Source of the DNA: Deltaproteobacteria bacterium
GTDB lineage: Bacteria > Desulfobacterota > Binatia > Binatales > Binataceae
NCBI GenBank assembly: GCA_021831785.1
Contig: JAKBMB010000029.1
Coordinates: 1-64,000 of the forward strand
Direction of reading: 5' to 3'
Length of the DNA: 64,000 nt
Position numbers and translations under genes: made by a program. Positions 1-64,000 of the stretch are shown piece by piece (position 1 is the first letter of the stretch; every line of letters begins with the position of its first letter). Below the pieces are notes generated by a model that was not told the DNA's origin, did no database searches, and saw nothing but the letters and a program-made list of their open reading frames with translations.

Positions 1-916
1 GGGGGTGCAGCGCTAAAGGCGTTAGGCATGGGCCGAAGCAGTAGTAGGGCGGGCCGCCGTGCCCGCCATAATGCGCGGGCGCCACGCCCGCGCGGCCAAT
101 GACCACCCACCGACCGGGCTGGCACCGCGGCCACAGGGCGGGCACGGCGGCCCGCCCTACTCAAAAAATCACAAACTCTCAGGATAAACTCCGGCTGCCG
201 CAGTGAAGAATCCACGCGCAGCGATTTCTGCCGCTGCGATGGAAAAAGGGCGCATCGCTTCGCGCAGATTCTTCGCCTTCGCCCGCAGCGGGCTTCGGCT
301 CAGAGCCTGTGAATTTTTAGCCCTGAAACGAAAATCAATCTTAGTGGGGCGGGCCGGAGCCTGTTCTGAGCGAAGCCGAAGAATGCCCGCCTTGCCCTCT
401 TCTTTCAGTGGGGCGGGCCGGAGCCTGTTCTGAGCGAAGCCGAAGAATGCCCGCCTTGCCCTCTTCTTTCAGTGGGGCGGGCCGCCGTGCCCGCCCTTCG
501 GGCCGCAGGCCCGAACCTCTGTTCCCTACCTACCAGCCTTGAACAAGCATTGCGCCCTTCCCAACCTTCCCCCCCGTTGCGGGGGAAGGCGTCGTAAGCT
601 CGACATTCCCTGGCTCCGCGCGGAAAGCAAAAAAACTCACTCCTTCCCCCTTCTTAGGGGGAAGGTCGGGATGGGGGTGCAGGTGCGCTCACAGCACCCT
701 CACCCCAGCCCTCTCCCAAAGGGCGAGGGAGAAGAATAAGGGTCGCGTCGCTTCTGACTCCTTCCGCCGCGCGGCGGGGAAAGGAGCAGAGAAAAAGCAA
801 AGGCGGGCAAAGCCGCCGGCTTTGCCCGCCCTGTAATCAAACCTTCCTCGCTTCAGGCCGCCGAGATGCTCAAAGCGGCCTGAAGTCGATTTACGCCAAA
901 CGCATCGCCCACGCTC
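1..916. repeat. Intergenic island of dispersed GC-rich repeats
   Basis: No convincing gene is visible here. The stretch carries several copies of a repeat whose core reads GGGCGGGCCGCCGTGCCCGC (around 48-67, inverted at about 134-160, and tandemly between about 345 and 500). It also has a second family around 560-740 made of CCTTCCCCC/GGGGGAAGG arms and a CTCACCCC..CCTCTCCC block. The same sequences recur near 3.5, 27.4, 44, 47.4 and 62.4 kb. Short open frames here are produced by the repeats. Confidence 0.8.
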
Positions 917-2014
917 TTACAGGTTGAAGAAGTAGTAGAGCTGGAGGAAGAACTGCTGCTCGCCGTAGTAGTTTTGCGTCATCACGTTGGTCGCGTAGTA
1001 GAACCACAGGACGAAGTCGCCCTTGGCGTATTGGATGCTCGGTCCCACGCTGACCATTTCGAGCGCGGTGTTCTTGATCGCTGCGCCGGAATAAGTGTTT
1101 TGGAATACGCTGAAGTCGCTGTCGACGATAACGCCGAGACGCCAGTTCCTGAGCGCCGGGTTGATCTGCTTAAGCCCGTAACTGAAGATGCCGCCGGCGT
1201 CGATATTGTCGCCCGGCATATAGCCGCCTAAGGCGCCTGCCGGAATACCCAACTGGGTTGCACCCTGACTACTAAACACCGCACTGGCAGGCATGTTCGG
1301 CGTGCTGTTCAACTGATGGGTGTAACTGAACCAGGGCTGGAACTCCAGCGTGTTGAGCCAGCCGAGCCCCATGTTGCCGACCGCAAGCTCGTCCATGTGC
1401 GCGAACTGATACCAACCTTCCATCAACCAGGAGAAGTTGTATTGGTTGACCTGGCCGTTGGCCGGAGTGAAGCCGAAGCCGCCCCCGACCGGCAACGAGA
1501 GGTACGGGCCCATGAAGGTTGAGTCGCGCAGGTAGCGGAACTGGTGATACGAGTAGAACATTTCAAGCGGGGTGAACCAGAACTCGGTCGGTCCGGCAAC
1601 ACTGGTGGTCGCGGCGACGATGGGCATGAAGGCGTTGAACGCGACGCGGAAGCTCGGCGTGTCGAACTGGAGCGGATAAATCCAGTTGATGTACGCCACG
1701 TTCGCCCACAGGTTCCCGCCATTGGGCGCTCCAGCCACCTTGTTGCCATTCGGCCCCATGAACGCGCCCTGGCTTATGTAGGTGCTGAACCAGGCGCCAA
1801 ACAGGAGATTTGCCGGCAGGCCGTAGGTGTCAACGTCGTTGTTGTTAAAGAAATTGAAGTATGTGCCAAGGCCAGTGTTCTGAGGAACCGGCGCCGCCGG
1901 CGTGAAGCTGGTGCCTTTGTAGCTATATATCCCCTGCGCGCTGGCTGCGCCGGCGCAGGCCAGCCATAGCAAGCTCGCCAGCGCCAATCCGGTTAAGAGC
2001 CTTTTACCGTTCAT
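917..2014 (-). CDS. Outer-membrane porin-like / transporter-like beta-barrel protein
   Basis: The product is 365 residues with a clear Sec signal peptide: basic MNGKR, a hydrophobic core, and a likely cleavage site after ASA at residue 26. The mature part is rich in Tyr, Trp, Phe, Asn and Gly, with alternating aromatic and polar residues typical of an outer-membrane beta-barrel, and it ends in YYFFNL. The start at 2014 is chosen because GGAGGAGG lies a few bases upstream; an ATG seven codons earlier has no such site. It resembles uncharacterised MetA-pathway/porin-like barrels, but I cannot name a substrate. It stands alone between repeat-rich intergenic regions. Confidence 0.7.
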   Translation of the reverse strand: MNGKRLLTGLALASLLWLACAGAASAQGIYSYKGTSFTPAAPVPQNTGLGTYFNFFNNNDVDTYGLPANLLFGAWFSTYISQGAFMGPNGNKVAGAPNGGNLWANVAYINWIYPLQFDTPSFRVAFNAFMPIVAATTSVAGPTEFWFTPLEMFYSYHQFRYLRDSTFMGPYLSLPVGGGFGFTPANGQVNQYNFSWLMEGWYQFAHMDELAVGNMGLGWLNTLEFQPWFSYTHQLNSTPNMPASAVFSSQGATQLGIPAGALGGYMPGDNIDAGGIFSYGLKQINPALRNWRLGVIVDSDFSVFQNTYSGAAIKNTALEMVSVGPSIQYAKGDFVLWFYYATNVMTQNYYGEQQFFLQLYYFFNL

Positions 2015-2939
2015 GCGTTTCCTCCTCCCGATCATGAAGTCTTCTCACCGTTGGTTATGCAGGGGGCCTGGGAACTCCCCACGGGCCTGCTTACGCATGC
2101 ACTATGACGCTGCCTGCGCCAGAGAGGCATTGACATCCCTACTTGCCCAGGTCAAGAAGCAGATAAAGCTGAGAATAATCCCCCCCGGACAATTACCGCC
2201 GCCTCTCACCAAACGCCTACCCTGCAACCTCACCACCCTACCTGACGCCTCGCCTGCGCTGGCTAACTTTCACCCGGTCTGCCCGCGCCGTTCGCGGCTC
2301 GCTTCGACTTCTTGCAACCCCGCCGCTCCTTCCTGCCCAGCACTATGGATAGCGTGCTTTATTTACCCATCATGCCGACGAAAGTCAATAGTCGCAACTC
2401 CATAGAGCGTTCGTTGTTTTATTCCTCGCCGAATTAGCTCTGGCGGCGTTATGCCCCTAGCGCTGCGGCCTCCCCCTTAGCGCCAAGTTTCTCTGTATGG
2501 ATACGGACCGGGGCGGCCGATGTCAAGCAAATTACGCGCAAATTATTTCAAAACGCCAGACCGGGGGGATCGGGTTCACGGCCGCGCCTTTCCCCCTCTC
2601 CGCAGCGCCGCGCCTGCCAACTCCTTCCCCCGCAGCGGCGCTTTCAGGGCCTCTCCCCCTCGGGCGAGGCCAGCGGCGATGACCACCTCTCCCCGTCGGG
2701 AGAGGTCGCGTCGCGCGAAAGCGCGGCGCGGGTGAGGGACCAATGAAAAAAGCTAAACCTGCTCTCGATAAGCCCCCTCACCCGGCCGCCCCGGCTACCA
2801 TGGGACGGGCTTTTAGCCTGTCATCTTCGGGCAAAAAGCCTGAGCCACGTCCCCGCCACGGGGGGAAGGCCGGGCAGGAAGCCTTCGGCGACGCCTTTCG
2901 AGGGGGCCTAGCGTATGCCGGCGGCCTCGGCGCAGGTGG
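2015..2939. other. Intergenic region with repeats, no gene seen
   Basis: The first 500 bases hold only low-quality open frames without ribosome binding sites. From about 2570 to 2745 there is a copy of the CCTCTCCCC..GGGAGAGG family, and at about 2805-2860 a fragment of a GGGACGGGCTTTTAGCCTGT element that recurs near 62.5 kb. I see no RNA gene. Confidence 0.6.
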
Positions 2940-3305
2940 TTAGCCGGGGTTGAACAGCGCGCGCAGGCGCTCGCGGTCAAGCCCGGCGACCATCTCGCCG
3001 CGGGCGATGACCAGCGGCCGTTTGACCAGGTTCGGCTCGACGGCCATCAGCGCGGTCGTCTCCTCGGCGGACAGGCTTTTGTCGGCCAGCCCCCGGCTCT
3101 TGAAGGCCGGGCTCTTCCGGTTAAGAAAATCGCGCGGATCGCGGCCGCGAAAAAGCTCCTTGAGTTCGGCGGTCGAGAGCGGCTCTTTGACGTAGTCGCG
3201 CTCGTCCAGCTCAACCTTTAGTTCGTCGCGCAAGAAACTTCTTGCGTTGCGGCACGTGCTTCAGGTCGACTTCCATAAAAAGCGCGCCTGGTTTTTCTGC
3301 TTCAT
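2940..3305 (-). CDS. ArsC/Spx-like thioredoxin-fold protein, candidate selenoprotein (in-frame TGA at residue 15)
   Basis: Read from the ATG at 3305 the frame is continuous to 2940 except for one TGA at 3263-3261. With that codon read as selenocysteine the product is 121 residues, a normal length for the ArsC/Spx family. The N-terminus then reads FLWKST-U-STCRNARSFL, so U15 occupies the first position of the CxxC redox motif of Spx-type proteins and C18-x3-R22 matches the ArsC Cys-x3-Arg motif. Downstream are family features: ERDYVKEPLS, and NLVKRP with the conserved Arg at residue 96. A perfect hairpin follows the TGA (separate entry). The alternative is a frameshift: another frame starts MEVDL at 3276 and would need an indel near 3261. 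Selenoprotein status is inference; no sel genes are in the window. Confidence 0.6.
3229..3246 (-). promoter_or_regulatory. SECIS-like hairpin downstream of the in-frame TGA
   Basis: On the coding strand the sequence CGCAAGAAGTTTCTTGCG is a perfect inverted repeat. It gives a stem of seven base pairs with an AGUU loop, extendable by one A-U pair. The loop G lies 23 nt after the TGA. Bacterial SECIS elements are known to be short hairpins inside the coding region with a G in the first two loop positions, roughly 16-37 nt after UGA, so geometry and loop base fit. Function is inferred only. Confidence 0.45.
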
Positions 3306-3749
3306 TTTGATGAATTACCCCCATTTTTGGGAAAATGCCCGCGCAAGCCCCCGCGGCTTGATCATCCGCAACTAAGCATCGCGTCCTTTAGGATAGCACC
3401 CTCGCTCGCCGCGGTCAGTGCAAGTCGAGTGGGACAGGCGAAATGCTTTCGGCTTAAGCGCGCCGAATCTCCCAACTCCTTCCCCCGTTGCAGCACCTCT
3501 CAGCTCCTTCCCCCGCCGCGCCGCTTTTTCTTACTCCTTCCCCCGCTTGCGGGGGAAGGTGGGGAAGGCGGTGCCGGCGCGCTCAGCACCCTCACCCCCG
3601 CCCTCTCCCGCTTCGCGGGCGAGGGAGTAGAAACAGCGCTGCGCGCGCGTCCGCCCTCTCCCGCAACCCTGCGGACGGGCGCCTGGCGTACCTAGCAGCA
3701 GGTTGTCGAGATGGACAATCGCTACGGCTTGGCGGTCAACACCCTGCTG
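3306..3749. repeat. Intergenic region with CCTTCCCCC-type repeats
   Basis: From about 3470 to 3670 this gap holds several imperfect copies of the CCTTCCCCCGC / GGGGGAAGG and CTCACCCCCGCCCTCTCC family. The first 150 bases are upstream of the ArsC/Spx-like gene and contain GGGGG about 14 bases before its ATG. No gene is supported. Confidence 0.6.
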
Positions 3750-4568
3750 CTAGAGGACCGAATCGGGCGTTGTCTTGACGCGCAGCGAGTAACGGCAGTC
3801 GCTGCGATCCAAGCGCACGGAACTGGCGAAGGCTTGAGACAGGATTTCCGAGGTCATTATTTGCCGCGTCGGCCCGCAGGCCGCTACTTCGCCGTCGCGC
3901 AGAAGCAAAACGTGGGAAAAGCTGGGCATGATTTCCTCGACATGGTGCGTCACCAGCACCAGCGACGGTCCGCTGCCGTTGTGCCCGCCGAGCCGCTCCA
4001 GGAACTGGAGGAATCGTTCGCGCGCCACCGGGTCAAGCCCCGCGCACGGCTCGTCGAGAATCAAAAGCTTCGGCTGCGCCATCAGAGCGCGCCCGATAAG
4101 CACGCGCTGGCGCTCTCCTTCGGACAACAGGCGCCATTGGCGGTCGCGCAGCTCGAACAACTCGACCTGGCGCAGGATTTCCGATGCCCGCTCGCGATCG
4201 CGCGGTTCTATTTCGCGCCAGAAGCCGATCATCGCGCTCGCGCCGCTGACGACCGTTTGCAGCGCGGTATCGTGGCCGGGCATCATCTGACGGATGCTCG
4301 AGCTTACCAGTCCCACTCGTTTGCGCAGCTCGCGCCAGTCAAAGCGTCCAAACGTTTCGCCTAAAACCCGGATTTTCCCGGTCGTGGGAGACAGATAGCC
4401 GGTCAGAACGCTTAGCAGCGATGTCTTGCCCGAGCCGTTGGCGCCAAGGATTGCCCAGTTGTCGCCGGCTTCGACCCGCCAGTTAATCGAGCGCAAAATC
4501 GTAACGTCACGCTTGACGCTTAGACCGGCGACCTCTATCACCGGCGGCAAACTGTGCGAATCAGCCAT
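3750..4568 (-). CDS. ABC transporter ATP-binding protein, ModF-like (COG1119 type)
   Basis: This 272-residue protein is a single ABC ATPase domain. It has Walker A GANGSGKT at 42-49, the signature LSEGE at 148-152 in the context LSEGERQRVLIGRAL, Walker B LLILDEP at 168-174, and an H-loop in VTHHVEEI. The LSEGERQRVLIGRAL form is characteristic of the ModF/COG1119 group, often annotated as molybdate-related, although substrates are rarely proven. The start at 4568 follows CAGGGA; an upstream in-frame ATG at 4685 lacks a site and would add an unrelated 39-residue tail. No permease or binding protein is adjacent, so it may act with unlinked partners or in a non-transport role. Confidence 0.75.
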   Translation of the reverse strand: MADSHSLPPVIEVAGLSVKRDVTILRSINWRVEAGDNWAILGANGSGKTSLLSVLTGYLSPTTGKIRVLGETFGRFDWRELRKRVGLVSSSIRQMMPGHDTALQTVVSGASAMIGFWREIEPRDRERASEILRQVELFELRDRQWRLLSEGERQRVLIGRALMAQPKLLILDEPCAGLDPVARERFLQFLERLGGHNGSGPSLVLVTHHVEEIMPSFSHVLLLRDGEVAACGPTRQIMTSEILSQAFASSVRLDRSDCRYSLRVKTTPDSVL

Positions 4569-4891
4569 AGTTCCCTGCCCCAACCAAATCTTAACCTGAA
4601 CCTGACGCGAGTTGAACCTCAGTGCATGGCTTTGAGCCGCGGGCGCCAAAGCCGCCGGCCACCTCCGCCGGCTCATCCGGCCCACGAGGCTTCACATCGA
4701 AGCGCGCGGGATGCGCTGCTTGGCGCTCAATCTCTGCGCTGATGCGCGAGGGCGCTATCCTAAGAACTCTGTTAAGCTGCTCGACACGCTTTTCCTTTGC
4801 GTGAAGCAGGACACGCGGCCGCCGAGCGCGGCGCCATTCTCATGCGCGAACAGGAGCAAGCCGGCATTGCCCGGGTAGAAGGAGACAAGCG
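4569..4891. other. Divergent intergenic region
   Basis: This 323-base gap separates the minus-strand ABC ATPase from the plus-strand cyclase gene and should carry both promoters. I see no repeat and no convincing small gene. GAAGGAGA just before 4892 is the ribosome binding site of the cyclase-family gene. Confidence 0.5.
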
Positions 4892-5869
4892 ATGGGGAAA
4901 ATAGATTTCGCCGCATTGCCGCGTTTTGCCGAATTACCGGTCAAGCCGGGCGCTCCGCCGGAGTCGGCGTGGGGCGTGTTCGGCGATGATGACGAAGTGG
5001 GATGCGTAAACTTGCTGACCGAAGAGGGAGTGGTCGAGGCGGCGCGCCTGGTACGCAAGGGAAAGGTGTTTCGCCTCGACACCAGGATTAACTACGCCGA
5101 CCCGCCGCTTTTCCGGCGCGCTCCGGTGCGGCACAACATAATCAGTTTCGAGCCCTTCGGCGTGCTCGGCCACGACGACTCGCTCGACAACTACAACACC
5201 CAGGAAGGCAGCCAATGGGATGGCCTCGCGCACATGGGGCATCCGCGCCACCGCGCTTTTTACAATGGGATGAAAGCGAGCCAGATCAAAGACGGGCCGG
5301 ACGGCAAATTGAGCATCCATCGCTGGGCCGGCCGGTTTGTCGGCCGCGGGCTTTTGATCGACGCGTTCAAATATCGCGGCGAGCAACAACGCCCGGTCAA
5401 CCCTCTCGATAGCGAGTCTTACAGCCTCGCGGACTTAATCGGCGCGCTTGCCGCACAGGATGCCGCGCTTAAGCCCGGCACGATCCTGCTCGTGCGCACC
5501 GGCTGGATGCGGGCGTATCTCAGCGCGTCGGCCGAGCAGAAGCAAACGATGGCATCGCTTTCCAAACTGCGCTCCTGCGGCATCGAAAGCAGCCGCGACT
5601 TGATGGCCTGGCTATGGGACAACCGTGTAGCGGCGCTGGGCACCGACTGTCCGGCGGTCGAGCCCTGGCCGTGGAGTTTTCAGGACGAAAACGCGCTGCA
5701 CTACCGCGCGCTCGCCCTGCTTGGTCTCCCACTGGGCGAACAGTTCGATCTCGACGCGCTGGCCGCAGACTGCGCGGCGGACCGGCGCTATGAATTTATG
5801 ATGGTTTCGGCGCCGCTCAATCTTCTTGGAGGAATCGCCTCGCCACCCAACGCGGTGGCCATCAAATAA
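4892..5869 (+). CDS. Cyclase-family metal-dependent hydrolase (kynurenine formamidase-like)
   Basis: The 325-residue product belongs to the cyclase family (PF04199), whose characterised members hydrolyse amides or lactones, for example N-formylkynurenine. The metal-binding segment lies at Q108-W-D110 with H114, H117 and H120, a variant of the family HxGTHxDxxxH motif, here QWDGLAHMGHPRH. A second conserved block near residues 200-260 includes LVRTGW and GTDCPAVEPW. The start at 4892 is preceded by GAAGGAGACAAGCG, a strong ribosome binding site. The gene is monocistronic here, with a convergent antiporter gene 52 bases downstream. The substrate cannot be predicted from context. Confidence 0.8.
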   Translation: MGKIDFAALPRFAELPVKPGAPPESAWGVFGDDDEVGCVNLLTEEGVVEAARLVRKGKVFRLDTRINYADPPLFRRAPVRHNIISFEPFGVLGHDDSLDNYNTQEGSQWDGLAHMGHPRHRAFYNGMKASQIKDGPDGKLSIHRWAGRFVGRGLLIDAFKYRGEQQRPVNPLDSESYSLADLIGALAAQDAALKPGTILLVRTGWMRAYLSASAEQKQTMASLSKLRSCGIESSRDLMAWLWDNRVAALGTDCPAVEPWPWSFQDENALHYRALALLGLPLGEQFDLDALAADCAADRRYEFMMVSAPLNLLGGIASPPNAVAIK

Positions 5870-5921
5870 GCCCCGTTTCTTCCCTGGATGGGAGATTTGA
5901 CGGGCGCCGGCGGCGGCCGGT

Positions 5922-8216
5922 CTAGCCAGACGCCGCCCCGCCTCGTTCGGGCGGAATCACCACCGCCACGGCGCAGCGCGCTCGGCGCAGGATATGCTCT
6001 ACGCGCGGTCCAAAGTAAAGACGCTGCTCGGCCGAGCGAAACAGCGCACCCATCACGAGCAGGTCGCACTCGGTTTCCTCGGCGATGCGCAGGATGATAT
6101 TTTCCGGCCGGCTTCCGCTCGCGATTCGCGTTTCGATCTCGAGACCGAGCTGTTGGCCGAGGCTTTTGATCTCGGCGACGACCTGTTCGCCGTCCACTGG
6201 CCGATGCCGGGCCGCGATTAGCGCCGCGAGACTGACGAACGACCTTTCCCGGACGTAGAGCGCGGTTACGGCCGCCCCGGTTGCCCGCGCGTAGAGCATC
6301 GCGAAGCCCGCGCCCATGCGGGAGAATGGAGCGCCGGTGATAGGAACGAGCACGCGGCGCAGCGGCGTCGGCGCGCCGCCATCGCGGACGATAACTACCG
6401 GAGCGCGCGCCGCCGCGACGATCTCGCGCAGAACATCGCCGCCCAGCGCGCGGTTGCGATGGACCTGCGAGGCGCCGGCGAATACGGCGTCATAATCGCG
6501 GCCGCTTTCTTCGGCGATTGCCGCGCTTATCGAGTCGGCCGAGCCCAGGCGTTGGTGTACATTGCGCGCTCCCGAGAGCGCGGCCGTTTCTTTAATCCGA
6601 ATAAATTGGGCGTCGAAATCGGCGGCAGACGCGCCCGGGACGTCGGCATGAAAAACGGTGACGCTGGCATCGTCGTGTCGGGCAAGCGTAGCGGCGATAT
6701 GCGCGGCGAGAATCGCGTTCGGCCCGCCGCCGCTCAGCACCAGCAGCTTGGTGCCATCGCCCTTGAGCGGCAACTGCGCCTCGATGCGCTGGCGCTCGAG
6801 CCGTTCGAGGTCGCCGGGCCGCTCGCGCACACCGCGCAGCGACCAACTCAACAGCGGCGGCGTCGCCAGCGAGGTCGCCAGCGCCACCGTTATCAGCACG
6901 GCGTACATCGGCGGCGACAGCACGCCCAGGCTGAGCCCCACCAGAGCAACGATGATCCCCATTCCGCCACGCGCGTTCATCCCGATCGCGACCGCCAGCG
7001 CCTCGCGCCAGTGAAGCCCGCCGAGCAGTCCTCCCAGACCGCAGCCGACAAACTTCGCTGCAAACGCGCTCGCCAGCACAAGCACCGGTATAAGCGGGTC
7101 GCCGAGCGCGCCGAGATTGACTTGAAGTCCCGAAAACGCGAAGAAAATCGGCCCCATAAAGCCGGTCGTCAAAGCCTCCACGTCGTCGCGAGCCACCTTG
7201 CGGACTCGCGCCGACCCGGCCAGCATCAGGCCGGCAATAAAAGCGCCGAACACGGCATGGAGTCCGATCGCTTGCGTGACCGCGGCGCATATCAAGGCGA
7301 CCACAATCATGGCTGTCAACTTGGCATGCTCGGCGTAGGTGCGGTCGTCAATCCATCGCAACCAGCGTGTCACCAGCCGAAAGCCAACGAAGTAGCAGAA
7401 CGCGAGAAAAAGCACGGCGGGCCCGACTAGCTCGCCGATCGGAACCAGACCTATTCGGCGGCGCTTGGCGAGCCCGGCGACCAGTGAGAGTAAAAGCCAT
7501 CCCACGGTGTCATCCATCATGCCGGCGGCCAAGATCACCGTGCCCAGCTCGCGGCGCATCAGCCCGAGGTCCGTTAGAATCCTCGCGATTACCGGCACTG
7601 CCGAGATCGATAGCGCGATCGCCACGAAGAGCGCGAAGATCGTGCGTTGAGCCGGATCGGCAAGATAGGAATCGGGAAGTGTGAAACCGAGCCCGAGCCC
7701 CAACAGGAAAGAGAGGGTTACGCCGAAACTGGAGACGAACATTGCCGTGCGCCCGATGCTGCGCATCAACTTGAGGTCGGTTTCGAGGCCGACCGACAGC
7801 AACAACATGACCGCGCCTATCCATGCAAACGCGCCCAGCAGAATGACCGAGGGTTGGTCGGCCGGAAAAAGCGCGGTGAAAAGCGGCGGCGCGAGCTTGC
7901 CGAGCACCGACGGGCCGAGCACGATTCCGGCGACCAGCTCGCCAATCACGGGAGCGCCGCCAACCCGCTTCATCAAATCGGCAAAGGTTCGGGCGACCAG
8001 CAGCAGCACCCCGAGCTGGAGCAGCAGACGCAACAGTTCCGTGTCTTTTAAATGCGGCAATGGAAAGCGCGGAATGACTTTGATGCCGCCGGCGTCTTCA
8101 GGCGCGCGGATGCAAAGATTCTCCTGTTGATGGTAGCTGCGCGCAGGCAAAATAATCAACCCGAGGTCGCGATTGAAGGCAAGGAGCTCGGCCAACCGCC
8201 CAAGTCGTTGATACAT
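5922..8216 (-). CDS. CPA2-family cation:proton antiporter (Kef-type) with C-terminal Usp domains
   Basis: The protein (764 residues from the first ATG) has a Na+/H+ exchanger membrane domain of about 12 segments, roughly residues 55-450. It contains GGAPVIGELVAGIVLGPS and a GLETDLKLM segment typical of the CPA2/KefB group. The soluble half, about 470-760, looks like two tandem universal-stress-protein domains: KLLVLSGGGPNAILAAHIA begins the first, and the last has VLVPITGAPFSRMG and CDLLVMGALFRS. Such proteins are inner-membrane antiporters whose Usp region may bind nucleotides. The true start is uncertain: the ATG at 8216 has no ribosome binding site and the first 50 residues are atypical, so an internal TTG near PHLKDTELL is possible. 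Confidence 0.8.
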   Translation of the reverse strand: MYQRLGRLAELLAFNRDLGLIILPARSYHQQENLCIRAPEDAGGIKVIPRFPLPHLKDTELLRLLLQLGVLLLVARTFADLMKRVGGAPVIGELVAGIVLGPSVLGKLAPPLFTALFPADQPSVILLGAFAWIGAVMLLLSVGLETDLKLMRSIGRTAMFVSSFGVTLSFLLGLGLGFTLPDSYLADPAQRTIFALFVAIALSISAVPVIARILTDLGLMRRELGTVILAAGMMDDTVGWLLLSLVAGLAKRRRIGLVPIGELVGPAVLFLAFCYFVGFRLVTRWLRWIDDRTYAEHAKLTAMIVVALICAAVTQAIGLHAVFGAFIAGLMLAGSARVRKVARDDVEALTTGFMGPIFFAFSGLQVNLGALGDPLIPVLVLASAFAAKFVGCGLGGLLGGLHWREALAVAIGMNARGGMGIIVALVGLSLGVLSPPMYAVLITVALATSLATPPLLSWSLRGVRERPGDLERLERQRIEAQLPLKGDGTKLLVLSGGGPNAILAAHIAATLARHDDASVTVFHADVPGASAADFDAQFIRIKETAALSGARNVHQRLGSADSISAAIAEESGRDYDAVFAGASQVHRNRALGGDVLREIVAAARAPVVIVRDGGAPTPLRRVLVPITGAPFSRMGAGFAMLYARATGAAVTALYVRERSFVSLAALIAARHRPVDGEQVVAEIKSLGQQLGLEIETRIASGSRPENIILRIAEETECDLLVMGALFRSAEQRLYFGPRVEHILRRARCAVAVVIPPERGGAASG

Positions 8217-8396
8217 AAGATGACGGACAAAGTGAAAGAGTTTATGATGACACGGGCTCCAGAAGTGGTCTCATAAATGACCGTAGGCTACGGATGTCAT
8301 TCTGAGTTCCGCCCTTTGTCATTCTTCGCTGCGCTCAGCGCCGGTGAATTTTTGGCAAGCTGCCGCATGCCGGCGTAGGCTGCACCCGATAGGTCT

Positions 8397-9653
8397 CTAG
8401 CGGGGCGGCTTGGTTTCGGGAATCGCGACGTGAAAAAAAGTGAGCGCCAAGAGCGCTATCGCGCCGAGGGTCAGAAAGCCGAGGCCGAAACCCGCCCTTT
8501 GGACTACAAACCCCGCCATCAAGTTGCTTATCGAGCCACCGATGGCCACACAGGTAGCAATCGCGCCCTGCAGTAAATTAAAGCGGCCGGTGCCGCGCGC
8601 AAGGTCGCCCATCATGACCACGGAAACGACGCCGAAAATTCCCGCGCTGATCCCATCTAAGGCTTGCGCCGAGACCAGCAAACCGGGCGTGCTCATCGTC
8701 GCGAAAAGTACCGCTCTGATCGGGAGCGCGATGAAGGCTATCAGGAAAACCGGCTTGCGCCCCCACCGGCTGGACCACCGTCCAGCTGCCCACGCCACCG
8801 GTACCATCACCGCCTGCGCCACCAAAATACAGGCCGACGCGTAAACCACGGCGAATCCCGGTTGGCGACGCGAGAGCATTTCGCTGACCAACGGCAGCAT
8901 CGCGGCGTTGGCAAAGTGAAATAGTATCACCGACACGGCGAAGATCATGATCCGCCGGTCGGCGAGCAGCTCCCGCGGCGCGGCGATATATTCTTTCTCG
9001 CCGGGCGCGACCACGGCTTCGCGCGCAAGGTCATGGTCGATATCACCAGCCCGAATCGCCATTGCTGCCGCCGCCGCGCCGACGCTCATCACTGCGGCAA
9101 GATAAAAGATGCTCCGCTGCGCGATCCGGTAGCCGATCGCGCCGGCACCCACGGCGCCCGCGACCGCGCCGGCGTGGCTTATCATTTCATTGCGCCCCAT
9201 CTGCTGGGCGAAGGCGCGCGGCCCCACCAGCCCCATGGTAAGCGCGGCGATCGTAGGAGGAAGTATAATTGCGGCGGCGCTGAACACGGCCTGCGCAAAT
9301 GCGACCGCGGCCACACCGCGCGCGTAAACAACCTGAAGGCAAGCCGCCGCAATAACGGCTCCGCACAGCGCGGTAAGCTCACGCTTGCGCCGAATCCTAT
9401 CCACCAAAGCGCCGGCGGGAGTTTGCGCCGCCATCGTGACGATGCCCGGTATCGCCATCGCCGGGCCGATCTGGTCAAGGCGCCGGTGCCGAATGGTCAG
9501 CAAATAAATTGCAAGGTAGGGACCAAAGGTCGCCTGGGCGTCGGCTTTAAAGGAATTCAGGCAGTCCAAAGCGCGTAGGTTGCGCGCCCGGGAAGTTGCC
9601 TCGTAGAGGCCGCGCGCAGCTAATTTCTCTGCTCGTTCAGGAGCTCTGAACAT
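8397..9653 (-). CDS. Major facilitator superfamily transporter
   Basis: A 418-residue membrane protein with about 12 hydrophobic segments in two halves separated by a charged loop around residues 205-235. The first half has the MFS loop-2/3-like signature GALVDRIRRKRELT, and the equivalent position in the second half has GRWSSRWGRKPVF. The family moves small solutes through the inner membrane, using ion gradients in its secondary transporters. The substrate cannot be inferred. The N-terminus ERAEKLAARGL is polar and the start has no strong ribosome binding site, so it could begin somewhat later. It is not in an obvious operon. Confidence 0.8.
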   Translation of the reverse strand: MFRAPERAEKLAARGLYEATSRARNLRALDCLNSFKADAQATFGPYLAIYLLTIRHRRLDQIGPAMAIPGIVTMAAQTPAGALVDRIRRKRELTALCGAVIAAACLQVVYARGVAAVAFAQAVFSAAAIILPPTIAALTMGLVGPRAFAQQMGRNEMISHAGAVAGAVGAGAIGYRIAQRSIFYLAAVMSVGAAAAAMAIRAGDIDHDLAREAVVAPGEKEYIAAPRELLADRRIMIFAVSVILFHFANAAMLPLVSEMLSRRQPGFAVVYASACILVAQAVMVPVAWAAGRWSSRWGRKPVFLIAFIALPIRAVLFATMSTPGLLVSAQALDGISAGIFGVVSVVMMGDLARGTGRFNLLQGAIATCVAIGGSISNLMAGFVVQRAGFGLGFLTLGAIALLALTFFHVAIPETKPPR

Positions 9654-10369
9654 CGCGAACTAACAGTCTTCCTGAGGTTCTCAAGCCTTCTTCCACCGCT
9701 GCGCAAACCTGCTTGACTCGCTACTTGCTACTTGCGCGGATTGGCTCGCCGGCGTCTTTTCCTTGGGTCCATTCCTATTGAACGTTATCGAAGCTGGCTT
9801 GGAACGGCGCTCGACCACCCGCACGGTCTTTTTTGTCCGGCTTTAAGCGAGTTCGGTCGGCTTATGCCGGGCCGGGCGTCTGCACATTCTGCGCCAAGCT
9901 ATCGCCGTCTTCGCGGAGAGTCTCCAGGCGCTGCTTTTTATCCGACCGCGTGCGCACGGATCGGCGCTCACCGGTCTCGTGCGTCGCCTTACCGGACAAG
10001 AGTCCGTCCGGCTTAAAGACAGTTTGTCTGTTGATTCGACGTTAAGCGGGCCGAATTCCTCTGCGGAAGGGACCCGGACGAGAGTGGCACCAGTTTTGAT
10101 TATCTACTTGGATAGAAACCTGCGTGCGGAGAGTCGGAACACTGGCGGCAAATGGACGGGGCGTCGCGCGAGGTGCCATGCCGTGATGTCGGCGGTCGGC
10201 GGCGAACTCGACGCATATGCAAAGATCGGCTAACCATTCGAAACGCGATGGGCGCGTGCCGGCCGAAAGCCGCTCCCGATTTGAGCCGCGAAGCATGGGG
10301 CTCCAAGGCGCGCGTCCGTAGCCGGCGCTTCATCCGGTTTCGAACCATGGGCCGCACGGAGCAGACCCG
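9654..10369. other. 716-base gap with no supported gene
   Basis: Several overlapping open frames on both strands run through this stretch, but none has a ribosome binding site, a recognisable domain or a plausible protein composition. No dispersed-repeat copy is seen. It presumably contains the upstream regions of the MFS gene (minus) and the sensor kinase (plus). Confidence 0.5.
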
Positions 10370-11437
10370 GTGACATTCGTGACTAGGTTGGGCAAAGAGC
10401 TGACCAAGGGTAATGGATCGCGTGCCGGGTGGTCGCTTAAGCGACAAATCCGCATCCTCGGAGTTTTACTCGCAGCGACGATCGCCCTTGCATCCGGCCT
10501 GGCCATCGAGTTTGCGCGGCACAGCGAGAAAGCGCTGGTCACCGACGCTCAGCGCCAACTGGTAAGCGCAGCGCGCAAGCTTCGTGAGGGTTATCGGAGC
10601 GCCGTCAACTCGGCGCGGATCCCCGGCCGCCCAATGACGCGCTCGGCAAGCGATGAGGCTGCGCTGCGCGCGTTGACCAGCGCGTCGCTCGCGAGCTTTC
10701 CCGGCGTGGAAGGCGGTTTCTATGAAGGCCGCAAAGGCGCGCTGGTCGGCTACGCTTATCCGACTTATCAAGGATCGGGTCCTAAGACCGATGTCCCGCC
10801 CGCCGAGCGGGGCTCCATTTTGAACGTCGCTCAGGCTGCTTCCGGCGCGCTAGGCGGAGCCGAATTGCGGGTGGACGCCGGGCATGATGTCATTTTATTT
10901 TACGCTTTCGCGCTTACGCAGAACGGGAAACCTGCCGACGCGGCCTGGGTAATGCGTCATATGGTCGGCGTCAGAAGCGCCTACGGACGGCTGCGGGCGT
11001 TGAGCCTGGGGCTGCTGCTTATTGCGTGCGCGCTGGCGACCGGGGTAGCGTGGATAGTGACCCGCCGGCTGGACCGCGGCGTGGCGGCGATTGAAGATGC
11101 GCTGCACGCGATGGCGGCACGGTTCGACACCCCGGTGGGCGAAACCGGCATCTCCGAGCTAGACCGGATCGGCGCCGCGGTGAGCGGTCTTGCAGAAGCG
11201 CTGGACCAGAACCAGAAGCGCCGTGATGAGTTAGAGCAGCGGTTGCGTCAGGCCGACCGGCTGGCCGCGCTCGGTCGGCTTGTGGCCGCGGTCGCGCATG
11301 AGGTACGAAACCCGCTCGCCTCGATCAAGCTCAAGCTAGCACTGGCAAAAAAGCTGCCTGAGGAGCCGCAACGCCTCGCCACTACGTTCGAAGTGATCGG
11401 CTCGGAGGTCGACCGGATCGACCGCATCGTGAAGTGA
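10370..11437 (+). pseudogene. Sensor histidine kinase truncated after the HisKA domain
   Basis: The 355-residue product has a membrane segment at about 29-48, a periplasmic sensor region, a second membrane segment at about 211-231, a HAMP-like linker, and a HisKA dimerisation helix with the phospho-acceptor in VAHEVRNPLAS (His310). It stops at residue 355, only 45 residues after the His. The whole HATPase_c domain with its N, G1 and G2 boxes is missing, so it should not bind ATP or autophosphorylate. Its stop overlaps the start of the next gene by GTGA. The next gene lacks the matching N-terminal half of its receiver, which points to one deletion across both genes. The start is GTG. Confidence 0.75.
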
Positions 11438-12702
11438 TGGGTCTTGTGGCTCAGCAGAGCTTGCGCCCCGAGGTAATTTTTTTGGATCTCAAGATGCCGC
11501 GACGCGACGGAATCGCGAGCCTTAGAGCGCTCAAGGGCGATCCTCGGTTGAGCCAAATCCCGGTCGTAATTATCACCGCGTTGGGTGGCAGCGAGGAAAC
11601 CATCGAGGCCATGAAGGCTGGCGCGTATGACTATATCACTAAGCCCTTTGATACCGACGAGGTGGTTCGGACCGCGCGGCGCGCGATCGAAGTCAACCGG
11701 CTTTGGCGCGAGGTCGAGCGGCTGCGAGCGGGCACCGCAACCACCGGCGCGCCGGAACCGAGCGGCATCATCGGACGTCACCCGGCGATGCGCGAGATAT
11801 TCAAGCTTATCGGCAAGACCGCGCCGACGGACGCCACGGTTCTCATCGTCGGCGAATCGGGTACCGGCAAGGAGTTGATCGCGCAGGCGATCCATCGCCA
11901 CAGCCGGCGCTTTGCGGCGCCGATGGTAACCGTCAACTGCGGCGCGATTCCGGAGACCCTCACCGAAAGCGAGCTGTTCGGCTACGAGCGCGGCGCGTTC
12001 ACCGGCGCGGTTTCGAGCAAGCCGGGGCGCCTGGAAAACGCGGACGGCGGCACGCTTTTTCTGGACGAGATCGGCGACTTGCCGCTCGGCGTCCAAGTCA
12101 GGCTTTTGCGCGCGCTGCAGGAACGGCGCTTCGAGCGGCTCGGCGGCAAGGAATCGATTGGCGCCGACTTCAGGCTAATCGCGGCGACCAACCAAGACCT
12201 CGAACGGCTGGCTGCCGAAGGCCGCTTCAGGGAGGATTCGTTCTACCGGCTCAACGTGGTCCGCATCGACGTTCCGCCGCTGCGCGCGCGCAGAAGCGAT
12301 ATCGCCGAGTTGACCGAGCATTTTTTGAGCGCGGCCCGGGCCGCGCGCCCCAACGCCCCGTCGGGCTTTAGCGAAGAGGCGATGCGCGCGCTGATAACGT
12401 ACGACTACCCTGGCAACGTGCGCGAGCTACGCAACATCGTCGAGCGCGCGGTGGCGCTGGCACGGGGACCTCTGATCGCGCCCGAAGACCTCTTGCCGCT
12501 GACAGACAGCGCCTTTGGCGCGCGGGCCGGTTTGGAAGGACTTTTGGAAAAGCCGCTGGAAGAGGCGCTCGCCGCGCTGCAGCGCGTAATGATCGCGCAC
12601 GCGCTCGAGCGTTCCGGCGGTAATAAGGCCGAAGCCGCCCGTATTCTCGGCATTCACCGCCAACTCCTCTACGCAAAGCTCAAGGAGCTCGGAATCGAGT
12701 AG
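11434..12702 (+). CDS. NtrC-family sigma-54 activator with an N-terminally truncated receiver
   Basis: The 422-residue protein has the C-terminal part of a response-regulator receiver, with the phosphorylatable Asp in VIFLDLKMP (D18) and the conserved Lys in YITKPF (K70). Then comes an AAA+ sigma-54 activation domain: Walker A GESGTGKE at 140-147, GAFTGA at 187-192, Walker [10 protein letters not shown] near 207-215. A Fis-type helix-turn-helix lies at the end ([20 protein letters not shown]). The first ~40 receiver residues, including the acidic DD pair that binds Mg, are absent. It starts at GTG 11434 or ATG 11437 inside the kinase stop. It should still bind DNA and could act constitutively or be non-functional. 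Target promoters are not evident. Confidence 0.8.
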
Positions 12703-12799
12703 CGCTTGTCCTGGCCCTCCGTTCAATTTTTGGTCTCGGCGCTTCGAACCGGCGCGTGAGACACCTTCGCGCTCGGGTTCGAATCGACATTCAAGCATT

Positions 12800-14044
12800 A
12801 TGAATTTATTTGATTTTAAGAGCGCGGCTGCGCTGACCATTTTTGCTCTGACTTATGCCGCGCTGGCCGCCGGGCGCTTGCCGTATTTTAAAGTTGACCG
12901 GCCTGGGGCGGCGATGATCGGGGCGGTGGCGATGCTGATATGCGGTGCTCTCAGCCGGCACCAGGCTTTGCTGGCGATAGACTTCTCCACGATCGCCTTG
13001 CTCTTCGGCATGATGATTGTTGTTGCCTATTTGCGCCTATGCGGCGCCTTTGCTTGGTTGGCGCGGCGAGTCTTGGCGCGGCGAATGTCGGCTTTCGCTT
13101 TGCTCGGGTTAACGATCGCGTTGTCCGGCACGCTCGCGGCGTTTTTTATCAACGATGTCGTTTGTCTGGTGCTCACGCCGATCGTGATCGATGCCGCCGT
13201 TGAGAGCGGGGTTAGTCCTATACCGCTGCTGTTGGGGCTCGTGACGGCGAGCAATATCGGCAGCGCCGCGACGGTCACGGGAAATCCCCAGAACATGATC
13301 GTGGCTAATTTCGCCCGCTTGAGCTACGCGAAGTTCGCCTTTTACCTGACGCCCGCGGCGATTGTTGGGCTGTTCGCTGCCTTCGCCGTAATCGCGCTGG
13401 TATACCGAACGCAGCTTGGCTACCGCAGCGCGGTTTCTCAGACCGGCGAAAGAGCGGGGCGCGTGCGCGTGTGTAAAGCGCTGGCGCTTAAGACCGGCGT
13501 GGCATCGTGCGCGGCGATCGGGGGGTTCACGCTGGGTTTTCCGACCTCCGTGGTAGCACTGAGCGCTGCCGCCGCCCTGTTGTTGGTTGGGCACCTTCGG
13601 CCGGAACGGGTTTATCAAGCGGTGGACTGGCCGCTGCTGCTGATGTTCGTCGGTTTATTCGTGGTGGTGGCGGGCGCCGAGCACACGGGCTTTCTAAATA
13701 ACCTAGCGCGTCTGGTTGGCGTTGAGCGTCTGGCGAGCCCGCTCGTGCTGGCAGCGCTGATCACCGTGTTGAGCAATGTCGTAAGCAATGTCCCCGCGGT
13801 TTTGTTGTTTAAGCCCCTCTTTCATCTCCTCGGCAGCCCGACCTACGCGGGGCTTTTGCTTGCCAGCGTCAGCACCTACGCCGGCAATTTAACCGTGATG
13901 GGCTCGATCGCGAATCTAATCGTGATTGAAAGTGCTCGCCGCCGCGGAGTGCGAATCGGCTTTTTCGAGTATCTGCGCGTCGGAGCGCCTATCGCGCTGC
14001 TCACGACGGCGATCGACTTGGCTTGGCTGAGCCTTTTTCACTGA
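12800..14044 (+). CDS. SLC13/ArsB-like anion permease
   Basis: A 414-residue integral membrane protein of the citrate/arsenite transporter superfamily (PF03600 type, COG1055-like). It has about ten hydrophobic segments and the conserved half-repeat signatures FFINDVVCLVLTPIV, with ASNIGSAATVTGNPQNMIV near residues 150-170, and NVVSNVPAVLLFKPL near residue 330. These Asn/Ser-Gly-Asn-Pro loops form the substrate/ion site in the family. Members carry arsenite, sulfate, citrate or sodium; the ArsB/NhaD branch is closest by eye, but no arsenic genes are beside it. The start at 12800 follows no strong ribosome binding site. Confidence 0.75.
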   Translation: MNLFDFKSAAALTIFALTYAALAAGRLPYFKVDRPGAAMIGAVAMLICGALSRHQALLAIDFSTIALLFGMMIVVAYLRLCGAFAWLARRVLARRMSAFALLGLTIALSGTLAAFFINDVVCLVLTPIVIDAAVESGVSPIPLLLGLVTASNIGSAATVTGNPQNMIVANFARLSYAKFAFYLTPAAIVGLFAAFAVIALVYRTQLGYRSAVSQTGERAGRVRVCKALALKTGVASCAAIGGFTLGFPTSVVALSAAAALLLVGHLRPERVYQAVDWPLLLMFVGLFVVVAGAEHTGFLNNLARLVGVERLASPLVLAALITVLSNVVSNVPAVLLFKPLFHLLGSPTYAGLLLASVSTYAGNLTVMGSIANLIVIESARRRGVRIGFFEYLRVGAPIALLTTAIDLAWLSLFH

Positions 14045-14607
14045 GCGCGAGGGTTCAGGCGCCGCGCGTCTCGCACGGGAGTTCGCTCGAAGAAACTCTT
14101 TAAACCGGGAGCGCGCACGAGGCTCGCGGCGTCGATTTTCTGGGGCGGGAGCTTTCGCGTTAAGTCGCGCGACGGCTGCGCCGTCTGCCGCAAACGCAAC
14201 CGCAATTCCGTTGATTCGACGCCGGCCCAAATCCTGAGCGAGCGACCGCGGCATATCCGTGGCCGCCCCGAGCGTTGGCACGGCTTGAGAGAAGCGAGGC
14301 GAGCGTCTACCATGAACCCTCGGTGCGCCAAGGCCAAGGTAAACTCATGTCGAGATCGAGAGAAGGCACTTTGAGTGCTCGCACCGAGCCGGTCCCCTCT
14401 CGCTTGAGGCTGCGCCGCATAGCGCCGGTAGCGGCGCAGAACCGGGCTGGCGAACCGTAACGGATAAATCGGCGCTGCCGCGTATGGCCAGTCAAATCAT
14501 CGCAAGCGTGAAGGCTTCGCCGCGCTTGGTGCTGACGGTTTCAGCGTCACAGACCGCGGGTTGCGCGGCCGCGTAGGCTTATCAGAGGCAGCCTACCTCT
14601 GGCTTCT
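14045..14607. other. 563-base gap with no supported gene
   Basis: The stretch between the SLC13-like permease and the BamA-like barrel gene contains only short open frames of arginine-rich, low-information composition. I see no repeat family member, no RNA gene and no convincing promoter. Confidence 0.5.
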
Positions 14608-15903
14608 TTGGCAAAGCGATTGCGGCAGGCCATCGCGTTCGCGGGCTGCGTGGCAATGCTCTTGTGCGGCAGCGGGTTGGCGCTTGCCGACCTGTTCGAT
14701 CCGCAGACGTGGTTCAACGTGCAGTCCTGGAGCAACCCCACCACGTGGCCCTTTATTCCGGTGCCGGAAGTCGCGACCGACCCGGTTTCGGGCACCACGC
14801 TCGGGCTTCTTCCCGTCTTTCTTCAAACCAACGCGCAGCATCAAATTTCATCCATTTTCGCTCCCGACATCAACTACAATACGATTGTCGGCCCGGGCGG
14901 CACGCTTCGCTATTTGTCCTACCCTTCGGATGATACCCAGTGGTTCGCCATAGCCGGCGGCGCGGAACAGGATTCGGAACACGTCGAGGTCGACTACGCG
15001 ACCGGCCTGACCCATCGGCGCTGGTGGTCGTTCGAGGGTCATTTTCTGTTCCAGCACGACCCGACGTATCGCTTCTTTGGGCTGGGAAATAATTCGAGTT
15101 TCAGCAGCCAGACCAACTATGCGAACGAGGAGATTTACGGCGAGGCGCTTTTCGACCTAAACATCACGCGCCAGCTCCAGTTCGCGCTCGCCGTGCAGCC
15201 GCGCTTCGAGCGCATTCAACGCGGCGCCTTGAGCAGCCTGCCTTTCACGGCCGAGTTGTTTCCCACGCTTAATGGGCTGGGCGGCGGCAGCGTTACCCGA
15301 GGGCGGATGTTTCTGCTCTATGACACTCGCGACTCGATTGACATCCCGACCGAGGGCGGCTTGCTGTCCCTGTTCGCCGGCGGCGCCGACCGCAGTCTCA
15401 TGAGCTCGTTCTCGTACAGCGAGTTCGGTTTCGACGTGCGCCGCTACCAGCAGGTCACGCATTGGCTGACCATAGCCGGCAATCTTTACGCCAGGTACAT
15501 ACCCGCCAACACCCAAGTTCCCTTTTGGATAATGAGCTGGCTTGGCGGCGATGGCAGCGGAGAGAGCAGCCTTCTCGCCCTGCCGCTCAGCGATAGCCAG
15601 ACCTGGCGCGGTTTCGGCGCCGGCAGGTACATCGATAATGACGTGTTTGTGGCCAATCTGGAGTTTCGCATGCGGGTTTACGAGCGCGACATTTTTGATA
15701 CCCACGGCATCCTCGAGGTCGCGCCGTTTATTGACGCCGGGCAAGTCTTTCAGAACGTAACCCAGAATCCGGTTTCGCAGCTTCATCCGGTGGGCGGGGT
15801 TGGCTTTCGCGGCATCGCGCTGCCCTTCGTCGTCGGCTACGTGGATTTTGGGTACGGACCGAACGGCGCGGAGGTGTTTTCCGGCGTAAACTATCCTTTT
15901 TGA
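14608..15903 (+). CDS. BamA/TamA-family outer-membrane protein (surface antigen D15-like)
   Basis: The 431-residue product starts at TTG with a signal peptide (MAKRLRQAIAFAGCVAMLL, cleavage near LALA-D at about 27). PVPEVATDPVSGTTLGLLPVF, RGRMFLLYDTRDSID and the C-terminal barrel strands match the D15/BamA-type barrel (PF01103), in particular the short POTRA-less surface-antigen group. The last residue is Phe (YPF), the usual signal for the BAM machinery. Without POTRA domains it is unlikely to be BamA itself, and its function is unknown. It is flanked by non-coding sequence and followed by a nested inverted repeat. Confidence 0.8.
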   Translation: MAKRLRQAIAFAGCVAMLLCGSGLALADLFDPQTWFNVQSWSNPTTWPFIPVPEVATDPVSGTTLGLLPVFLQTNAQHQISSIFAPDINYNTIVGPGGTLRYLSYPSDDTQWFAIAGGAEQDSEHVEVDYATGLTHRRWWSFEGHFLFQHDPTYRFFGLGNNSSFSSQTNYANEEIYGEALFDLNITRQLQFALAVQPRFERIQRGALSSLPFTAELFPTLNGLGGGSVTRGRMFLLYDTRDSIDIPTEGGLLSLFAGGADRSLMSSFSYSEFGFDVRRYQQVTHWLTIAGNLYARYIPANTQVPFWIMSWLGGDGSGESSLLALPLSDSQTWRGFGAGRYIDNDVFVANLEFRMRVYERDIFDTHGILEVAPFIDAGQVFQNVTQNPVSQLHPVGGVGFRGIALPFVVGYVDFGYGPNGAEVFSGVNYPF

Positions 15904-15955
15904 TGCGAGTCGTTGAGAACGGCTTAGGTCGCGTATCTATTGAGCCCTGCATATC

Positions 15956-16135
15956 ATAGTGACATTTCCGCTCTTGCCGGATTCCCTGGTTTGTCATTCT
16001 CGCGCGCGGCTGCCGCGCGAGAATCCCGGTCTTTTCGCCCGCCGTGGCAGGGGAGTCCGGGATTCCCGCGCGCGCCGGACACGCGCGCGTGAATGACACA
16101 AAGAGCCGCGGTGAAGCGGCAATTCTTGTCACTAT
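15956..16135. repeat. 180-base nested inverted-repeat element
   Basis: The outer arms are ATAGTGACA (15956-15964) and TGTCACTAT (16127-16135). The inner arms are TTGTCATTC (about 15991) and GAATGACACAA (16091-16101). Inside is a perfect 11-bp stem, ATTCTCGCGCG at 15996-16006 with CGCGCGAGAAT at 16014-16024. A GTCATTC-rich fragment also occurs near 8300-8330. It could be a MITE-like or BIME-like element, or a double terminator for the BamA-like gene. Confidence 0.6.
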
Positions 16136-16190
16136 CTTATGCAGTATTTAATAAGACGTAAGGTGCAGAGAACTAAGCGGAAGGCGGGTT

Positions 16191-17513
16191 ATGAGAGTGC
16201 TGGTAATCGGCGGGGATGGGTACTTGGGTTGGCCGCAGGCGATGGGTCTTTCGCGAAAAGGGCATCGCGTAGGCGTGGTGGACAATTTTCTGCACCGCCA
16301 GCTCGACAAAATGGGTGGTACCGAGAGCCTGATACCGATTTACCCGCTGGAGGAGCGGATGGCGGCGTGGAAGCAGGTGTCGGGCGAAAGCATCGAACAG
16401 TTCTGCGGCGATGTCAACGACTTCGCGTTCGTCTGCGCCGTGGTTCAGCGCTTCAAGCCGGAGGCGATTATGCACTATGGAGAGCAACCGAGCGCGCCGT
16501 TTTCGATGATCGACCGCGACCATGGGGTCTTTACCCAAGTCAACAACATCGTCGGCACGCTCAATCTCCTTTACGCCATAAAGGAGCATCAACCTCGCTG
16601 CCACCTGGTGAAGCTGGGAACGATGGGCGAGTACGGCACGCCGAACATCGATATCGAGGAAGGGTTCATCGAAATTTCGCATAACGGCCGCAAGGACGTG
16701 ATGCCTTATCCGAAGCAGCCGGGCTCCTTCTACCATCTGTCGAAGGTCCACGATTCGCACAACATCATGTTCGCCTGCAAGGTCTGGGGCTCCCGTTCGA
16801 CCGACCTCAACCAGGGCGTGGTGTACGGCGTGGAAACCGAAGAGACCGCGCTGGACGAGCGCCTGGCCACCCGCTTCGACTATGACGGGATTTGGGGCAC
16901 CGTGCTCAATCGCTTTTGCGTTCAGGCCGTAATCGAGCATCCGCTGACCGTGTATGGCAAGGGCGGCCAGACCCGCGGCTTTTTGGACATACGCGATACG
17001 ATGCGCTGTGTGGAGCTGGCGATCTTGAACCCGCCCGAGCCGGGCGAATACCGCGTCCTTAACCAGTTCACTGAGCAGTTCACCGTCAGACAACTAGCCG
17101 AGCTGGTAAGGGACGCGGCAGGCAAAAAGGGGTTGAGGCTCGAAATAACGCACGAGGAGGACCCGCGGGTCGAGGAACAAACGCACTACTACAACGCGAA
17201 GCACACGAGGCTCGTCGACCTTGGGCTTCAGCCGCGTTACCTGTCCGATGTGCTTCTCGAATCGATCCTGGACCGGCTCTTTCGCTACCGCAGCCGAGTC
17301 AGGAAGGAAACCATTTTAGCGCTGGTCGACTGGCGCAAGGCCCGCAACCCGGCGGGCTGCGCGGCGTCAGACCGGGTTGGAGCGCTTCACGCGCGAACGT
17401 GGACCGGCGCCTCCATTCCCGACGCTGTAAAACGCGCAGCGGCGTTGGCACTGCGCGCGGCCGGCGCAAATGCGCTGCGCGGAGCAAACGACGGACGCGC
17501 GCAGCCGCGTTGA
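16191..17513 (+). CDS. sqdB: UDP-sulfoquinovose synthase (SQD1/SqdB)
   Basis: This extended short-chain dehydrogenase makes UDP-sulfoquinovose from UDP-glucose and sulfite, the committed step of sulfoquinovosyl diacylglycerol (SQDG) synthesis. The NAD-binding glycine motif is GGDGYLG at 7-13. The diagnostic SQD1 segment KLGTMGEYGTPNIDIEEG spans 141-158, and SFYHLSKVHDSHN gives Tyr181 and Lys185, completing the Thr-Tyr-Lys catalytic set with Thr144. DLNQGVVYGVET is also family-specific. Homology fades around residue 385; the last ~55 residues are Ala/Arg-rich and look like a read-through tail. The start at 16191 follows GGAAGGCGGGTT. No SQDG transferase (sqdX/SQD2) is adjacent; an epimerase follows 166 bases downstream. 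Confidence 0.92.
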   Translation: MRVLVIGGDGYLGWPQAMGLSRKGHRVGVVDNFLHRQLDKMGGTESLIPIYPLEERMAAWKQVSGESIEQFCGDVNDFAFVCAVVQRFKPEAIMHYGEQPSAPFSMIDRDHGVFTQVNNIVGTLNLLYAIKEHQPRCHLVKLGTMGEYGTPNIDIEEGFIEISHNGRKDVMPYPKQPGSFYHLSKVHDSHNIMFACKVWGSRSTDLNQGVVYGVETEETALDERLATRFDYDGIWGTVLNRFCVQAVIEHPLTVYGKGGQTRGFLDIRDTMRCVELAILNPPEPGEYRVLNQFTEQFTVRQLAELVRDAAGKKGLRLEITHEEDPRVEEQTHYYNAKHTRLVDLGLQPRYLSDVLLESILDRLFRYRSRVRKETILALVDWRKARNPAGCAASDRVGALHARTWTGASIPDAVKRAAALALRAAGANALRGANDGRAQPR

Positions 17514-17679
17514 AGCCGCGCGACGCGCCGGCGACTCGCAGCGGCGGGAATGCCCCGCTGGGGTCGCGGAAATTCTGCGTTCACAACCGGCCGGTTATGA
17601 TGCGAATTAGCGCTTTGCATGCGAAAGGGCGCCGCATGGGCAAACGCTTTGCACGGCCGATACCTGGGGAGGTCGGGGC

Positions 17680-18639
17680 TTGCTGTTTAAGTCGGTGCTG
17701 GTGACGGGCGGATTCGGCTTTATCGGCGCGAATTTGGTGCGAAAGCTGCTCTCCGACGGCGCGCGCGTGCGCGTGCTGGATGACTTATCGCGGGGCGACG
17801 CGGCGAACCTTGAGGGCTTGGAGTTCGATGTCGTCATCGGTGACGTGCGCGACCCGCACGCGGTAAGCGACGCGATGAGCGGGGGCGTGGAGGCCGTGAT
17901 TCACCTGGCAGCCTTCGGCTCGGTCACTGAGTCGGTCGGCGCGCTGGGCGACAACTTCGACGTCAACGTGCGCGGCACGGTGAATCTGCTGCAGGAGGCG
18001 TCGCGGCGGGGAGTAAAGAAGTTTATCTTTGCCTCCTCCGGCGGAGCGGTGGTCGGCCGCGCGCCGCTGCCGGTGAGCGAGGACTCGCTGCCCCGGCCGG
18101 TTTCACCTTACGGCGCGAGCAAGTTGTGCGGGGAGGCGTACTGTCACGCTTTTGCCGGCACGTTTGCTCTGCCGACGGTAGCGCTGCGCTTTGCGAACGT
18201 GTACGGCCCGTTCAGCTATCGCAAGCGCGGCGCGGTGACGGCCTTCATCAAGGCCCTACTCGGCGGCCACCCGATCGTCATTTACGGAGACGGCTCGGCG
18301 ACGCGCGACTTTCTGTTTGTGGATGACCTCTGCCAAGGTATATGCGCGGCGCTGGACACGGCGCTTGAACCCGGCACGGTCTTGCATCTGGCGACGAGCG
18401 TCGAGACGGCGATCATCGCGCTTGCCGATGAGCTCAGAGCGATTGCCGGCCGGCCCTGCCATTCCATCCGTTTCGAGGAGCCGAGAGCGGCGGAGTTGTC
18501 GCGAAATTTCGCCAATTTCGACCGCGCGCGCCGGCTTTTGGGATTTGTGCCGCGAACCCCGCTGACCGCGGGGCTCGAGCTTACTTGGAGATGGTTTCGC
18601 GCGCACGCTGCCGCGCCGCGCCTGCTCGACGAAAATTAA
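17680..18639 (+). CDS. NAD-dependent epimerase/dehydratase (UDP-glucose 4-epimerase-like)
   Basis: The 319-residue protein is an extended SDR sugar-nucleotide enzyme. It has the dinucleotide motif GGFGFIG near residue 10, DVRDPHAV binding the adenine side, HLAAFGSVTES, and the catalytic YGASK near residue 149. RFANVYGPFS and GDGSATRDFLFVDDL are typical of GalE/WcaG-like epimerases. The start is TTG at 17680 behind GGGGAGGTCGGGG. Its position after the UDP-sulfoquinovose synthase suggests a role in glycolipid or surface polysaccharide supply, but the substrate cannot be assigned. UDP-glucuronate epimerase or a dehydratase are alternatives. Confidence 0.85.
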   Translation: MLFKSVLVTGGFGFIGANLVRKLLSDGARVRVLDDLSRGDAANLEGLEFDVVIGDVRDPHAVSDAMSGGVEAVIHLAAFGSVTESVGALGDNFDVNVRGTVNLLQEASRRGVKKFIFASSGGAVVGRAPLPVSEDSLPRPVSPYGASKLCGEAYCHAFAGTFALPTVALRFANVYGPFSYRKRGAVTAFIKALLGGHPIVIYGDGSATRDFLFVDDLCQGICAALDTALEPGTVLHLATSVETAIIALADELRAIAGRPCHSIRFEEPRAAELSRNFANFDRARRLLGFVPRTPLTAGLELTWRWFRAHAAAPRLLDEN

Positions 18640-18910
18640 CGCCTTTCGGGCTCGGTTGAGGTCGCCTTAAAGGGCACACGCAAGGGCCAAGGTTCACGCC
18701 GGCCACGTGAACAAGATGGCGCTCATAACGAGCGCGCATGACCGGACGCAGTGGAGGTCATAGGCGGGACCGCGGTCGAGCCGTGAGTCCTTGGCTCTTT
18801 GGACTTTTTGATCGCCTGATAGACCCTGCGGACGCCGCCTTCATCGCCGGCGGCGTAAAAAGCGAGGCGAAGCTCGGCGGGGCGCAAAGGTGTCATGAGG
18901 CTTAAGCGGC

Positions 18911-19648
18911 TCAGCAACCTGCTGCCTTTTGCGCGATGAAGGCGGAGCGCACCGCGGCTTCCATTTGTCGGGTCAGGGCGTCGCGCTGGCTGGGCTTAAG
19001 GCCGGCAGTTGGTATCGGCGGGCAAAGTTTAAGCCTTATCCGCCCGGCGGGCTTTACGGTCCACGCCCCGGGCGGGAAGAGCGCGCCGGAGCCGCAGATA
19101 ACCGCCGGAACGCACGGCAGCTTGCCGAGAATAGCGAGCCAGGCAGCGCCGTCGTGAAACGGATGCACTTGGTCGTCGGCGTAGCGATGGCCTTCGGCGA
19201 AAAATACGATAGGGTGGCCCCGGCGGGCGATTTTTAGCGCGTGACGGACCGCCTGGCCTCCCGCAACGCGGTCAACCAAGATATGGCCGCTGCGATGCAT
19301 CGCGAACCCAATGAGCGGAATCCTAAACAGCTCCTTTTTGGCCACGAAGCGCAGTTCGTAGGGCAGGGCGGCGAACAGCGCGAAAATGTCGAGCACGCTC
19401 TGATGGTTGCAGACGATCACGAATGACTTAAGTCCGTTGAGACGCTCCAGACCCTCAAGCTCGACCTTGATTCCGCAGGTCCCCAAGATAAGTTTGCTCC
19501 ACAGCCAGGCGATATAGCTGACCATCTTGCCATGCCAGAACGGCGCGGTAAGGGCAGCGAAGACCGCAAGGACGGCGGTGTAGAGCAGCGCCATCAGGAT
19601 TGCTGCCGCACCCCACGCCCGGCTCAGGAAGCGGCTTATCAGACGCAT
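18911..19648 (-). CDS. plsC: 1-acyl-sn-glycerol-3-phosphate acyltransferase (PlsC family)
   Basis: The 245-residue protein has one or two hydrophobic N-terminal segments (about 12-35 and 44-58) and then the acyltransferase domain. Motif I is NHQSVLD (His82-x4-Asp87). The substrate motif is EGHRYADD at 152-159, a variant of the usual EGTRS. FVAKKELFRIPLIG forms block II and VPAVICGSG block IV. It would convert lysophosphatidate to phosphatidate at the inner membrane, in line with the neighbouring lipid gene sqdB. The start at 19648 is chosen because homology begins there; the frame stays open upstream but that part looks unrelated. Confidence 0.85.
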   Translation of the reverse strand: MRLISRFLSRAWGAAAILMALLYTAVLAVFAALTAPFWHGKMVSYIAWLWSKLILGTCGIKVELEGLERLNGLKSFVIVCNHQSVLDIFALFAALPYELRFVAKKELFRIPLIGFAMHRSGHILVDRVAGGQAVRHALKIARRGHPIVFFAEGHRYADDQVHPFHDGAAWLAILGKLPCVPAVICGSGALFPPGAWTVKPAGRIRLKLCPPIPTAGLKPSQRDALTRQMEAAVRSAFIAQKAAGC

Positions 19649-19992
19649 GATCGCTATTTTTTGCACGATGCCTTTTTTGGCCCACCCTGTTCGTGACCTT
19701 GGCCCTGGACGCAGCGCGTGCGGGCTGGTCACTAGAAAGAAGGTTTGGCCACTTGAATTAGATACGGTGCGCGTGGAGGTCTCGCAAGCGGCCGCGCGCC
19801 AATGGCAGCGTAAAGTTGGCCTCGAAGCGCCGAAATTCGCGGCATTACGCAGCGGCCTTAGCCGGGCAACAGCGTGGTGGTTGTTTCCGCTATCTTTAGA
19901 GGAGTACGGCTTTTGTTGAATCGTCGCGCTGGGCAGCCCCACGTTATCGTAATGGACGGTTGGGGGTTGTAGAATTAAGCTGGCGGTAAACT
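19649..19992. other. Divergent intergenic region
   Basis: This 344-base gap between plsC (minus) and a hypothetical plus-strand gene carries both 5-prime regions. The open frame that continues upstream of plsC has no recognisable content. No repeat or RNA gene is visible. Confidence 0.45.
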
Positions 19993-20673
19993 GTGGCGGT
20001 CCATGACCTGCGGCGAAGCTCGCAGGCCCGCGCTTATGATGCGGAGGTTCGATGGCAAGCGATGGTTGCGGCAGATGCTTCGAACGGGATGGAAAGCCGT
20101 GATTCGCTACCGCCGGTTCACGCGCTAAAGCCGCGCTGCCGACGAACCGATGGCGAACCCGGGTCGGGCCCGTCCATCGCCGGTCGAGGGCGCTCCACGG
20201 CTTTGCCCGCGAGCGGCGTCTTGGGCAAGCGACTGTGGCTTTTCCCGGCAGCAATCCTAATTCTAACGCTGGGCGCGGCCGACTCGGGCTTAAGCCAGCG
20301 TGTCGGACTCGCCCCGTCAACAAGCTGCGCCCAGGTCGTCGGGGCGATAAAACGACTCGCGGCGGCTGAGCATCACCAGGCACAGGCGCTGGAACTAATG
20401 GCGCGCGGCGGCGACTCGGCCCTGGTCGAAGGCAAGTTTCAAATTCTGCTTGAGCGAAAGCGCGAGCTTAGCTACACGCTCAAGCGCATCAGTATGGACC
20501 CGGTGGCCAGCGATGCCGGCGTCAACAGATGCTTGTCCAACGGCTATCAGGCGCTGTACCAATCCGAGCGCCTGAGCGCGAATATCGAACGGATTCTTAT
20601 GCGCAGCCGGCTCCGCTCGCAAAGCGGCTCGCCGTTGTCGGAGTTGGGGCGAGCACCGGCCGCTACGCCCTGA
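19993..20673 (+). CDS. Hypothetical secreted or membrane-anchored protein
   Basis: The frame gives up to 226 residues. The first ~70 are low-complexity, then LWLFPAAILILTLGAA is a signal-peptide or anchor-like segment. The following ~140 residues are helical and charged (AEHHQAQALELMARGGDSAL, LLERKRELSYTLKRI). Two cysteines remain in the mature part (SCAQVV and NRCLSNG). I recognise no family. The start is ambiguous: GTG 19993 or ATG at 20062 or 20089, none with a strong ribosome binding site. The stop is immediately followed by the IS3 remnant, so the 3-prime end may have been altered by that insertion. Confidence 0.4.
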   Translation: MAVHDLRRSSQARAYDAEVRWQAMVAADASNGMESRDSLPPVHALKPRCRRTDGEPGSGPSIAGRGRSTALPASGVLGKRLWLFPAAILILTLGAADSGLSQRVGLAPSTSCAQVVGAIKRLAAAEHHQAQALELMARGGDSALVEGKFQILLERKRELSYTLKRISMDPVASDAGVNRCLSNGYQALYQSERLSANIERILMRSRLRSQSGSPLSELGRAPAATP

Positions 20674-20675
20674 CA

Positions 20676-21363
20676 AAGTCAGGTCCGCCGGATTGCGGCA
20701 TGTGGGTCGGCCGCGGGCCGGGTGACGCAGCCAGGGCCGGCGGCAGCGAATCAAGCCTGGGCACTCGATTTCGTTCACGACAGCCTGATGAGCGGCAGAC
20801 GGTTGCGTGCAGTGACGGTAATCGACGGACGGAGCCGGGAGAGCCTGGCGATCGAGGTCGACGCGCCGCTTACCGGCCAACGAGTAACCAGAGTGTTGGA
20901 CCGCTTGGCTATCTGGCGCGGACTGCCAGTGGTGATTCAGTCCGACAACGGCCCGCAGTTCACCAGCCGCGTGCTCGACCAAGGGGCCTACGACAACCAG
21001 GTACGGTTGCAGTTCGTCGAACCGGGCAAGCCGATCCAGAACGCTTTCATCGAGTCATTCAACAGCCGGCTGCGCGAGGAGTGCCTCAACGAACATGCCT
21101 TCGTGTCGTTCGACGACACGCGGAGCAAGATCGAGCAGTGGCGAATCGAATACAACCGCGAGCGACCGCACTCGAGCCTGGGCTACCTCACACCCGAGGA
21201 GTTCGCAGCACGGGCAGGGAATCAAGCGAGCTCGGCCGTCGCGCGCACTGCTTGTGGCCTGCAAAGCTGGCCTGCGCGGCGCAAGGCGCACCGGCCGCGG
21301 ATCCAAAACCTGACAGTTTTCCAGCCACCCTCAAACAGTGAAGGGCGGCCGGAAAAACTGTGA
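20676..21363 (+). mobile_element. IS3-family transposase remnant (integrase core only)
   Basis: From GTG 20722 the frame encodes 213 residues of an OrfB-type integrase core with a complete DD(35)E triad: Asp16 in WALDFVHD, Asp75 in QSDNGPQF and Glu111 in FIESFNSRL. The frame is also recognisable a little upstream (QVRRI, from 20676). The N-terminal helix-turn-helix part of OrfB and the whole of OrfA are missing, so it cannot transpose by itself. The left edge abuts the stop of a hypothetical gene and the right edge lies just beyond a truncated toxin gene, which suggests insertion followed by decay. No clear terminal inverted repeats were found. Confidence 0.85.
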
Positions 21364-21437
21364 TAAGCAACGGCGCACACACCGAGCAGGCCAAGGTGAA
21401 TCAAAACCCCGACACCACTAACTTGCCTGTGGAATAC

Positions 21438-21581
21438 CTAGAGGGGTAAGGCCATGAGGACTTCATGATGCACCTGGGCGGTCATGTGAACCTGCCCGAA
21501 CAGCTTCTCCAGCCACAACAATCCCTCAACCTGAGCGAGGTAGATCAGCGGGCTGGCATCGATCAAGACGAAGCGAGCCAC
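21438..21581 (-). pseudogene. DUF3368/PIN-like toxin, 3-prime truncated
   Basis: Starting at GTG 21581, inside the end of the antitoxin gene, the frame encodes 47 residues beginning VARFVLIDASPLIYLAQVEG and stopping after VLMALPL. FVLIDASPLIYL with the first acidic residue and a Glu in VHHEVL matches the N-terminus of PIN-like DUF3368 toxins, which are normally about 150-170 residues. The rest is lost and the IS3 remnant begins about 75 bases further on. It is most likely inactive. Confidence 0.65.
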
Positions 21582-21907
21582 TTGTTCAAGGTTTCGAGGT
21601 CCGCTTTGGCCTCGCTCGCCTTGCCCCGAATCGCGGGAATGCCTAAGCGCGACGGATGCTGAATGAAGCCGACAAGGCTCACATCTGCCAGCCGGGCGGC
21701 TCGGCCTAGCGCAAGCGAGCCGTCTTTGAAGAGCGCCGTAGCCAAAGCCATCTTCACGCCTGGCCGGCTAAGCAAACTGTCGTCGTCAAGATGAACCATC
21801 ACGGCCGTCGGTTCGTCGCCCTTCATGATGATCACGGGCGCCTTTTTCGCCTGACGGAGAGCTTCTGACGGGTTGTTCTTGAGTTCATAGACCTTTACCG
21901 CATGCAT
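21563..21907 (-). CDS. Antitoxin with Phd/YefM-like N-terminus and UPF0175-like C-terminus
   Basis: The 114-residue protein has an N-terminal Phd/YefM-type segment (HAVKVYELKNNPSEALRQA, then VIIMKGDEPTAVMVHLD). A UPF0175-like helical part follows, with ALFKDGSLALGRAARLADVS and a C-terminal GIPAI. UPF0175 antitoxins commonly pair with DUF3368 toxins, and here the toxin start overlaps the antitoxin 3-prime end, the usual coupled arrangement. The ATG at 21907 follows AGGTGG. The partner toxin is truncated, so this is probably an orphaned antitoxin that could still bind DNA. Confidence 0.7.
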   Translation of the reverse strand: MHAVKVYELKNNPSEALRQAKKAPVIIMKGDEPTAVMVHLDDDSLLSRPGVKMALATALFKDGSLALGRAARLADVSLVGFIQHPSRLGIPAIRGKASEAKADLETLNKWLASS

Positions 21908-22107
21908 AGAAACCACCTAAGGATTCTGCCATGGGAATATAGCATAGGTATCATTCACGCGAGAGGCGCCGATCATTTACGCCTGGAACTGCCCAGTGGC
22001 TTTACGCACGGTGCGCTCTGTACTCTCCGCCTAATGCTCGCGCTTGCCCTTCTTGCCCAGTCGGTTGCGAAGAGCGCGTGGCGCGCAAGAGCGCTGGCTT
22101 TGTGGTT

Positions 22108-23307
22108 TCACCGCTGAGCGAGAATTTTCGCGGCGTCGTCCAGGTAGGGGAAGCTTCCCGGCTGATAGGCGCAGAGCGGATCTTCGGCTAGCGGATTGCC
22201 GGTTGCCGCTAGGGCGCGCGAGCGCGAGCCACCGCAAACCGGCCCGAATTCGCATAGCCCGCACCTGCCCTCGAGCACCGCGCCGTCGCGCAGGCTAAGG
22301 AAAAGCGGGCTCTCGCGGTAGATATCAAGCAGAGAACGCGCGCGCACATTGCCGGCGGCGAGCGGCAGAAAGCCGCTGGGATGGACGGCGCCGATGTGGG
22401 AGATGAACACGAAGCCGCGGCCCGCGTTAACGTCCATCGGGCTTCGCCTGACATGCGTGCGAGGCGTTCGCGGCCAAGGCTCAAGCGCTTGCGAGAGGCT
22501 TCGATACAGAGGACCGAATTGCATCGCGTCGTCGGCGGGGACGCCACGCTGTTCTAGGATGCTGCGTTGGATAACAATTCGCCGAAAATGGTGTCCTTCA
22601 GTGGCCTTCACGCGCACCGTGCCGGCGACGTCATAGAGGAAGTGCATCACGTCCTCGCACTCATCGGGGCCAAGCGGCGAGAGCGCTGCGGCGCGGCCCG
22701 TCGGCACCATGAAGAATAGGCTCCAGGTCATCACGTTGCGCTCATGCGCCATGCGCGCGATGGCCGGTAGGGCGGCGAGATTCTGCCGCACAACCGTGGT
22801 GTTGAGCTGCACCTTAAGGCCGCAGGCACGGGCTGCCGCCCATAGCTCCATCGTCCGCTCGAACACGCCTTCAACGCCGCGGAACCTGTCATGCATGCGG
22901 GCGGAATCTCCGTCAAGACTCAGCGACACGGCCTTAAGTCCGCATGCGCGCAGGTCCTTAAGCGCCTCGGCTGTCAGAAGCCGCGTGGCCGAGGGCGAAA
23001 GCGCCACCGGAAGCCCCCTCCCGGTTCCATGCTCGATCAGCTCTTTCAAGTCGGGCCGTTTCATCGGATCCCCGCCGGTCAAGACAAACAGCGCAGGCGG
23101 CGGGCCGATGCCCGCTATCTGGTCGATCAGTTGCTTACCTTCGACGGTTGTCAGCTCGCCGGGATTTCGCGCCGGGATGGCTTCGGCCCGACAGTGCGCG
23201 CAAACCAGATCGCAGGCGCGGGTAACCTCCCAGATGATAATGAACGGGCGCAGCGAAACGTCGAACCGCGGTCGCCTGAAAAGCCCCTCAGCGTGACTGG
23301 CCGCCAT
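22108..23307 (-). CDS. Radical SAM/SPASM protein (TIGR04053-like)
   Basis: The 399-residue protein has the radical SAM Cys cluster at C32-x3-C36-x2-C39 (ACDLVCAHC), the SAM-binding VLTGGDPMKRPDL, and SLSLDGDSARMHD. A SPASM-type C-terminal Cys region, CGLCEFGPVCGGSRSRA near residues 345-362, should bind auxiliary FeS clusters. Overall layout (FDVSLRPFIIIWEVTRACDL at the start, CAYQPG near the end) fits the TIGR04053 subfamily, related to heme/heme-d1 maturation enzymes but without an assigned reaction. ATG 23307 is preferred to one two codons earlier. The nearby NsrR-like gene hints at a link to nitric oxide or nitrogen-oxide metabolism, which is inference. Confidence 0.85.
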   Translation of the reverse strand: MAASHAEGLFRRPRFDVSLRPFIIIWEVTRACDLVCAHCRAEAIPARNPGELTTVEGKQLIDQIAGIGPPPALFVLTGGDPMKRPDLKELIEHGTGRGLPVALSPSATRLLTAEALKDLRACGLKAVSLSLDGDSARMHDRFRGVEGVFERTMELWAAARACGLKVQLNTTVVRQNLAALPAIARMAHERNVMTWSLFFMVPTGRAAALSPLGPDECEDVMHFLYDVAGTVRVKATEGHHFRRIVIQRSILEQRGVPADDAMQFGPLYRSLSQALEPWPRTPRTHVRRSPMDVNAGRGFVFISHIGAVHPSGFLPLAAGNVRARSLLDIYRESPLFLSLRDGAVLEGRCGLCEFGPVCGGSRSRALAATGNPLAEDPLCAYQPGSFPYLDDAAKILAQR

Positions 23308-23686
23308 CACCAACTCCCTGCGTATGCTCCGAGCTCGGAAACCTCGCGTCCAACCGTCGTACCACGTTCACTCCTAGTCTACGCGCCACAGACAATTCGT
23401 CGAACTCTTGCCGGACGCATGGTGGAGTAGTATTCATAATACAGCTTTATAGCGCCGTGTCATAGGTCCTCTTGGGCGCTGATTGGCGGCTGCGATGACC
23501 GCACGGGCATTCCAACGACAGGGTAGAATGTGGCTGTCACTGGCCCGCGCTACGCGATAATGGCGTGGGCAGGGGATGCGATTCGAACCGATGGCGGCAA
23601 TCGCCGAGATTTTTCGTGGGGCTTGCGCGGCGAGCGAGCGAAAGCGGTGAAAGACCAGTTCAAAAGGCAGCGGAGGATAATAAGCA
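23308..23686. other. Divergent intergenic region with small palindrome
   Basis: The region lies between the radical SAM gene (minus) and the DUF364 gene (plus). A perfect inverted repeat GTATT-CAT-AATAC at 23430-23442 lies about 125 bases from the radical SAM start and could be an operator. No gene or dispersed-repeat copy is seen. Confidence 0.4.
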
Positions 23687-24523
23687 GTGGGAATCATAAG
23701 TGAATGGCTTGCGGAGTTGCGCGATGTTTTGTCCGACGAGCCGGTGGTCAGTGAGGCGCGGGTCGGCGTCTTTTACACGGCGGTGCAGGTTTCGACGGGC
23801 AGCGTCGGGGTTGCCTTCACTCCGCGGGACCTGAACGACACCGTCTGTTGTCCCAAGAGTGCCGCCGGCGCGCCTCCGGCGGGGCGTCTTATCGGAAGAA
23901 AGGCTTGGGAATTGGCCGGATACGCGCTTTCGCCGAGCGCTCTCAGGCGGGCCTTAGGGATCGCTACGCTCAATGCCCTATCGAGTACGGCCCTGGAGCG
24001 GTACGGCTTGTCGCAGGGCGAGATGCGCCCGAATCTCGATGCGCTGGACGCAGTCGAAATCCGTTCCGTCGACCGCGTGGTGATGGTCGGCTCATTTGTT
24101 CCGTTTATTAAAGCGCTCAAGGACCGTGTCACCTGCCTCTCGGTCGTGGACAAGCACCCCGAGGCGCTCAGGCCCGACGAACGGATGCTATGGGTGGCGC
24201 CGCAGCGAGTCGCTGAAGCGCTCGGCTCGGCAGACGTGGTGCTGATCTCCGGCTCGGCATTGGTCGAAGGCGGGATTGATGACCTACTGGGGGCCTGCCC
24301 AAAGGCGCGGCGGCGGGTCCTTGCCGGGCCGACCGCGCCGCTGTGGCCGGCAACGTTCTTTAGGCACGGCATCGACGTTCTCGGCGGTATACGCGTCGCA
24401 GACGGCCGCGAGTTGTTGAATATTGTTGGACAGGGCGGGTCCGGCTACTTCTTCGAAACCGCCGCCGCCAAGGTCTGTATCGTGCGGACCGCCGACCGGG
24501 TGGCGGAAAGCCTAATGCGCTAA
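23687..24523 (+). CDS. DUF4213/DUF364 putative heavy-metal chelation protein
   Basis: The 278-residue protein begins with a DUF4213-like enolase-N-type part (VSEARVGVFYTAVQVSTGSVGVAFTP) and continues with a DUF364 domain: VDRVVMVGSFVPFIKAL, LSVVDKHPEALRP, ADVVLISGSALVEGGIDDLL, and VLAGPTAPLWP. DUF364 proteins have a Rossmann-like fold, are annotated as putative heavy-metal chelation proteins, and often sit near metallocofactor genes. Paired cysteines (TVCCPKS) are at about residues 50-51. The start is GTG 23687 behind GGAGGATAATAAGCA. The neighbouring radical SAM and Rrf2 genes suggest a metallocofactor or stress context; the actual reaction is unknown. Confidence 0.75.
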   Translation: MGIISEWLAELRDVLSDEPVVSEARVGVFYTAVQVSTGSVGVAFTPRDLNDTVCCPKSAAGAPPAGRLIGRKAWELAGYALSPSALRRALGIATLNALSSTALERYGLSQGEMRPNLDALDAVEIRSVDRVVMVGSFVPFIKALKDRVTCLSVVDKHPEALRPDERMLWVAPQRVAEALGSADVVLISGSALVEGGIDDLLGACPKARRRVLAGPTAPLWPATFFRHGIDVLGGIRVADGRELLNIVGQGGSGYFFETAAAKVCIVRTADRVAESLMR

Positions 24524-24746
24524 GAGAAGGACGACGGCGTGTACGTCTATCGCGCTTATCTGACCCAAAAAGACTTTGGCTCCCCGAGGGCCACCGTTGC
24601 GAAACGCTCACCTCCGACGCGAGAGGGTATAGCGTATCCCGCGGCCGGTCGTTGTTGTAAGATTCGACTAGCGAGGTGATCGCTGCCATTACGGCCTACT
24701 CCGCCTCCACGCGGTTATGCGCCTCTTTGCGTGCGGAGCTATGACA
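24524..24746. other. Intergenic region with a possible transposase scrap on the minus strand
   Basis: On the minus strand around 24620-24689 a frame reads SLVESYNNDRPRDTLYPL, similar to the C-terminal YNNDRPHxxL segment of rve-type transposases. It is too short and isolated to call an element. The rest has no recognised content apart from the approach to the operator at 24747. Confidence 0.25.
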
Positions 24747-24761
24747 TGCATCCTATATGCA
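24747..24761. promoter_or_regulatory. Candidate NsrR-type operator
   Basis: TGCAT-CCTAT-ATGCA is a perfect inverted repeat with a 5-base spacer, 42 bases before the start of the NsrR-like gene. Proteobacterial NsrR sites are known as ATGYAT-N5-ATRCAT-like palindromes, so half-site and spacing agree. Autoregulation by the downstream protein is inferred. Confidence 0.5.
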
Positions 24762-24802
24762 GCTTCTGATTGAAAACGCGGCGCGCGGCGCAGAGATTAA
24801 GA

Positions 24803-25258
24803 GTGGAGCTTACCTACTACACTGATTACGCGCTGCGCGCCCTGATATACATCGGCCTTCACGCCGATCGACTTTGTACGACTCCGGAGATCGCGCAAAC
24901 GTACGGCATCTCCGAAAACCATCTGATGAAGATCGTTCACGGGCTGGCCCAGGGCGGTTTCATCCGAACGCGGCGCGGCAAGGGCGGCGGGATGGGGCTC
25001 GCGCGGGAGCCGGAAGCGATAAGCATCGGCGCCGTGGTGCGCTACATGGAGGGGCCGTTTCGTCCGGTCGAGTGCTTCCGGCCTGATAACCGCTGCGCGA
25101 TAGCCGGAGCCTGCGAGCTGCCGGCCGTGCTTGAGGAGGCCTTCGCCGAGTTTCTGGCGGTGTTGGACCGATATACCCTGGCGCACCTACTGCAGCAGCA
25201 CCGACAACTGCAGAGGCGGCTGCTGCCGACGGAGCGCCCGAGTTCACACATTACTTAG
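24803..25258 (+). CDS. nsrR: Rrf2-family transcriptional regulator, NsrR-like
   Basis: The 151-residue protein starts VELTYYTDYALRALIYIG and has the Rrf2 winged helix, with recognition helix ISENHLMKIVHGLAQ and wing RTRRGKGGGMGLAREP. Three cysteines at 91, 98 and 104 (CFRPDNRC..AGAC) stand where NsrR and IscR ligate their FeS cluster. The tail FAEFLAVLDRYTLAHLL is typical of NsrR. NsrR carries an NO-sensitive cluster and represses NO-detoxification genes. GTG 24803 is preferred to an earlier ATG because family homology begins exactly there. The palindrome at 24747-24761 suggests autoregulation. IscR or another Rrf2 role remains possible. Confidence 0.75.
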   Translation: MELTYYTDYALRALIYIGLHADRLCTTPEIAQTYGISENHLMKIVHGLAQGGFIRTRRGKGGGMGLAREPEAISIGAVVRYMEGPFRPVECFRPDNRCAIAGACELPAVLEEAFAEFLAVLDRYTLAHLLQQHRQLQRRLLPTERPSSHIT

Positions 25259-25624
25259 GACCGGATGATTTTCGCGGTCGTCCGGAGCCAATCACGCCTG
25301 CATCTACGAGTACGTCGGAGCGAAGGACGAGAATATTCGTAAGCCACCGCGACATTACCGCGTGGAAATGCGACGACTGGGGAGCGCGCGAGCCCTACGG
25401 TCTGCGGCGGATGGCCGGCGAGAAGCCGGCCGCGCTCGAGCCGTTCACCCGAGCTGTTCTAAAGATGACGTCACGCCGGGGGGTGAACCCCGGGGACGCG
25501 GTGAACTGTTTCGGGCGAAGCCTTTTGCGGAAAAGCCCGCCCGTTGGCCGAAGCGCATCACCGCCAATAAGTCGAGATGGGGCCTTGATCGAATATGACC
25601 GAAAGATTTCTTAACGAGCGTTGA
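25259..25624. other. 366-base gap with small palindromes, no gene
   Basis: Between the Rrf2 regulator and the aldehyde dehydrogenase several short hairpins are visible (CCGG-rich near 25415-25432, GGGGTGAACCCC near 25480-25495, and GCCTTTTGCGGAAAAGCC near 25519-25536). None has a U-tract. No supported open frame is present, nor a second copy of the TGCAT-N5-ATGCA motif. Confidence 0.4.
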
Positions 25625-27133
25625 ATGATGGGCGAGTTATTACCAAGCGAACAGGCGATGCCGGACGAGCAGCGCAAGCGAACCTCCGAATTGGCGCGCT
25701 CGGTTCCGAAGCAATTGTTGATCGGCGGGCGATGGGCCGCCGCGAAGTCAGGTAAGACTTTCGAAACCGTCAACCCGGCGACCGAGGAAGTGCTGGCGAC
25801 CGTGGCCGAGGGCGGCGCGGATGACGTGACTGAAGCGGTTCGGGCCGCGCGAGAGGCCTTCGAGAACGGGCCGTGGCCGCGGATGCGGCCGCATCAGCGG
25901 ACTCGCTGTCTGCTCAAAATCGCAGAGCTGCTCGAGGCCCATGCCGACGAGCTGGCCGCGTTGATAACGCTGGATAACGGCAAGCCTATTGCCGAGGCGC
26001 GAGGCGAAGTCGGCAGGACTATCGAAGTGTTCATATATTACGCGGGTTGGGCCACCAAGATTTATGGCGAGACCAATCCCTCCGAGCCGGCGCTATTCAA
26101 TTACACCTTGCGCGAACCGCTCGGCGTGTGCGGCCAGATCATTCCTTGGAACGGACCGCTGTCCATGATCGCGTGGAAGATCGGCCCGGCGCTGGCATGC
26201 GGTAACACGGTGGTGCTCAAGCCCGCCGAGCAGACCCCCCTGCCGGCGCTGCGCTTCGGCCAGCTTGCGGTTGAGGCGGGAGTCCCTGAAGGCGTGGTGA
26301 ATATCATCACCGGCTTCGGCCCCACTGCCGGCGCCGCGCTGGCGCGTCATCCGGGCGTGGACAAGATTGCCTTTACCGGCTCGACGGAGGTTGGCAAGGA
26401 AATTTTGCAAGCCTCCGCCCACGACCTCAAGCGCGTTTCTTTGGAGCTCGGCGGAAAGTCGCCCAACATCATCTTTGCGGACGCGGACTTGAAGTCGTCG
26501 GTCTCGGGTTCGGCAGCGGGAATCTTTCGCAACCAGGGACAGGTCTGCTCCGCCGGCTCTCGAATCTTCGTTCAGCGAGAGATTTACGACGAGTTTGCGC
26601 AGCGGCTGGCCGAGACCGCAAAAGGCATCAGGTTGGGCGACCCGTTCGATCCGCATACCACGATGGGTCCGCTTGTCTCTGCGGAGCAGCACGAACGCGT
26701 GCTGGGCTATCTCGAAGCCGGAAAGCGCGAGGGCGCGAAAGTCAAAATCGGCGGCGAACGAGGGCCGCAGCCGCAGGGCTACTTCGTGAAGCCTACGGTC
26801 TTGGTCGATGTCGGCAACGCGATGCGGATCGCGCGCGAAGAAATTTTCGGCCCGGTGGCCTCGCTCATTCCTTTCACCGATGAAGCAGACGCGGCGCTGC
26901 AAGGCAACGATACTATCTACGGACTGGCTGCCGGCGTATGGACCCGCGATCTCAGCCGGGCCCATAAGCTCGCGCGCGCGCTCAAGGCCGGCACGGTCTG
27001 GATCAACTGCTACGGCATGATCGACCCGATTTCGCCTTTCGGCGGCTACAAGCAGTCGGGGATCGGGCGCGAGCTGGGCCAGCATTCGATCGAGCTTTAC
27101 ACGCAGGTCAAATCGGTCCTAATCAGGCTCTAA
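25625..27133 (+). CDS. NAD(P)-dependent aldehyde dehydrogenase
   Basis: A full-length class ALDH of 502 residues that oxidises an aldehyde to its acid with NAD(P). The nucleotide-binding PWN lies at 174-176 with KPAEQTPL near 199-206, and GSTEVGKEI follows at 252-260. The catalytic base Glu274 is in LELGGKSPN and the nucleophile Cys308 in GQVCSAGSR. The C-terminal substrate/cofactor region includes EEIFGPV and SPFGGYKQSGIGRE. The residues resemble the retinal/betaine/phenylacetaldehyde-type branch, but the aldehyde is not predictable. The N-terminus may start at a later Met. It appears monocistronic, with only a degraded fragment and repeats downstream. Confidence 0.92.
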   Translation: MMGELLPSEQAMPDEQRKRTSELARSVPKQLLIGGRWAAAKSGKTFETVNPATEEVLATVAEGGADDVTEAVRAAREAFENGPWPRMRPHQRTRCLLKIAELLEAHADELAALITLDNGKPIAEARGEVGRTIEVFIYYAGWATKIYGETNPSEPALFNYTLREPLGVCGQIIPWNGPLSMIAWKIGPALACGNTVVLKPAEQTPLPALRFGQLAVEAGVPEGVVNIITGFGPTAGAALARHPGVDKIAFTGSTEVGKEILQASAHDLKRVSLELGGKSPNIIFADADLKSSVSGSAAGIFRNQGQVCSAGSRIFVQREIYDEFAQRLAETAKGIRLGDPFDPHTTMGPLVSAEQHERVLGYLEAGKREGAKVKIGGERGPQPQGYFVKPTVLVDVGNAMRIAREEIFGPVASLIPFTDEADAALQGNDTIYGLAAGVWTRDLSRAHKLARALKAGTVWINCYGMIDPISPFGGYKQSGIGRELGQHSIELYTQVKSVLIRL

Positions 27134-27146
27134 GGGGGGCCGGAAA

Positions 27147-27419
27147 TCACGCCGCGCAAAGGTCGCTGCGTGCGCGATAAGCGTCGCCGGTCGAGAACGG
27201 CTTCTGATGCGCCCGGTCGTTGCGCGTGTTGCGCAGTTCCTCGACTAGGTTGCGCTCCGCCTTGCCGAGCTTCTTCGAGAATACCGAGTTCCATTGCCCG
27301 GCCATCACCGAGAGCAGTGCGTGCGAGTCTCAGTTGACGGCGCCGCGGTCGCAGATCACGTAGAGCCGGTAGGCGAGGTCCTTGGCCGTTTCGCCGATCG
27401 AGATGAGGCGCCGGCGCAT
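27147..27419 (-). pseudogene. Degenerate Swt1/DUF499-type HEPN fragment with internal stop
   Basis: From ATG 27419 the frame reads AKDLAYRLYVICDRGAVN, a TGA at 27332-27330, then DSHALLSVMAGQW and LVEELRNTRNDRAHQKPFS, and stops at 27147. The segment ELRNTRNDRAHQKPFSTGDA closely resembles the Swt1-family HEPN region found at the N-terminus of DUF499/DUF1156-associated ATPases, including the R-x4-H motif. No ATPase part follows. It looks like a remnant, possibly of a defence-related gene, now ending in a dispersed repeat. The exact family is inferred by eye. Confidence 0.45.
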
Positions 27420-27420
27420 G

Positions 27421-27469
27421 ATGGCGGGCACGGCGGCCCGCCCTACTCAAAGATTCACAAACTCTTAGG
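27421..27469. repeat. Dispersed GC-rich repeat copy
   Basis: This copy (GGGCACGGCGGCCCGCCCTA followed by CTCAAAGATTCACAAACTCT) is nearly identical to 136-183. It lies between the HEPN fragment and ftsH and slightly overlaps the ftsH 3-prime end. Confidence 0.8.
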
Positions 27470-29414
27470 CGAGCGCCGGTTTAGGCGGCAGCGCCAGCAC
27501 GCTCGGCTCTTTGTCGCGCTCGGCTTGTTTAGCTTTATCCCTGCCGGCGGTCTCGGGGGCGGACGGCGGGCTGCCTGCGGATGGAGCGGTCTGGCTGGGA
27601 ACGATCGCGGCAGCGCTCTCGCCTTCGCGCACTCGCTTGACGATGGCCTCGACCTCGCTGCCGTTGAGCACTTCCTTTTGCAGCAGATTATCGGCCACCG
27701 CGTGGAGCGCGTCGATATTGCCGGTGAGCAGGTCACGCGCGCGCTGGTACGCTTCGTTAACGAAGCGGTGGACTTCGCGGTCTATGTCGATCGCGGTCTG
27801 CTCGGAGTAGTCCTTATGGCGGGCGATATCGCGGCCAAGAAAAATCTGCTCTTCTTTGTGTCCGAAGGCTATCGGACCCAGGTTCTCGCTCATTCCCCAC
27901 TCGCACACCATCTTGCGCGCGAGCTCGGTCGCCTTCTCGATATCGTCTCCGGCGCCGGTGGTCACATGGCCGAAGACGATCTCTTCGGCCGCGCGCCCGC
28001 CGAACATCATCGCCAGCCGCGTCATCAGGTAGTCGCTGGAATAGGTATAACGGTCGTCGAGTGGGAGCTGCTGGGTGACACCGAGCGCCATGCCGCGCGG
28101 AATAATTGTCACCTTATGCACCGGGTCGGCGCCGGGCGATAGGATAGCCACTAGCGCGTGGCCGGCTTCGTGGTAGGCGGTATTGCGCCGCTCCTCTACC
28201 GACATCACCAGCGAGCGCCGCTCCACGCCCATCACGACCTTGTCCTTGGAGAGCTCGAACTCGGTCATTCCGACTTTGTCTTTGTTGCGCCGCGCCGCCA
28301 GCAATGCGGCCTCGTTCACTAGGTTCTCCAGGTCGGCGCCGGCAAAGCCCGGCGTGGCGCGCGCGAGTTGTTCAATCGAAACATCCTCGTTGACCGGCAC
28401 CTTGCGAATGTGAACGCGCAGGATTTCCTCTCGGCCCTTGACGTCAGGGCGCGGGACGACGACGCGGCGGTCGAAGCGGCCGGGCCGCAGCAGGGCGGGA
28501 TCGAGCACGTCGGGCCGGTTGGTGGCGGCAACTAGGATCACGCCTTCGTTGGCCTCGAAGCCGTCCATCTCGACCAGCAGCTGGTTGAGCGTCTGCTCGC
28601 GCTCGTCGTGGCCGCCGCCCAATCCGGCGCCGCGATGGCGCCCGACGGCGTCGATCTCATCGATGAAGATGATGCACGGCGCGTGCTTCTTGCCCTGCAC
28701 GAACAGGTCGCGCACGCGGGAGGCTCCGACGCCGACGAACATTTCCACGAAGTCAGAGCCGGAAATCGAGAAGAACGGCACCGCGGCCTCGCCCGCTATG
28801 GCGCGCGCGAGCAGCGTCTTGCCGGTGCCGGGCGAGCCGACCAGCAGCACCCCCTTCGGGATACGCCCGCCCAGGCGCGTAAAGCGCTTCGGATCGCGCA
28901 GGAACTGGATTATTTCCTGCAGCTCTTCTTTGGCTTCGTCAATTCCTGCCACGTCGGCGAAAGTCACCTTGGTGGTATTTTCGTTGAGCAGCTTCGCCTT
29001 ACTCTTGCCGAAGGACATCGCCTTGCCGCCGCCGATTTGCATCTGGCGCATGAAGAAAATCCATACGCCGACCAGCAGCAGCATCGGAAACCACTGCACC
29101 AACGCAACCATCCACCACGGGTCTCCCTCCTCGGGCTTGGCGGCGATCTTCACTCCTTTGCGCCGCAACAGACTGATCAAATCCGGGTCTTGCGGCGCGT
29201 AAGTGCGGAAGTGCTCGCCTTGCAGCGTGCGCCCGTGGATTAAATTTCCCTGGATGGTAACTTCGGCGATCTGACCCTTTTCGACTTGGCTAGTGAAGTC
29301 CGAGAAAATAACCTCGGGCTCGTGAGGCCGCTGGCGGCTAAAGATGTTGAAGACCAGCAGAAACATCATCCCCAGCACCAGCCAGAGAGCGATGGTTCGC
29401 GAGAACTGATTCAT
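27465..29414 (-). CDS. ftsH: ATP-dependent zinc metalloprotease FtsH
   Basis: The 649-residue FtsH is a membrane AAA+ protease degrading unfolded membrane proteins and regulators. Transmembrane segments lie at about 8-25 and 104-122 with a short periplasmic domain between. The AAA domain has Walker A GSPGTGKT at 193-200, Walker B IIFIDE at 248-253, and the second region of homology [20 protein letters not shown]. The zinc site is HEAGH at 415-419. The ATG at 29414 starts [12 protein letters not shown] as expected; the longer open frame overlaps tilS. It lies 11 bases downstream of tilS, a widely conserved gene order. The C-terminal ~50 residues are a Pro/Ala/Lys-rich tail. Confidence 0.97.
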
Positions 29415-29425
29415 TTGCTCTAAAC

Positions 29426-30997
29426 CTAGCTCAACGCTAGCACGGGTCTTTGCCGTCGGGCAATCAGCGAATCGGCGCGCAGCTTGAGCACCATTTCGCT
29501 GTCCGCGTTCACCAACGCACGCCCACTCCGAGCGATCCCGGGCAGCCATACGATCTCTCCGTCCAGGGTGACCACAGGAAAAGTTGCCCGCTGCGGCCGC
29601 GGCACTCGCCGCTCCTGGAATAACTCCTTGAGTTTGCGGCTTGACGCGCCGGCCGTGAGCGTGATGCGGTCGCCGGGGCGAAAATTCCTTACTCGAAGGC
29701 CGGCGCCGGCCTCACGGGCGTCGAACCAGGCCTCATCTTGCGTCGGCGGAAGATGCGCGCCCTCAGCGAGCGCCAGTTCGGCGTCAAACCTCATCGCGGC
29801 CGGCTCTACCAAGGTGACGCCGGGCGCAATAATCGGCACGTCGAAGGCGCTGATGGCCGGAGAACCGGCGGCCGCGCGCTCGATCACGATCCGGTCGTAT
29901 TCGCGCCGCAGGTTAAGACGGCCGGGTAAACTCACGCGGCCGTTGGGCGGGCCGGCCAGACATAGCCGGACGATCGCATCGATATGCGCGCGGCCGACCC
30001 GGCGCAAAGAGCCGACCCGCCGCGCGATGAATTCACGAATAAGCGCGCTGATCAGCGCCGCGGGTAGGCGCTCAAGTCCGTCGATGCGCAGCCCGCCGAG
30101 GCCGGCTTCGCGGGTGTCGTGTTCGCCGGCCGGGAGGCCGCCGAGTTCGAGTCCCGAGATGTCGCCCGCGGCCGCCGTAGCCGCGCAGAAATCGAGATCG
30201 CCTAAGTCGCGGTTGCCAGGGCCGCGCGCGCCGAGCGAGCCGGCGTCAAGCGCGGCCAGGCCGGCTAGGCGGCGTGCCAGCTCACGCCGGGCAAGCTGTG
30301 TCACCAACCGGTCGAGATGCTCCATTTCAACGCCAAGCGCACTCAGTCGGCGCGAGAGTCCCGAGGCGTAGCGCGCTTCCAGGAGCGGAATCAACTCGTG
30401 TCTGATGCGGTTGCGCAAGCGCGCCGGGGAGCGATTGCTGCTGTCAGCCATCCAGGCGGCGCCGAGCGCGGCGAGGTAGCTTAGAATTTCCCGGCGGCTT
30501 GCGCCGAGCAGCGGGCGAACCAGGCGCCCTGGTCCGGCTGGGGCCATGCCTTTGAGGCCGGCGGTTCCGGCGCCGCGCAAAAGGCGCATCAAGATCGTCT
30601 CGGCTTGGTCGTCGCGATTGTGCCCGAGCGCGATTCGCGTCGCTTCGCGCAAGGCGGCGGCGCGGTGCAAAAAATCGAGCCGCAGCGCGCGCGCCCGCTC
30701 TTCGAGGTTCGGCGCGCCGGCCGAGAGACCGCTTGCCGCTTCAACCGCGAGCGGCACGGCGAGCTGCTCGCACAGCCCTCGCACGAAGGTCTCGTCGCGC
30801 TCGGACTCCTCAGCGCGCAGGCGATGGTTGAAGTGGGCCGCGCACAGGCGCAAGCGCAAGTCCGGCTTGAGCGCGGAGAGCGCGCGCAGCAGCGCCACGG
30901 AGTCCGGGCCACCTGACAGCGCAACCAAGACCAGCTCTCCACGCTCGACGCCAACGCGGGCGAGCGCTTGAGCGACGATTTTTTCGACCGCGTGCAT
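29426..30997 (-). CDS. tilS: tRNA(Ile)-lysidine synthase
   Basis: TilS modifies C34 of tRNA-Ile(CAU) to lysidine using ATP and lysine. The PP-loop ATPase motif SGGPDS is at 28-33, followed by [15 protein letters not shown] and [19 protein letters not shown], both hallmarks. The C-terminal part contains [14 protein letters not shown] and [16 protein letters not shown], the TilS C-terminal domain. The length of 523 is above the common ~430-460: a Gly/Asp-rich insertion (roughly 280-340, [16 protein letters not shown]) interrupts the middle substrate-binding domain. The start [10 protein letters not shown] at 30997 is chosen by homology. It precedes ftsH, probably in the same transcript. Confidence 0.93.
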
Positions 30998-31381
30998 CTC
31001 GGGTGCATCTCCGCGCCGTCGCTGCGTGGGTCTTCGCCAATGTCGGCGGCCCGTCCGCGGCGGTCCGCTCCAGGCTCGCGGCAATTACGGGCGCGCCGAC
31101 CCGCGCGCCGGAGGTCAGCCAACCGTCCCGCGCTGATAACCGGGGACGGATTCAGTTTTGGATCCGTCGCTGACGGCGGAGGTTGCGCAGGTGCTCGTTC
31201 TGGGGATTTGTGACACGCTGCGCTCCGGCCGGCGAGCAGCACCTAGATCCTATTTTGCCATGTCATGATCCCGTCGGATCGCGTTAAACGAGTTTCCTTC
31301 AATGACAAGGGCAACGATTTTTGCGCGATGCTCTCAGTCCGTTGAACGGACGTTGGAAGAAGAAATGTCATGCGCAAACCG
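30998..31381. other. 384-base gap, no gene
   Basis: The region upstream of tilS contains open frames that are only extensions of tilS or its antisense. There is a short AT-richer stretch around 31250-31350. I see no repeat copy and no RNA gene. Confidence 0.45.
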
Positions 31382-31796
31382 TCACGAACTTAGGTAGCCT
31401 GATGCACCGGGTAGCGTACGAACCTTCCGTGACACTTCGACCACGGCGCCAATAGTTTCAGCCAGCGATGTCTTGTCGAGGTGCCGAATCGATAACTGCG
31501 CAGAAACCGAAGCCCAGTTTTGGCCGGGTTCCTCCTCGAGGATACCGACTTTTGCGAAGGTGCGCGAGGAGTTCCCGTGGTGGTTGCTTCGACAACCGTA
31601 TCCAATGGTAGACGTAAAGGATCGAGCCGGTGAGCGATATGCGGATCTGAACGACCAGGTCGCCGTGGCCGCTCGAAAACGGTGCTAAGACCCATACCGG
31701 CTGATTGCTCTCATGGAGCTGGAAACTAAAGTACAGCCCCGTGTCTGCTAGCGTCTTCGTTACCTCGGCGACTTGCTCTTTCGGCGAGTTGGTCAC
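31382..31796 (-). pseudogene. Small YbjN/chaperone-like protein gene with a frameshift
   Basis: From GTG 31796 the frame reads VTNSPKEQVAEVTKTLADTG, FQLHESNQPVWVLAPF and LTGSILYVYHWI. After about 31565 it degenerates to RKSRYPRGGTRPK. A different frame then carries protein-like sequence (AKVGILEEEPGQNWASVSAQ, then LSIRHLDKTSLAETIGAVVE) to a stop at 31382. Joining the two gives ~137 residues with the alternating pattern of YbjN/type-III-chaperone-like folds, an assignment made only by eye. The GTG overlaps the stop of the upstream HEAT-repeat gene (GTGA), implying translational coupling. Either a real frameshift or a sequencing indel explains it. Confidence 0.55.
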
Positions 31797-32554
31797 GCCG
31801 CCGCTCCTGGAACTTCATTGAAGGTCTTTTGAAGCCCTCGTCGTTTAGGGACCATCTCCCTTTTTAGTATTCTTGCAGACTTGACCCATGCCGCAGGCAG
31901 CTTCTGATGGCCCATTCCATGGACCTTAGGCAACTCCGGCGGTGCCATAGGTGTCAGGTTGGGAGACAACCAAGCCGGAGGAAATTCCTGAGGTAGGTCC
32001 GTCGCAGTAGTTGAAGGAGCCGGCACTCCTTCGGGCTGTACCGAGCTGCCGAGCGACGCCGCGGCCCGTTGCATAGCTTGCCGCATCTGCGGATCTCGCT
32101 CAACCTCGGAGACCAACTCGATGTCGCGGCGGATTTCCTCACGCCCGATCGCGGCAAGAGCCGCGACCGAGCAGATCCGGACCGTGCGGCTTAAGTCGGT
32201 TAACGCCCAAATGAGCGCGGTGACGGCCGGCTCAAAACGCAGCCGGCCAAGCGCGAAGGCGCACGTATCGCGCACCGCTTCCGGCTGACTCGCATCCTCG
32301 AACAATCTCAGCAGGTCGGCTCCAACCGATGCATCGCCTATCCTGCCTAAAGCCTCGGCGGTGGTCTCCCGCAGGCGTGCGTCGGGCGAGGAGAGCCGCG
32401 CCATGAGAAGGGGCACAGCCTCCCTGCACTTTCGTCGCCCTAGCTCCAAAGCGATCGGACCCTGGAACTCCGGATCGGTGGTCTCGAATCTCCAGAGCAG
32501 TTCCGCCCCGGTCAAGGAGCGAAGCACATCCCGAAGTGACCTATGCTTTTTCAT
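31793..32554 (-). CDS. HEAT-repeat protein
   Basis: The 253-residue protein begins MKKHRSLRDVLRSLTGAELL at 32554. It contains four or so HEAT/PBS-lyase-like helical repeats between about 25 and 150: REAVPLLMARLSSPDARLRE, TAEALGRIGDASVGADLLRL, and then AVRDTCAFALGRLRFEPAVT. A Pro-rich linker (LPQEFPPAWLSPNLTPMAPP) and a basic tail follow. HEAT repeats mediate protein-protein contacts or, in the PBS-lyase group, tetrapyrrole-protein maturation; no catalytic role is evident. It is coupled to the next gene through a GTGA overlap. The longer upstream frame has no homology signal. Confidence 0.65.
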   Translation of the reverse strand: MKKHRSLRDVLRSLTGAELLWRFETTDPEFQGPIALELGRRKCREAVPLLMARLSSPDARLRETTAEALGRIGDASVGADLLRLFEDASQPEAVRDTCAFALGRLRFEPAVTALIWALTDLSRTVRICSVAALAAIGREEIRRDIELVSEVERDPQMRQAMQRAAASLGSSVQPEGVPAPSTTATDLPQEFPPAWLSPNLTPMAPPELPKVHGMGHQKLPAAWVKSARILKREMVPKRRGLQKTFNEVPGAAA

Positions 32555-32935
32555 CAAAAACGCTCTGCATGGAGCGAGCCGTGGTGCTTCTCGCCGTTCG
32601 GTGTGATGTTCGAATGTGTGCTGTCCGAATGTTGGACATTCCAGTGCTCGCACTGGCCGAGGCCCAAGCCTTTTTCCCATTCCCAAAGGTTGTTCTTAGC
32701 GTCACGGAAACCATCGCCTGAAATGCGGACCGGCTTGCGGCTGGGGGGCGCGTATTTGAAAGTTCCGGTGTCGATAGGGAGTCGGGCGGCTTGCGGCCCC
32801 CGATGATGAGATTTTCGCGCTCTCCCTCTGACATTCTTTCGTTCTGCCACCGCCGGGTACAATTAGCCGAGGCGCCGATGGCCGTCAATCTGGCAGAAGA
32901 CAGGGCGACGCACCGGCGGCCGCGAGAGCGGCGCG
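32555..32935. other. 381-base gap, no gene
   Basis: Between the HEAT-repeat gene and cbpM I see only low-quality open frames on both strands. No copies of the dispersed repeats and no structured RNA are evident. It likely contains the promoter for the HEAT-repeat gene. Confidence 0.45.
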
Positions 32936-33238
32936 CTAGGCCGGGAACCGCTCGAGCAGGTTTAGGATGATGCTGATTCCGGGCAGATTGACTTCCAGTT
33001 CATCGGCCAGGGTCGTGATCAGCCGCGCGCGTCTGAGCGCAGCGTCGTCGTACAGAGCGATTTCAGCGCCGCCGCGCCTTACGAACGCAGCCGGCTGCAC
33101 CAGTTCTTCACTCTCCCAAAACCGCAGCTCGGCTTCCGTAATATTGCACATCACGCACACCACGGCGCGCGCGTAGAGCGTGGGCAACGAGGTGCGCCGC
33201 CGGCTGCGGTTTTGTCTGGAGGCCATGCGCCTGGCCAT
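32936..33238 (-). CDS. CbpM-like MerR-type modulator of a DnaJ homologue
   Basis: The 100-residue product starts MARRMASRQ at 33238, two bases after the stop of the DnaJ-like gene. It has the MerR-like winged helix of CbpM: LRFWESEELVQPA, then GGAEIALYDDAALRRARLIT, and LEVNLPGISIILNLLERF. CbpM proteins bind the J-domain of their partner CbpA/DnaJ-like chaperone and restrain it. Tight linkage to the J-protein gene supports this. The N-terminal 30 residues include a CVMCN segment of uncertain role. A free MerR-type transcription factor is less likely because of its size and context. Confidence 0.75.
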   Translation of the reverse strand: MARRMASRQNRSRRRTSLPTLYARAVVCVMCNITEAELRFWESEELVQPAAFVRRGGAEIALYDDAALRRARLITTLADELEVNLPGISIILNLLERFPA

Positions 33239-33240
33239 CC

Positions 33241-34314
33241 TCAGCCCTCCAAAAGCGCGCCGCGCGGGTCGTCCGGATGACGCGCCCGATGGTGTTCCGC
33301 CAACTGGCGCATCAGGGCGCGCTCTGTTTCCGACAGACGGGTCGGAGCCAGAACCTTGAGCTCGTATTGTAGATCGCCCGCCGGCTCCTTGCCGCGGCCC
33401 GGAATGCCGCGGCCCTTGATGCGCAGCACCTTGCCGGTCTGGCTTTCGGGCGGAATTTTCAGCGACAGCCGTCCGATGGGAGTCGGCACCGTTATTTCGG
33501 CCCCCAGCACCGCTTCGTAATCCCACACCGGTAGCTGGCAGCGCAGGTTACGGCCGTAAACGGTGAAGATTTTGTCGGGCCTGACGCGCAGGGTCAGATA
33601 TAGATCGCCGTTGAGCTCCGGCTTGGGAGCGCGTCCGCCCTGCCCCTTGAGCCGCATCCGCATCCCATCGGTAACGCCCGGCGGAATCGTTACTTCAAGC
33701 GCGCGCCGGCTTAAAACCACTCCGCTTCCGCCACAGACCGCGCAGGGACGGGCGCTATGAATGACGCGGCTATGTCCATGGCGCTCTTCCTCCATGACTA
33801 AACCCGAGCCGCCGCACGCAGCACATTCGTCCTGCGCCGTCAGGTCCAACCGCCGCTGGGTTCCTTCGATCGCTTCCTTGAGCGTGACTTCGAGTTCAGC
33901 CTGGGCGTCCGCAGCGCGCTCGGCGCGATGGGGCCGGGCGCCGGGGGCTTCGAACGGCCCGAAGCCGAAGCGGCCCGAACGGGGCTCGAAGCCGAAAAAG
34001 CTCTCGAAAAAGTCGCTAAAGCCGCCGGTCGTTTGCTCGGCGCCTTGACGCCACGCATAGCGGCGGCGAAGTTCGTCTTCGCTCGCGCCGCGCTCGAAGT
34101 CGGCCCCGAGTCGGTCGTATTTTTTGCGCTTCTCGAGGTCGCCCAGAACCTGGTAGGCCTCGTTAATCTCCTTGAACTTGCGCTCCGCCTCCTTGTTGCC
34201 CGGATTCACGTCAGGGTGGTATTTGCGCGCAAGCTTGCGGTAGGCGGCCTTGATCTCCGCTGCTGAAGCCTCGCGCTTGACGGCCAGCACGTTGTAATAA
34301 TCGCGAAATTCCAT
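33241..34314 (-). CDS. DnaJ-family co-chaperone with a reduced zinc-finger region
   Basis: The 357-residue J-protein has a complete N-terminal J-domain with HPD at 33-35 ([10 protein letters not shown]), a Gly/Phe-rich linker ([20 protein letters not shown]), and a C-terminal substrate domain ([20 protein letters not shown] and [12 protein letters not shown]). Between them there are only two CxxCxGxG motifs (CAACGGSG and CAVCGGSG) instead of the four of canonical DnaJ, so a single zinc site is expected. It is intermediate between type I DnaJ and CbpA. It stimulates DnaK. Position between ccmD and cbpM suggests co-transcription with the cytochrome c maturation genes. Confidence 0.85.
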
Positions 34315-34397
34315 CGCTGCCGTAATGCTCTCCGTGGTGCCGCGTCCTGTGCAGGCCGAACGGGCGCGGCGTTCAAGTTTCGAGCGCGCCGGCGCTC

Positions 34398-34583
34398 TCA
34401 GGTGGCGCTCGCTCCGCCGTCCTCGGGCGGCGCCATTTTGCGCGCAAGCTCGCGAATCTCGTCCTCAAGGCGCAAAAGCTCGGCCTCGAGCCGCACTTGA
34501 CGCCGCCATAGCAGAATTACATACAGAAAGACGGCGACGAATATTATGCTGTATGCGGCGAAAAGGTAGGAGAGATGGTTCAT
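34398..34583 (-). CDS. ccmD: Heme exporter protein CcmD
   Basis: This 61-residue single-span membrane protein begins [20 protein letters not shown], giving one transmembrane helix, followed by a charged coiled-coil-like tail ([20 protein letters not shown]). Size, topology and position directly after ccmC identify it as CcmD, which helps release holo-CcmE from the CcmABC complex. Its ATG overlaps the ccmC stop by ATGA, a sign of coupled translation. Confidence 0.85.
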
Positions 34584-35290
34584 GGCGCACCGTCTCCGAT
34601 CGCCTGCGCAGTGGCCAGCATCCGCCTCAGCTCGAAAAGCCGTGATTTGGCGCGCAATGTTTTCAGGCGCAGCCAAAACAGCCAGGCGGACAGCGCGCTG
34701 ATCGCCAGCATCGACACCGCGAGCGTCTGCAGCATCCGCGGGTCCTCAAGCCCGTGCTCGCCTGACCGCGTGACCAGCACCGCGGGATGAATCGTGCGCC
34801 ACAGCCGCACCGAGATAACGATCAGCGGAATGTCGAGCACGGCGACGATCGCCACTACCGCGGCCAGACGCGCGACTTGCTCGTTCTCCTCGCCCATCGC
34901 GCGCAGCAGCAGGTAGCCGGCGTAAAGCAGCCACAAGATAAAGGTCGTCGTCAGCCGCGAGTCCCACGTCCACCACGTGCCCCAGATCGGCTTGGCCCAC
35001 AGCGAGCCGGTGATCAACACCAGCGTGCAAAACAGCATCCCCACCTCCGCGGCCGCGTAGCCGATGTCGTCCCAGACCTGCTGCGCGAAAAAAAGATAGA
35101 AGGCGCCGGCAACTGCGCTCAGACCGAAGCCCAGGAAAGCCACCCACGCGCACGGAACGTGAAAATAAAAGATTCGCTGCACGATCCCTTGGCTCGCTTC
35201 GGTCGGCACGTAGACAAAGACCATGAACAGGGCGGCCGGCACCAGCACACAGCCGGCCGCCGCGAACGCTGCGCCTAGCGACGGCCTCAT
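34580..35290 (-). CDS. ccmC: Heme handling protein CcmC
   Basis: CcmC (236 residues) is the inner-membrane protein that presents heme to CcmE. Six hydrophobic segments are visible. The periplasmic tryptophan-rich WWD motif is WGTWWTWDSRLT at 103-114. Conserved histidines expected to act as axial heme ligands are His44 (FYFHVPCAW) and the one in TIHPAVL near residue 168. It lies between ccmB and ccmD and overlaps ccmD. The start ATG 35290 is 77 bases after ccmB. Confidence 0.93.
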   Translation of the reverse strand: MRPSLGAAFAAAGCVLVPAALFMVFVYVPTEASQGIVQRIFYFHVPCAWVAFLGFGLSAVAGAFYLFFAQQVWDDIGYAAAEVGMLFCTLVLITGSLWAKPIWGTWWTWDSRLTTTFILWLLYAGYLLLRAMGEENEQVARLAAVVAIVAVLDIPLIVISVRLWRTIHPAVLVTRSGEHGLEDPRMLQTLAVSMLAISALSAWLFWLRLKTLRAKSRLFELRRMLATAQAIGDGAP

Positions 35291-35367
35291 CTTTCCTTTA
35301 CCTTGCCCTTAACTTGCACCGCGGCTTAGCTCCGGTTCGAGCGTTATTTTCGTCCCTGGGTCGCGCC

Positions 35368-36036
35368 CTAGCCCGCCAGATATTCAAACAGCAGATAGCC
35401 GCAGACGACGAACAGCAGGTCGCACGCGGCGAGAATTTTGAGCGGCAGCACCACGGCCGCCAAGCTGGCGCCGCTCAAAACTGCGGCGCTGGCCTTGACG
35501 CCCGCGATAAGCTCGGGCACGTAGAGCGGCGCCGTCAGCAGCGCGAGCAACATCTCGCCGGCACGCAGGCGGCTAGTTATGGTCCCGAGAAGCGTGCTCA
35601 GGGCGCAAAGGCCGAGCGTCCCCAAAAGCAGGATCGGAATCAGCCGCAAAAGGTTCAGATCGAATTGTAGGTTGAAAAACAGGACCAGCAACAGCAACGT
35701 CGCCGCCTGCGAGACCGCCATCGAGAGCGCCACCGCCGCCACCTTGGCGGCATAAATCGTGGCCGGCTCGAGCGGGCTTAAGCGCAAGCCTGTAAGGCAA
35801 TCGTTTTCGTGCTCGGCGGCCACGGCGAGGCTCGCGCCCGGAAGCCCCGACAGGATCAATGCTACCCACAGCGCACCGGCAGCGGACTCCGGCCGTCCGC
35901 CAGTCTCAGGTCCGTAAGCTACCACCAGCACCACCAGCACCAGCAACGATAGCACACACAGTTCGATCACGACCCGGCCGCCGCGTCGCTCCAGCGTAAG
36001 GTCCTTGTGCAATAATGCGCAAAATCCCGTGAGCAT
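35368..36036 (-). CDS. ccmB: Heme exporter protein CcmB
   Basis: CcmB (222 residues) is the permease subunit of the CcmAB ABC complex, which uses ATP to release holo-CcmE from CcmC. It has about six hydrophobic segments, with a conserved EHENDCLTGLRLSPLEPATI loop after the second and PLYVPELIAGV after the fifth; both are typical. The start is MLTGFCALLHKDLTLERR. A gap of 174 bases separates it from ccmA, unusually wide for this pair. Confidence 0.92.
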   Translation of the reverse strand: MLTGFCALLHKDLTLERRGGRVVIELCVLSLLVLVVLVVAYGPETGGRPESAAGALWVALILSGLPGASLAVAAEHENDCLTGLRLSPLEPATIYAAKVAAVALSMAVSQAATLLLLVLFFNLQFDLNLLRLIPILLLGTLGLCALSTLLGTITSRLRAGEMLLALLTAPLYVPELIAGVKASAAVLSGASLAAVVLPLKILAACDLLFVVCGYLLFEYLAG

Positions 36037-36210
36037 CGCGTCGCGCCGAATTCACCGTCCGCCGACTAAGTCAACGACGTGAATCGCGGTTCCTTTCATA
36101 AAAACCGACTCACAAAAATCGACCGGTGAACCATAAAAAACCATCCGGCCAAGCTTCGCTGCCGCTGGCTCCCTGCGCGTCGGTTCGCGGCCGCCGCGCT
36201 TGCGGCCCGC

Positions 36211-36903
36211 TCAGGTGAGCATCCATCGCCACGCCGTGCGCCGGCTCGGTTGCGCAGCGGCGGGAAGCAGCCGCCCGGACACTAGCTGGTAGTTCTCCGG
36301 CTCGGCACCTTTGACCGTAAGCGGCTCGTGTGAGGTCAGGAGGGCGGCGCCGCCGCGCGCCAGCAGTTCCTGAATCAGCTCGCCGACGACGGCCGCGCCC
36401 TGCCGGTCAAGCGAGGCGAACGGCTCGTCGAACAAAACCAGCTCCGGCTCGCCGATCATAGCGCGGGCAAGCGCCAAACGTTGCTCCATCCCGCGCGAAA
36501 GATCGCGCGCGCGCTGCTCGGCCACCGCGCCAAGACCGAGGCGCTCAAGCCAGCGCGCCGCCTGCTCGCTCGGCTTTTGACACGCATTGAGCTTAGCGTA
36601 GAACTCAAGATTTTCCCGCGCGGTCAGATTCAGGTAAAGCATGCTGCGATGGAGCGTCACTCCCACGCGCCGGCGGTCATCCGCTCGAAGGCGCCGAATG
36701 TCCTGGCCGAACATGCGCGCTTGGCCCGCGCTCAGGCCGATCAGGCCGCATAGGGCATGCACTAAAGTTGATTTGCCGGCCCCGTTGGCGCCGGTAATCA
36801 CGGCTGCGCGTCCGCGTTCCAGCTTGAGATTAACCTCGGTGAGGACCGGCCGCAGGCCGAACATCACGCTGAGGCTTAGGGCCTCGACCAGCGCCGTGGT
36901 CAT
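36211..36903 (-). CDS. ccmA: Heme exporter ATP-binding protein CcmA
   Basis: The 230-residue ABC ATPase powers the CcmABCD complex. Walker A is GANGAGKS at 38-45, the signature is LSRGMEQRLALARAM, and Walker B is ELVLFDEPFASLD. These match CcmA, including the LSRGMxQR signature variant. The ATG at 36903 (MTTALVEALSLS) is chosen by homology; the frame remains open upstream but without meaning. It follows the zinc-ribbon gene by ~170 bases and precedes ccmB. Confidence 0.9.
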   Translation of the reverse strand: MTTALVEALSLSVMFGLRPVLTEVNLKLERGRAAVITGANGAGKSTLVHALCGLIGLSAGQARMFGQDIRRLRADDRRRVGVTLHRSMLYLNLTARENLEFYAKLNACQKPSEQAARWLERLGLGAVAEQRARDLSRGMEQRLALARAMIGEPELVLFDEPFASLDRQGAAVVGELIQELLARGGAALLTSHEPLTVKGAEPENYQLVSGRLLPAAAQPSRRTAWRWMLT

Positions 36904-37075
36904 CGCCGGGTCACGGCGCTGCTTTGCGGTCGCGGCGCCCGCCGCCGGGCCGCGAAAGCCCTTAGCTGAGTACGCGAGCGAGCCTTCTGGCGCGGCCCGC
37001 AGCGCACGCGATGGGGCTGCCGGACCTGCGGTGTGAGGCTTAATTGGGCGCCTGTTCGCCGAGCGAGTATGATGC

Positions 37076-37690
37076 TCATTGCGCGGCGGAAAGGCGTGTG
37101 CCGCAAGCGGAGCAGAACTTTGCCCAAGCGTTGAGTCTGGCCCCGCAGGCGGGACAAAACGCGGTCCGCAGCGCCGGCCGGGGCGCGCCCGCCGGCGCCC
37201 GCGGTTGGCGCCCGAGCCAATCCTCGTTCGGCGCCGGTTTTGGTTCCTCCAGGTTGGGCAGCAAAACAATCGGAGTTTGCGCCGCCGAATCGCCCGACAG
37301 AGCTTCGCCTTGGGGCGGCGCCGGGTCATCGGCTGCTCGCCGGCCGGGCGCCGATTGTGCGGCCTGCGCGCGGCTTCCTGTCATAGACCAACCGCGAGCG
37401 GCGGTTGGGTTGAGTTGTTCGAGCCCGGCCATGGCGCGCAGGGCGCGCGCCTCAAGCCGCGCGCGAAGCCGCGCGTAGTCGGCGCGGGAGAGCTTATTCA
37501 TCTGGCGGTCGAGCTCGAGCTCGCGCAGTCCCTGCACGGCTTGCGCGCGGTCGTGCTCCAGACCCTCGCGCTGGGCGTCGGGGCGCTTATCGACGGACCC
37601 ACTGGGCTCTCCGTAGAGCGGGGCGCTAACGAATAGCGCGACGCCGACGAGCAGCAGCGCCGCGGCTACGGCGTAGGCCATCTCAGGCAA
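37076..37690 (-). CDS. CcmI-like membrane protein with C-terminal zinc ribbon
   Basis: The 204-residue protein starts with one transmembrane helix (MAYAVAAALLLVGVALFV). A charged helical segment follows (EHDRAQAVQGLRELELDRQM and LSRADYARLRARLEARAL), which resembles the N-terminal membrane-linked region of CcmI. It ends in a double-Cys zinc ribbon (AFCPACGARLNAWAKFCSAC). The TPR part of CcmI is absent. Placed between ccmH and ccmA, it is likely a divergent cytochrome c maturation accessory factor. The start may be Met1 or Met4. Confidence 0.6.
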   Translation of the reverse strand: MPEMAYAVAAALLLVGVALFVSAPLYGEPSGSVDKRPDAQREGLEHDRAQAVQGLRELELDRQMNKLSRADYARLRARLEARALRAMAGLEQLNPTAARGWSMTGSRAQAAQSAPGRRAADDPAPPQGEALSGDSAAQTPIVLLPNLEEPKPAPNEDWLGRQPRAPAGAPRPALRTAFCPACGARLNAWAKFCSACGTRLSAAQ

Positions 37691-37758
37691 TCCTCGGTGC
37701 TCGGGGCGAATGTATGCGCTTCATCAGTCCACCGGACCATGCCGAAAGCTTGCGCGGC

Positions 37759-38258
37759 TTAACCGAGCCGCTCTATCTCGCGTTTTAGACGATAGCGCAG
37801 CCGCCGGTCATAATGCTGCACCGTCTCCTCCTCCTCGGGCGCGGACGCCGGCCTCAACTGCTTGCCACGCCAGCGCGCCAGAGCGATAAGAATTCCTGCC
37901 GCGCCGATAAAGAGCATCGCAAACGGCATCACCCAGGCCAGCGCGTTGAACCCGTGCGCCTCCGGCGCCGATAAGATCTTCTCGCCGTACTTGGCGCGAA
38001 ACAAGCCGAGAATCTGATGCCGGCTCAGGCCCGCATTGATCATCTTTTCGATTTGCTCGCGCACCGGAACCGAGAAGCTGCAAGTCGGCATGTTGCAATT
38101 AGCGACGGTTAAGCCGCATCCGCACTGACACGTGAGCCCTTCGGCCACTTCGTTGACGCTGACCTTGGGAGCAGACGAAACCGTGCGCGCAAGCGCCAGG
38201 CCCCGCGGCAGCCCTGCGGCTGCCAGAATGGCGAAAATGGCAAAAAGCGCAAGACGCT

Positions 38259-38262
<4 letters not shown>
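37759..38262 (-). CDS. ccmH: CcmH/CycL-type cytochrome c maturation thiol protein
   Basis: Read from TTG 38262, which overlaps the ccmF stop, the product is 167 residues with a signal peptide (KRLALFAIFAILAAAGLP). A periplasmic helical domain follows with EGLTCQCGCGLTVANC, and then one transmembrane helix (AWVMPFAMLFIGAAGILIAL). The domain and the MINAGLSRHQILGLF..YGEKIL segment are clear CcmH features. CcmH normally carries LRCxxC for reducing apocytochrome; here it is C45-Q-C47-G-C49 with further Cys at 56 and 61. It acts with CcmF in heme ligation. Confidence 0.85.
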
Positions 38263-40283
<2,021 letters not shown>

Positions 40284-40533
40284 AGCTTCCTAATTACAGC
40301 CGCAACTCAGCCGCGCAAGCAAATGGCGCGAAACGGTCCCGTCGAATCCAAGACGCCCGTTGCCTATTCGCTAAGCCTGCCTCCTCTTTTGCTCGCCCTG
40401 CGAAGCGGCCCCTTAAGGCCCGTAGCACCTCGAAAACGCCCCGGCCGACACCCGTTGGTTGCTCTAATCTCGCGCCGGCGGCTTTCGCGGCGATGAGAAG
40501 TCGCGCGGCAAGGCACGGGGGCGTTGCGCTGCG

Positions 40534-41172
40534 CTACTTCTTCGACTCCGGGGTATATTTTGACGGACAACTGGTCAGCACCTGCTCGGCGGCGACCGTT
40601 CCCGACGAGGTGAGCTTGCCCTCCACGATTACATCGCGGTTCTCGGCAAACATGTCCGGCTTGGGCTGTCCTACGCATATCACGACGAACGACGGCGGAC
40701 CCGTGTTCGGCCCATACTTAGGATCGATCCCAATGCTTGCGCCGTTCGGCGGCTGCGTTTGATCGAGCAAGGTCTTTACTTCGCCGGCCAGCGCGTACAC
40801 GCGATCGCCCCGCGTCCGCGCCAGGTTGGCCGGCTGCCTAAGCGCGGCCTTCGGCGCCTCCACGCCGTCAACTGAAGCCGCAGCCGTACCGGCGTGTGAT
40901 TTGGCGCCGTCGGCCGAGGGGGCGCCGCTGGCAGAGGGAATCGGCACAATCGTAAAGACGAGCCTCAGAGTCGACGGGTCCCAGCTCACGCTTGCGGGCT
41001 TCACGCGCCCGGCGATGCGCAGCGGCTGGCCCTTGAGCGTGTCGGCTGCGGCCGCGACCTCCGGCACCGTGAGATAGTACTCGGCGGTGTTGCGAATCGC
41101 GGTCGCAATCAAGTAAATGATTGCTGCCGCGATAAGCCCGCCGCCGATCAAGAAACGTGGCTTTACGCGCAT
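40534..41172 (-). CDS. ccmE: Heme chaperone CcmE, Cys-type (CxxxY), with an internal insertion
   Basis: The 212-residue protein has the CcmE layout: one N-terminal membrane helix, an OB-fold start (GQPLRIAGRVKPASVSWDPS and LRLVFTIV) and the C-terminal strand region VIVEGKLTSSGTVAAEQVL. The heme-binding HxxxY of typical CcmE is replaced by C202-P-S-K-Y206 (SCPSKYTPE). This Cys form is known from some deltaproteobacteria and archaea. About 85 extra residues between roughly 80 and 165, starting SASGAPSADGAKSHAG, split the OB-fold. It is the first gene of the operon. The ATG at 41172 (MRVKPRFLIGGG) is well supported. Confidence 0.88.
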   Translation of the reverse strand: MRVKPRFLIGGGLIAAAIIYLIATAIRNTAEYYLTVPEVAAAADTLKGQPLRIAGRVKPASVSWDPSTLRLVFTIVPIPSASGAPSADGAKSHAGTAAASVDGVEAPKAALRQPANLARTRGDRVYALAGEVKTLLDQTQPPNGASIGIDPKYGPNTGPPSFVVICVGQPKPDMFAENRDVIVEGKLTSSGTVAAEQVLTSCPSKYTPESKK

Positions 41173-41535
41173 TACTCTACAGCTAAATTGTACACCCTAA
41201 ACGCTGGGCAAAGTAACCGGCGTGCGTTTTGCGCGGACGCTGCGCGGCGATGTTGCCTCCCGCCGGCGCGAATCGCGGGATGGTACTTCGCTTAGCCCAG
41301 CCGGCGGGACGGCGCCTTAGCCGCGCCGTCTCGATCCCCTTACGAGGAATCGTTCGGCTGAAACTTCTCAGCGTCGGCCGATCAGTGCCGGTGAGCCGCA
41401 GGCGGAGAGCGAAGCGGCACTTTCCGCAGTCACTCCGCTCATCGAGCAGGATTTCGGAAGGATTCATGAGGCCGCGCTCAAGAGCCTTCACCGCCGGTGT
41501 CGGCTGCGCGCGGTGCAGGTCGAGGGCGAGCCCGT
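41173..41535. other. Intergenic region upstream of ccmE, with one CRISPR-repeat-like unit
   Basis: This 363-base gap separates ccmE from the ferredoxin-reductase gene and should contain the ccm promoter. No gene is supported. The only notable content is the 37-base CRISPR-repeat-like sequence at 41328-41364 (separate entry). Confidence 0.45.
41328..41364 (+). CRISPR. Solitary, degenerate CRISPR-repeat-like unit
   Basis: The 37-base unit starts GTCTCGATCCCC and ends CGGCTGAAAC. Over its last 31 bases it matches 44199-44228 with one indel and a few substitutions. Length, the terminal GAAAC and a (here imperfect) central CCCC..GG palindrome are typical of type III repeats. It stands alone, so it is at most a relic. 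Confidence 0.35.
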
Positions 41536-42600
41536 TCAGCTTCCGCTCATAGCGACCAGTCGGTCCTGCGGCGGAGTTTCCGCCTGCTGCACCCGAACGT
41601 ACCGCTCGGTGTGGATGAGAACTGGGCGGGCGCCCAAACGCCGCGCCGCGGCAACGCAGGCCTCGACAAATTGCGGGCCGCCGGCGGCGAAGACACTGTA
41701 TTCCGATAAATCGCTAAACAGTGTGGGCAGCAACTCGGGAATTCGGCCGTGGAGGATTTCCGGTTCGTCAACGCGCTCGCGCGTCAGAGTGGAAATAAAG
41801 CGGAAGTTGCGATAACGCGCCTGCCAATAGGCGAGTAAGCCCTGATCGTAAATGTCCGCTCGTGTTCGCGCCGAGAACAGGAAGGTGACGGGCTGGTGAT
41901 AACCGCGGCGCAGGGCAGCATCGCCAAGCGCGAGTATCGGTGCCAGTCCTGAGCCGGCTGCCATGCAAAGCACTGGCGTTTCGACCGATGCGTCGCCAAT
42001 GAAGGTTCCGTACGGTCCGGAGATTTTGACGATACTGCCGGGCATCAGCGACTCGTGAATCCAGCGGCTTGTCAGACCGTCGTTGGTGCGGCTGACCTGC
42101 AGCGTGATTTCGCCGTCGGGACGCGGCGCATTTGCCACCGAGTATGAGCGCATCGGCGCGCTTTGCTCGGGTCTGCCCAGCATTACGTACTGCCCCGGCC
42201 AGTAGCGCATCGGGGCACCCAGCGGGCGCAGCGCCAGTTCGATGATGCGCGGCGTGCGGACAATCCGATTGATCACAACGAACGGCATCTCCTCGCGCGG
42301 CGGGAACAACTTCGGCTGCGCGTCGGTCGTGCCCCATTCGATGACCAGCTCGTCCGAGATGGGCTTGGCCATGCACATCAGGCCGTAGCCCTGTTTCCGT
42401 TCTTCGGGCGAGAGTGCCATGTCGAGGACGACGCCCTGGCCGAAAGTGCCGCTGTGGACTCGAACCTTGCATTCGCCGCATGCGCCGGCCCGGCAATTGT
42501 TGGGCAGCGCATAGCCGGCGCGTTCGAGAGCCGACAGGACGGTCTCGCCGTCACGACATTCGACTCGCCGCCCTGAAGGATGAAGACGGATGTGACTCAT
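41536..42600 (-). CDS. Oxygenase reductase component: 2Fe-2S ferredoxin plus FAD/NAD(P)H domains
   Basis: The 354-residue protein has an N-terminal plant-type ferredoxin domain with cluster cysteines C36, C41, C44 (CRAGACGEC) and C76 (LMCMAK). An FAD-binding domain with RSYSVAN follows, then a NAD(P)-binding domain with LCMAAGSGLAPILALG and AAGGPQFVEAC. This layout delivers electrons from NAD(P)H to oxygenases, as in methane/toluene monooxygenase reductases, PaaE-like and benzoate-dioxygenase reductases. It lies 31 bases downstream of the diiron protein gene and is almost certainly its electron donor. The start at ATG 42600 has only a weak ribosome binding site, consistent with coupling. Confidence 0.88.
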   Translation of the reverse strand: MSHIRLHPSGRRVECRDGETVLSALERAGYALPNNCRAGACGECKVRVHSGTFGQGVVLDMALSPEERKQGYGLMCMAKPISDELVIEWGTTDAQPKLFPPREEMPFVVINRIVRTPRIIELALRPLGAPMRYWPGQYVMLGRPEQSAPMRSYSVANAPRPDGEITLQVSRTNDGLTSRWIHESLMPGSIVKISGPYGTFIGDASVETPVLCMAAGSGLAPILALGDAALRRGYHQPVTFLFSARTRADIYDQGLLAYWQARYRNFRFISTLTRERVDEPEILHGRIPELLPTLFSDLSEYSVFAAGGPQFVEACVAAARRLGARPVLIHTERYVRVQQAETPPQDRLVAMSGS

Positions 42601-42631
42601 CGTTCGTCAGTGCGTCGAGGAAATCGATCTA

Positions 42632-43660
42632 TTAGAAGACCGGAATGATCGATTCCATGTCGATCTCGCGAACTTCCTGGCCGGAAATCTCGACCTCCGG
42701 AATCGCCGGGAAGGGAATGCCGTATCGATCCAGCACGCCCTTGAGATTCAGAATCGCCTCGCGCCAGTTGTGCTTTTTCTGATCGTAGGTTGGGATGAAA
42801 AAGCCGGCGTTGCGGGCGACGTCCTCGCAGGCGCGCTGGACGGCAATGAAATCGTCCGGCAAATCCCAAAATTCCTGCGGCGGTTCGAAGAGCACCGCAG
42901 ACAGGAACAAATACCCGGCGCGAATCTGTTTGGTGATGGTCGCCTTGTCGGTGGTTTCCAGCCGGGGATAGTCACGCTCCATCAGAGTCAGGCAGATCGC
43001 CATATGGCGCCCCTCGTCGCGGCCCACGTTGCGAAAAGCCTCTCTGAAGAGCGGCTCGGCCGCGCCTGCCGACATCTGCTTGAAGACCGTGGCAGCGGCG
43101 ATCTCTCCCATGAGGAAGGCGCTGAACAGAACAGCAAGGCTGTAGCGCGGCACTGCCTGCTTATAGCCATTCCAGTAGCGGCCGCCATTGTAATAGAGCC
43201 AATGGGCGTTTTTCTGGGCTTTATGGCCAAGCTCGGTGCGCGGCTTGTAGGTAAGCGGACTGGGATGCTCGAGCAGGCGCGAGATCGCCATGCCGCAAAA
43301 CGCCTCATGGTTCTGCTCGTCGCGTGTCACCGAAAAAAAGCATTTGCGGACGGGGTCCTCCTCGTGCACCTCGTAGGTCTTAACCAACGCCTGAGCGAAG
43401 ACCGGCGGTGCCGAAGCGTCGAAGACCGAAAGCAGGGTCCACCAGTACGCGATCGCCTCGCGCTCCTCCCATGAGTAGCGCGACGGGTCAAACGAATTCC
43501 ACGGCAGCTTGGCCGGGTCCCAGTATTCGCGCTGAGCGGCGGCCCAAATCTCCTCCAGACGACGGGTATGAGACTCCCACGACAGCGGAAAAATATTGGG
43601 CTGCGCGGTTGCGGGCGGCAGCTCCATCCGGTGGGCGAACTTTTCGTGTCCGGCGCTCAT
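42632..43660 (-). CDS. Ferritin-like diiron carboxylate protein (probable oxygenase component)
   Basis: The 342-residue, mostly helical protein has two ExxH motifs typical of diiron carboxylate enzymes: DEQNH with E115 and H118, and DEGRH with E216 and H219. Additional acidic candidates are in WEEREAIAYWW (E66-E68) and GEIAAAT (E186), so a four-helix diiron site can be completed. It resembles R2-like and AurF-like oxygenases, but I cannot assign a substrate. Immediate linkage to a 2Fe-2S/FAD reductase argues for a two-component monooxygenase or desaturase. The ATG at 43660 follows CGGAGGAGAATCGCG, a strong ribosome binding site. There is no regulatory protein or hydroxylase beta subunit nearby. 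Confidence 0.75.
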   Translation of the reverse strand: MSAGHEKFAHRMELPPATAQPNIFPLSWESHTRRLEEIWAAAQREYWDPAKLPWNSFDPSRYSWEEREAIAYWWTLLSVFDASAPPVFAQALVKTYEVHEEDPVRKCFFSVTRDEQNHEAFCGMAISRLLEHPSPLTYKPRTELGHKAQKNAHWLYYNGGRYWNGYKQAVPRYSLAVLFSAFLMGEIAAATVFKQMSAGAAEPLFREAFRNVGRDEGRHMAICLTLMERDYPRLETTDKATITKQIRAGYLFLSAVLFEPPQEFWDLPDDFIAVQRACEDVARNAGFFIPTYDQKKHNWREAILNLKGVLDRYGIPFPAIPEVEISGQEVREIDMESIIPVF

Positions 43661-44189
43661 CGCGATTCTCCTCCGTGCCGCCTTGGCGCGGCGATTTTTG
43701 CCTGCCGCCTTGCCGCACCTGGCGCAAATTCCCGCGCCGCCCCATGCTGCTAAGCCCGCGCCGCTTTGCACGCCGGCAGGCAAGTTGCCGGCTTAACTAA
43801 TATTGTGCACCAGGATTCCTTTAGCGCAAACCGCCTTGCTCCGCTGCTCGTCCAAAACCCGCGCAAGCGCGCCCTTGATAGCCCCCTCCCCCGCCGGGCG
43901 GGCGCAGGCTGGGAAGGCGGCACACCTGAAGCAGGCGCTACAGAGGTTCGGGCCTGACGGCCCGAAGGGCGGGCACGGCGGCCCGCCCTACTGAGAGAAG
44001 GAGCAAGCTGCGCGAGCAAAGCGCGAAGAACGCCGCGGCGCTGCCTTCTGCTCCCCTCTCCCTGGGGAGAGGGCTGGGGCGAGGGGCTGGTCCTAGGCTG
44101 AGCCAGAAAACAGAGGTTCGGGCCTGACGGCCCGAAAGGCGGGCACGGCGGCCCGCCCTACTACAGAAGGCGGGGCAACTCGCCCCGGC
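43661..44189. repeat. Repeat island downstream of the truncated cas6
   Basis: Two copies of the GGGCGGGCACGGCGGCCCGCC family (about 43970-43995 and 44137-44163) and a CCCTCTCCCTGGGGAGAGGG block (44052-44071) fill this stretch between the diiron gene and cas6. The phrase AGGTTCGGGCCTGACGGCCCGAA occurs twice (near 43942 and 44114). No gene is visible. Comparable islands lie at the other Cas truncation point at 47.35-47.66 kb. Confidence 0.7.
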
Positions 44190-44228
44190 GTCCCATCAAT
44201 CCCCTGACGGGGAATCGTCTGCTGAAAC
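44190..44228 (+). CRISPR. Solitary CRISPR-repeat-like unit beside cas6
   Basis: The unit runs to TGCTGAAAC at 44228 and contains ATCCCCTGACGGGGAATCG, with a perfect TCCCC-TGAC-GGGGA hairpin as expected of a type III crRNA repeat. It is closely related to 41328-41364. The following sequence (44229-44265) is AT-rich and could be leader or a last spacer. No second repeat follows, so an array is not present. Confidence 0.45.
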
Positions 44229-44233
44229 GCTTA

Positions 44234-44668
44234 TCAAGCATATTTAGATATGGTAAAGTTTTGGCATGCCAGCGCGGGCAGCTCGCGCCAGGCGGCGCCG
44301 ATCAGCGTCAGGCGAAACGGGAAAAGCTCGCCCTCGCGCAACAGGATCGGGCGGCCGCTGGGCCGAAGCCAGCCGGGCTCGGGCGCCAGCACCATCGGAC
44401 GCGGCGCCTGCTCGTTGACCCCGCCAAAGCCCAGCACCGCGCCCTCGGGCCGGCGCGCGGCGAACAGCGCCGGATAGGCGCAGCGGCCAAACAGCGGGCA
44501 ACCGGGGCACTCCGCGCGCGCGCGAAACGAGCATACCGTATGCCACAGGGCGCGGCCCAGCGCGCCGTGCAGCGCCGAGCCGGCGAAGGCCGGAATAAGC
44601 TGCGGCTCAAGAGCCCGCAGCTCAACGCGCAAAACCGTAAGACGCGCCAGCGCAGCCGGGTCAAGCAC
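44234..44668 (-). pseudogene. cas6: CRISPR-associated Cas6 endoribonuclease, 3-prime truncated
   Basis: From GTG 44668, three bases after the csm6-like stop, 144 residues match the N-terminal half of the Cas6 RAMP nuclease of type III/I systems. PAFAGSALHGALGRALWHTV, the Cys-rich ECPGCPLFGRCAYPALF and FRLTLIGAAWRELPAL are diagnostic. Cas6 is normally 220-300 residues; the second RAMP domain is absent and the frame ends NFTISKYA, immediately before the repeat-like unit. It is probably non-functional for crRNA processing. Confidence 0.8.
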
Positions 44669-44671
44669 GGC

Positions 44672-45937
44672 TTAGCCAAGCTCCAGGCGCGGAAATTCAA
44701 CCAGCGCCGCGTCCTGCGGCAGCCATTGGCGCACCAGGTCGAGCATTTGCCGCGCCGTGGCTTCTTTTACCGGAGTGGAGCCGTGCGCGAGCAGCGAGTC
44801 GTTTCGCGCCGCGAGCAGCGCCTTGAGGCGCTCGCGGTCTTGAGCGAACCTACGCCCAAGCTCGGCGTCAGCGGCTTCTAGCGCGCGAAAGACGGCATAA
44901 AGGGGAAGTTTCAGCCGGCCGCTGTTCTCGTCGGCGTACCTGCGCGTGTAGTCCTCTTGCAGCGGCTCAGGGATGCGCTCCGGTTCAACTTCAGAGGTCA
45001 TCATCTTAAACACGCGCTCGAATTCGCACTGACCGAGCATCTCGATCGCCCGATACAGCCGGGCCACGGCGTCGTCGAAGGCGCCGCTCTCGATCCGCCG
45101 CTTGGCGCCGGCGGCAAGGTCAGCGGCCAGCGCCGGCTGGAGGTCTTGAAAGTTGCGCGTCTGGCATTGAAGTCTTTGAAGCTCGCGCAGGTTGTTCGCC
45201 ACGTCATCGGCAAAGCGGCTAAGCCATTTGAAGCGCGGTTCGCCGCTTTGGGCAATCCCTAACTGCGCGAGGGTCTCCTTGGCGGGTTTGAGCTTTTCGA
45301 CCGCCTCTTGGTGGTGGAAGTGGTCCCAAAGCGCGTAGGCCTCGGCCGCCTTGCGCACGGCGGTTAGCGCCTGTGCCTCGCGCTGGCCGGTTTCGGCCGG
45401 CAGCGCGGCGAGCACGGCTGCCGCCGCGTTGTAGCGATGTTCGTTGAAGTACTGGGCGGCGCGCCGCTTCTGCTCGACGGCGTAGCGGCGCAGCGGATTT
45501 ACCGCCTCGCGCATTCTCTCGTAGCCGGTCACGGCCACGCCCAGCCCTTCTTTGTCGCGCCTTTGGCCGCCGACGTAGGAGAAGCTGCCGCCGCGTACGG
45601 CAAGCGCGATCGCCAGCGCCGCGGTCATCGCTTTGGTGCCGCCGGTAACGTCGGCGACCCGCTGGTCGGAGCCGAAACCGCGCTTTTCGACCTCGTCAAA
45701 ACATTCAAGCGCCTTTTTGTAGCAGACCTCGATCTCTTCCGGATCGTCGACGATCACTTTGTGATCGTCGTACCTGGCCTCGGACCATTTACCGGGAACG
45801 CTTTGCTTAATCTGCCCGATACTATCGACGGACTGCTGCGAGGCGAAAAAGCATACGAAGGCGGGCTTATGATGGACGATCGCGGTGATCACCGGTTCGG
45901 GCGAACCGCCGACGGAAACGATTAACGCCTTGGACAT
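44672..45937 (-). CDS. CARF-HEPN protein, Csm6-like (TIGR02710-type)
   Basis: The 421-residue protein starts with a CARF-like Rossmann domain (SKALIVSVGGSPEPV at 2-16 and VADVTGGTKAM at 94-104), the sensor for cyclic oligoadenylate made by Cas10. A long helical region leads to a HEPN-type RNase end with R378-N-x5-H385 (RNDSLLAHGS). In type III systems these proteins are auxiliary RNases activated by cyclic oligoadenylate. All visible motifs are intact. Because the local Cas10 lacks its cyclase palm domain, this protein may be unused or respond to another source. It is the second gene in the operon remnant, between csm5 and cas6. Confidence 0.82.
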   Translation of the reverse strand: MSKALIVSVGGSPEPVITAIVHHKPAFVCFFASQQSVDSIGQIKQSVPGKWSEARYDDHKVIVDDPEEIEVCYKKALECFDEVEKRGFGSDQRVADVTGGTKAMTAALAIALAVRGGSFSYVGGQRRDKEGLGVAVTGYERMREAVNPLRRYAVEQKRRAAQYFNEHRYNAAAAVLAALPAETGQREAQALTAVRKAAEAYALWDHFHHQEAVEKLKPAKETLAQLGIAQSGEPRFKWLSRFADDVANNLRELQRLQCQTRNFQDLQPALAADLAAGAKRRIESGAFDDAVARLYRAIEMLGQCEFERVFKMMTSEVEPERIPEPLQEDYTRRYADENSGRLKLPLYAVFRALEAADAELGRRFAQDRERLKALLAARNDSLLAHGSTPVKEATARQMLDLVRQWLPQDAALVEFPRLELG

Positions 45938-45972
45938 AGCAATTCCTCCTCATCGCGCGCGCCGTCGATTGG

Positions 45973-47349
45973 TCATCGCGGGGATGCGCGCAGCTCGGCC
46001 ATGATTTGTTCAATCCCCTTTTTCGGACGTTTGCGAAAGGCCTGCTTCAAGCGCGTTTCGAACTGCTCGATGAGCGTCTGGCGGCGCGCGGCGGGCTCGG
46101 CGGACCTGATATCCTGCGCGAGCTGGCGCACAAGGCCCCAGTCCTTAGGCTTGAGCGACTCGATGCGCTGGAGCAGGGAGTCAACCGCCACGGGTATCGG
46201 CGCGAATTGCGGCTCGGGCGCGCGCTCGGGCAAAGGCTCTCTCGGCGGCGGCGCAAGCTTAGGCGGGCGCGCCTCGCTGGCCAAGGTGCAGACCTCGTTC
46301 TTGTCCGTAGCACGCCTAAGGCAGACCCATCCCAGAAGATCGGCCGGCGCGCCGGCGGCGCGATGGCCGCCGGTCACGGCCTTGCGCGTTTTGTCTTGCC
46401 CGACGTAGCGCGCGGTCTGCGTGTCCGCGCCGCTCAGCCTTGGCCGCTCGGCATCGCTCAGCAGGTCGCCGGTCATCGTGCGCCAACCGGTGCCCCATCC
46501 AAGGCGGATCACGATCGCTTGCTGGTTTGAAAGCGCCTCGATTTTCCCCAGCAGCTCATCGCAGCGGCCGATCAGCGCGCCGGCAGCGCGGTTGCCCGAC
46601 TGCGCGAAGTTTTTGAAAAAGCGCTTGTCGCCTTCGAGCAGATACGTTGCGTGTTGGCGCAACCATTGCGCCAGCGTCTTGAGGTCGGGCAGCGAGCGCG
46701 AGAACATGCGCTGTTCAAGCAGCGCATCGCCCAACTGCAGCATCACCAAGGCGCCCGCGCCGGCGCGCAGGGCCTCCACCGCGGTCAGGGTGTTGCGGGC
46801 GGTGCCGAGTGCCTTGGTCGAGAGAACGTCGAGCGTCTCGCTCGGGAAAAAGGCGTCCGAGATTTTGAGCATCCGCAAAAGATCGCCTTTGGCGTCGCGG
46901 TGCAGCTTTGAGCGGCCCGGCACAACGTCGGGGCGCAAAGCCTGGCGAAAGAGGGCTTGCTCGAGCGGCTGCGCACGAATAGCGCCCTTGAGCGAGGTTC
47001 CCGGGATAATCGGGCGGCCGTCCGCCGCCCGGATAGCCAGGCGGATACGGCTGGCTTCGACTGCGCCCGCTATGGCGCGGACGCGCACGGCGGCAGGGTC
47101 AATACGACGCTCCTCCAGGAAACCCAAGATGCTCACTCGTTGTGGGCGGCCGCGACCGCGGATGAAGTTGGCGGCGATCCAGTCGGCAAGCCCTTGAGCG
47201 GCCGGGTGCGAGACCATTTTCTCCCAGTCCATAATTTTCGTACGACCGCCGTCAGCGTAATAGTCGAGCCCTTGCGCAAGTTCGTCGCCTGAGCCGACGT
47301 GGATCGGGCTAAGGCATTCGAGCACAAACAAGCCTTGGTCCTTCATCAC
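45973..47349 (-). CDS. csm5: Type III-A RAMP protein Csm5
   Basis: The 458-residue RAMP protein has the characteristic N-terminal ECLSPIHVGSGDELAQGLDY and the glycine-rich GRPIIPGTSLKGAIRAQPLE loop near residue 115. LRLGWGTGWRTMTGDLL-like sequence (IRLGWGTGWRTM) in the second half is also typical of Csm5, which caps the 3-prime end of the Csm complex. The C-terminal ~100 residues are Pro-rich then helical. It is intact, but csm2, csm3 and csm4, which should lie between cas10 and csm5, are missing. Upstream is a repeat island. Confidence 0.82.
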   Translation of the reverse strand: MMKDQGLFVLECLSPIHVGSGDELAQGLDYYADGGRTKIMDWEKMVSHPAAQGLADWIAANFIRGRGRPQRVSILGFLEERRIDPAAVRVRAIAGAVEASRIRLAIRAADGRPIIPGTSLKGAIRAQPLEQALFRQALRPDVVPGRSKLHRDAKGDLLRMLKISDAFFPSETLDVLSTKALGTARNTLTAVEALRAGAGALVMLQLGDALLEQRMFSRSLPDLKTLAQWLRQHATYLLEGDKRFFKNFAQSGNRAAGALIGRCDELLGKIEALSNQQAIVIRLGWGTGWRTMTGDLLSDAERPRLSGADTQTARYVGQDKTRKAVTGGHRAAGAPADLLGWVCLRRATDKNEVCTLASEARPPKLAPPPREPLPERAPEPQFAPIPVAVDSLLQRIESLKPKDWGLVRQLAQDIRSAEPAARRQTLIEQFETRLKQAFRKRPKKGIEQIMAELRASPR

Positions 47350-47656
47350 GATCCCTCCAGGCGCCTCTTTTAGTGGGGCGGGCCACCGTGCCCGCCTTGC
47401 CCTCTTCTTTCAGTGGGGCGGGCCGCCGTGCCCGCCTTTCGGGCCGTCAGGCGCGCACCTGCCTACGCCGCTCAGCCTGGAATCAGCACCCTCACCCCAG
47501 CCCTCTCCCAGAGGGAGAGGGGATCAGAATGGACGCCGCGGCGTTCTTCGCCCTTTGCTCGCTCGCTTTGCTCCTTCTCTCAGTGGGGCGGGCCGCCGTG
47601 CCCGCCTTGCCCTCTTCTCTCAGTGGGGCGGGCCGCCGTGCCCGCCTTTCGGGCCG
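47350..47656. repeat. Repeat island replacing csm2-csm4 and the cas10 3-prime end
   Basis: The 307 bases contain at least three GTGGGGCGGGCCGCCGTGCC copies (about 47413, 47581 and 47622, with a variant at 47373) and a CTCACCCCAGCCCTCTCCC block (47491-47509). There is no Csm2, Csm3 or Csm4 remnant. The cas10 frame runs out into this repeat DNA. Confidence 0.75.
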
Positions 47657-48691
47657 TCAGGCCCGAACCTCCGTTACGCCGCAAGCGCTCGGGGTGACCG
47701 CGCATCCGGGGCGATACACCGGATGACGCAGGCCCAGCTCGGCAACAAAGGTATGCGCGATCGCGTCGGAAAGAAGCTGAAGCGCAAGCGAGCGGCCGCG
47801 AAGCGCCCGCGCTGCCTTGGCCGAGGTGATGGTATAGATAAATTTCTGAATTCCGCTGAGATCGCCGACCATCAGCGCGTAGTGTTTCGCTTTGCGATCA
47901 CGCGCGCTTCTCTCATCGAGCGAATTGGCTGCAATCATCTCGTACGCCAGGGCTGCCGCAACCGCGCTGGCGGCGCGGCTGTGCTCGAAAAACGACACGT
48001 CGTGCGGCGCGCTGTTTGTCGCCGCCGGCACGCACCAGGCGAATTGTTCATAGACCGAGAGGCATCCGACAAAGAATTGATCGAGATCGCCCTGAGGAAG
48101 CTGCTTGACCCGCTGGACGAAACCGTGAAACAGGGCGCGATACTCGTCGGCAGCGTCCCGCTGCGCGCGCTGGCGCACTGGCTCGCCAAAAATTGCTCCG
48201 GAAAACTCAAGTTCAGTTAGCGGAAATTCGTAAGTCCGCTCCCTAGGCGCGCCCTCACCCTGACCAAGGTTCAAGATGCGCGCGGCAATCGGTTCAAGCC
48301 TCACCTGCCGCACTTGGGCCCATCCGGCGCGCGACTCGTCCCGATGCCCGCGGTCCATGCCCGCCGAAAGCCTGTCGGCTTCCGCGACGATCCAATCGAT
48401 CGGGCTTGAGGGCTGATGGTGGCGCGCCGCCCATCCGGCGATTGTCTCGTCGCCTTCGCCGATGCGCGTGAGCCAGTTCAGGTGCTCGGAGATGAATTGC
48501 CAGGTGTAGGCCGCGTGATGATAGCGGGTAGCGCCCTTGCCATCGGTGACGCAAACGCAAAAAAGATGGAGATTTTCGAGCGCGCGGTAGCGTTCCGGGT
48601 CGACCTCGGCCCGCTGCGCGAATTTGCCGACGTCGTGGAGCAACCCGGCAAGTGCTACGCGTCGACCCAGGTGAGCGTCATCCGGAGACAT
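47657..48691 (-). pseudogene. cas10: Cas10 (Csm1) truncated: HD domain kept, cyclase palm lost
   Basis: From ATG 48691, preceded by GGGGAGGGA, 344 residues correspond to the N-terminal half of Csm1/Cas10. An HD nuclease domain has LLHDVGKF (H19, D20) and a later ARHHQ, and the first palm begins at KHYALMVGDLSGIQKFIYTI. The sequence leaves Cas10 after LLSDAIAHTFVAELGL. The tail HPVYRPGCAVTPSACG is encoded by repeat DNA. The second palm with GGDD, needed for cyclic oligoadenylate synthesis, is missing; full-length proteins are about 700-850 residues. It therefore looks non-functional as a signalling subunit. Confidence 0.85.
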
Positions 48692-49000
48692 TCCCTCCCC
48701 GTTTCCCGCCGTATTCGGCGGATTGTACAACTCCTGCCAGCGGTTCGGCAACTTGAGGCGCCCGAAACGACATCGATGAGCGCGCAGCCGCCGGCGAGGT
48801 CGAAAGCTCGGAGATCGGCGGCTCGTGCGGTAGGAAGCTGGCAACAATGGAAAAGCCCTCGAAGCCCGCGTGAGCGCGCAGACCACGCAGGTGCGCGAGG
48901 CTAATTAACTGGTTAATCGATAAATGATAATATTCGACCGCGTGAGCGGCGACCGAACCTTTGATTGCCCCATTGCGCAGCGTCAGGAGCGAACTTTTGG
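48692..49000. other. Divergent intergenic region between cas10 and the polyamine ATPase
   Basis: No gene is seen. A short AT-rich patch around 48902-48934 stands out in GC-rich DNA. It contains TTAAC-TG-GTTAA (48905-48916), a perfect inverted repeat, and a GATAAT -10-like hexamer at 48926-48931. This is a plausible promoter/operator for the plus-strand transporter genes. Confidence 0.45.
48905..48931 (+). promoter_or_regulatory. Candidate promoter/operator of the polyamine-type transporter
   Basis: The inverted repeat TTAAC-TG-GTTAA is followed ten bases later by GATAAT, about 70 bases before the ATPase start at 49001. A -35 element is weak (TTAACT, with a short 15-base spacer). The assignment rests on base composition and position only. 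Confidence 0.3.
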
Positions 49001-50212
49001 ATGAGCAGTGTTGAAGCGATAGAGCTGGTGGATTTGACCAGGCGCTTCGGCCTCACGGTGGCGGTGGACGGGATCAATTTGAAGATTCCGCAGGCGTCGT
49101 ACTGCTGCCTCTTGGGTCCGAGCGGGTGCGGCAAGACGACGATACTGCGGATGATCGCCGGTCATGAGACGCCAACGTCGGGGGTGATTCGAATCGCCGG
49201 GCGCGAGGTCCAGCATCTGGCGCCGGCCAGGCGCGGCACCGCGATGGTGTTTCAGAACTACGCGTTGTTTCCGCATCTGACGCTGGCGGACAATGTCGCG
49301 TTCGGCCTTAAGATGCGCGGGATGGGTCGGGCGCTGCGGCGGGAGAAGGCGCTCGCGATGCTGGCGCGGATGCAGATCGAGCATCTGGCGCAGCGGATGC
49401 CGGCGGAGATCTCCGGCGGCCAGCAGCAGCGCGTAGCGCTGGCGCGCGCCCTGATAAACGAACCGCGGGTGCTGCTGCTGGACGAGCCGCTCTCGGCGAT
49501 CGACGAGTTTCTGCGCTTGCAGATGCGCAGCGAGCTTAAACGTTTACAGCAAGAGATGGGTATCACGTTCGTCCATGTAACGCACACCCAGCTCGAGGCT
49601 ATCGCGCTGGCCGATCTCTTGGTAGTGATGAACCACGGCAAGATTGAGCAGGCCTCCGACGTGCGCACCATTTACAACCGGCCGCGCAACGCGTATGTGG
49701 CGCGCTTCATGGGCGGCCAGAACGTGCTATGGGGAGAGGTGGAAGCGCTGCGCGACGGGCTGGTGTACCTGCGCTGTCCGAGCGGGGCGCGCTTCGCCCT
49801 TCCGGCGGGCAAAAACGCGCTGGCTGCGGGCGCAACAGCGTCTTTCGCAGTGCGGCGCGACCGAACGGAGTTAGTACGCGAGTCGGAACCGGCGCGCGAC
49901 GAAGAGCCCGAATGCAACTGTTTGACCGGCACGGTCAAAGCCATCGAGTACCAGGGTACGTACGTCAAGGTCACGGTGAACGAGACCGGCGTGGAAGAAC
50001 TCGTGGCCGTAATTGACGACGGCCGCTTCGATGCCGCGCCGGTCGCGCCGGGCGACCGGGTGGCGGTGCGCTGGGCGCCTGAGGTGGCACGCCTGCTCGA
50101 GCGCGACGCGCAACATGAAGAACGGCCTTACGCGGATTCCGCGATGGCCGGCAACACCGGGGGCGGCCCGCAGGAGCGCGCGCAACGCTCCGGCCGGTCT
50201 GCCGCGGCCTGA
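49001..50212 (+). CDS. Spermidine/putrescine-type ABC transporter ATP-binding protein
   Basis: The 403-residue ATPase has Walker A GPSGCGKT at 39-46, Q-loop VFQNYALFPHLT, signature ISGGQQQRVALARAL, and Walker B VLLLDEPLSAID. Its C-terminal TOBE domain starts around residue 290 (YLRCPSGARFALP) and includes VKAIEYQGTYVKVTV. This is the PotA/FbpC/UgpC type of importer ATPase. Together with the binding protein and two permeases downstream it forms a complete importer. The ATG at 49001 follows AGGAG at a rather wide distance. A homologue for putrescine, spermidine or a similar cation is likely; thiamine or iron cannot be excluded. Confidence 0.88.
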   Translation: MSSVEAIELVDLTRRFGLTVAVDGINLKIPQASYCCLLGPSGCGKTTILRMIAGHETPTSGVIRIAGREVQHLAPARRGTAMVFQNYALFPHLTLADNVAFGLKMRGMGRALRREKALAMLARMQIEHLAQRMPAEISGGQQQRVALARALINEPRVLLLDEPLSAIDEFLRLQMRSELKRLQQEMGITFVHVTHTQLEAIALADLLVVMNHGKIEQASDVRTIYNRPRNAYVARFMGGQNVLWGEVEALRDGLVYLRCPSGARFALPAGKNALAAGATASFAVRRDRTELVRESEPARDEEPECNCLTGTVKAIEYQGTYVKVTVNETGVEELVAVIDDGRFDAAPVAPGDRVAVRWAPEVARLLERDAQHEERPYADSAMAGNTGGGPQERAQRSGRSAAA

Positions 50213-50783
50213 TCGCTCGCGGAATGAACAATTTTGACGCCGTCGCTCGCGTTCCAGGGCCGCGGGCTTGGGCTGGCCCTGCCGCTTTAATTTTTCCGCC
50301 TTCGTTCGTGGCCGACTCGAACCGGCAACCGGTGTACGCGGCCGCCGCCTCCGCCTGACCACGTCGGGGAGCAACTTTGCACCGAAAGCGCGAAGCCTTT
50401 CATAAGGTGCAACGCGGGCTGATTCGAGGGTCGCGGCCGAAGCGGGCTTGGCGCAAACTCTCCCCACGCCGGCAGTTGACAAGACGGCCGCTAGGACCGA
50501 GTATAGCGCGTAAAACCGTCAGCGGTGGGGTTCCTCGCTTGATCTTACGACGAACCAAACGGCCTCCAGGGCTGGGGACAGCGCGGTCGCTGCCGCGTCC
50601 GTCGCCTTGGGGAGGATGGCGGCGGGATGAGGCCGGCGCACAGTTGGCGCGTTTTGTTGATGATTCGGGGAAACAGGGCTATCGGCCAAAGTCATTCCGT
50701 TCAGCGGCGTGCAGTGACCGAGTGGCGCATCGACGCCGCTCGGTTCATGGCGAGTTCCAAAGCAAAGAGGACACTGAGGGCGT
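50213..50783. other. 571-base gap inside the transporter cluster
   Basis: Between the ATPase and binding-protein genes no open frame with a ribosome binding site is seen. A minus-strand CCGGTTCGAGTCGG near 50313-50326 looks like a tRNA T-arm, but the stem and the rest of a tRNA cannot be built. The gap may contain a separate promoter for the binding-protein gene. Confidence 0.45.
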
Positions 50784-52082
50784 ATGAGTCGGACAACGAA
50801 AAATAGGCGCAAAGACCCGAGCAGGCGGGAATTCCTAAAGGCTGCGGCGACAGTCGGCGGCCTGGGCGTGGGCGCGGCGATGGTCGGACCGGCGCCCGTG
50901 ATCTGGGCGCAGAATATCAAGAACGTGACCTTGCGACATGTCGGCAACTCGTACTCGGCGATCACCGACATCGGTCAGCAGGCCTCCAAGGATCTTGGGT
51001 TCAAGGTCCAGATGCAGATCGCCGGATCAGACGCGCTGATTAATCGCGCCGTGACCCAGCCCGGCTCGGTCGACATTCTTGACATGGACCACTGGGCCTA
51101 CAAGCTGGTCGTGCCGCGCGGCGTGCTGCAAGGCATCCCGCTCAGCAAGTTCAAATGGTGGGACCAAGTGGTGCCGATCTTCACCAAGGGAACAACGCTG
51201 CAGGGTGCGCCGCTGTCGCGCCAGGGGGTTTTGCCCTACACGATTCAGTACCTGGAGAAGCCCGAGAGCATCCGCTTCGCCGGCGGCCCTACCGACGTGA
51301 TCTCAATCGTTCCCGACATTTATAACGCCGACACGCTCGGCTATCGTCCGGACCTGATCGAACGGCCCCATCATTGGCGCGAGCTGCTGGATGCCAAATA
51401 CGCCGGCAAAACGGCGATCGTGGCCATCCCGTCGATCGGCATCATGGACGCGGCGATGGCGATCGAGTCGCGCGGCGACTTCAAGTACAAGGACAAGGGC
51501 AACATGACCAAGGAGGAGATCGACCGCACGGTCGCGATCCTCAAGCAGCTCAAGGCGCGGCGTCAGTTTCGCGCCTTTTGGAACTCGTTTGACGAGTCGG
51601 TGAACCTGATGGCCTCGGGCGAAGTGGTGCTGCAGTCGATGTGGTCGCCGGCGGTGACCGCCGTGCGGGCCAAGCAAATCGCCTGTGGTTATCCGCTGTT
51701 GGCCGAAGGCTACCGCGCGTGGGCCAGCGGGCTTGGCGTGATGCGCCACGTCAAGGGCGTCAAGCTCGACGCCGCCCACGAATACCTGAATTGGTATCTG
51801 TCCGGCTGGCAGGGCGGCTTCATCGCCAAGCAAGGCTACTACAGCTCCGTCCCCGACACGGCGAAGAAATTTCTCACCCCCGACGAATGGGGCTACTGGT
51901 ACGAGGGAAAGCCGGCCACAGCTCCCATCACCGACCCGTTCGGCACCGTGATGGCCAAGTCCGGAGAGGTGCGCGAAGGCGGCTCGCTATGGGACCGGAT
52001 GGGCCACGTGGCGTGCTGGAACACGGTGATGGACAACAACAACTATATGGTTCAGCAGTGGATCTCATTTCTCTCGGCGTGA
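50784..52082 (+). CDS. ABC transporter substrate-binding protein with Tat signal (PotD-like)
   Basis: The 432-residue protein starts with a twin-arginine signal: SRREFLKAAA at 13-22, a hydrophobic stretch, and a likely cleavage after IWA at about 42. So it is exported folded. The mature domain looks like a class II extracellular solute-binding protein of the spermidine/putrescine type (FDESVNLMASGEVVLQSMWS, LNWYLSGWQGGFIAKQGYYS). The neighbouring ATPase and two permeases of the same family support this. The ATG at 50784 is preceded by GAGGGC. The ligand is not proven by visible residues. Confidence 0.85.
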   Translation: MSRTTKNRRKDPSRREFLKAAATVGGLGVGAAMVGPAPVIWAQNIKNVTLRHVGNSYSAITDIGQQASKDLGFKVQMQIAGSDALINRAVTQPGSVDILDMDHWAYKLVVPRGVLQGIPLSKFKWWDQVVPIFTKGTTLQGAPLSRQGVLPYTIQYLEKPESIRFAGGPTDVISIVPDIYNADTLGYRPDLIERPHHWRELLDAKYAGKTAIVAIPSIGIMDAAMAIESRGDFKYKDKGNMTKEEIDRTVAILKQLKARRQFRAFWNSFDESVNLMASGEVVLQSMWSPAVTAVRAKQIACGYPLLAEGYRAWASGLGVMRHVKGVKLDAAHEYLNWYLSGWQGGFIAKQGYYSSVPDTAKKFLTPDEWGYWYEGKPATAPITDPFGTVMAKSGEVREGGSLWDRMGHVACWNTVMDNNNYMVQQWISFLSA

Positions 52083-52143
52083 TGGGAAAGCCGCAAAGAC
52101 GCCTTTTCGAGCCGGTTATGCGAAGCCTCGCAGTGGCGAGGCG

Positions 52144-53016
52144 GTGGCGGTGCGAATGAGGCTTCCAGGCGGCGCACCGCCCTATCTGCAAGCCGCGCCA
52201 CTAGCTTTGATTTTGCTTCTGTTCTTCGGCGTGCCGCTGCTGCTCGTGGTGGTGGTCAGTTTCTGGACCTTTGACCTTTACGGGTTCCATCCGGCCCTGT
52301 CGCTGGAGAACTATCGCCAACTGCTTACGGCCACCTCGACCTACAAGGTCTATTTGGCCACGGTAATGCTCGCGCTGATCGTCTGGGCGATAGCGCTTGT
52401 GCTCGCCTTCGTGGTCTCGTATTTCATGGCCTTTCACGTGCGCAGTTTCGGCTGGCAAGTAGGACTGCTGCTGATTTGTACGGTGCCGTTTTGGACCTCG
52501 GATATCATCCGCATGATTTCCTGGATTCCACTTCTGGGGGTCCACGGAATCCTCAATCAGACGCTGCTCAAGCTCGGACTGGTGCGCGAGCCGCTCAAGT
52601 TTTTGCTGTTTTCTCCGTTCGCCGTGGTCGTCGCGTACGTTAATTTGTTCACGCTGTTCATGATCGTGCCGATCTTCAACTCGATGGCGCGCATCGACCG
52701 CGCCCTGCTGGAGGCGGCCCGCGACAGCGGCGCTGCGGGCTGGCGGATAATCGCCGAGATCGTCGTCCCGCTGACCAAAACCGGCATCGCGCTGGGCTCG
52801 ATCTTCGTGCTGACGCTGGTGATGGGGGATTTTTACGTGGTAGCCGAGATGAGCGGCGGGCAGATGGCTTCGGTGGTGTCCGCGATGTCGAACCAGATTT
52901 CGCTGCTGCAGTATCCGCCGGCGGCCGCCAGCGCGGTAGTGCTTTTGATCATCGTCACGCTGATGGTCGCAGGCATCCTGCGTGTGGTCGACGTGCGCAA
53001 GGAGCTGACCGGATAA
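52144..53016 (+). CDS. ABC transporter permease (PotB-like)
   Basis: A 290-residue inner-membrane protein with six predicted helices and the EAA loop EAARDSGAAGWRIIAEIVVP near 195-214, which docks with the ATPase. The opening LALILLLFFGVPLLLVVVVS and the DIIRMISWIPLLG segment match the PotB/HisMQ type. Start GTG 52144 or a nearby ATG at 52156 is uncertain. It lies 61 bases after the binding-protein stop and 26 before the second permease, in one operon. Confidence 0.88.
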   Translation: MAVRMRLPGGAPPYLQAAPLALILLLFFGVPLLLVVVVSFWTFDLYGFHPALSLENYRQLLTATSTYKVYLATVMLALIVWAIALVLAFVVSYFMAFHVRSFGWQVGLLLICTVPFWTSDIIRMISWIPLLGVHGILNQTLLKLGLVREPLKFLLFSPFAVVVAYVNLFTLFMIVPIFNSMARIDRALLEAARDSGAAGWRIIAEIVVPLTKTGIALGSIFVLTLVMGDFYVVAEMSGGQMASVVSAMSNQISLLQYPPAAASAVVLLIIVTLMVAGILRVVDVRKELTG

Positions 53017-53042
53017 GCTGGGCAAGAAGGAGCACGGACTCG

Positions 53043-53900
53043 GTGCGAACCACGGAAAGCGGCAGCAGGCGGCCATTGAGCTTTTATATTTTGGCGGGTT
53101 TTTTCGCCGCGTTCGTAGTGTTTCTCTACGGGCCGATGCTGACCATCTACGTATTGTCGTTCCAAGGGCCGCGGGGCGGTCTGACCTTGCCGATGAACGG
53201 CGTTTCGCTGCATTGGTTTCGCGCGCTGATGGGGCCGCAGCGCACCGGCGACTTTGTCGGGCCTTTCGTGCGCTCGCTTGCTCTGGGGCTTATCGTGCTT
53301 GCGGCGACGGTGGTGGTTTCGATCATGGCCGGGCTTGCGTTTCGCCGCCGGTTTTTCGGCGCCAACCTAATCTTCTACACGGCGGTCGCCAGTCTTATCA
53401 TGCCCGGGCTGCTAATCGGGCTCGGCGTGGGCCTGATGTTTCAGATTACCGGCGCGCAGCCGGCGTGGTGGTCCTCGGCGCTGGGAGCGCAACTGACCTG
53501 GACGCTGCCCTTCGGCCTGCTGATCATGTTCGCCGTTCTAAGCCGGCTTAGCCGCTCTTACGAGGAAGCGGCGCGCGACCTCGGCGCCAGCGGCTGGCAG
53601 GTCTTCCGCCACGTCCTGGTGCCGATTTTGTCGCCGGGGATTATCGCGGTAGCGGTCTTCGCCTTTACGCTTTCCTACGACGAATTCCCGCGCACGCTGC
53701 TCACCGTCGGCAGCCAAAACACCCTGCCGCTGGAGATTTGGGCGATGACGACCAACGTCACTTCACCTGCGTTGTACGCGGTCGGCACCGTGACCACTCT
53801 TATCTCGTTTGTTCTCATCGCGCTCGCCATCGGGCTGATTCTGTCGATCGAGCGCCGGCGCCTGCGCCGCGCCGTTATCAGCCGGGGCGCGTCCGATTGA
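53043..53900 (+). CDS. ABC transporter permease (PotC-like)
   Basis: The second permease is 285 residues with six helices and the EAA loop EEAARDLGASGWQVFRHVLV near residue 177. FSLSYDEF-type FTLSYDEFPRTLLTV is characteristic of PotC family permeases. Start GTG 53043 follows AAGAAGGAG, a good ribosome binding site. It pairs with the preceding permease to form the membrane channel of the importer. Confidence 0.88.
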   Translation: MRTTESGSRRPLSFYILAGFFAAFVVFLYGPMLTIYVLSFQGPRGGLTLPMNGVSLHWFRALMGPQRTGDFVGPFVRSLALGLIVLAATVVVSIMAGLAFRRRFFGANLIFYTAVASLIMPGLLIGLGVGLMFQITGAQPAWWSSALGAQLTWTLPFGLLIMFAVLSRLSRSYEEAARDLGASGWQVFRHVLVPILSPGIIAVAVFAFTLSYDEFPRTLLTVGSQNTLPLEIWAMTTNVTSPALYAVGTVTTLISFVLIALAIGLILSIERRRLRRAVISRGASD

Positions 53901-54145
53901 GTCTTGAGCCGCAGCCGATCTTTGAGTCTTGCAAGCTACCCGCCGCGCGCGCCAATCGCCTGAACGCGCGCGAAAGATGTTCGTTCCCGCCGTTGCGCCG
54001 CTCTCGTCAACCGCTCCGTTACCAAAAGCGCCCCATTAGCAAAACCGATCAGTTACCACGCTCTCGCTCGCGAGCCGCCACAATGCTTAAGCCTTGCCCG
54101 CGTATCGGAAACTGAATCGCCCCACAGCCGATGGAAAAATCGGGA

Positions 54146-54514
54146 CTAAACGTGCCGATCGAAGATGAAGAGCCAGGGTTCGCCAGGGCCGGCGGGCGCG
54201 ACTTCGAGCACGCGGCGTCCCGGTTCGACTTTTAGGCGCAGCTCGCCAAAGCCGGCCCGCGCCAATGAGGCCGTCACAGCCGCAACGTCTTGCGCCTCTA
54301 GCCACAGCCCGACCATTCCTTCGCTGCCCGACGCGGGGCGAGTCGAGGCTTGAGAGCTTGTGATGAGCCTGATGGCGGCGCCCCCGATACTCAGCACCGC
54401 CTCAACGTCGCCGTTAGTCCGGTCAAGCTTAAGTCCGAAATTGCGCTGCAAGGTGTCAACTGCGGCGCGCAGATCAGACACCGCCAAGTCGACGGCTGAA
54501 AGGCGCTTTATCAT
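54146..54514 (-). CDS. VOC/glyoxalase-superfamily protein
   Basis: The 122-residue protein has the beta-alpha-beta-beta-beta pattern of a VOC domain, beginning MIKRLSAVDLAVSDLRAAVD. FGLKLDRTNGDVEAVLSIGG follows, then GLWLEAQDVAAVTASLARAG and a C-terminal WLFIFDRHV. VOC proteins use the fold for metal-dependent lyases, dioxygenases or resistance proteins. The usual first metal His is Asp (VDLAV) here, so metal binding and activity are doubtful. The start at 54514 is chosen because homology begins at MIKRL. It precedes no clear partner. Confidence 0.75.
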   Translation of the reverse strand: MIKRLSAVDLAVSDLRAAVDTLQRNFGLKLDRTNGDVEAVLSIGGAAIRLITSSQASTRPASGSEGMVGLWLEAQDVAAVTASLARAGFGELRLKVEPGRRVLEVAPAGPGEPWLFIFDRHV

Positions 54515-54553
54515 AGAAATTTCCCGCACTACCCGACAGCGCCGGCCGACGTC

Positions 54554-55294
54554 CTACGGGCCTGGGTCGTTCAAGGTCATAACGAAATTGACCATGGTCG
54601 TGCGCCCGGCCTCAACCGTCACCGGTTTCGACATGGTGCCCAAGCGCTCCTGCCACACTTCAATTCGGTATTTACCCGGCGGCACGTCGGCGATTGTGAA
54701 TCGTCCGGCGTGGTCGGTAACCGCGTAGTACGGGTTGCCCGCAACGAACCACCATCCGCTCATCCAGCTATGCTGGTCGCAGGTGACGTGCACCACCTCG
54801 GGGTGATTAAGTTTGAGGCGCAGCATCTTTTTGAAGCCGGGCTGCGCCAGGTTTACCGGCGGGTTCAGCTTCGAATAGGTGTGAACGCTATGCAGGATGC
54901 CGTCGGAGTTGATTATTTCGACCGTAGTGCCGGCGGGAAACGCCACCACGTGCGGCTCATAGCGGCATCCGTGCTGATCCACTTTGACCCCTTTAGCCTC
55001 GGCTTGCGGACGCAAGGGCGCGCCGCCGGACGCTTCGGGGATGCTCACTACCGCGTTCGCGATCCCGTGGTCCGGCCCGACGACCAGGTCCTCCTCGAAA
55101 TGCGGCACGGACGCGCATACCGCGGGGTCCACGGTTATCTCCATCGCCTTGGGCTTTGGCGCTTCGCCCGCCAGCGTTACCGCGCCCGTGATCGAACCCG
55201 CAGGCGCGGCTGGCGCGGGCGGATCCGCTTGGGCCTCGGCATGTAGACAGAACAGGCCCAAGAGTGCAAGTGCGCACCCCGCCAAGTGCATCAT
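54554..55294 (-). CDS. Secreted cupredoxin-like protein with carboxypeptidase-regulatory-like end
   Basis: The 246-residue exported protein has a signal peptide (MMHLAGCALALLGLFCLHAE) and a cupredoxin-type core. His135/His138 (GILHSVHTY), Cys172, His175 and Met178 (TCDQHSWM) are placed as type-1 copper ligands. A carboxypeptidase-regulatory-like beta domain follows (GRFTIADVPPGKYRIEVWQE). Similar proteins are often annotated as methylamine-utilisation or plastocyanin-like proteins, without functional proof. It probably acts in the periplasm in electron transfer or copper binding. It stands between the VOC gene and the methyltransferase gene. Confidence 0.75.
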   Translation of the reverse strand: MMHLAGCALALLGLFCLHAEAQADPPAPAAPAGSITGAVTLAGEAPKPKAMEITVDPAVCASVPHFEEDLVVGPDHGIANAVVSIPEASGGAPLRPQAEAKGVKVDQHGCRYEPHVVAFPAGTTVEIINSDGILHSVHTYSKLNPPVNLAQPGFKKMLRLKLNHPEVVHVTCDQHSWMSGWWFVAGNPYYAVTDHAGRFTIADVPPGKYRIEVWQERLGTMSKPVTVEAGRTTMVNFVMTLNDPGP

Positions 55295-55456
55295 CAATGC
55301 CCGTCGAGTGCGGTCAAAGGGAGCCGGGGTTAAGCCGCGAGCGAGCGCTCCGGACGCGCAGCAGTTGATCCAGCGCATCTTAAAGACAAGTCTCCACGAA
55401 ACAGTGCGTGCGCCGCCCCTCAAGCCGGCGGTCTGAGCGCACCCCCCCAGGTCCGC

Positions 55457-56077
55457 TCAGCCTTGTTTGCGCATGATCACGACCGTATGAACAGAAAAGC
55501 GCGCGGCTTTCTCCCGACGCTCCACCTGGACCGAGTTGTCCTGCAGCACGTCGCGCAGGCGAAGCAGGGTGGTCCACCCCAGATGCTTGGTCACCGGGTT
55601 GATCAACGCAGTGAGGCCACCGAGGAGCGAGTTTTCGCTGCGAAAGTGGTTGACAATTACGATCCGTCCGCCGGGCTTGCACACGCGGCGCATCTCGGTC
55701 ATTGCCCGGCGCGGGTCGGGCACCACGCTTATTACGTGGAAGGCGCAAACTACATCGAAGCTGTCATCGGGAAAATCCAGGCTCAGCGCATTGCCCTGGA
55801 CAAGCTCTATATGTCGCCAGTCGTTTTCCTTTATCTTGGCCTGCGCCTGCTCGAGCATCTCGAGCGAGCTGTCGATCGCAACGACCTTGACGTAGGGCGG
55901 ATACGCACCCAAGGAGATCCCGGTGCCGACGCCGACCTCCAGCACGCGGTGGCCGGGGCGCAAAGCCAGGGACTGGATTACGTCGTGCTCGTGATCGACA
56001 AAAACTCGACCGAAAACCTGGTCATAGAGATGAGCAAAATCAGAGTAAACGCGGCTCTCGTGCGGCTCAGCCATCAA
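55457..56077 (-). CDS. pmtA: Phosphatidylethanolamine N-methyltransferase-like (PmtA type)
   Basis: The 206-residue SAM-dependent methyltransferase contains motif I LEVGVGTG at 46-53, an acidic residue after VVAIDSS, motif DDSFDVVCAFHVISVVPDP and motif III GGRIVIVNHFR. The N-terminus YSDFAHLYDQVFGRVFVDHE is typical of the bacterial PmtA family that converts PE to phosphatidylcholine. Membership is likely, but a UbiE-like enzyme cannot be excluded. It fits with the other lipid genes in the window (plsC, sqdB). Confidence 0.75.
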   Translation of the reverse strand: MMAEPHESRVYSDFAHLYDQVFGRVFVDHEHDVIQSLALRPGHRVLEVGVGTGISLGAYPPYVKVVAIDSSLEMLEQAQAKIKENDWRHIELVQGNALSLDFPDDSFDVVCAFHVISVVPDPRRAMTEMRRVCKPGGRIVIVNHFRSENSLLGGLTALINPVTKHLGWTTLLRLRDVLQDNSVQVERREKAARFSVHTVVIMRKQG

Positions 56078-56161
56078 TCGTCTTCCTTGTGCGGAGACCG
56101 CGGGCGCACACTATCGCACTGCGCGCCCGGGCGGCGCGCCCTATCCGGACGCCAACAGGTC

Positions 56162-56362
56162 TCATGCGGCGGCGTTGAAGCCCCTAAACTGGCGCTTGTA
56201 GCTGATTACGTCCCCCCTGCGAAAGCGCCATTGCCGGCCCTTTTTAAAGGCCGGTAGTAGGCTGCGGCGTGCCAGTTCATTAACCGCATCAGGGCTCAGG
56301 TCCAGCATCAAGGCAACTTCACGCGAATTTAAAATGACTTCGTCTTTGTCGATGGCGACCAC
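56162..56362 (-). CDS. Small helix-turn-helix protein (excisionase/MerR-like)
   Basis: The 66-residue protein is a single DNA-binding HTH_17-type domain: LNSREVALMLDLSPDAVNEL, then LLPAFKKGRQWRFRRGDVIS. Such proteins are excisionases, transcription factors or plasmid proteins; there is no integrase nearby. The start of the frame is GTG. It lies between pmtA and secD. Confidence 0.7.
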   Translation of the reverse strand: MVAIDKDEVILNSREVALMLDLSPDAVNELARRSLLPAFKKGRQWRFRRGDVISYKRQFRGFNAAA

Positions 56363-56714
56363 GAACCGCCTCTCCTCTCCCCGGCTGCTGCGCGCAAAAA
56401 CCGAATAGGTTTTACGCGCCCGAGGCCAATTGAAGCTCGCGCGCGTCCGGTCCGCGCGAAAGCGGCCCGCGACAGCTCGGTCGGAGACCGTGCATCAAGA
56501 CCAAGGCCGATTGGCCGGGCCCGTCAGGCATCGTCCTGACGCCAGAACCCCCGCTCGCACCCGACATACGCGACCACCTATGTCGGCTTACCGGCGGCCG
56601 GCCAAACCCGACCGCACGGATATTAAGCGTGATGAAACTGCGCCCAAGGGTCAAGCCTCGGGCCAGTTAAAGTATTAAAAGCCCGGTCTGGGCGGCCCCG
56701 AGCTTCGACCGTTC
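56363..56714. other. 352-base gap downstream of secD, no secF
   Basis: No open frame with support and no SecF sequence is present where secF normally follows secD. A short AT-rich patch (AGTTAAAGTATTAAAAGCCC, about 56666-56685) is visible. No repeat copy is seen. Confidence 0.5.
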
Positions 56715-58373
56715 TCAAACGCTCAAGACGGCCAATTTGCGCGCCGAGATAAGGTAATCATACCACGCCCGGGTCACCACCACGCAGGAAAATAACCCGG
56801 TCAGGACGCCCACGCATAGCGTAACCGCAAAGCCCTTGACCGGCCCGGTGCCGAACTGGAACAAAATCAGGCCGGCCACGAAGGTGGAAATGTTCGAGTC
56901 GCGAATCGCCGACCACGCATGCTCATAGCCAAGCCGGACAGCTTCGCGCGGGGAGCGGCCGTTGCGCAGCTCCTCGCGCATGCGTTCGTTAACTAGCACG
57001 TTGGCATCGACCGACATGCCGAGGGTCAACACGATGCCGGCGATCCCGGGCAAGGTCAGCGTGGCTTGCATCGCCGCCATCATGCACAGCAGCAGTAGTA
57101 TGTTCAGCGTCAGCCCGGCATCGGCGACCACTCCCGCCCGGCTGTAATAAGCGGCCATAAATATCAGCACCATCGCCGCGCCGACCACAAAAGAAAGCTC
57201 GCCCTGATGGATAGAGTCGCGCCCGAGCGAAGGACCCACCGTGCGCTCCTCGATGATCTCGACAGGCGCAGGCAGCGCGCCTGAGCGCAGAACGATCGCC
57301 AGGTCGTGAGCCTCGTTGATCGAGAAGCGACCGGTGATTGAAACCTTGCCGCCAGGGATGCGCTCCTTGATAACCGGCGCCGAATAAACCGTTCCGTCGA
57401 GGATGATCGCCAGCCGGCGCCCCACGTTGTCGGCGGTCACGGCGTCGAAAATTCTGGCGCCCCGCTGGTCGAGGTCAACGGATACGTACGGCCCCTCCAA
57501 GCGCGAGCCGGGGCGCACGCGCGCGTCCACTACCGAGTCGCCGGTCATCAGCACGGGCGACTCGACCAGGAAGGGCTCGCGTCCTTCCCGCCGCGGCGGC
57601 CCGTAGACGACCTCATCGCCCGGGGGCGGTCCCGTCTGCAACGCGTCCTGCACGTTATGCGAGTCGTCGACCAGCTTGAATTCGAGCACCGCAGTCTTGC
57701 CGATAAGCTCCTTGGCGCGCTCGGGATCCTGTATGCCGGGCAACTGAACGAGAATCTCGTTCTCGCCCTCGCGCGCGACCGTGGTCTCGCGCACCCCGAG
57801 TTGGTCGATACGATTGCGAATGGTTTCGAGCGCCTGGTCCATCGCGCCTCGACGAATCCGGGTTTCCTCAAGCGGGCGCAGCTTCAGCTCGAACGCAGGC
57901 CCGCTGCCCACCGCTTCAGCCGGCGCGAAGGTGAACTCGCTGAAGGACTTCTCGGCCAATTCCTGGAACGCGGTGCGTTCGGCGGCGTCCTTGAGTTGCG
58001 CCAGGACCGCGCCGGAGGGCTCGACCGAGACCTGCGCAAAAGCGAGATGGTTCAGCTTAAGCTCGCGTTTGAGGTCGTCGGCGCGCCGCGTCACCGTGCT
58101 GCGCACAGCCGCGTCGAGCTTCACTTCCAGCAGCATGTGCGTTCCGCCCTGAAGGTCGAGGCCTAACTGAATCTTGGGCGCCGGAAAGTACGCCTTCCAC
58201 CACTCGGGCAGGCTTATATTCACGGTCGGCACGAGCAGCAGTACCGCCAACGCAGCCAGCGTAGCGGCCAGATAAAGCCGGGTAGCGCCCGCGCCATTGG
58301 TGAAGTGAAGGTAGAGGATTGCCCCGGCCAGGGCGAGCAAAATCAGGATCGGAGCGAAATTTTGATTCTCCAA
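56715..58373 (-). CDS. secD: Protein translocase subunit SecD
   Basis: SecD (552 residues) uses the proton gradient to pull exported proteins through SecYEG. It has an N-terminal membrane helix region, a large periplasmic P1 domain beginning near QLGLDLQGGTHMLLEV, the conserved GRFSINEAHDLAIVLRSGAL, and a C-terminal six-helix domain with MSVDANVLVNERMREELRNG. The start is TTG 58373 (MENQN). It follows yajC by 45 bases. The usual partner secF is not downstream. Confidence 0.95.
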   Translation of the reverse strand: MENQNFAPILILLALAGAILYLHFTNGAGATRLYLAATLAALAVLLLVPTVNISLPEWWKAYFPAPKIQLGLDLQGGTHMLLEVKLDAAVRSTVTRRADDLKRELKLNHLAFAQVSVEPSGAVLAQLKDAAERTAFQELAEKSFSEFTFAPAEAVGSGPAFELKLRPLEETRIRRGAMDQALETIRNRIDQLGVRETTVAREGENEILVQLPGIQDPERAKELIGKTAVLEFKLVDDSHNVQDALQTGPPPGDEVVYGPPRREGREPFLVESPVLMTGDSVVDARVRPGSRLEGPYVSVDLDQRGARIFDAVTADNVGRRLAIILDGTVYSAPVIKERIPGGKVSITGRFSINEAHDLAIVLRSGALPAPVEIIEERTVGPSLGRDSIHQGELSFVVGAAMVLIFMAAYYSRAGVVADAGLTLNILLLLCMMAAMQATLTLPGIAGIVLTLGMSVDANVLVNERMREELRNGRSPREAVRLGYEHAWSAIRDSNISTFVAGLILFQFGTGPVKGFAVTLCVGVLTGLFSCVVVTRAWYDYLISARKLAVLSV

Positions 58374-58418
58374 AGCTAAACCGGTTCCTAATCGAAGTTG
58401 GTTGGGGGCGGCGCCACC

Positions 58419-58802
58419 TTACGCCCCGCCCTTGGTATGCGCTGCTTCGTCCTTATCTTTGGCGCCTTTAGGCGTCTTGCCGTAAGCCGACAGCGAGGCG
58501 ATCTGCGATCTTTCCACCCGCACTCGGACGCCCTGGGCGATTTCCAGCGTCACCAGCTTATCGCCCAGCTCGACTAGCCTACCAAGTAAGCCGCCGGTGG
58601 TCACAACCTCGTCGTTGCGTTTGAGCGCATTCAACATCTTTTGATGGTCGCGCGTCTTTTTGACCTGGGGCCGGACCTGCACGAAGTACAGAATGCCGAA
58701 GAGCAGCACCATCGGCACAAGGTATGCCAGCACGACTTCGCTATTCTGATTTGAGATGCCCGGCGTTGCCGCCTGGGCCGATGCGATTGTTTGCCAAAAC
58801 AT
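58419..58802 (-). CDS. yajC: Preprotein translocase accessory protein YajC
   Basis: The 127-residue single-span membrane protein has the YajC layout. The N-terminal hydrophobic segment VVLAYLVPMVLLFGILYFVQ is followed by VRPQVKKTRDHQKMLNALKR, NDEVVTTGGLLGRL and a conserved KLVTLEIAQGVRVRVERSQI. It associates with SecDF. The gene order tgt-yajC-secD is common in bacteria. The ATG at 58802 lies 14 bases after the tgt stop. Confidence 0.93.
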   Translation of the reverse strand: MFWQTIASAQAATPGISNQNSEVVLAYLVPMVLLFGILYFVQVRPQVKKTRDHQKMLNALKRNDEVVTTGGLLGRLVELGDKLVTLEIAQGVRVRVERSQIASLSAYGKTPKGAKDKDEAAHTKGGA

Positions 58803-58816
58803 TTTTTTCCGTATGC

Positions 58817-59950
58817 CTATTCGCGTTCGCCCGCGCTTTCGCCCATGCGCCCGAGCCAGGCGCGCCAGAAAGCCTGGTAAGCGCCGGACGCGATAGCAGC
58901 CCGCGCTTGCGACATTAATCTACCGTAAAAAAAGAGATTGTGCTCGGTGAGCGCGCGCGCCGCAAGGATTTCGCCCGACAAATAGAGATGGCGCAGGTAG
59001 GCGCGGCTAAAACTCCGGCACGGCCGGCACGAACACGCCTCGTCCAACGGCATCGGGTCGCGCGCGTAGCGGGCCCGCTTGACCGAGATTGCTCCGCGGC
59101 AGGTAAACGCGCTGCCGTTGCGCGCGTTGCGCGTCGGCAACACGCAGTCGAACAGGTCATAACCGAGCGCAATTGCTGCCAACAAGTCCTGCGGCGTGCC
59201 GACGCCCATCAGATAGCGCGGTCGATCCTGCGGCAAAAGCTCGCCGGCGAGGGCAGCGGTGTCCAGCATCTGCGCCTTCGGTTCGCCGACCGCAAGCCCG
59301 CCCACGGCAAAGCCCTCGAACGGCAGCGCGGTGAGCTGGCGAGCGCTGAGCTTGCGCAGGTGCGGGTAAACACCGCCCTGGACGATCGCGAACATCGCCT
59401 GGCCGCAGCCGCGCTCAACCTCGAGCGAGCGCTCGGCCCATCGCGTAGTTAACTCCACCGAGCGCAAGACCTGTTCGGCGCTCGCTGGGTACGGCGCGCA
59501 TTCGTCAAGCGTCATCATGATGTCTACCCCGAGCGCGCGCTGCATCGCCGCTACTCCCTCGGGCGTGAGCTCGACTTGCTTTCCGTCAATATGCGACCGC
59601 AAGAGCACTCCGTTCTCGCCAATCGAGGTTAGCTTGGCGAGGCTCAGAGTTTGATACCCGCCCGAATCAGTAAGCAGCGCGCCGCGCCAGCCCATAAACC
59701 GATGCAACCCTCCGAGTTCCCGCACCAGTTGCTCGCCGGGCCGTTGGTTTAGATGGTAAGCGTTGGCGAGAATCAAGCGGTAGCCGAGCGTCCAGAGTTC
59801 GTCAGGCGCCATCGCTTTAACGGCGCCCTTGCTGCCGACCGGCATGAAGGCGGGGGTGTCGACCGCGCCGTGGCGCGTTAACAGACGGCCTCGCCGAGCC
59901 TCGCCGTCACGCGCGACAAGCGTAAAACCGCCCTTGCCCTCCCGCTCCAT
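58817..59950 (-). CDS. tgt: tRNA-guanine transglycosylase (queuosine biosynthesis)
   Basis: Tgt (377 residues) exchanges guanine 34 for preQ1 in GUN anticodons. Expected residues are present: Asp95 in LLTDSGGYQ, Asp268 in DLFDCVLPTRNARNG, VGGLAVGEP at 217-225, and the zinc ligands C306, C308, C311 and H337 (CSCRPC..TEHN). The position-100 YQTLSL replaces the common FQVFSL, a conservative variation. It follows queA by 13 bases. The start at 59950 (MEREGKGGF) is shared with homologues. Confidence 0.96.
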   Translation of the reverse strand: MEREGKGGFTLVARDGEARRGRLLTRHGAVDTPAFMPVGSKGAVKAMAPDELWTLGYRLILANAYHLNQRPGEQLVRELGGLHRFMGWRGALLTDSGGYQTLSLAKLTSIGENGVLLRSHIDGKQVELTPEGVAAMQRALGVDIMMTLDECAPYPASAEQVLRSVELTTRWAERSLEVERGCGQAMFAIVQGGVYPHLRKLSARQLTALPFEGFAVGGLAVGEPKAQMLDTAALAGELLPQDRPRYLMGVGTPQDLLAAIALGYDLFDCVLPTRNARNGSAFTCRGAISVKRARYARDPMPLDEACSCRPCRSFSRAYLRHLYLSGEILAARALTEHNLFFYGRLMSQARAAIASGAYQAFWRAWLGRMGESAGERE

Positions 59951-59963
59951 CGTTCGCCGCGGC

Positions 59964-60983
59964 TCAGACGGCTAGCATCGCGTCGCCGTAACTAAGAAAG
60001 CGATAACGGCGGCGAATCGCCTCACGGTAAGCCGCAAGTATCGACTCGCGCCCGCCAAAGGCCATGACGAGCGCCAGCACCGTGCTGCGCGGCAGATGAA
60101 AGTTCGTGATCATCCCCTCGACCAGCTTGAAGCGAAAACCCGGCAAGATAAACAGGCCCGTGTTGCCCTGGGTGTGGCCGGTAATCGCGTATGACTCCAG
60201 AGCCCGCACCGTGCTGGTGCCGGTCGCGATAATGCGTCCGCCGATTCGCCGTGCATGCTCTATCGCGGCCAGTGCCGCGGCGGGAATGGTGTAGCTTTCC
60301 GCCTCCATCGAATGCCGTTCGACGGTCTCGTGCCGAATCGGGGTGAAGGTGCCCGGACCGATATGGAGCGTCAGTCTGACCGCTCTTATTCCATGCTCGG
60401 CCAGCCGGCTCATGAGCTCTTGCGTAAAGTGCAGCCCCGCGGTGGGAGCGGCAACCGCGCCTGGATTGGCGGCGTAAACCGTTTGATATTGATCGGCGTC
60501 GGCCGCGGCGACCGGCCGGTGGATATAGTGCGGCAAGGCCAGCTCGCCGTGCTCGGCGAGCACCTGTTCCAGGGGCTGCGAGTCGGCGCTGTTCACGACC
60601 ACGCGGCCGGGCCGCGCAGCGAGCGCAACGCGCAGCCGCGCGCCGCCGTTTAGCAACAGCTCGCTGTCAGGCTTAAGCGAGCGGGCGCTGCGCGTGAGCG
60701 CGAGCCATCCGTCGGCGGGCTCGCCTATCGGGCGGACCATCAGCAGCTCCACCCGACCGCCCGAAGCCTTGCGCGCATGCACCCTGGCGGGAAGCACGCG
60801 GGTGTCGTTTAAGACCAGCACGTCCCCTTCGCGCAGATGGCGCTCAAGCTTGTGAAAATGAGAGTGCTCGACCTTCCGCGTCTCGCGGCTTACCACCAAA
60901 AGCCGCGCTCCGTCGCGTTCGGCAAGCGGCTGCTGCGCGATAAGCCCAGGTGGCAGCGGGTAGTCCAAGTCCGCCAACCGCAT
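59964..60983 (-). CDS. queA: S-adenosylmethionine:tRNA ribosyltransferase-isomerase
   Basis: QueA (339 residues) adds the epoxycyclopentane unit to preQ1-tRNA. It starts MRLADLDYPLPPGLIAQQPL at 60983 and contains LVLNDTRVLPARVHA, AAPTAGLHFTQELM and ITNFHLPRSTVLALV, all hallmarks. The upstream open extension to 61025 has no homology. It lies directly before tgt, and together they make a conserved queuosine cluster with yajC and secD. Confidence 0.96.
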   Translation of the reverse strand: MRLADLDYPLPPGLIAQQPLAERDGARLLVVSRETRKVEHSHFHKLERHLREGDVLVLNDTRVLPARVHARKASGGRVELLMVRPIGEPADGWLALTRSARSLKPDSELLLNGGARLRVALAARPGRVVVNSADSQPLEQVLAEHGELALPHYIHRPVAAADADQYQTVYAANPGAVAAPTAGLHFTQELMSRLAEHGIRAVRLTLHIGPGTFTPIRHETVERHSMEAESYTIPAAALAAIEHARRIGGRIIATGTSTVRALESYAITGHTQGNTGLFILPGFRFKLVEGMITNFHLPRSTVLALVMAFGGRESILAAYREAIRRRYRFLSYGDAMLAV

Positions 60984-61139
60984 CAGACTAAAGCCGATTT
61001 GAGCGGGACCATCAGCGCTGCGCAACCGCGGCGGCCGCTCGCTTCTCCTCGCAAGTGATCCTCGATGACGATCTGTGCGGCGATGACCTGTGCAACGATG
61101 CTCCCCAACGCCGGGGCGCCGCGTTTTTCCGGACGCCGC

Positions 61140-62120
61140 CTACTCGACGCGCAGAACGATCTTACCGAAATGCTCGCTCTGGCGCATTATGCCGTGGGCA
61201 CGGGAGACCTGCGCAAGAGGAATCACGGTGTGAATCGGCGGCCTTAGCCGGCCCGTCTCAAGCTCGCGCCCGAAACGGCGCAGGAAAGTCTCGACGATCT
61301 CTCCTTTCTCCTCGGGAGAGCGGCTGCGCAGGGTCGAGCCGATCAGCCTCAGGTGGCGGCGCAGTACGGCGGCAAGATCGATTTCAGCGCGCGCGCCCTG
61401 CATCAGTCCAATCAAAACCATCCGCCCGCCCGGCGCCAGCGCCTCGATATTCTCCATCAGGTAGGCGGCGCCGATACTGTCCAAGATAACGTCGGCGCCG
61501 CGGCCGTTGGTTGCGGCCTTGACTTTCGGCGCGAACGGACCCTCTTTGTAGTTTATCGCGATGCTGGCGCCGAGCTTGATACAGCGCTCGCACTTGCTGC
61601 GATCGCCGGCGGTGACGATCGCGCGCGCGCCGGCCAGCGCAAGGAGCTCAATCGCGGCCGTGCCGACGCCGCTGCCACCGCCATGAATCAGCGCCGCTTC
61701 GCCCTCTTTGACCTCGGCCAACATAAACAGGTTTAAAAAAGCGGTGAGAAAAACCTCGGGAAACGCCGCCGCTTCCTCTTCGCTCAGCGCGCCGGGCGAG
61801 TGGAGCGCCGAGCGATAATCCACCGCCACGCGCTCGGCGTATCCTCCGCCGCTCAACAGCGCCATCGCGCGGTCGCCCGTGCGCCATCCGCTGGTCCTCT
61901 CGCCTGCCGCGATCACCTCACCCGCGCACTCAAGGCCGAGAATAGTCGAAGCGCCCGGCGGCGGCGGATACAGACCTTGACGCTGCATCAGGTCGGCCCG
62001 GTTGACGCCGGCATAGCGCACCTTGATCAGCAGGTCCGTCGGCCCCGCCTGGGGCTCCGCCACCTCGCCGAGCTTAAGCACCTCTTCGTCGCCCGGATGG
62101 TCGAACACTACCGCCTTCAT
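61140..62120 (-). CDS. NAD(P)H:quinone oxidoreductase (medium-chain dehydrogenase, zinc-free type)
   Basis: The 326-residue protein is a quinone-oxidoreductase/PIG3-like MDR. MKAVVFDHPGDEEVLKLGEV begins the catalytic domain, VRYAGVNRADLMQRQGLYPP carries the substrate-site signature, and GLECAGEVIAAG follows. The NADPH-binding motif is GGGSGVGTAAIEL near residue 147. No catalytic zinc Cys/His set is present. It would reduce quinones or enones with NADPH. The start at 62120 is firm by homology. Orientation is the same as queA but a 156-base gap separates them. Confidence 0.92.
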   Translation of the reverse strand: MKAVVFDHPGDEEVLKLGEVAEPQAGPTDLLIKVRYAGVNRADLMQRQGLYPPPPGASTILGLECAGEVIAAGERTSGWRTGDRAMALLSGGGYAERVAVDYRSALHSPGALSEEEAAAFPEVFLTAFLNLFMLAEVKEGEAALIHGGGSGVGTAAIELLALAGARAIVTAGDRSKCERCIKLGASIAINYKEGPFAPKVKAATNGRGADVILDSIGAAYLMENIEALAPGGRMVLIGLMQGARAEIDLAAVLRRHLRLIGSTLRSRSPEEKGEIVETFLRRFGRELETGRLRPPIHTVIPLAQVSRAHGIMRQSEHFGKIVLRVE

Positions 62121-62579
62121 CGTGGGTCTCCTTCCAACTTTGCGCTGACTCGCATTTCAGCGGCTATGCCGGGCCGCGCTCCTTGCCGGGCTGGCGCGCC
62201 CGGCCTGTCTCCGCGCCCTACGGATTGCAAAACGTCGAGACCGTGTGGAGTCGTGGCGGCTGCCCCGCTTCCGGACCTTCCCCCAATTAACGGGGCTTTG
62301 ACCGGGCTGCCCCCTTCGCCACCTTCCCTCGCTCTGCGGTGAAGGAGCAGGGAAAAGCGGCGCTGCAAAGGAAGGAGGTAGCAGGCACAGCGCAGCGGGG
62401 GAAAGAAAAACAGGTTCCTTCCCCCTTATTAGAGGGAAGGTGAGGAAGAGGGGTGCTCAAGTTTCCAGCCTGAGATGACAGTGGCTCGAGCTTTTAGCCT
62501 GGGATGACAGGCTAAAAGCCTGTCCCACGACGGTAGAAGACCAAGCTGAGCGTGTGGCTGTCACTATATTCCGCAGCCC
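62121..62579. repeat. Intergenic region with dispersed repeats and a 19-base palindrome
   Basis: At 62390-62450 a copy of the CCTTCCCCC / GGGAAGG family is present. At 62506-62524 GACAGGCTAAAAGCCTGTC forms a perfect hairpin (GACAGGCT with AGCCTGTC) followed by CCCACG; a related unit sits at 2805-2825. No gene is visible. Confidence 0.6.
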
Positions 62580-62813
62580 TCAGTTGTCTGGCGCCCCTGG
62601 ACACGGGTCATACACCCATCGCGTGTTTCCAGGCTCGGGCAGCGGCTGGCCGTCCTCGCCGACCGCGGTGACTTGGCCGGCGTGGTCCAGGACGAATCTT
62701 CGCGCGCATTTGACACACCTGCCCCGCTCGACGCCTTTTCCGTCGCGCACGCTCTCAAGCCGATGCGTATAAAGAACATTCGCCAGTGACACGTTCATCG
62801 GGTCATACGTCAT
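62580..62813 (-). CDS. Hypothetical small Cys-containing protein
   Basis: The 77-residue frame starts MTYDPMNVSLANVLYTHRLE at 62813. It holds a C-x2-C pair (GRCVKCARRF), and one more Cys in YDPCPGAP. This could be a small zinc-binding domain. I know no family. It has an ATG but the ribosome binding site is poor; composition (few Arg/Pro runs, a structured alternation) makes it more credible than its neighbours. Confidence 0.4.
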   Translation of the reverse strand: MTYDPMNVSLANVLYTHRLESVRDGKGVERGRCVKCARRFVLDHAGQVTAVGEDGQPLPEPGNTRWVYDPCPGAPDN

Positions 62814-63252
62814 GCTATCAGACAGGGGGCTGCGAGCCTGCGAAGAAAAAGCTTCACGACCCAACTTTTCGACTACGCTCTGGCGGCGCACGATTGTCGG
62901 CTGCAAATCTACCGAGAAAAGGCGCCTCAAGACGCTGCTCAGTCAGTCCAAAGGCGATCGCTTTCGAGCACGAACCACCGGAATAGGCGCCGGTGGCCGC
63001 GAAGGATTCAACGATAATTTCAGCGATAATATAGTCGTCGATAAGTAAAAATCAAAGCGGCGCGCCGGTCGGCAGCGTCCCGGTCCCGCGCGCAAGTCCG
63101 AAACGGGCTTGGGGCTTGCCGGCCGCACCCTCACAGCTTGTCTCGTCGGCGAGACGCCCGGCTCTCCGGATAAGGCTCGGCGGCGCTTAGGGTGCGCTGT
63201 TTACAGAGCCTCTGCCGGCGCCCTATACTGTGTAAGCGGGCGAAGCAGAACG
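62814..63252. other. 439-base gap, no supported gene
   Basis: Short overlapping frames on both strands are of poor quality. A comparatively AT-rich stretch at about 63005-63050 (AACGATAATTTCAGCGATAA) may contain a promoter for the following plus-strand genes. Confidence 0.4.
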
Positions 63253-63720
63253 ATGCGTGCGACCGGGATCAGCAAGCCCAATAAAGGCGCGGGAGCGGCG
63301 CCTCTCGGGATGAGCATCGGGATGCGCCGAGCGGCCCAGAAACTCAGCCGGTGTACCTATCGCTTGCTTCGTGCGTCGAGCCTGCCCAAGAGATTATTGG
63401 TTGCCGTGTGTTTGGTTGCCCTCACCCTTCAGGGCGTCGCCGCTTGCGCCGCCACGCTCGGCGGTCAGCGTGCGATTGACTGCTGCGTTCGGCAGTGTCA
63501 CGCCGCGCCTCAGCCGTTAGAGTTGCGATGCTGCAACTCGCCGCCCGTGGCGAGCAATCCGATCGGTCTCGTCCCTGCCGGCAGCCTACCTTGTGATTTG
63601 CGGGCGGGGGGTAGAACCGGGTTGCTGCCCCAACCTTCCCATGGGGATTTCATTGCGCGAACCAAGCCTTTGGGGGCCGGTCGCGCTTCTCTGAACCTCC
63701 TTTGCTCGCTTCAGCTCTGA
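63253..63720 (+). CDS. Hypothetical exported Cys-rich protein
   Basis: From ATG 63253 the product is 155 residues, with a long basic N-terminus and a hydrophobic segment (LLVAVCLVALTLQGVAACAA) that looks like a signal peptide or lipoprotein signal. The mature part has a dense Cys/His cluster, DCCVRQCHAAPQPLELRCCN, which could bind copper or another metal. I recognise no family with certainty; small DUF2946-like proteins of copper clusters look similar. The start might be MSIGMRRAAQ further down. It precedes a secreted-protein gene by 129 bases. Confidence 0.4.
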   Translation: MRATGISKPNKGAGAAPLGMSIGMRRAAQKLSRCTYRLLRASSLPKRLLVAVCLVALTLQGVAACAATLGGQRAIDCCVRQCHAAPQPLELRCCNSPPVASNPIGLVPAGSLPCDLRAGGRTGLLPQPSHGDFIARTKPLGAGRASLNLLCSLQL

Positions 63721-63849
63721 GCTGAGCGGCATCCCTATAGCCAGTCTCCAGGCGTTTGCAGACGAACCGTCGCGGCGCCTCGTGTTTTCATCTAGGACCG
63801 GTGACCGGGTTTGAGGCCTTAAGCCGAACCCGAGCAGAGAGGACTATCG

Positions 63850-64000
63850 ATGGTAACCCGACCTCGCGGCTTTTTCATGACCAGGTCGCGCGCGCGCAGC
63901 CGGTTATTTTTGAGCACCGGGGTGTTGCTTGCGTTGGCCGCCGCGATGCTCACGGCCAACTTGTGTTCCTTAGCCGAAGCGGCGCCGGGCGCGCCGGCGG
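63850..64000 (+). CDS. Exported protein, 5-prime fragment running off the window
   Basis: ATG 63850, preceded by AGAGAGGACTATCG, starts a frame with positively charged MVTRPRGFFMTRSRARSRLF and a hydrophobic LSTGVLLALAAAMLTANLCS, a signal peptide. Only 50 codons are inside the window, so no function can be assigned. With the Cys-rich gene upstream it may be part of a metal-handling cluster. Confidence 0.5.
   Translation, partial: MVTRPRGFFMTRSRARSRLFLSTGVLLALAAAMLTANLCSLAEAAPGAPA

Follow-up and report, generated by a model that had tools for sequence, protein, structure and literature searches.

The window, by which we mean the whole 64,000-nucleotide stretch that was analysed, contains on its minus strand a gene whose in-frame UGA is almost certainly decoded as selenocysteine (Sec). 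The predicted product is a UxxC redox protein that resembles a YffB/Spx-like reductase rather than an arsenate reductase. Decoding of codon 15 as Sec is supported by comparison of homologous sequences, and the chemistry, with Sec acting as the nucleophile, is drawn from the family and would apply here by analogy. The gene and its main sites are the following:

2940..3305, minus strand: gene for a predicted ArsC/Spx-like selenoprotein of 121 residues, Sec being residue 15 (translation with TGA as U, Pfam, homologues)
2942..2940, minus strand: TAA, the ordinary stop codon of this gene (sequence)
3263..3261, minus strand: in-frame TGA, predicted Sec codon 15, first position of U-S-T-C (codons of homologues)
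3252..3254, minus strand: codon of the invariant Cys18, the second Cys of UxxC and likely the resolving residue (alignment)

Translation with TGA as U gives a frame of 121 codons (3305..2940, minus strand) with a single internal TGA and the N-terminus MKQKNQARFLWKSTUSTCRNARSFLRDELKVELDERDYVKEPLS... The earlier note on this DNA had described a lone in-frame TGA at the first position of UxxC in a gene of this length; that description holds, and relatives carry TGA at the same site. The protein belongs to the ArsC superfamily, matching Pfam ArsC (PF03960) with 51.8 bits against a cut-off of 24. Annotation routinely truncates selenoprotein genes, and here standard ORF calling without readthrough yields a 97-residue remnant (2940..3233) with a TTG start downstream of the motif, a fragment that lacks the active site.

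The AlphaFold model of the window protein has a pLDDT of 91.5 and the ArsC/Spx fold. Its best match among solved structures is Spx (1z3e, TM 0.82); it also matches the ArsC-related 3gkx, YffB (1rw1) and E. coli ArsC. Alignment of 39 homologues gives as invariant residues Sec/Cys15, Cys18, Arg19, Arg36, Ser65, Lys69, Leu78, Arg96 and Pro97. The catalytic arginines of E. coli ArsC are Arg60, Arg94 and Arg107. The equivalent of Arg94, R96, is invariant, whereas those of Arg60 and Arg107 are not conserved as Arg. Since two of the three arginines are not conserved, a thiol/selenol oxidoreductase is favoured, with Sec15 as the putative nucleophile and Cys18 as the resolving residue. Membership of the Pfam ArsC family, the position of Sec at that of the catalytic Cys of ArsC and the invariant R96 would also suit a selenoprotein that is a genuine arsenate reductase in function. 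We consider this quite unlikely given the two unconserved arginines, a score of 45.1 bits against a cut-off of 106.05 for the arsenate reductase model TIGR00014, and the presence in some relatives (L098, L099, L100) of a separate paralogue nearer to ArsC. The Spx/MgsR model TIGR01617 also remained below its cut-off (57.6 against 75.05). The protein most likely belongs to the Spx/YffB-like branch of the ArsC family and acts as a thiol/selenol oxidoreductase; it is more probably a YffB/Spx-like thiol/selenol reductase than an arsenate reductase.

An alternative to Sec decoding is that translation stops at the TGA and restarts at TTG 3233, giving a 97-residue protein without the redox motif. ORF callers do choose this start, but the nine codons upstream of the TGA are conserved at the protein level, the second Cys of UxxC is invariant, and the orthologues with Cys at the site are open frames at full length. 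Internal restart was rejected on these grounds and is very unlikely.

Of the 41 genomes of the same family that were examined, 40 carry an orthologue of the gene; seven genomes from three further families in the phylum have distant homologues (37–41% identity). In plasmid records all matches were distant (<60%). Among 47 distinct genomes (from a raw list of 49, with L017 and L019 left out as apparent repeats of L047 and L043) the codon at the site is TGA in 35 and Cys (TGC or TGT) in 12, and nothing else. The TGA copies are the window gene, 27 others from the same family and the seven from other families. The earlier note had proposed looking among homologues for Cys at this position and for conservation of the TGA, and both are found. 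An in-frame TGA that aligns with Cys in homologues is one of the features by which a bacterial selenoprotein is recognised, and the gene shows it. An error in sequencing, or a nonsense mutation that recently made the gene a pseudogene, might be suspected because the assembly is a draft and the gene contains a single TGA. This is extremely unlikely and was ruled out by the conservation of the TGA across independent assemblies, including those from other families; furthermore, the sequence downstream of the TGA is under purifying selection (dN 0.13, well below dS 1.11, for the window gene against G418) and the SECIS hairpin described below is conserved.

The genome from which the window derives (3.68 Mb, 96% complete) encodes selA, selB, selC and selD, the set that the earlier note had named as a check and which is a further hallmark of a bacterial selenoprotein. 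The window has no tRNA; the tRNA-Sec lies on another contig (C13:2830-2921, anticodon TCA), with 71.4 bits against a gathering score of 47. SelA is encoded on C26 (582.5 bits), SelB at C4:203223-205115 (377.8 bits) and SelD directly after SelB (L020, G000:C4:205303-206229, 382.7 bits). This SelD is a selenoprotein too: its gene has a TGA that is read as the U of a G-U-AGK motif. SelA exceeds its cut-off in all 28 family genomes with a TGA copy and SelB in all seven distant TGA genomes, so that each TGA genome has selA or selB over the cut-off. In G221 and G264, both with Cys copies, neither SelA nor SelB was over the cut-off. Genome-wide reassignment of TGA, for example to Trp and without Sec, would explain the open frame alone, but its probability is practically nil, being contradicted by TGA stops (half of the window's long ORFs, 16 of 32, have TGA as their stop), by homologues that have Cys and never Trp at the aligned site, and by the complete Sec machinery.

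A hairpin just downstream of the TGA has the properties of a bacterial SECIS element:

3229..3246, minus strand: SECIS hairpin CGCAAGA-AGTT-TCTTGCG with a 7-bp stem (folding and comparative tests)
3239..3236, minus strand: AGUU loop of this hairpin, separated from the TGA by 21 nt

Published limits for bSECIS elements are a loop of 3–9 nt with G in its first two positions, a stem of 4–16 bp, a spacing of 16–37 nt and an MFE of at most -7.5 (PMC13188914). The hairpin in the window lies within them: it begins 14 nt downstream of the TGA and has a loop of 4 nt that contains G, a stem of 7 bp, a UGA–loop spacing of 21 nt and an energy of -8.2 to -9.3 kcal/mol. No RNA family of Rfam was found in the window at gathering scores. 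Taken alone, the window sequence has an ordinary folding energy compared with shuffles (z 0.08 to -1.46), and a comparative test was therefore used; the signal is a comparative one.

Synonymous codons were permuted within each gene for the distinct copies (the repeats L017 and L019 left out). Of the 35 TGA copies, 32 have a hairpin better than these permutations (p<0.05); none of the 12 Cys copies does. Since the genomes are related, the trials are not independent of one another. The three TGA copies that missed this level (L030, L035 and L057) did so because the stem has a mismatch or a bulge. Synonymous identity at codons +5 to +10 is 0.77–1.00 in TGA copies of the main register, against about 0.46–0.56 in Cys copies. 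The codons used there are mainly GCA, AGA and TTG in the TGA copies, and mostly GCG, CGC and mixed Leu codons in the Cys copies. Furthermore, six distinct stem sequences of the family form 39 of 42 pair cells, exceeding all 2000 shuffles; manual centring of the hairpins biases this test towards pairing. In the distant clade (seven copies) pairing is retained in 92.9% of cells, and two pairs are changed on both sides; compensatory pair changes occur in both deep clades. Cys copies pair in 69% of cells, a level that does not exceed that of shuffles, and all 12 share one broken pair. The centre of the hairpin lies about 1 nt further downstream in L064, L066, L067 and L071, and 1–2 nt further downstream in the distant clade. 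The SECIS element thus appears to survive small shifts within the coding sequence.

The earlier note had read the TGA as Sec and the gene as encoding a Sec protein. A site held only by TGA or Cys, the selA–D genes of the genome and, as independent evidence, the SECIS hairpin all agree with that; in the catalytic sense the product is a putative selenoenzyme. In the mechanism that we propose, the ribosome would reach the UGA at codon 15 of the ArsC/Spx-like mRNA, where SelB, anchored to the SECIS hairpin that follows the codon, would bring Sec-tRNA-Sec made by SelA with selenophosphate from SelD. Translation past the UGA would then give the 121-residue protein of ArsC/Spx fold. Sec15 would serve as the nucleophile of UxxC; its target would be an oxidised substrate, such as a disulfide, and the selenenyl-sulfide intermediate would be resolved by Cys18.

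Tree inference with this position masked gives Sec for the distant clade and for the majority of the family, in which Cys copies arise at several points. Four changes of state are needed, two of them forced by well-supported branches. Since the Cys copies are nested among Sec copies, replacement probably went from Sec to Cys, and the tree suggests that it happened repeatedly. One Cys copy (L029) keeps most of the SECIS hairpin. Outgroup rooting with Cys paralogues has weak support (76/74); on this weakly rooted tree one shared origin of Sec for the two deep clades would be plausible. Close Sec and Cys forms throughout the family offer a natural series on what Sec adds and how it is lost, two of the Cys forms being those from genomes without selA and selB over the cut-off.

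ArsC-like proteins with Sec have been known from marine surveys since 2005–2008. Sec arsenate reductases of the UxxS type were reported from the Sargasso Sea (PMC1088965), and the Global Ocean Sampling (GOS) survey found both UxxS and UxxC types of ArsC, the latter named Arsenate reductase 2 and assigned to cd03032 (PMC2398784). The statement in the earlier note that such proteins occur in metagenomic surveys was therefore correct (PMC1088965, PMC2398784). An arsenate reductase-like UxxC family, NF041106, is given in a review (PMC13188914).

The Sec arsenate reductases (TIGR00014; PMC1088965, PMC13188914) share with the window protein a Sec at the catalytic position of ArsC. They differ from it in having UxxS, whereas the window protein has UxxC with an invariant second Cys and has not conserved two of the ArsC arginines. 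L098 (G121:C22:1579-1908), L095 and L097 represent another ArsC paralogue, one nearer to true arsenate reductase. Its catalytic position likewise has an in-frame TGA, here within UxxS (YHNPG-U-GQSR, HNPS-U-GKSR), which is the known Sec arsenate reductase type. Spx (1z3e, 3gfk) and YffB (1rw1) are the best matches of the window protein in both sequence and fold; Spx has CxxC, in which Sec replaces the first Cys in the window protein, and the Spx model is not reached at its cut-off. NF041106 (ArsC_rel_Se_1) is likewise ArsC-related with Sec in UxxC, but its model, with a cut-off of 85, gives 13.3 bits for the window protein and 21.6 bits for L033, a distant homologue with TGA. The lineage lies so far below this cut-off that we regard it as a new member of the ArsC-like selenoproteins, perhaps a separate subfamily, and thus a new branch of a kind of selenoprotein already known from surveys.

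Arsenate reductase 2 of the GOS survey resembles the window protein at the level of the ArsC-like family and in its UxxC, and comes from marine reads; the two were set beside each other by description only. Its domain, cd03032, we take to be the Spx-like subgroup. The window lineage may be the same as this UxxC group, as far as descriptions can be compared. We found no literature treating ArsC, Spx and selenocysteine jointly. A wider reading, which is speculative and unlikely, would make the lineage a separate, unnamed UxxC ArsC/Spx-like subfamily with Sec ancestral to both deep clades and repeatedly replaced by Cys, a SECIS that slid by 1 nt with its loop kept, and a protein that may be a selenium redox switch of the Spx kind and not a reductase.

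The loci read have no conserved set of neighbouring genes and no conserved operon. In three genomes the selenoprotein gene has, within a few kb, a gene for a conserved protein that starts like a signal peptide and matches no Pfam family:

917..2035, minus strand of the window: conserved signal-peptide-like protein (neighbourhood comparison)
L015 4385..5617; L016 1569..2765 and 4139..5257: relatives of this protein, present twice in L016

Short G+C-rich repeats around CTCCTTCCCCC flank the gene in the window (2600-2780 and 3455-3610) and also occur at 640; this 11-mer has five exact copies in the window, against 0.01 expected.
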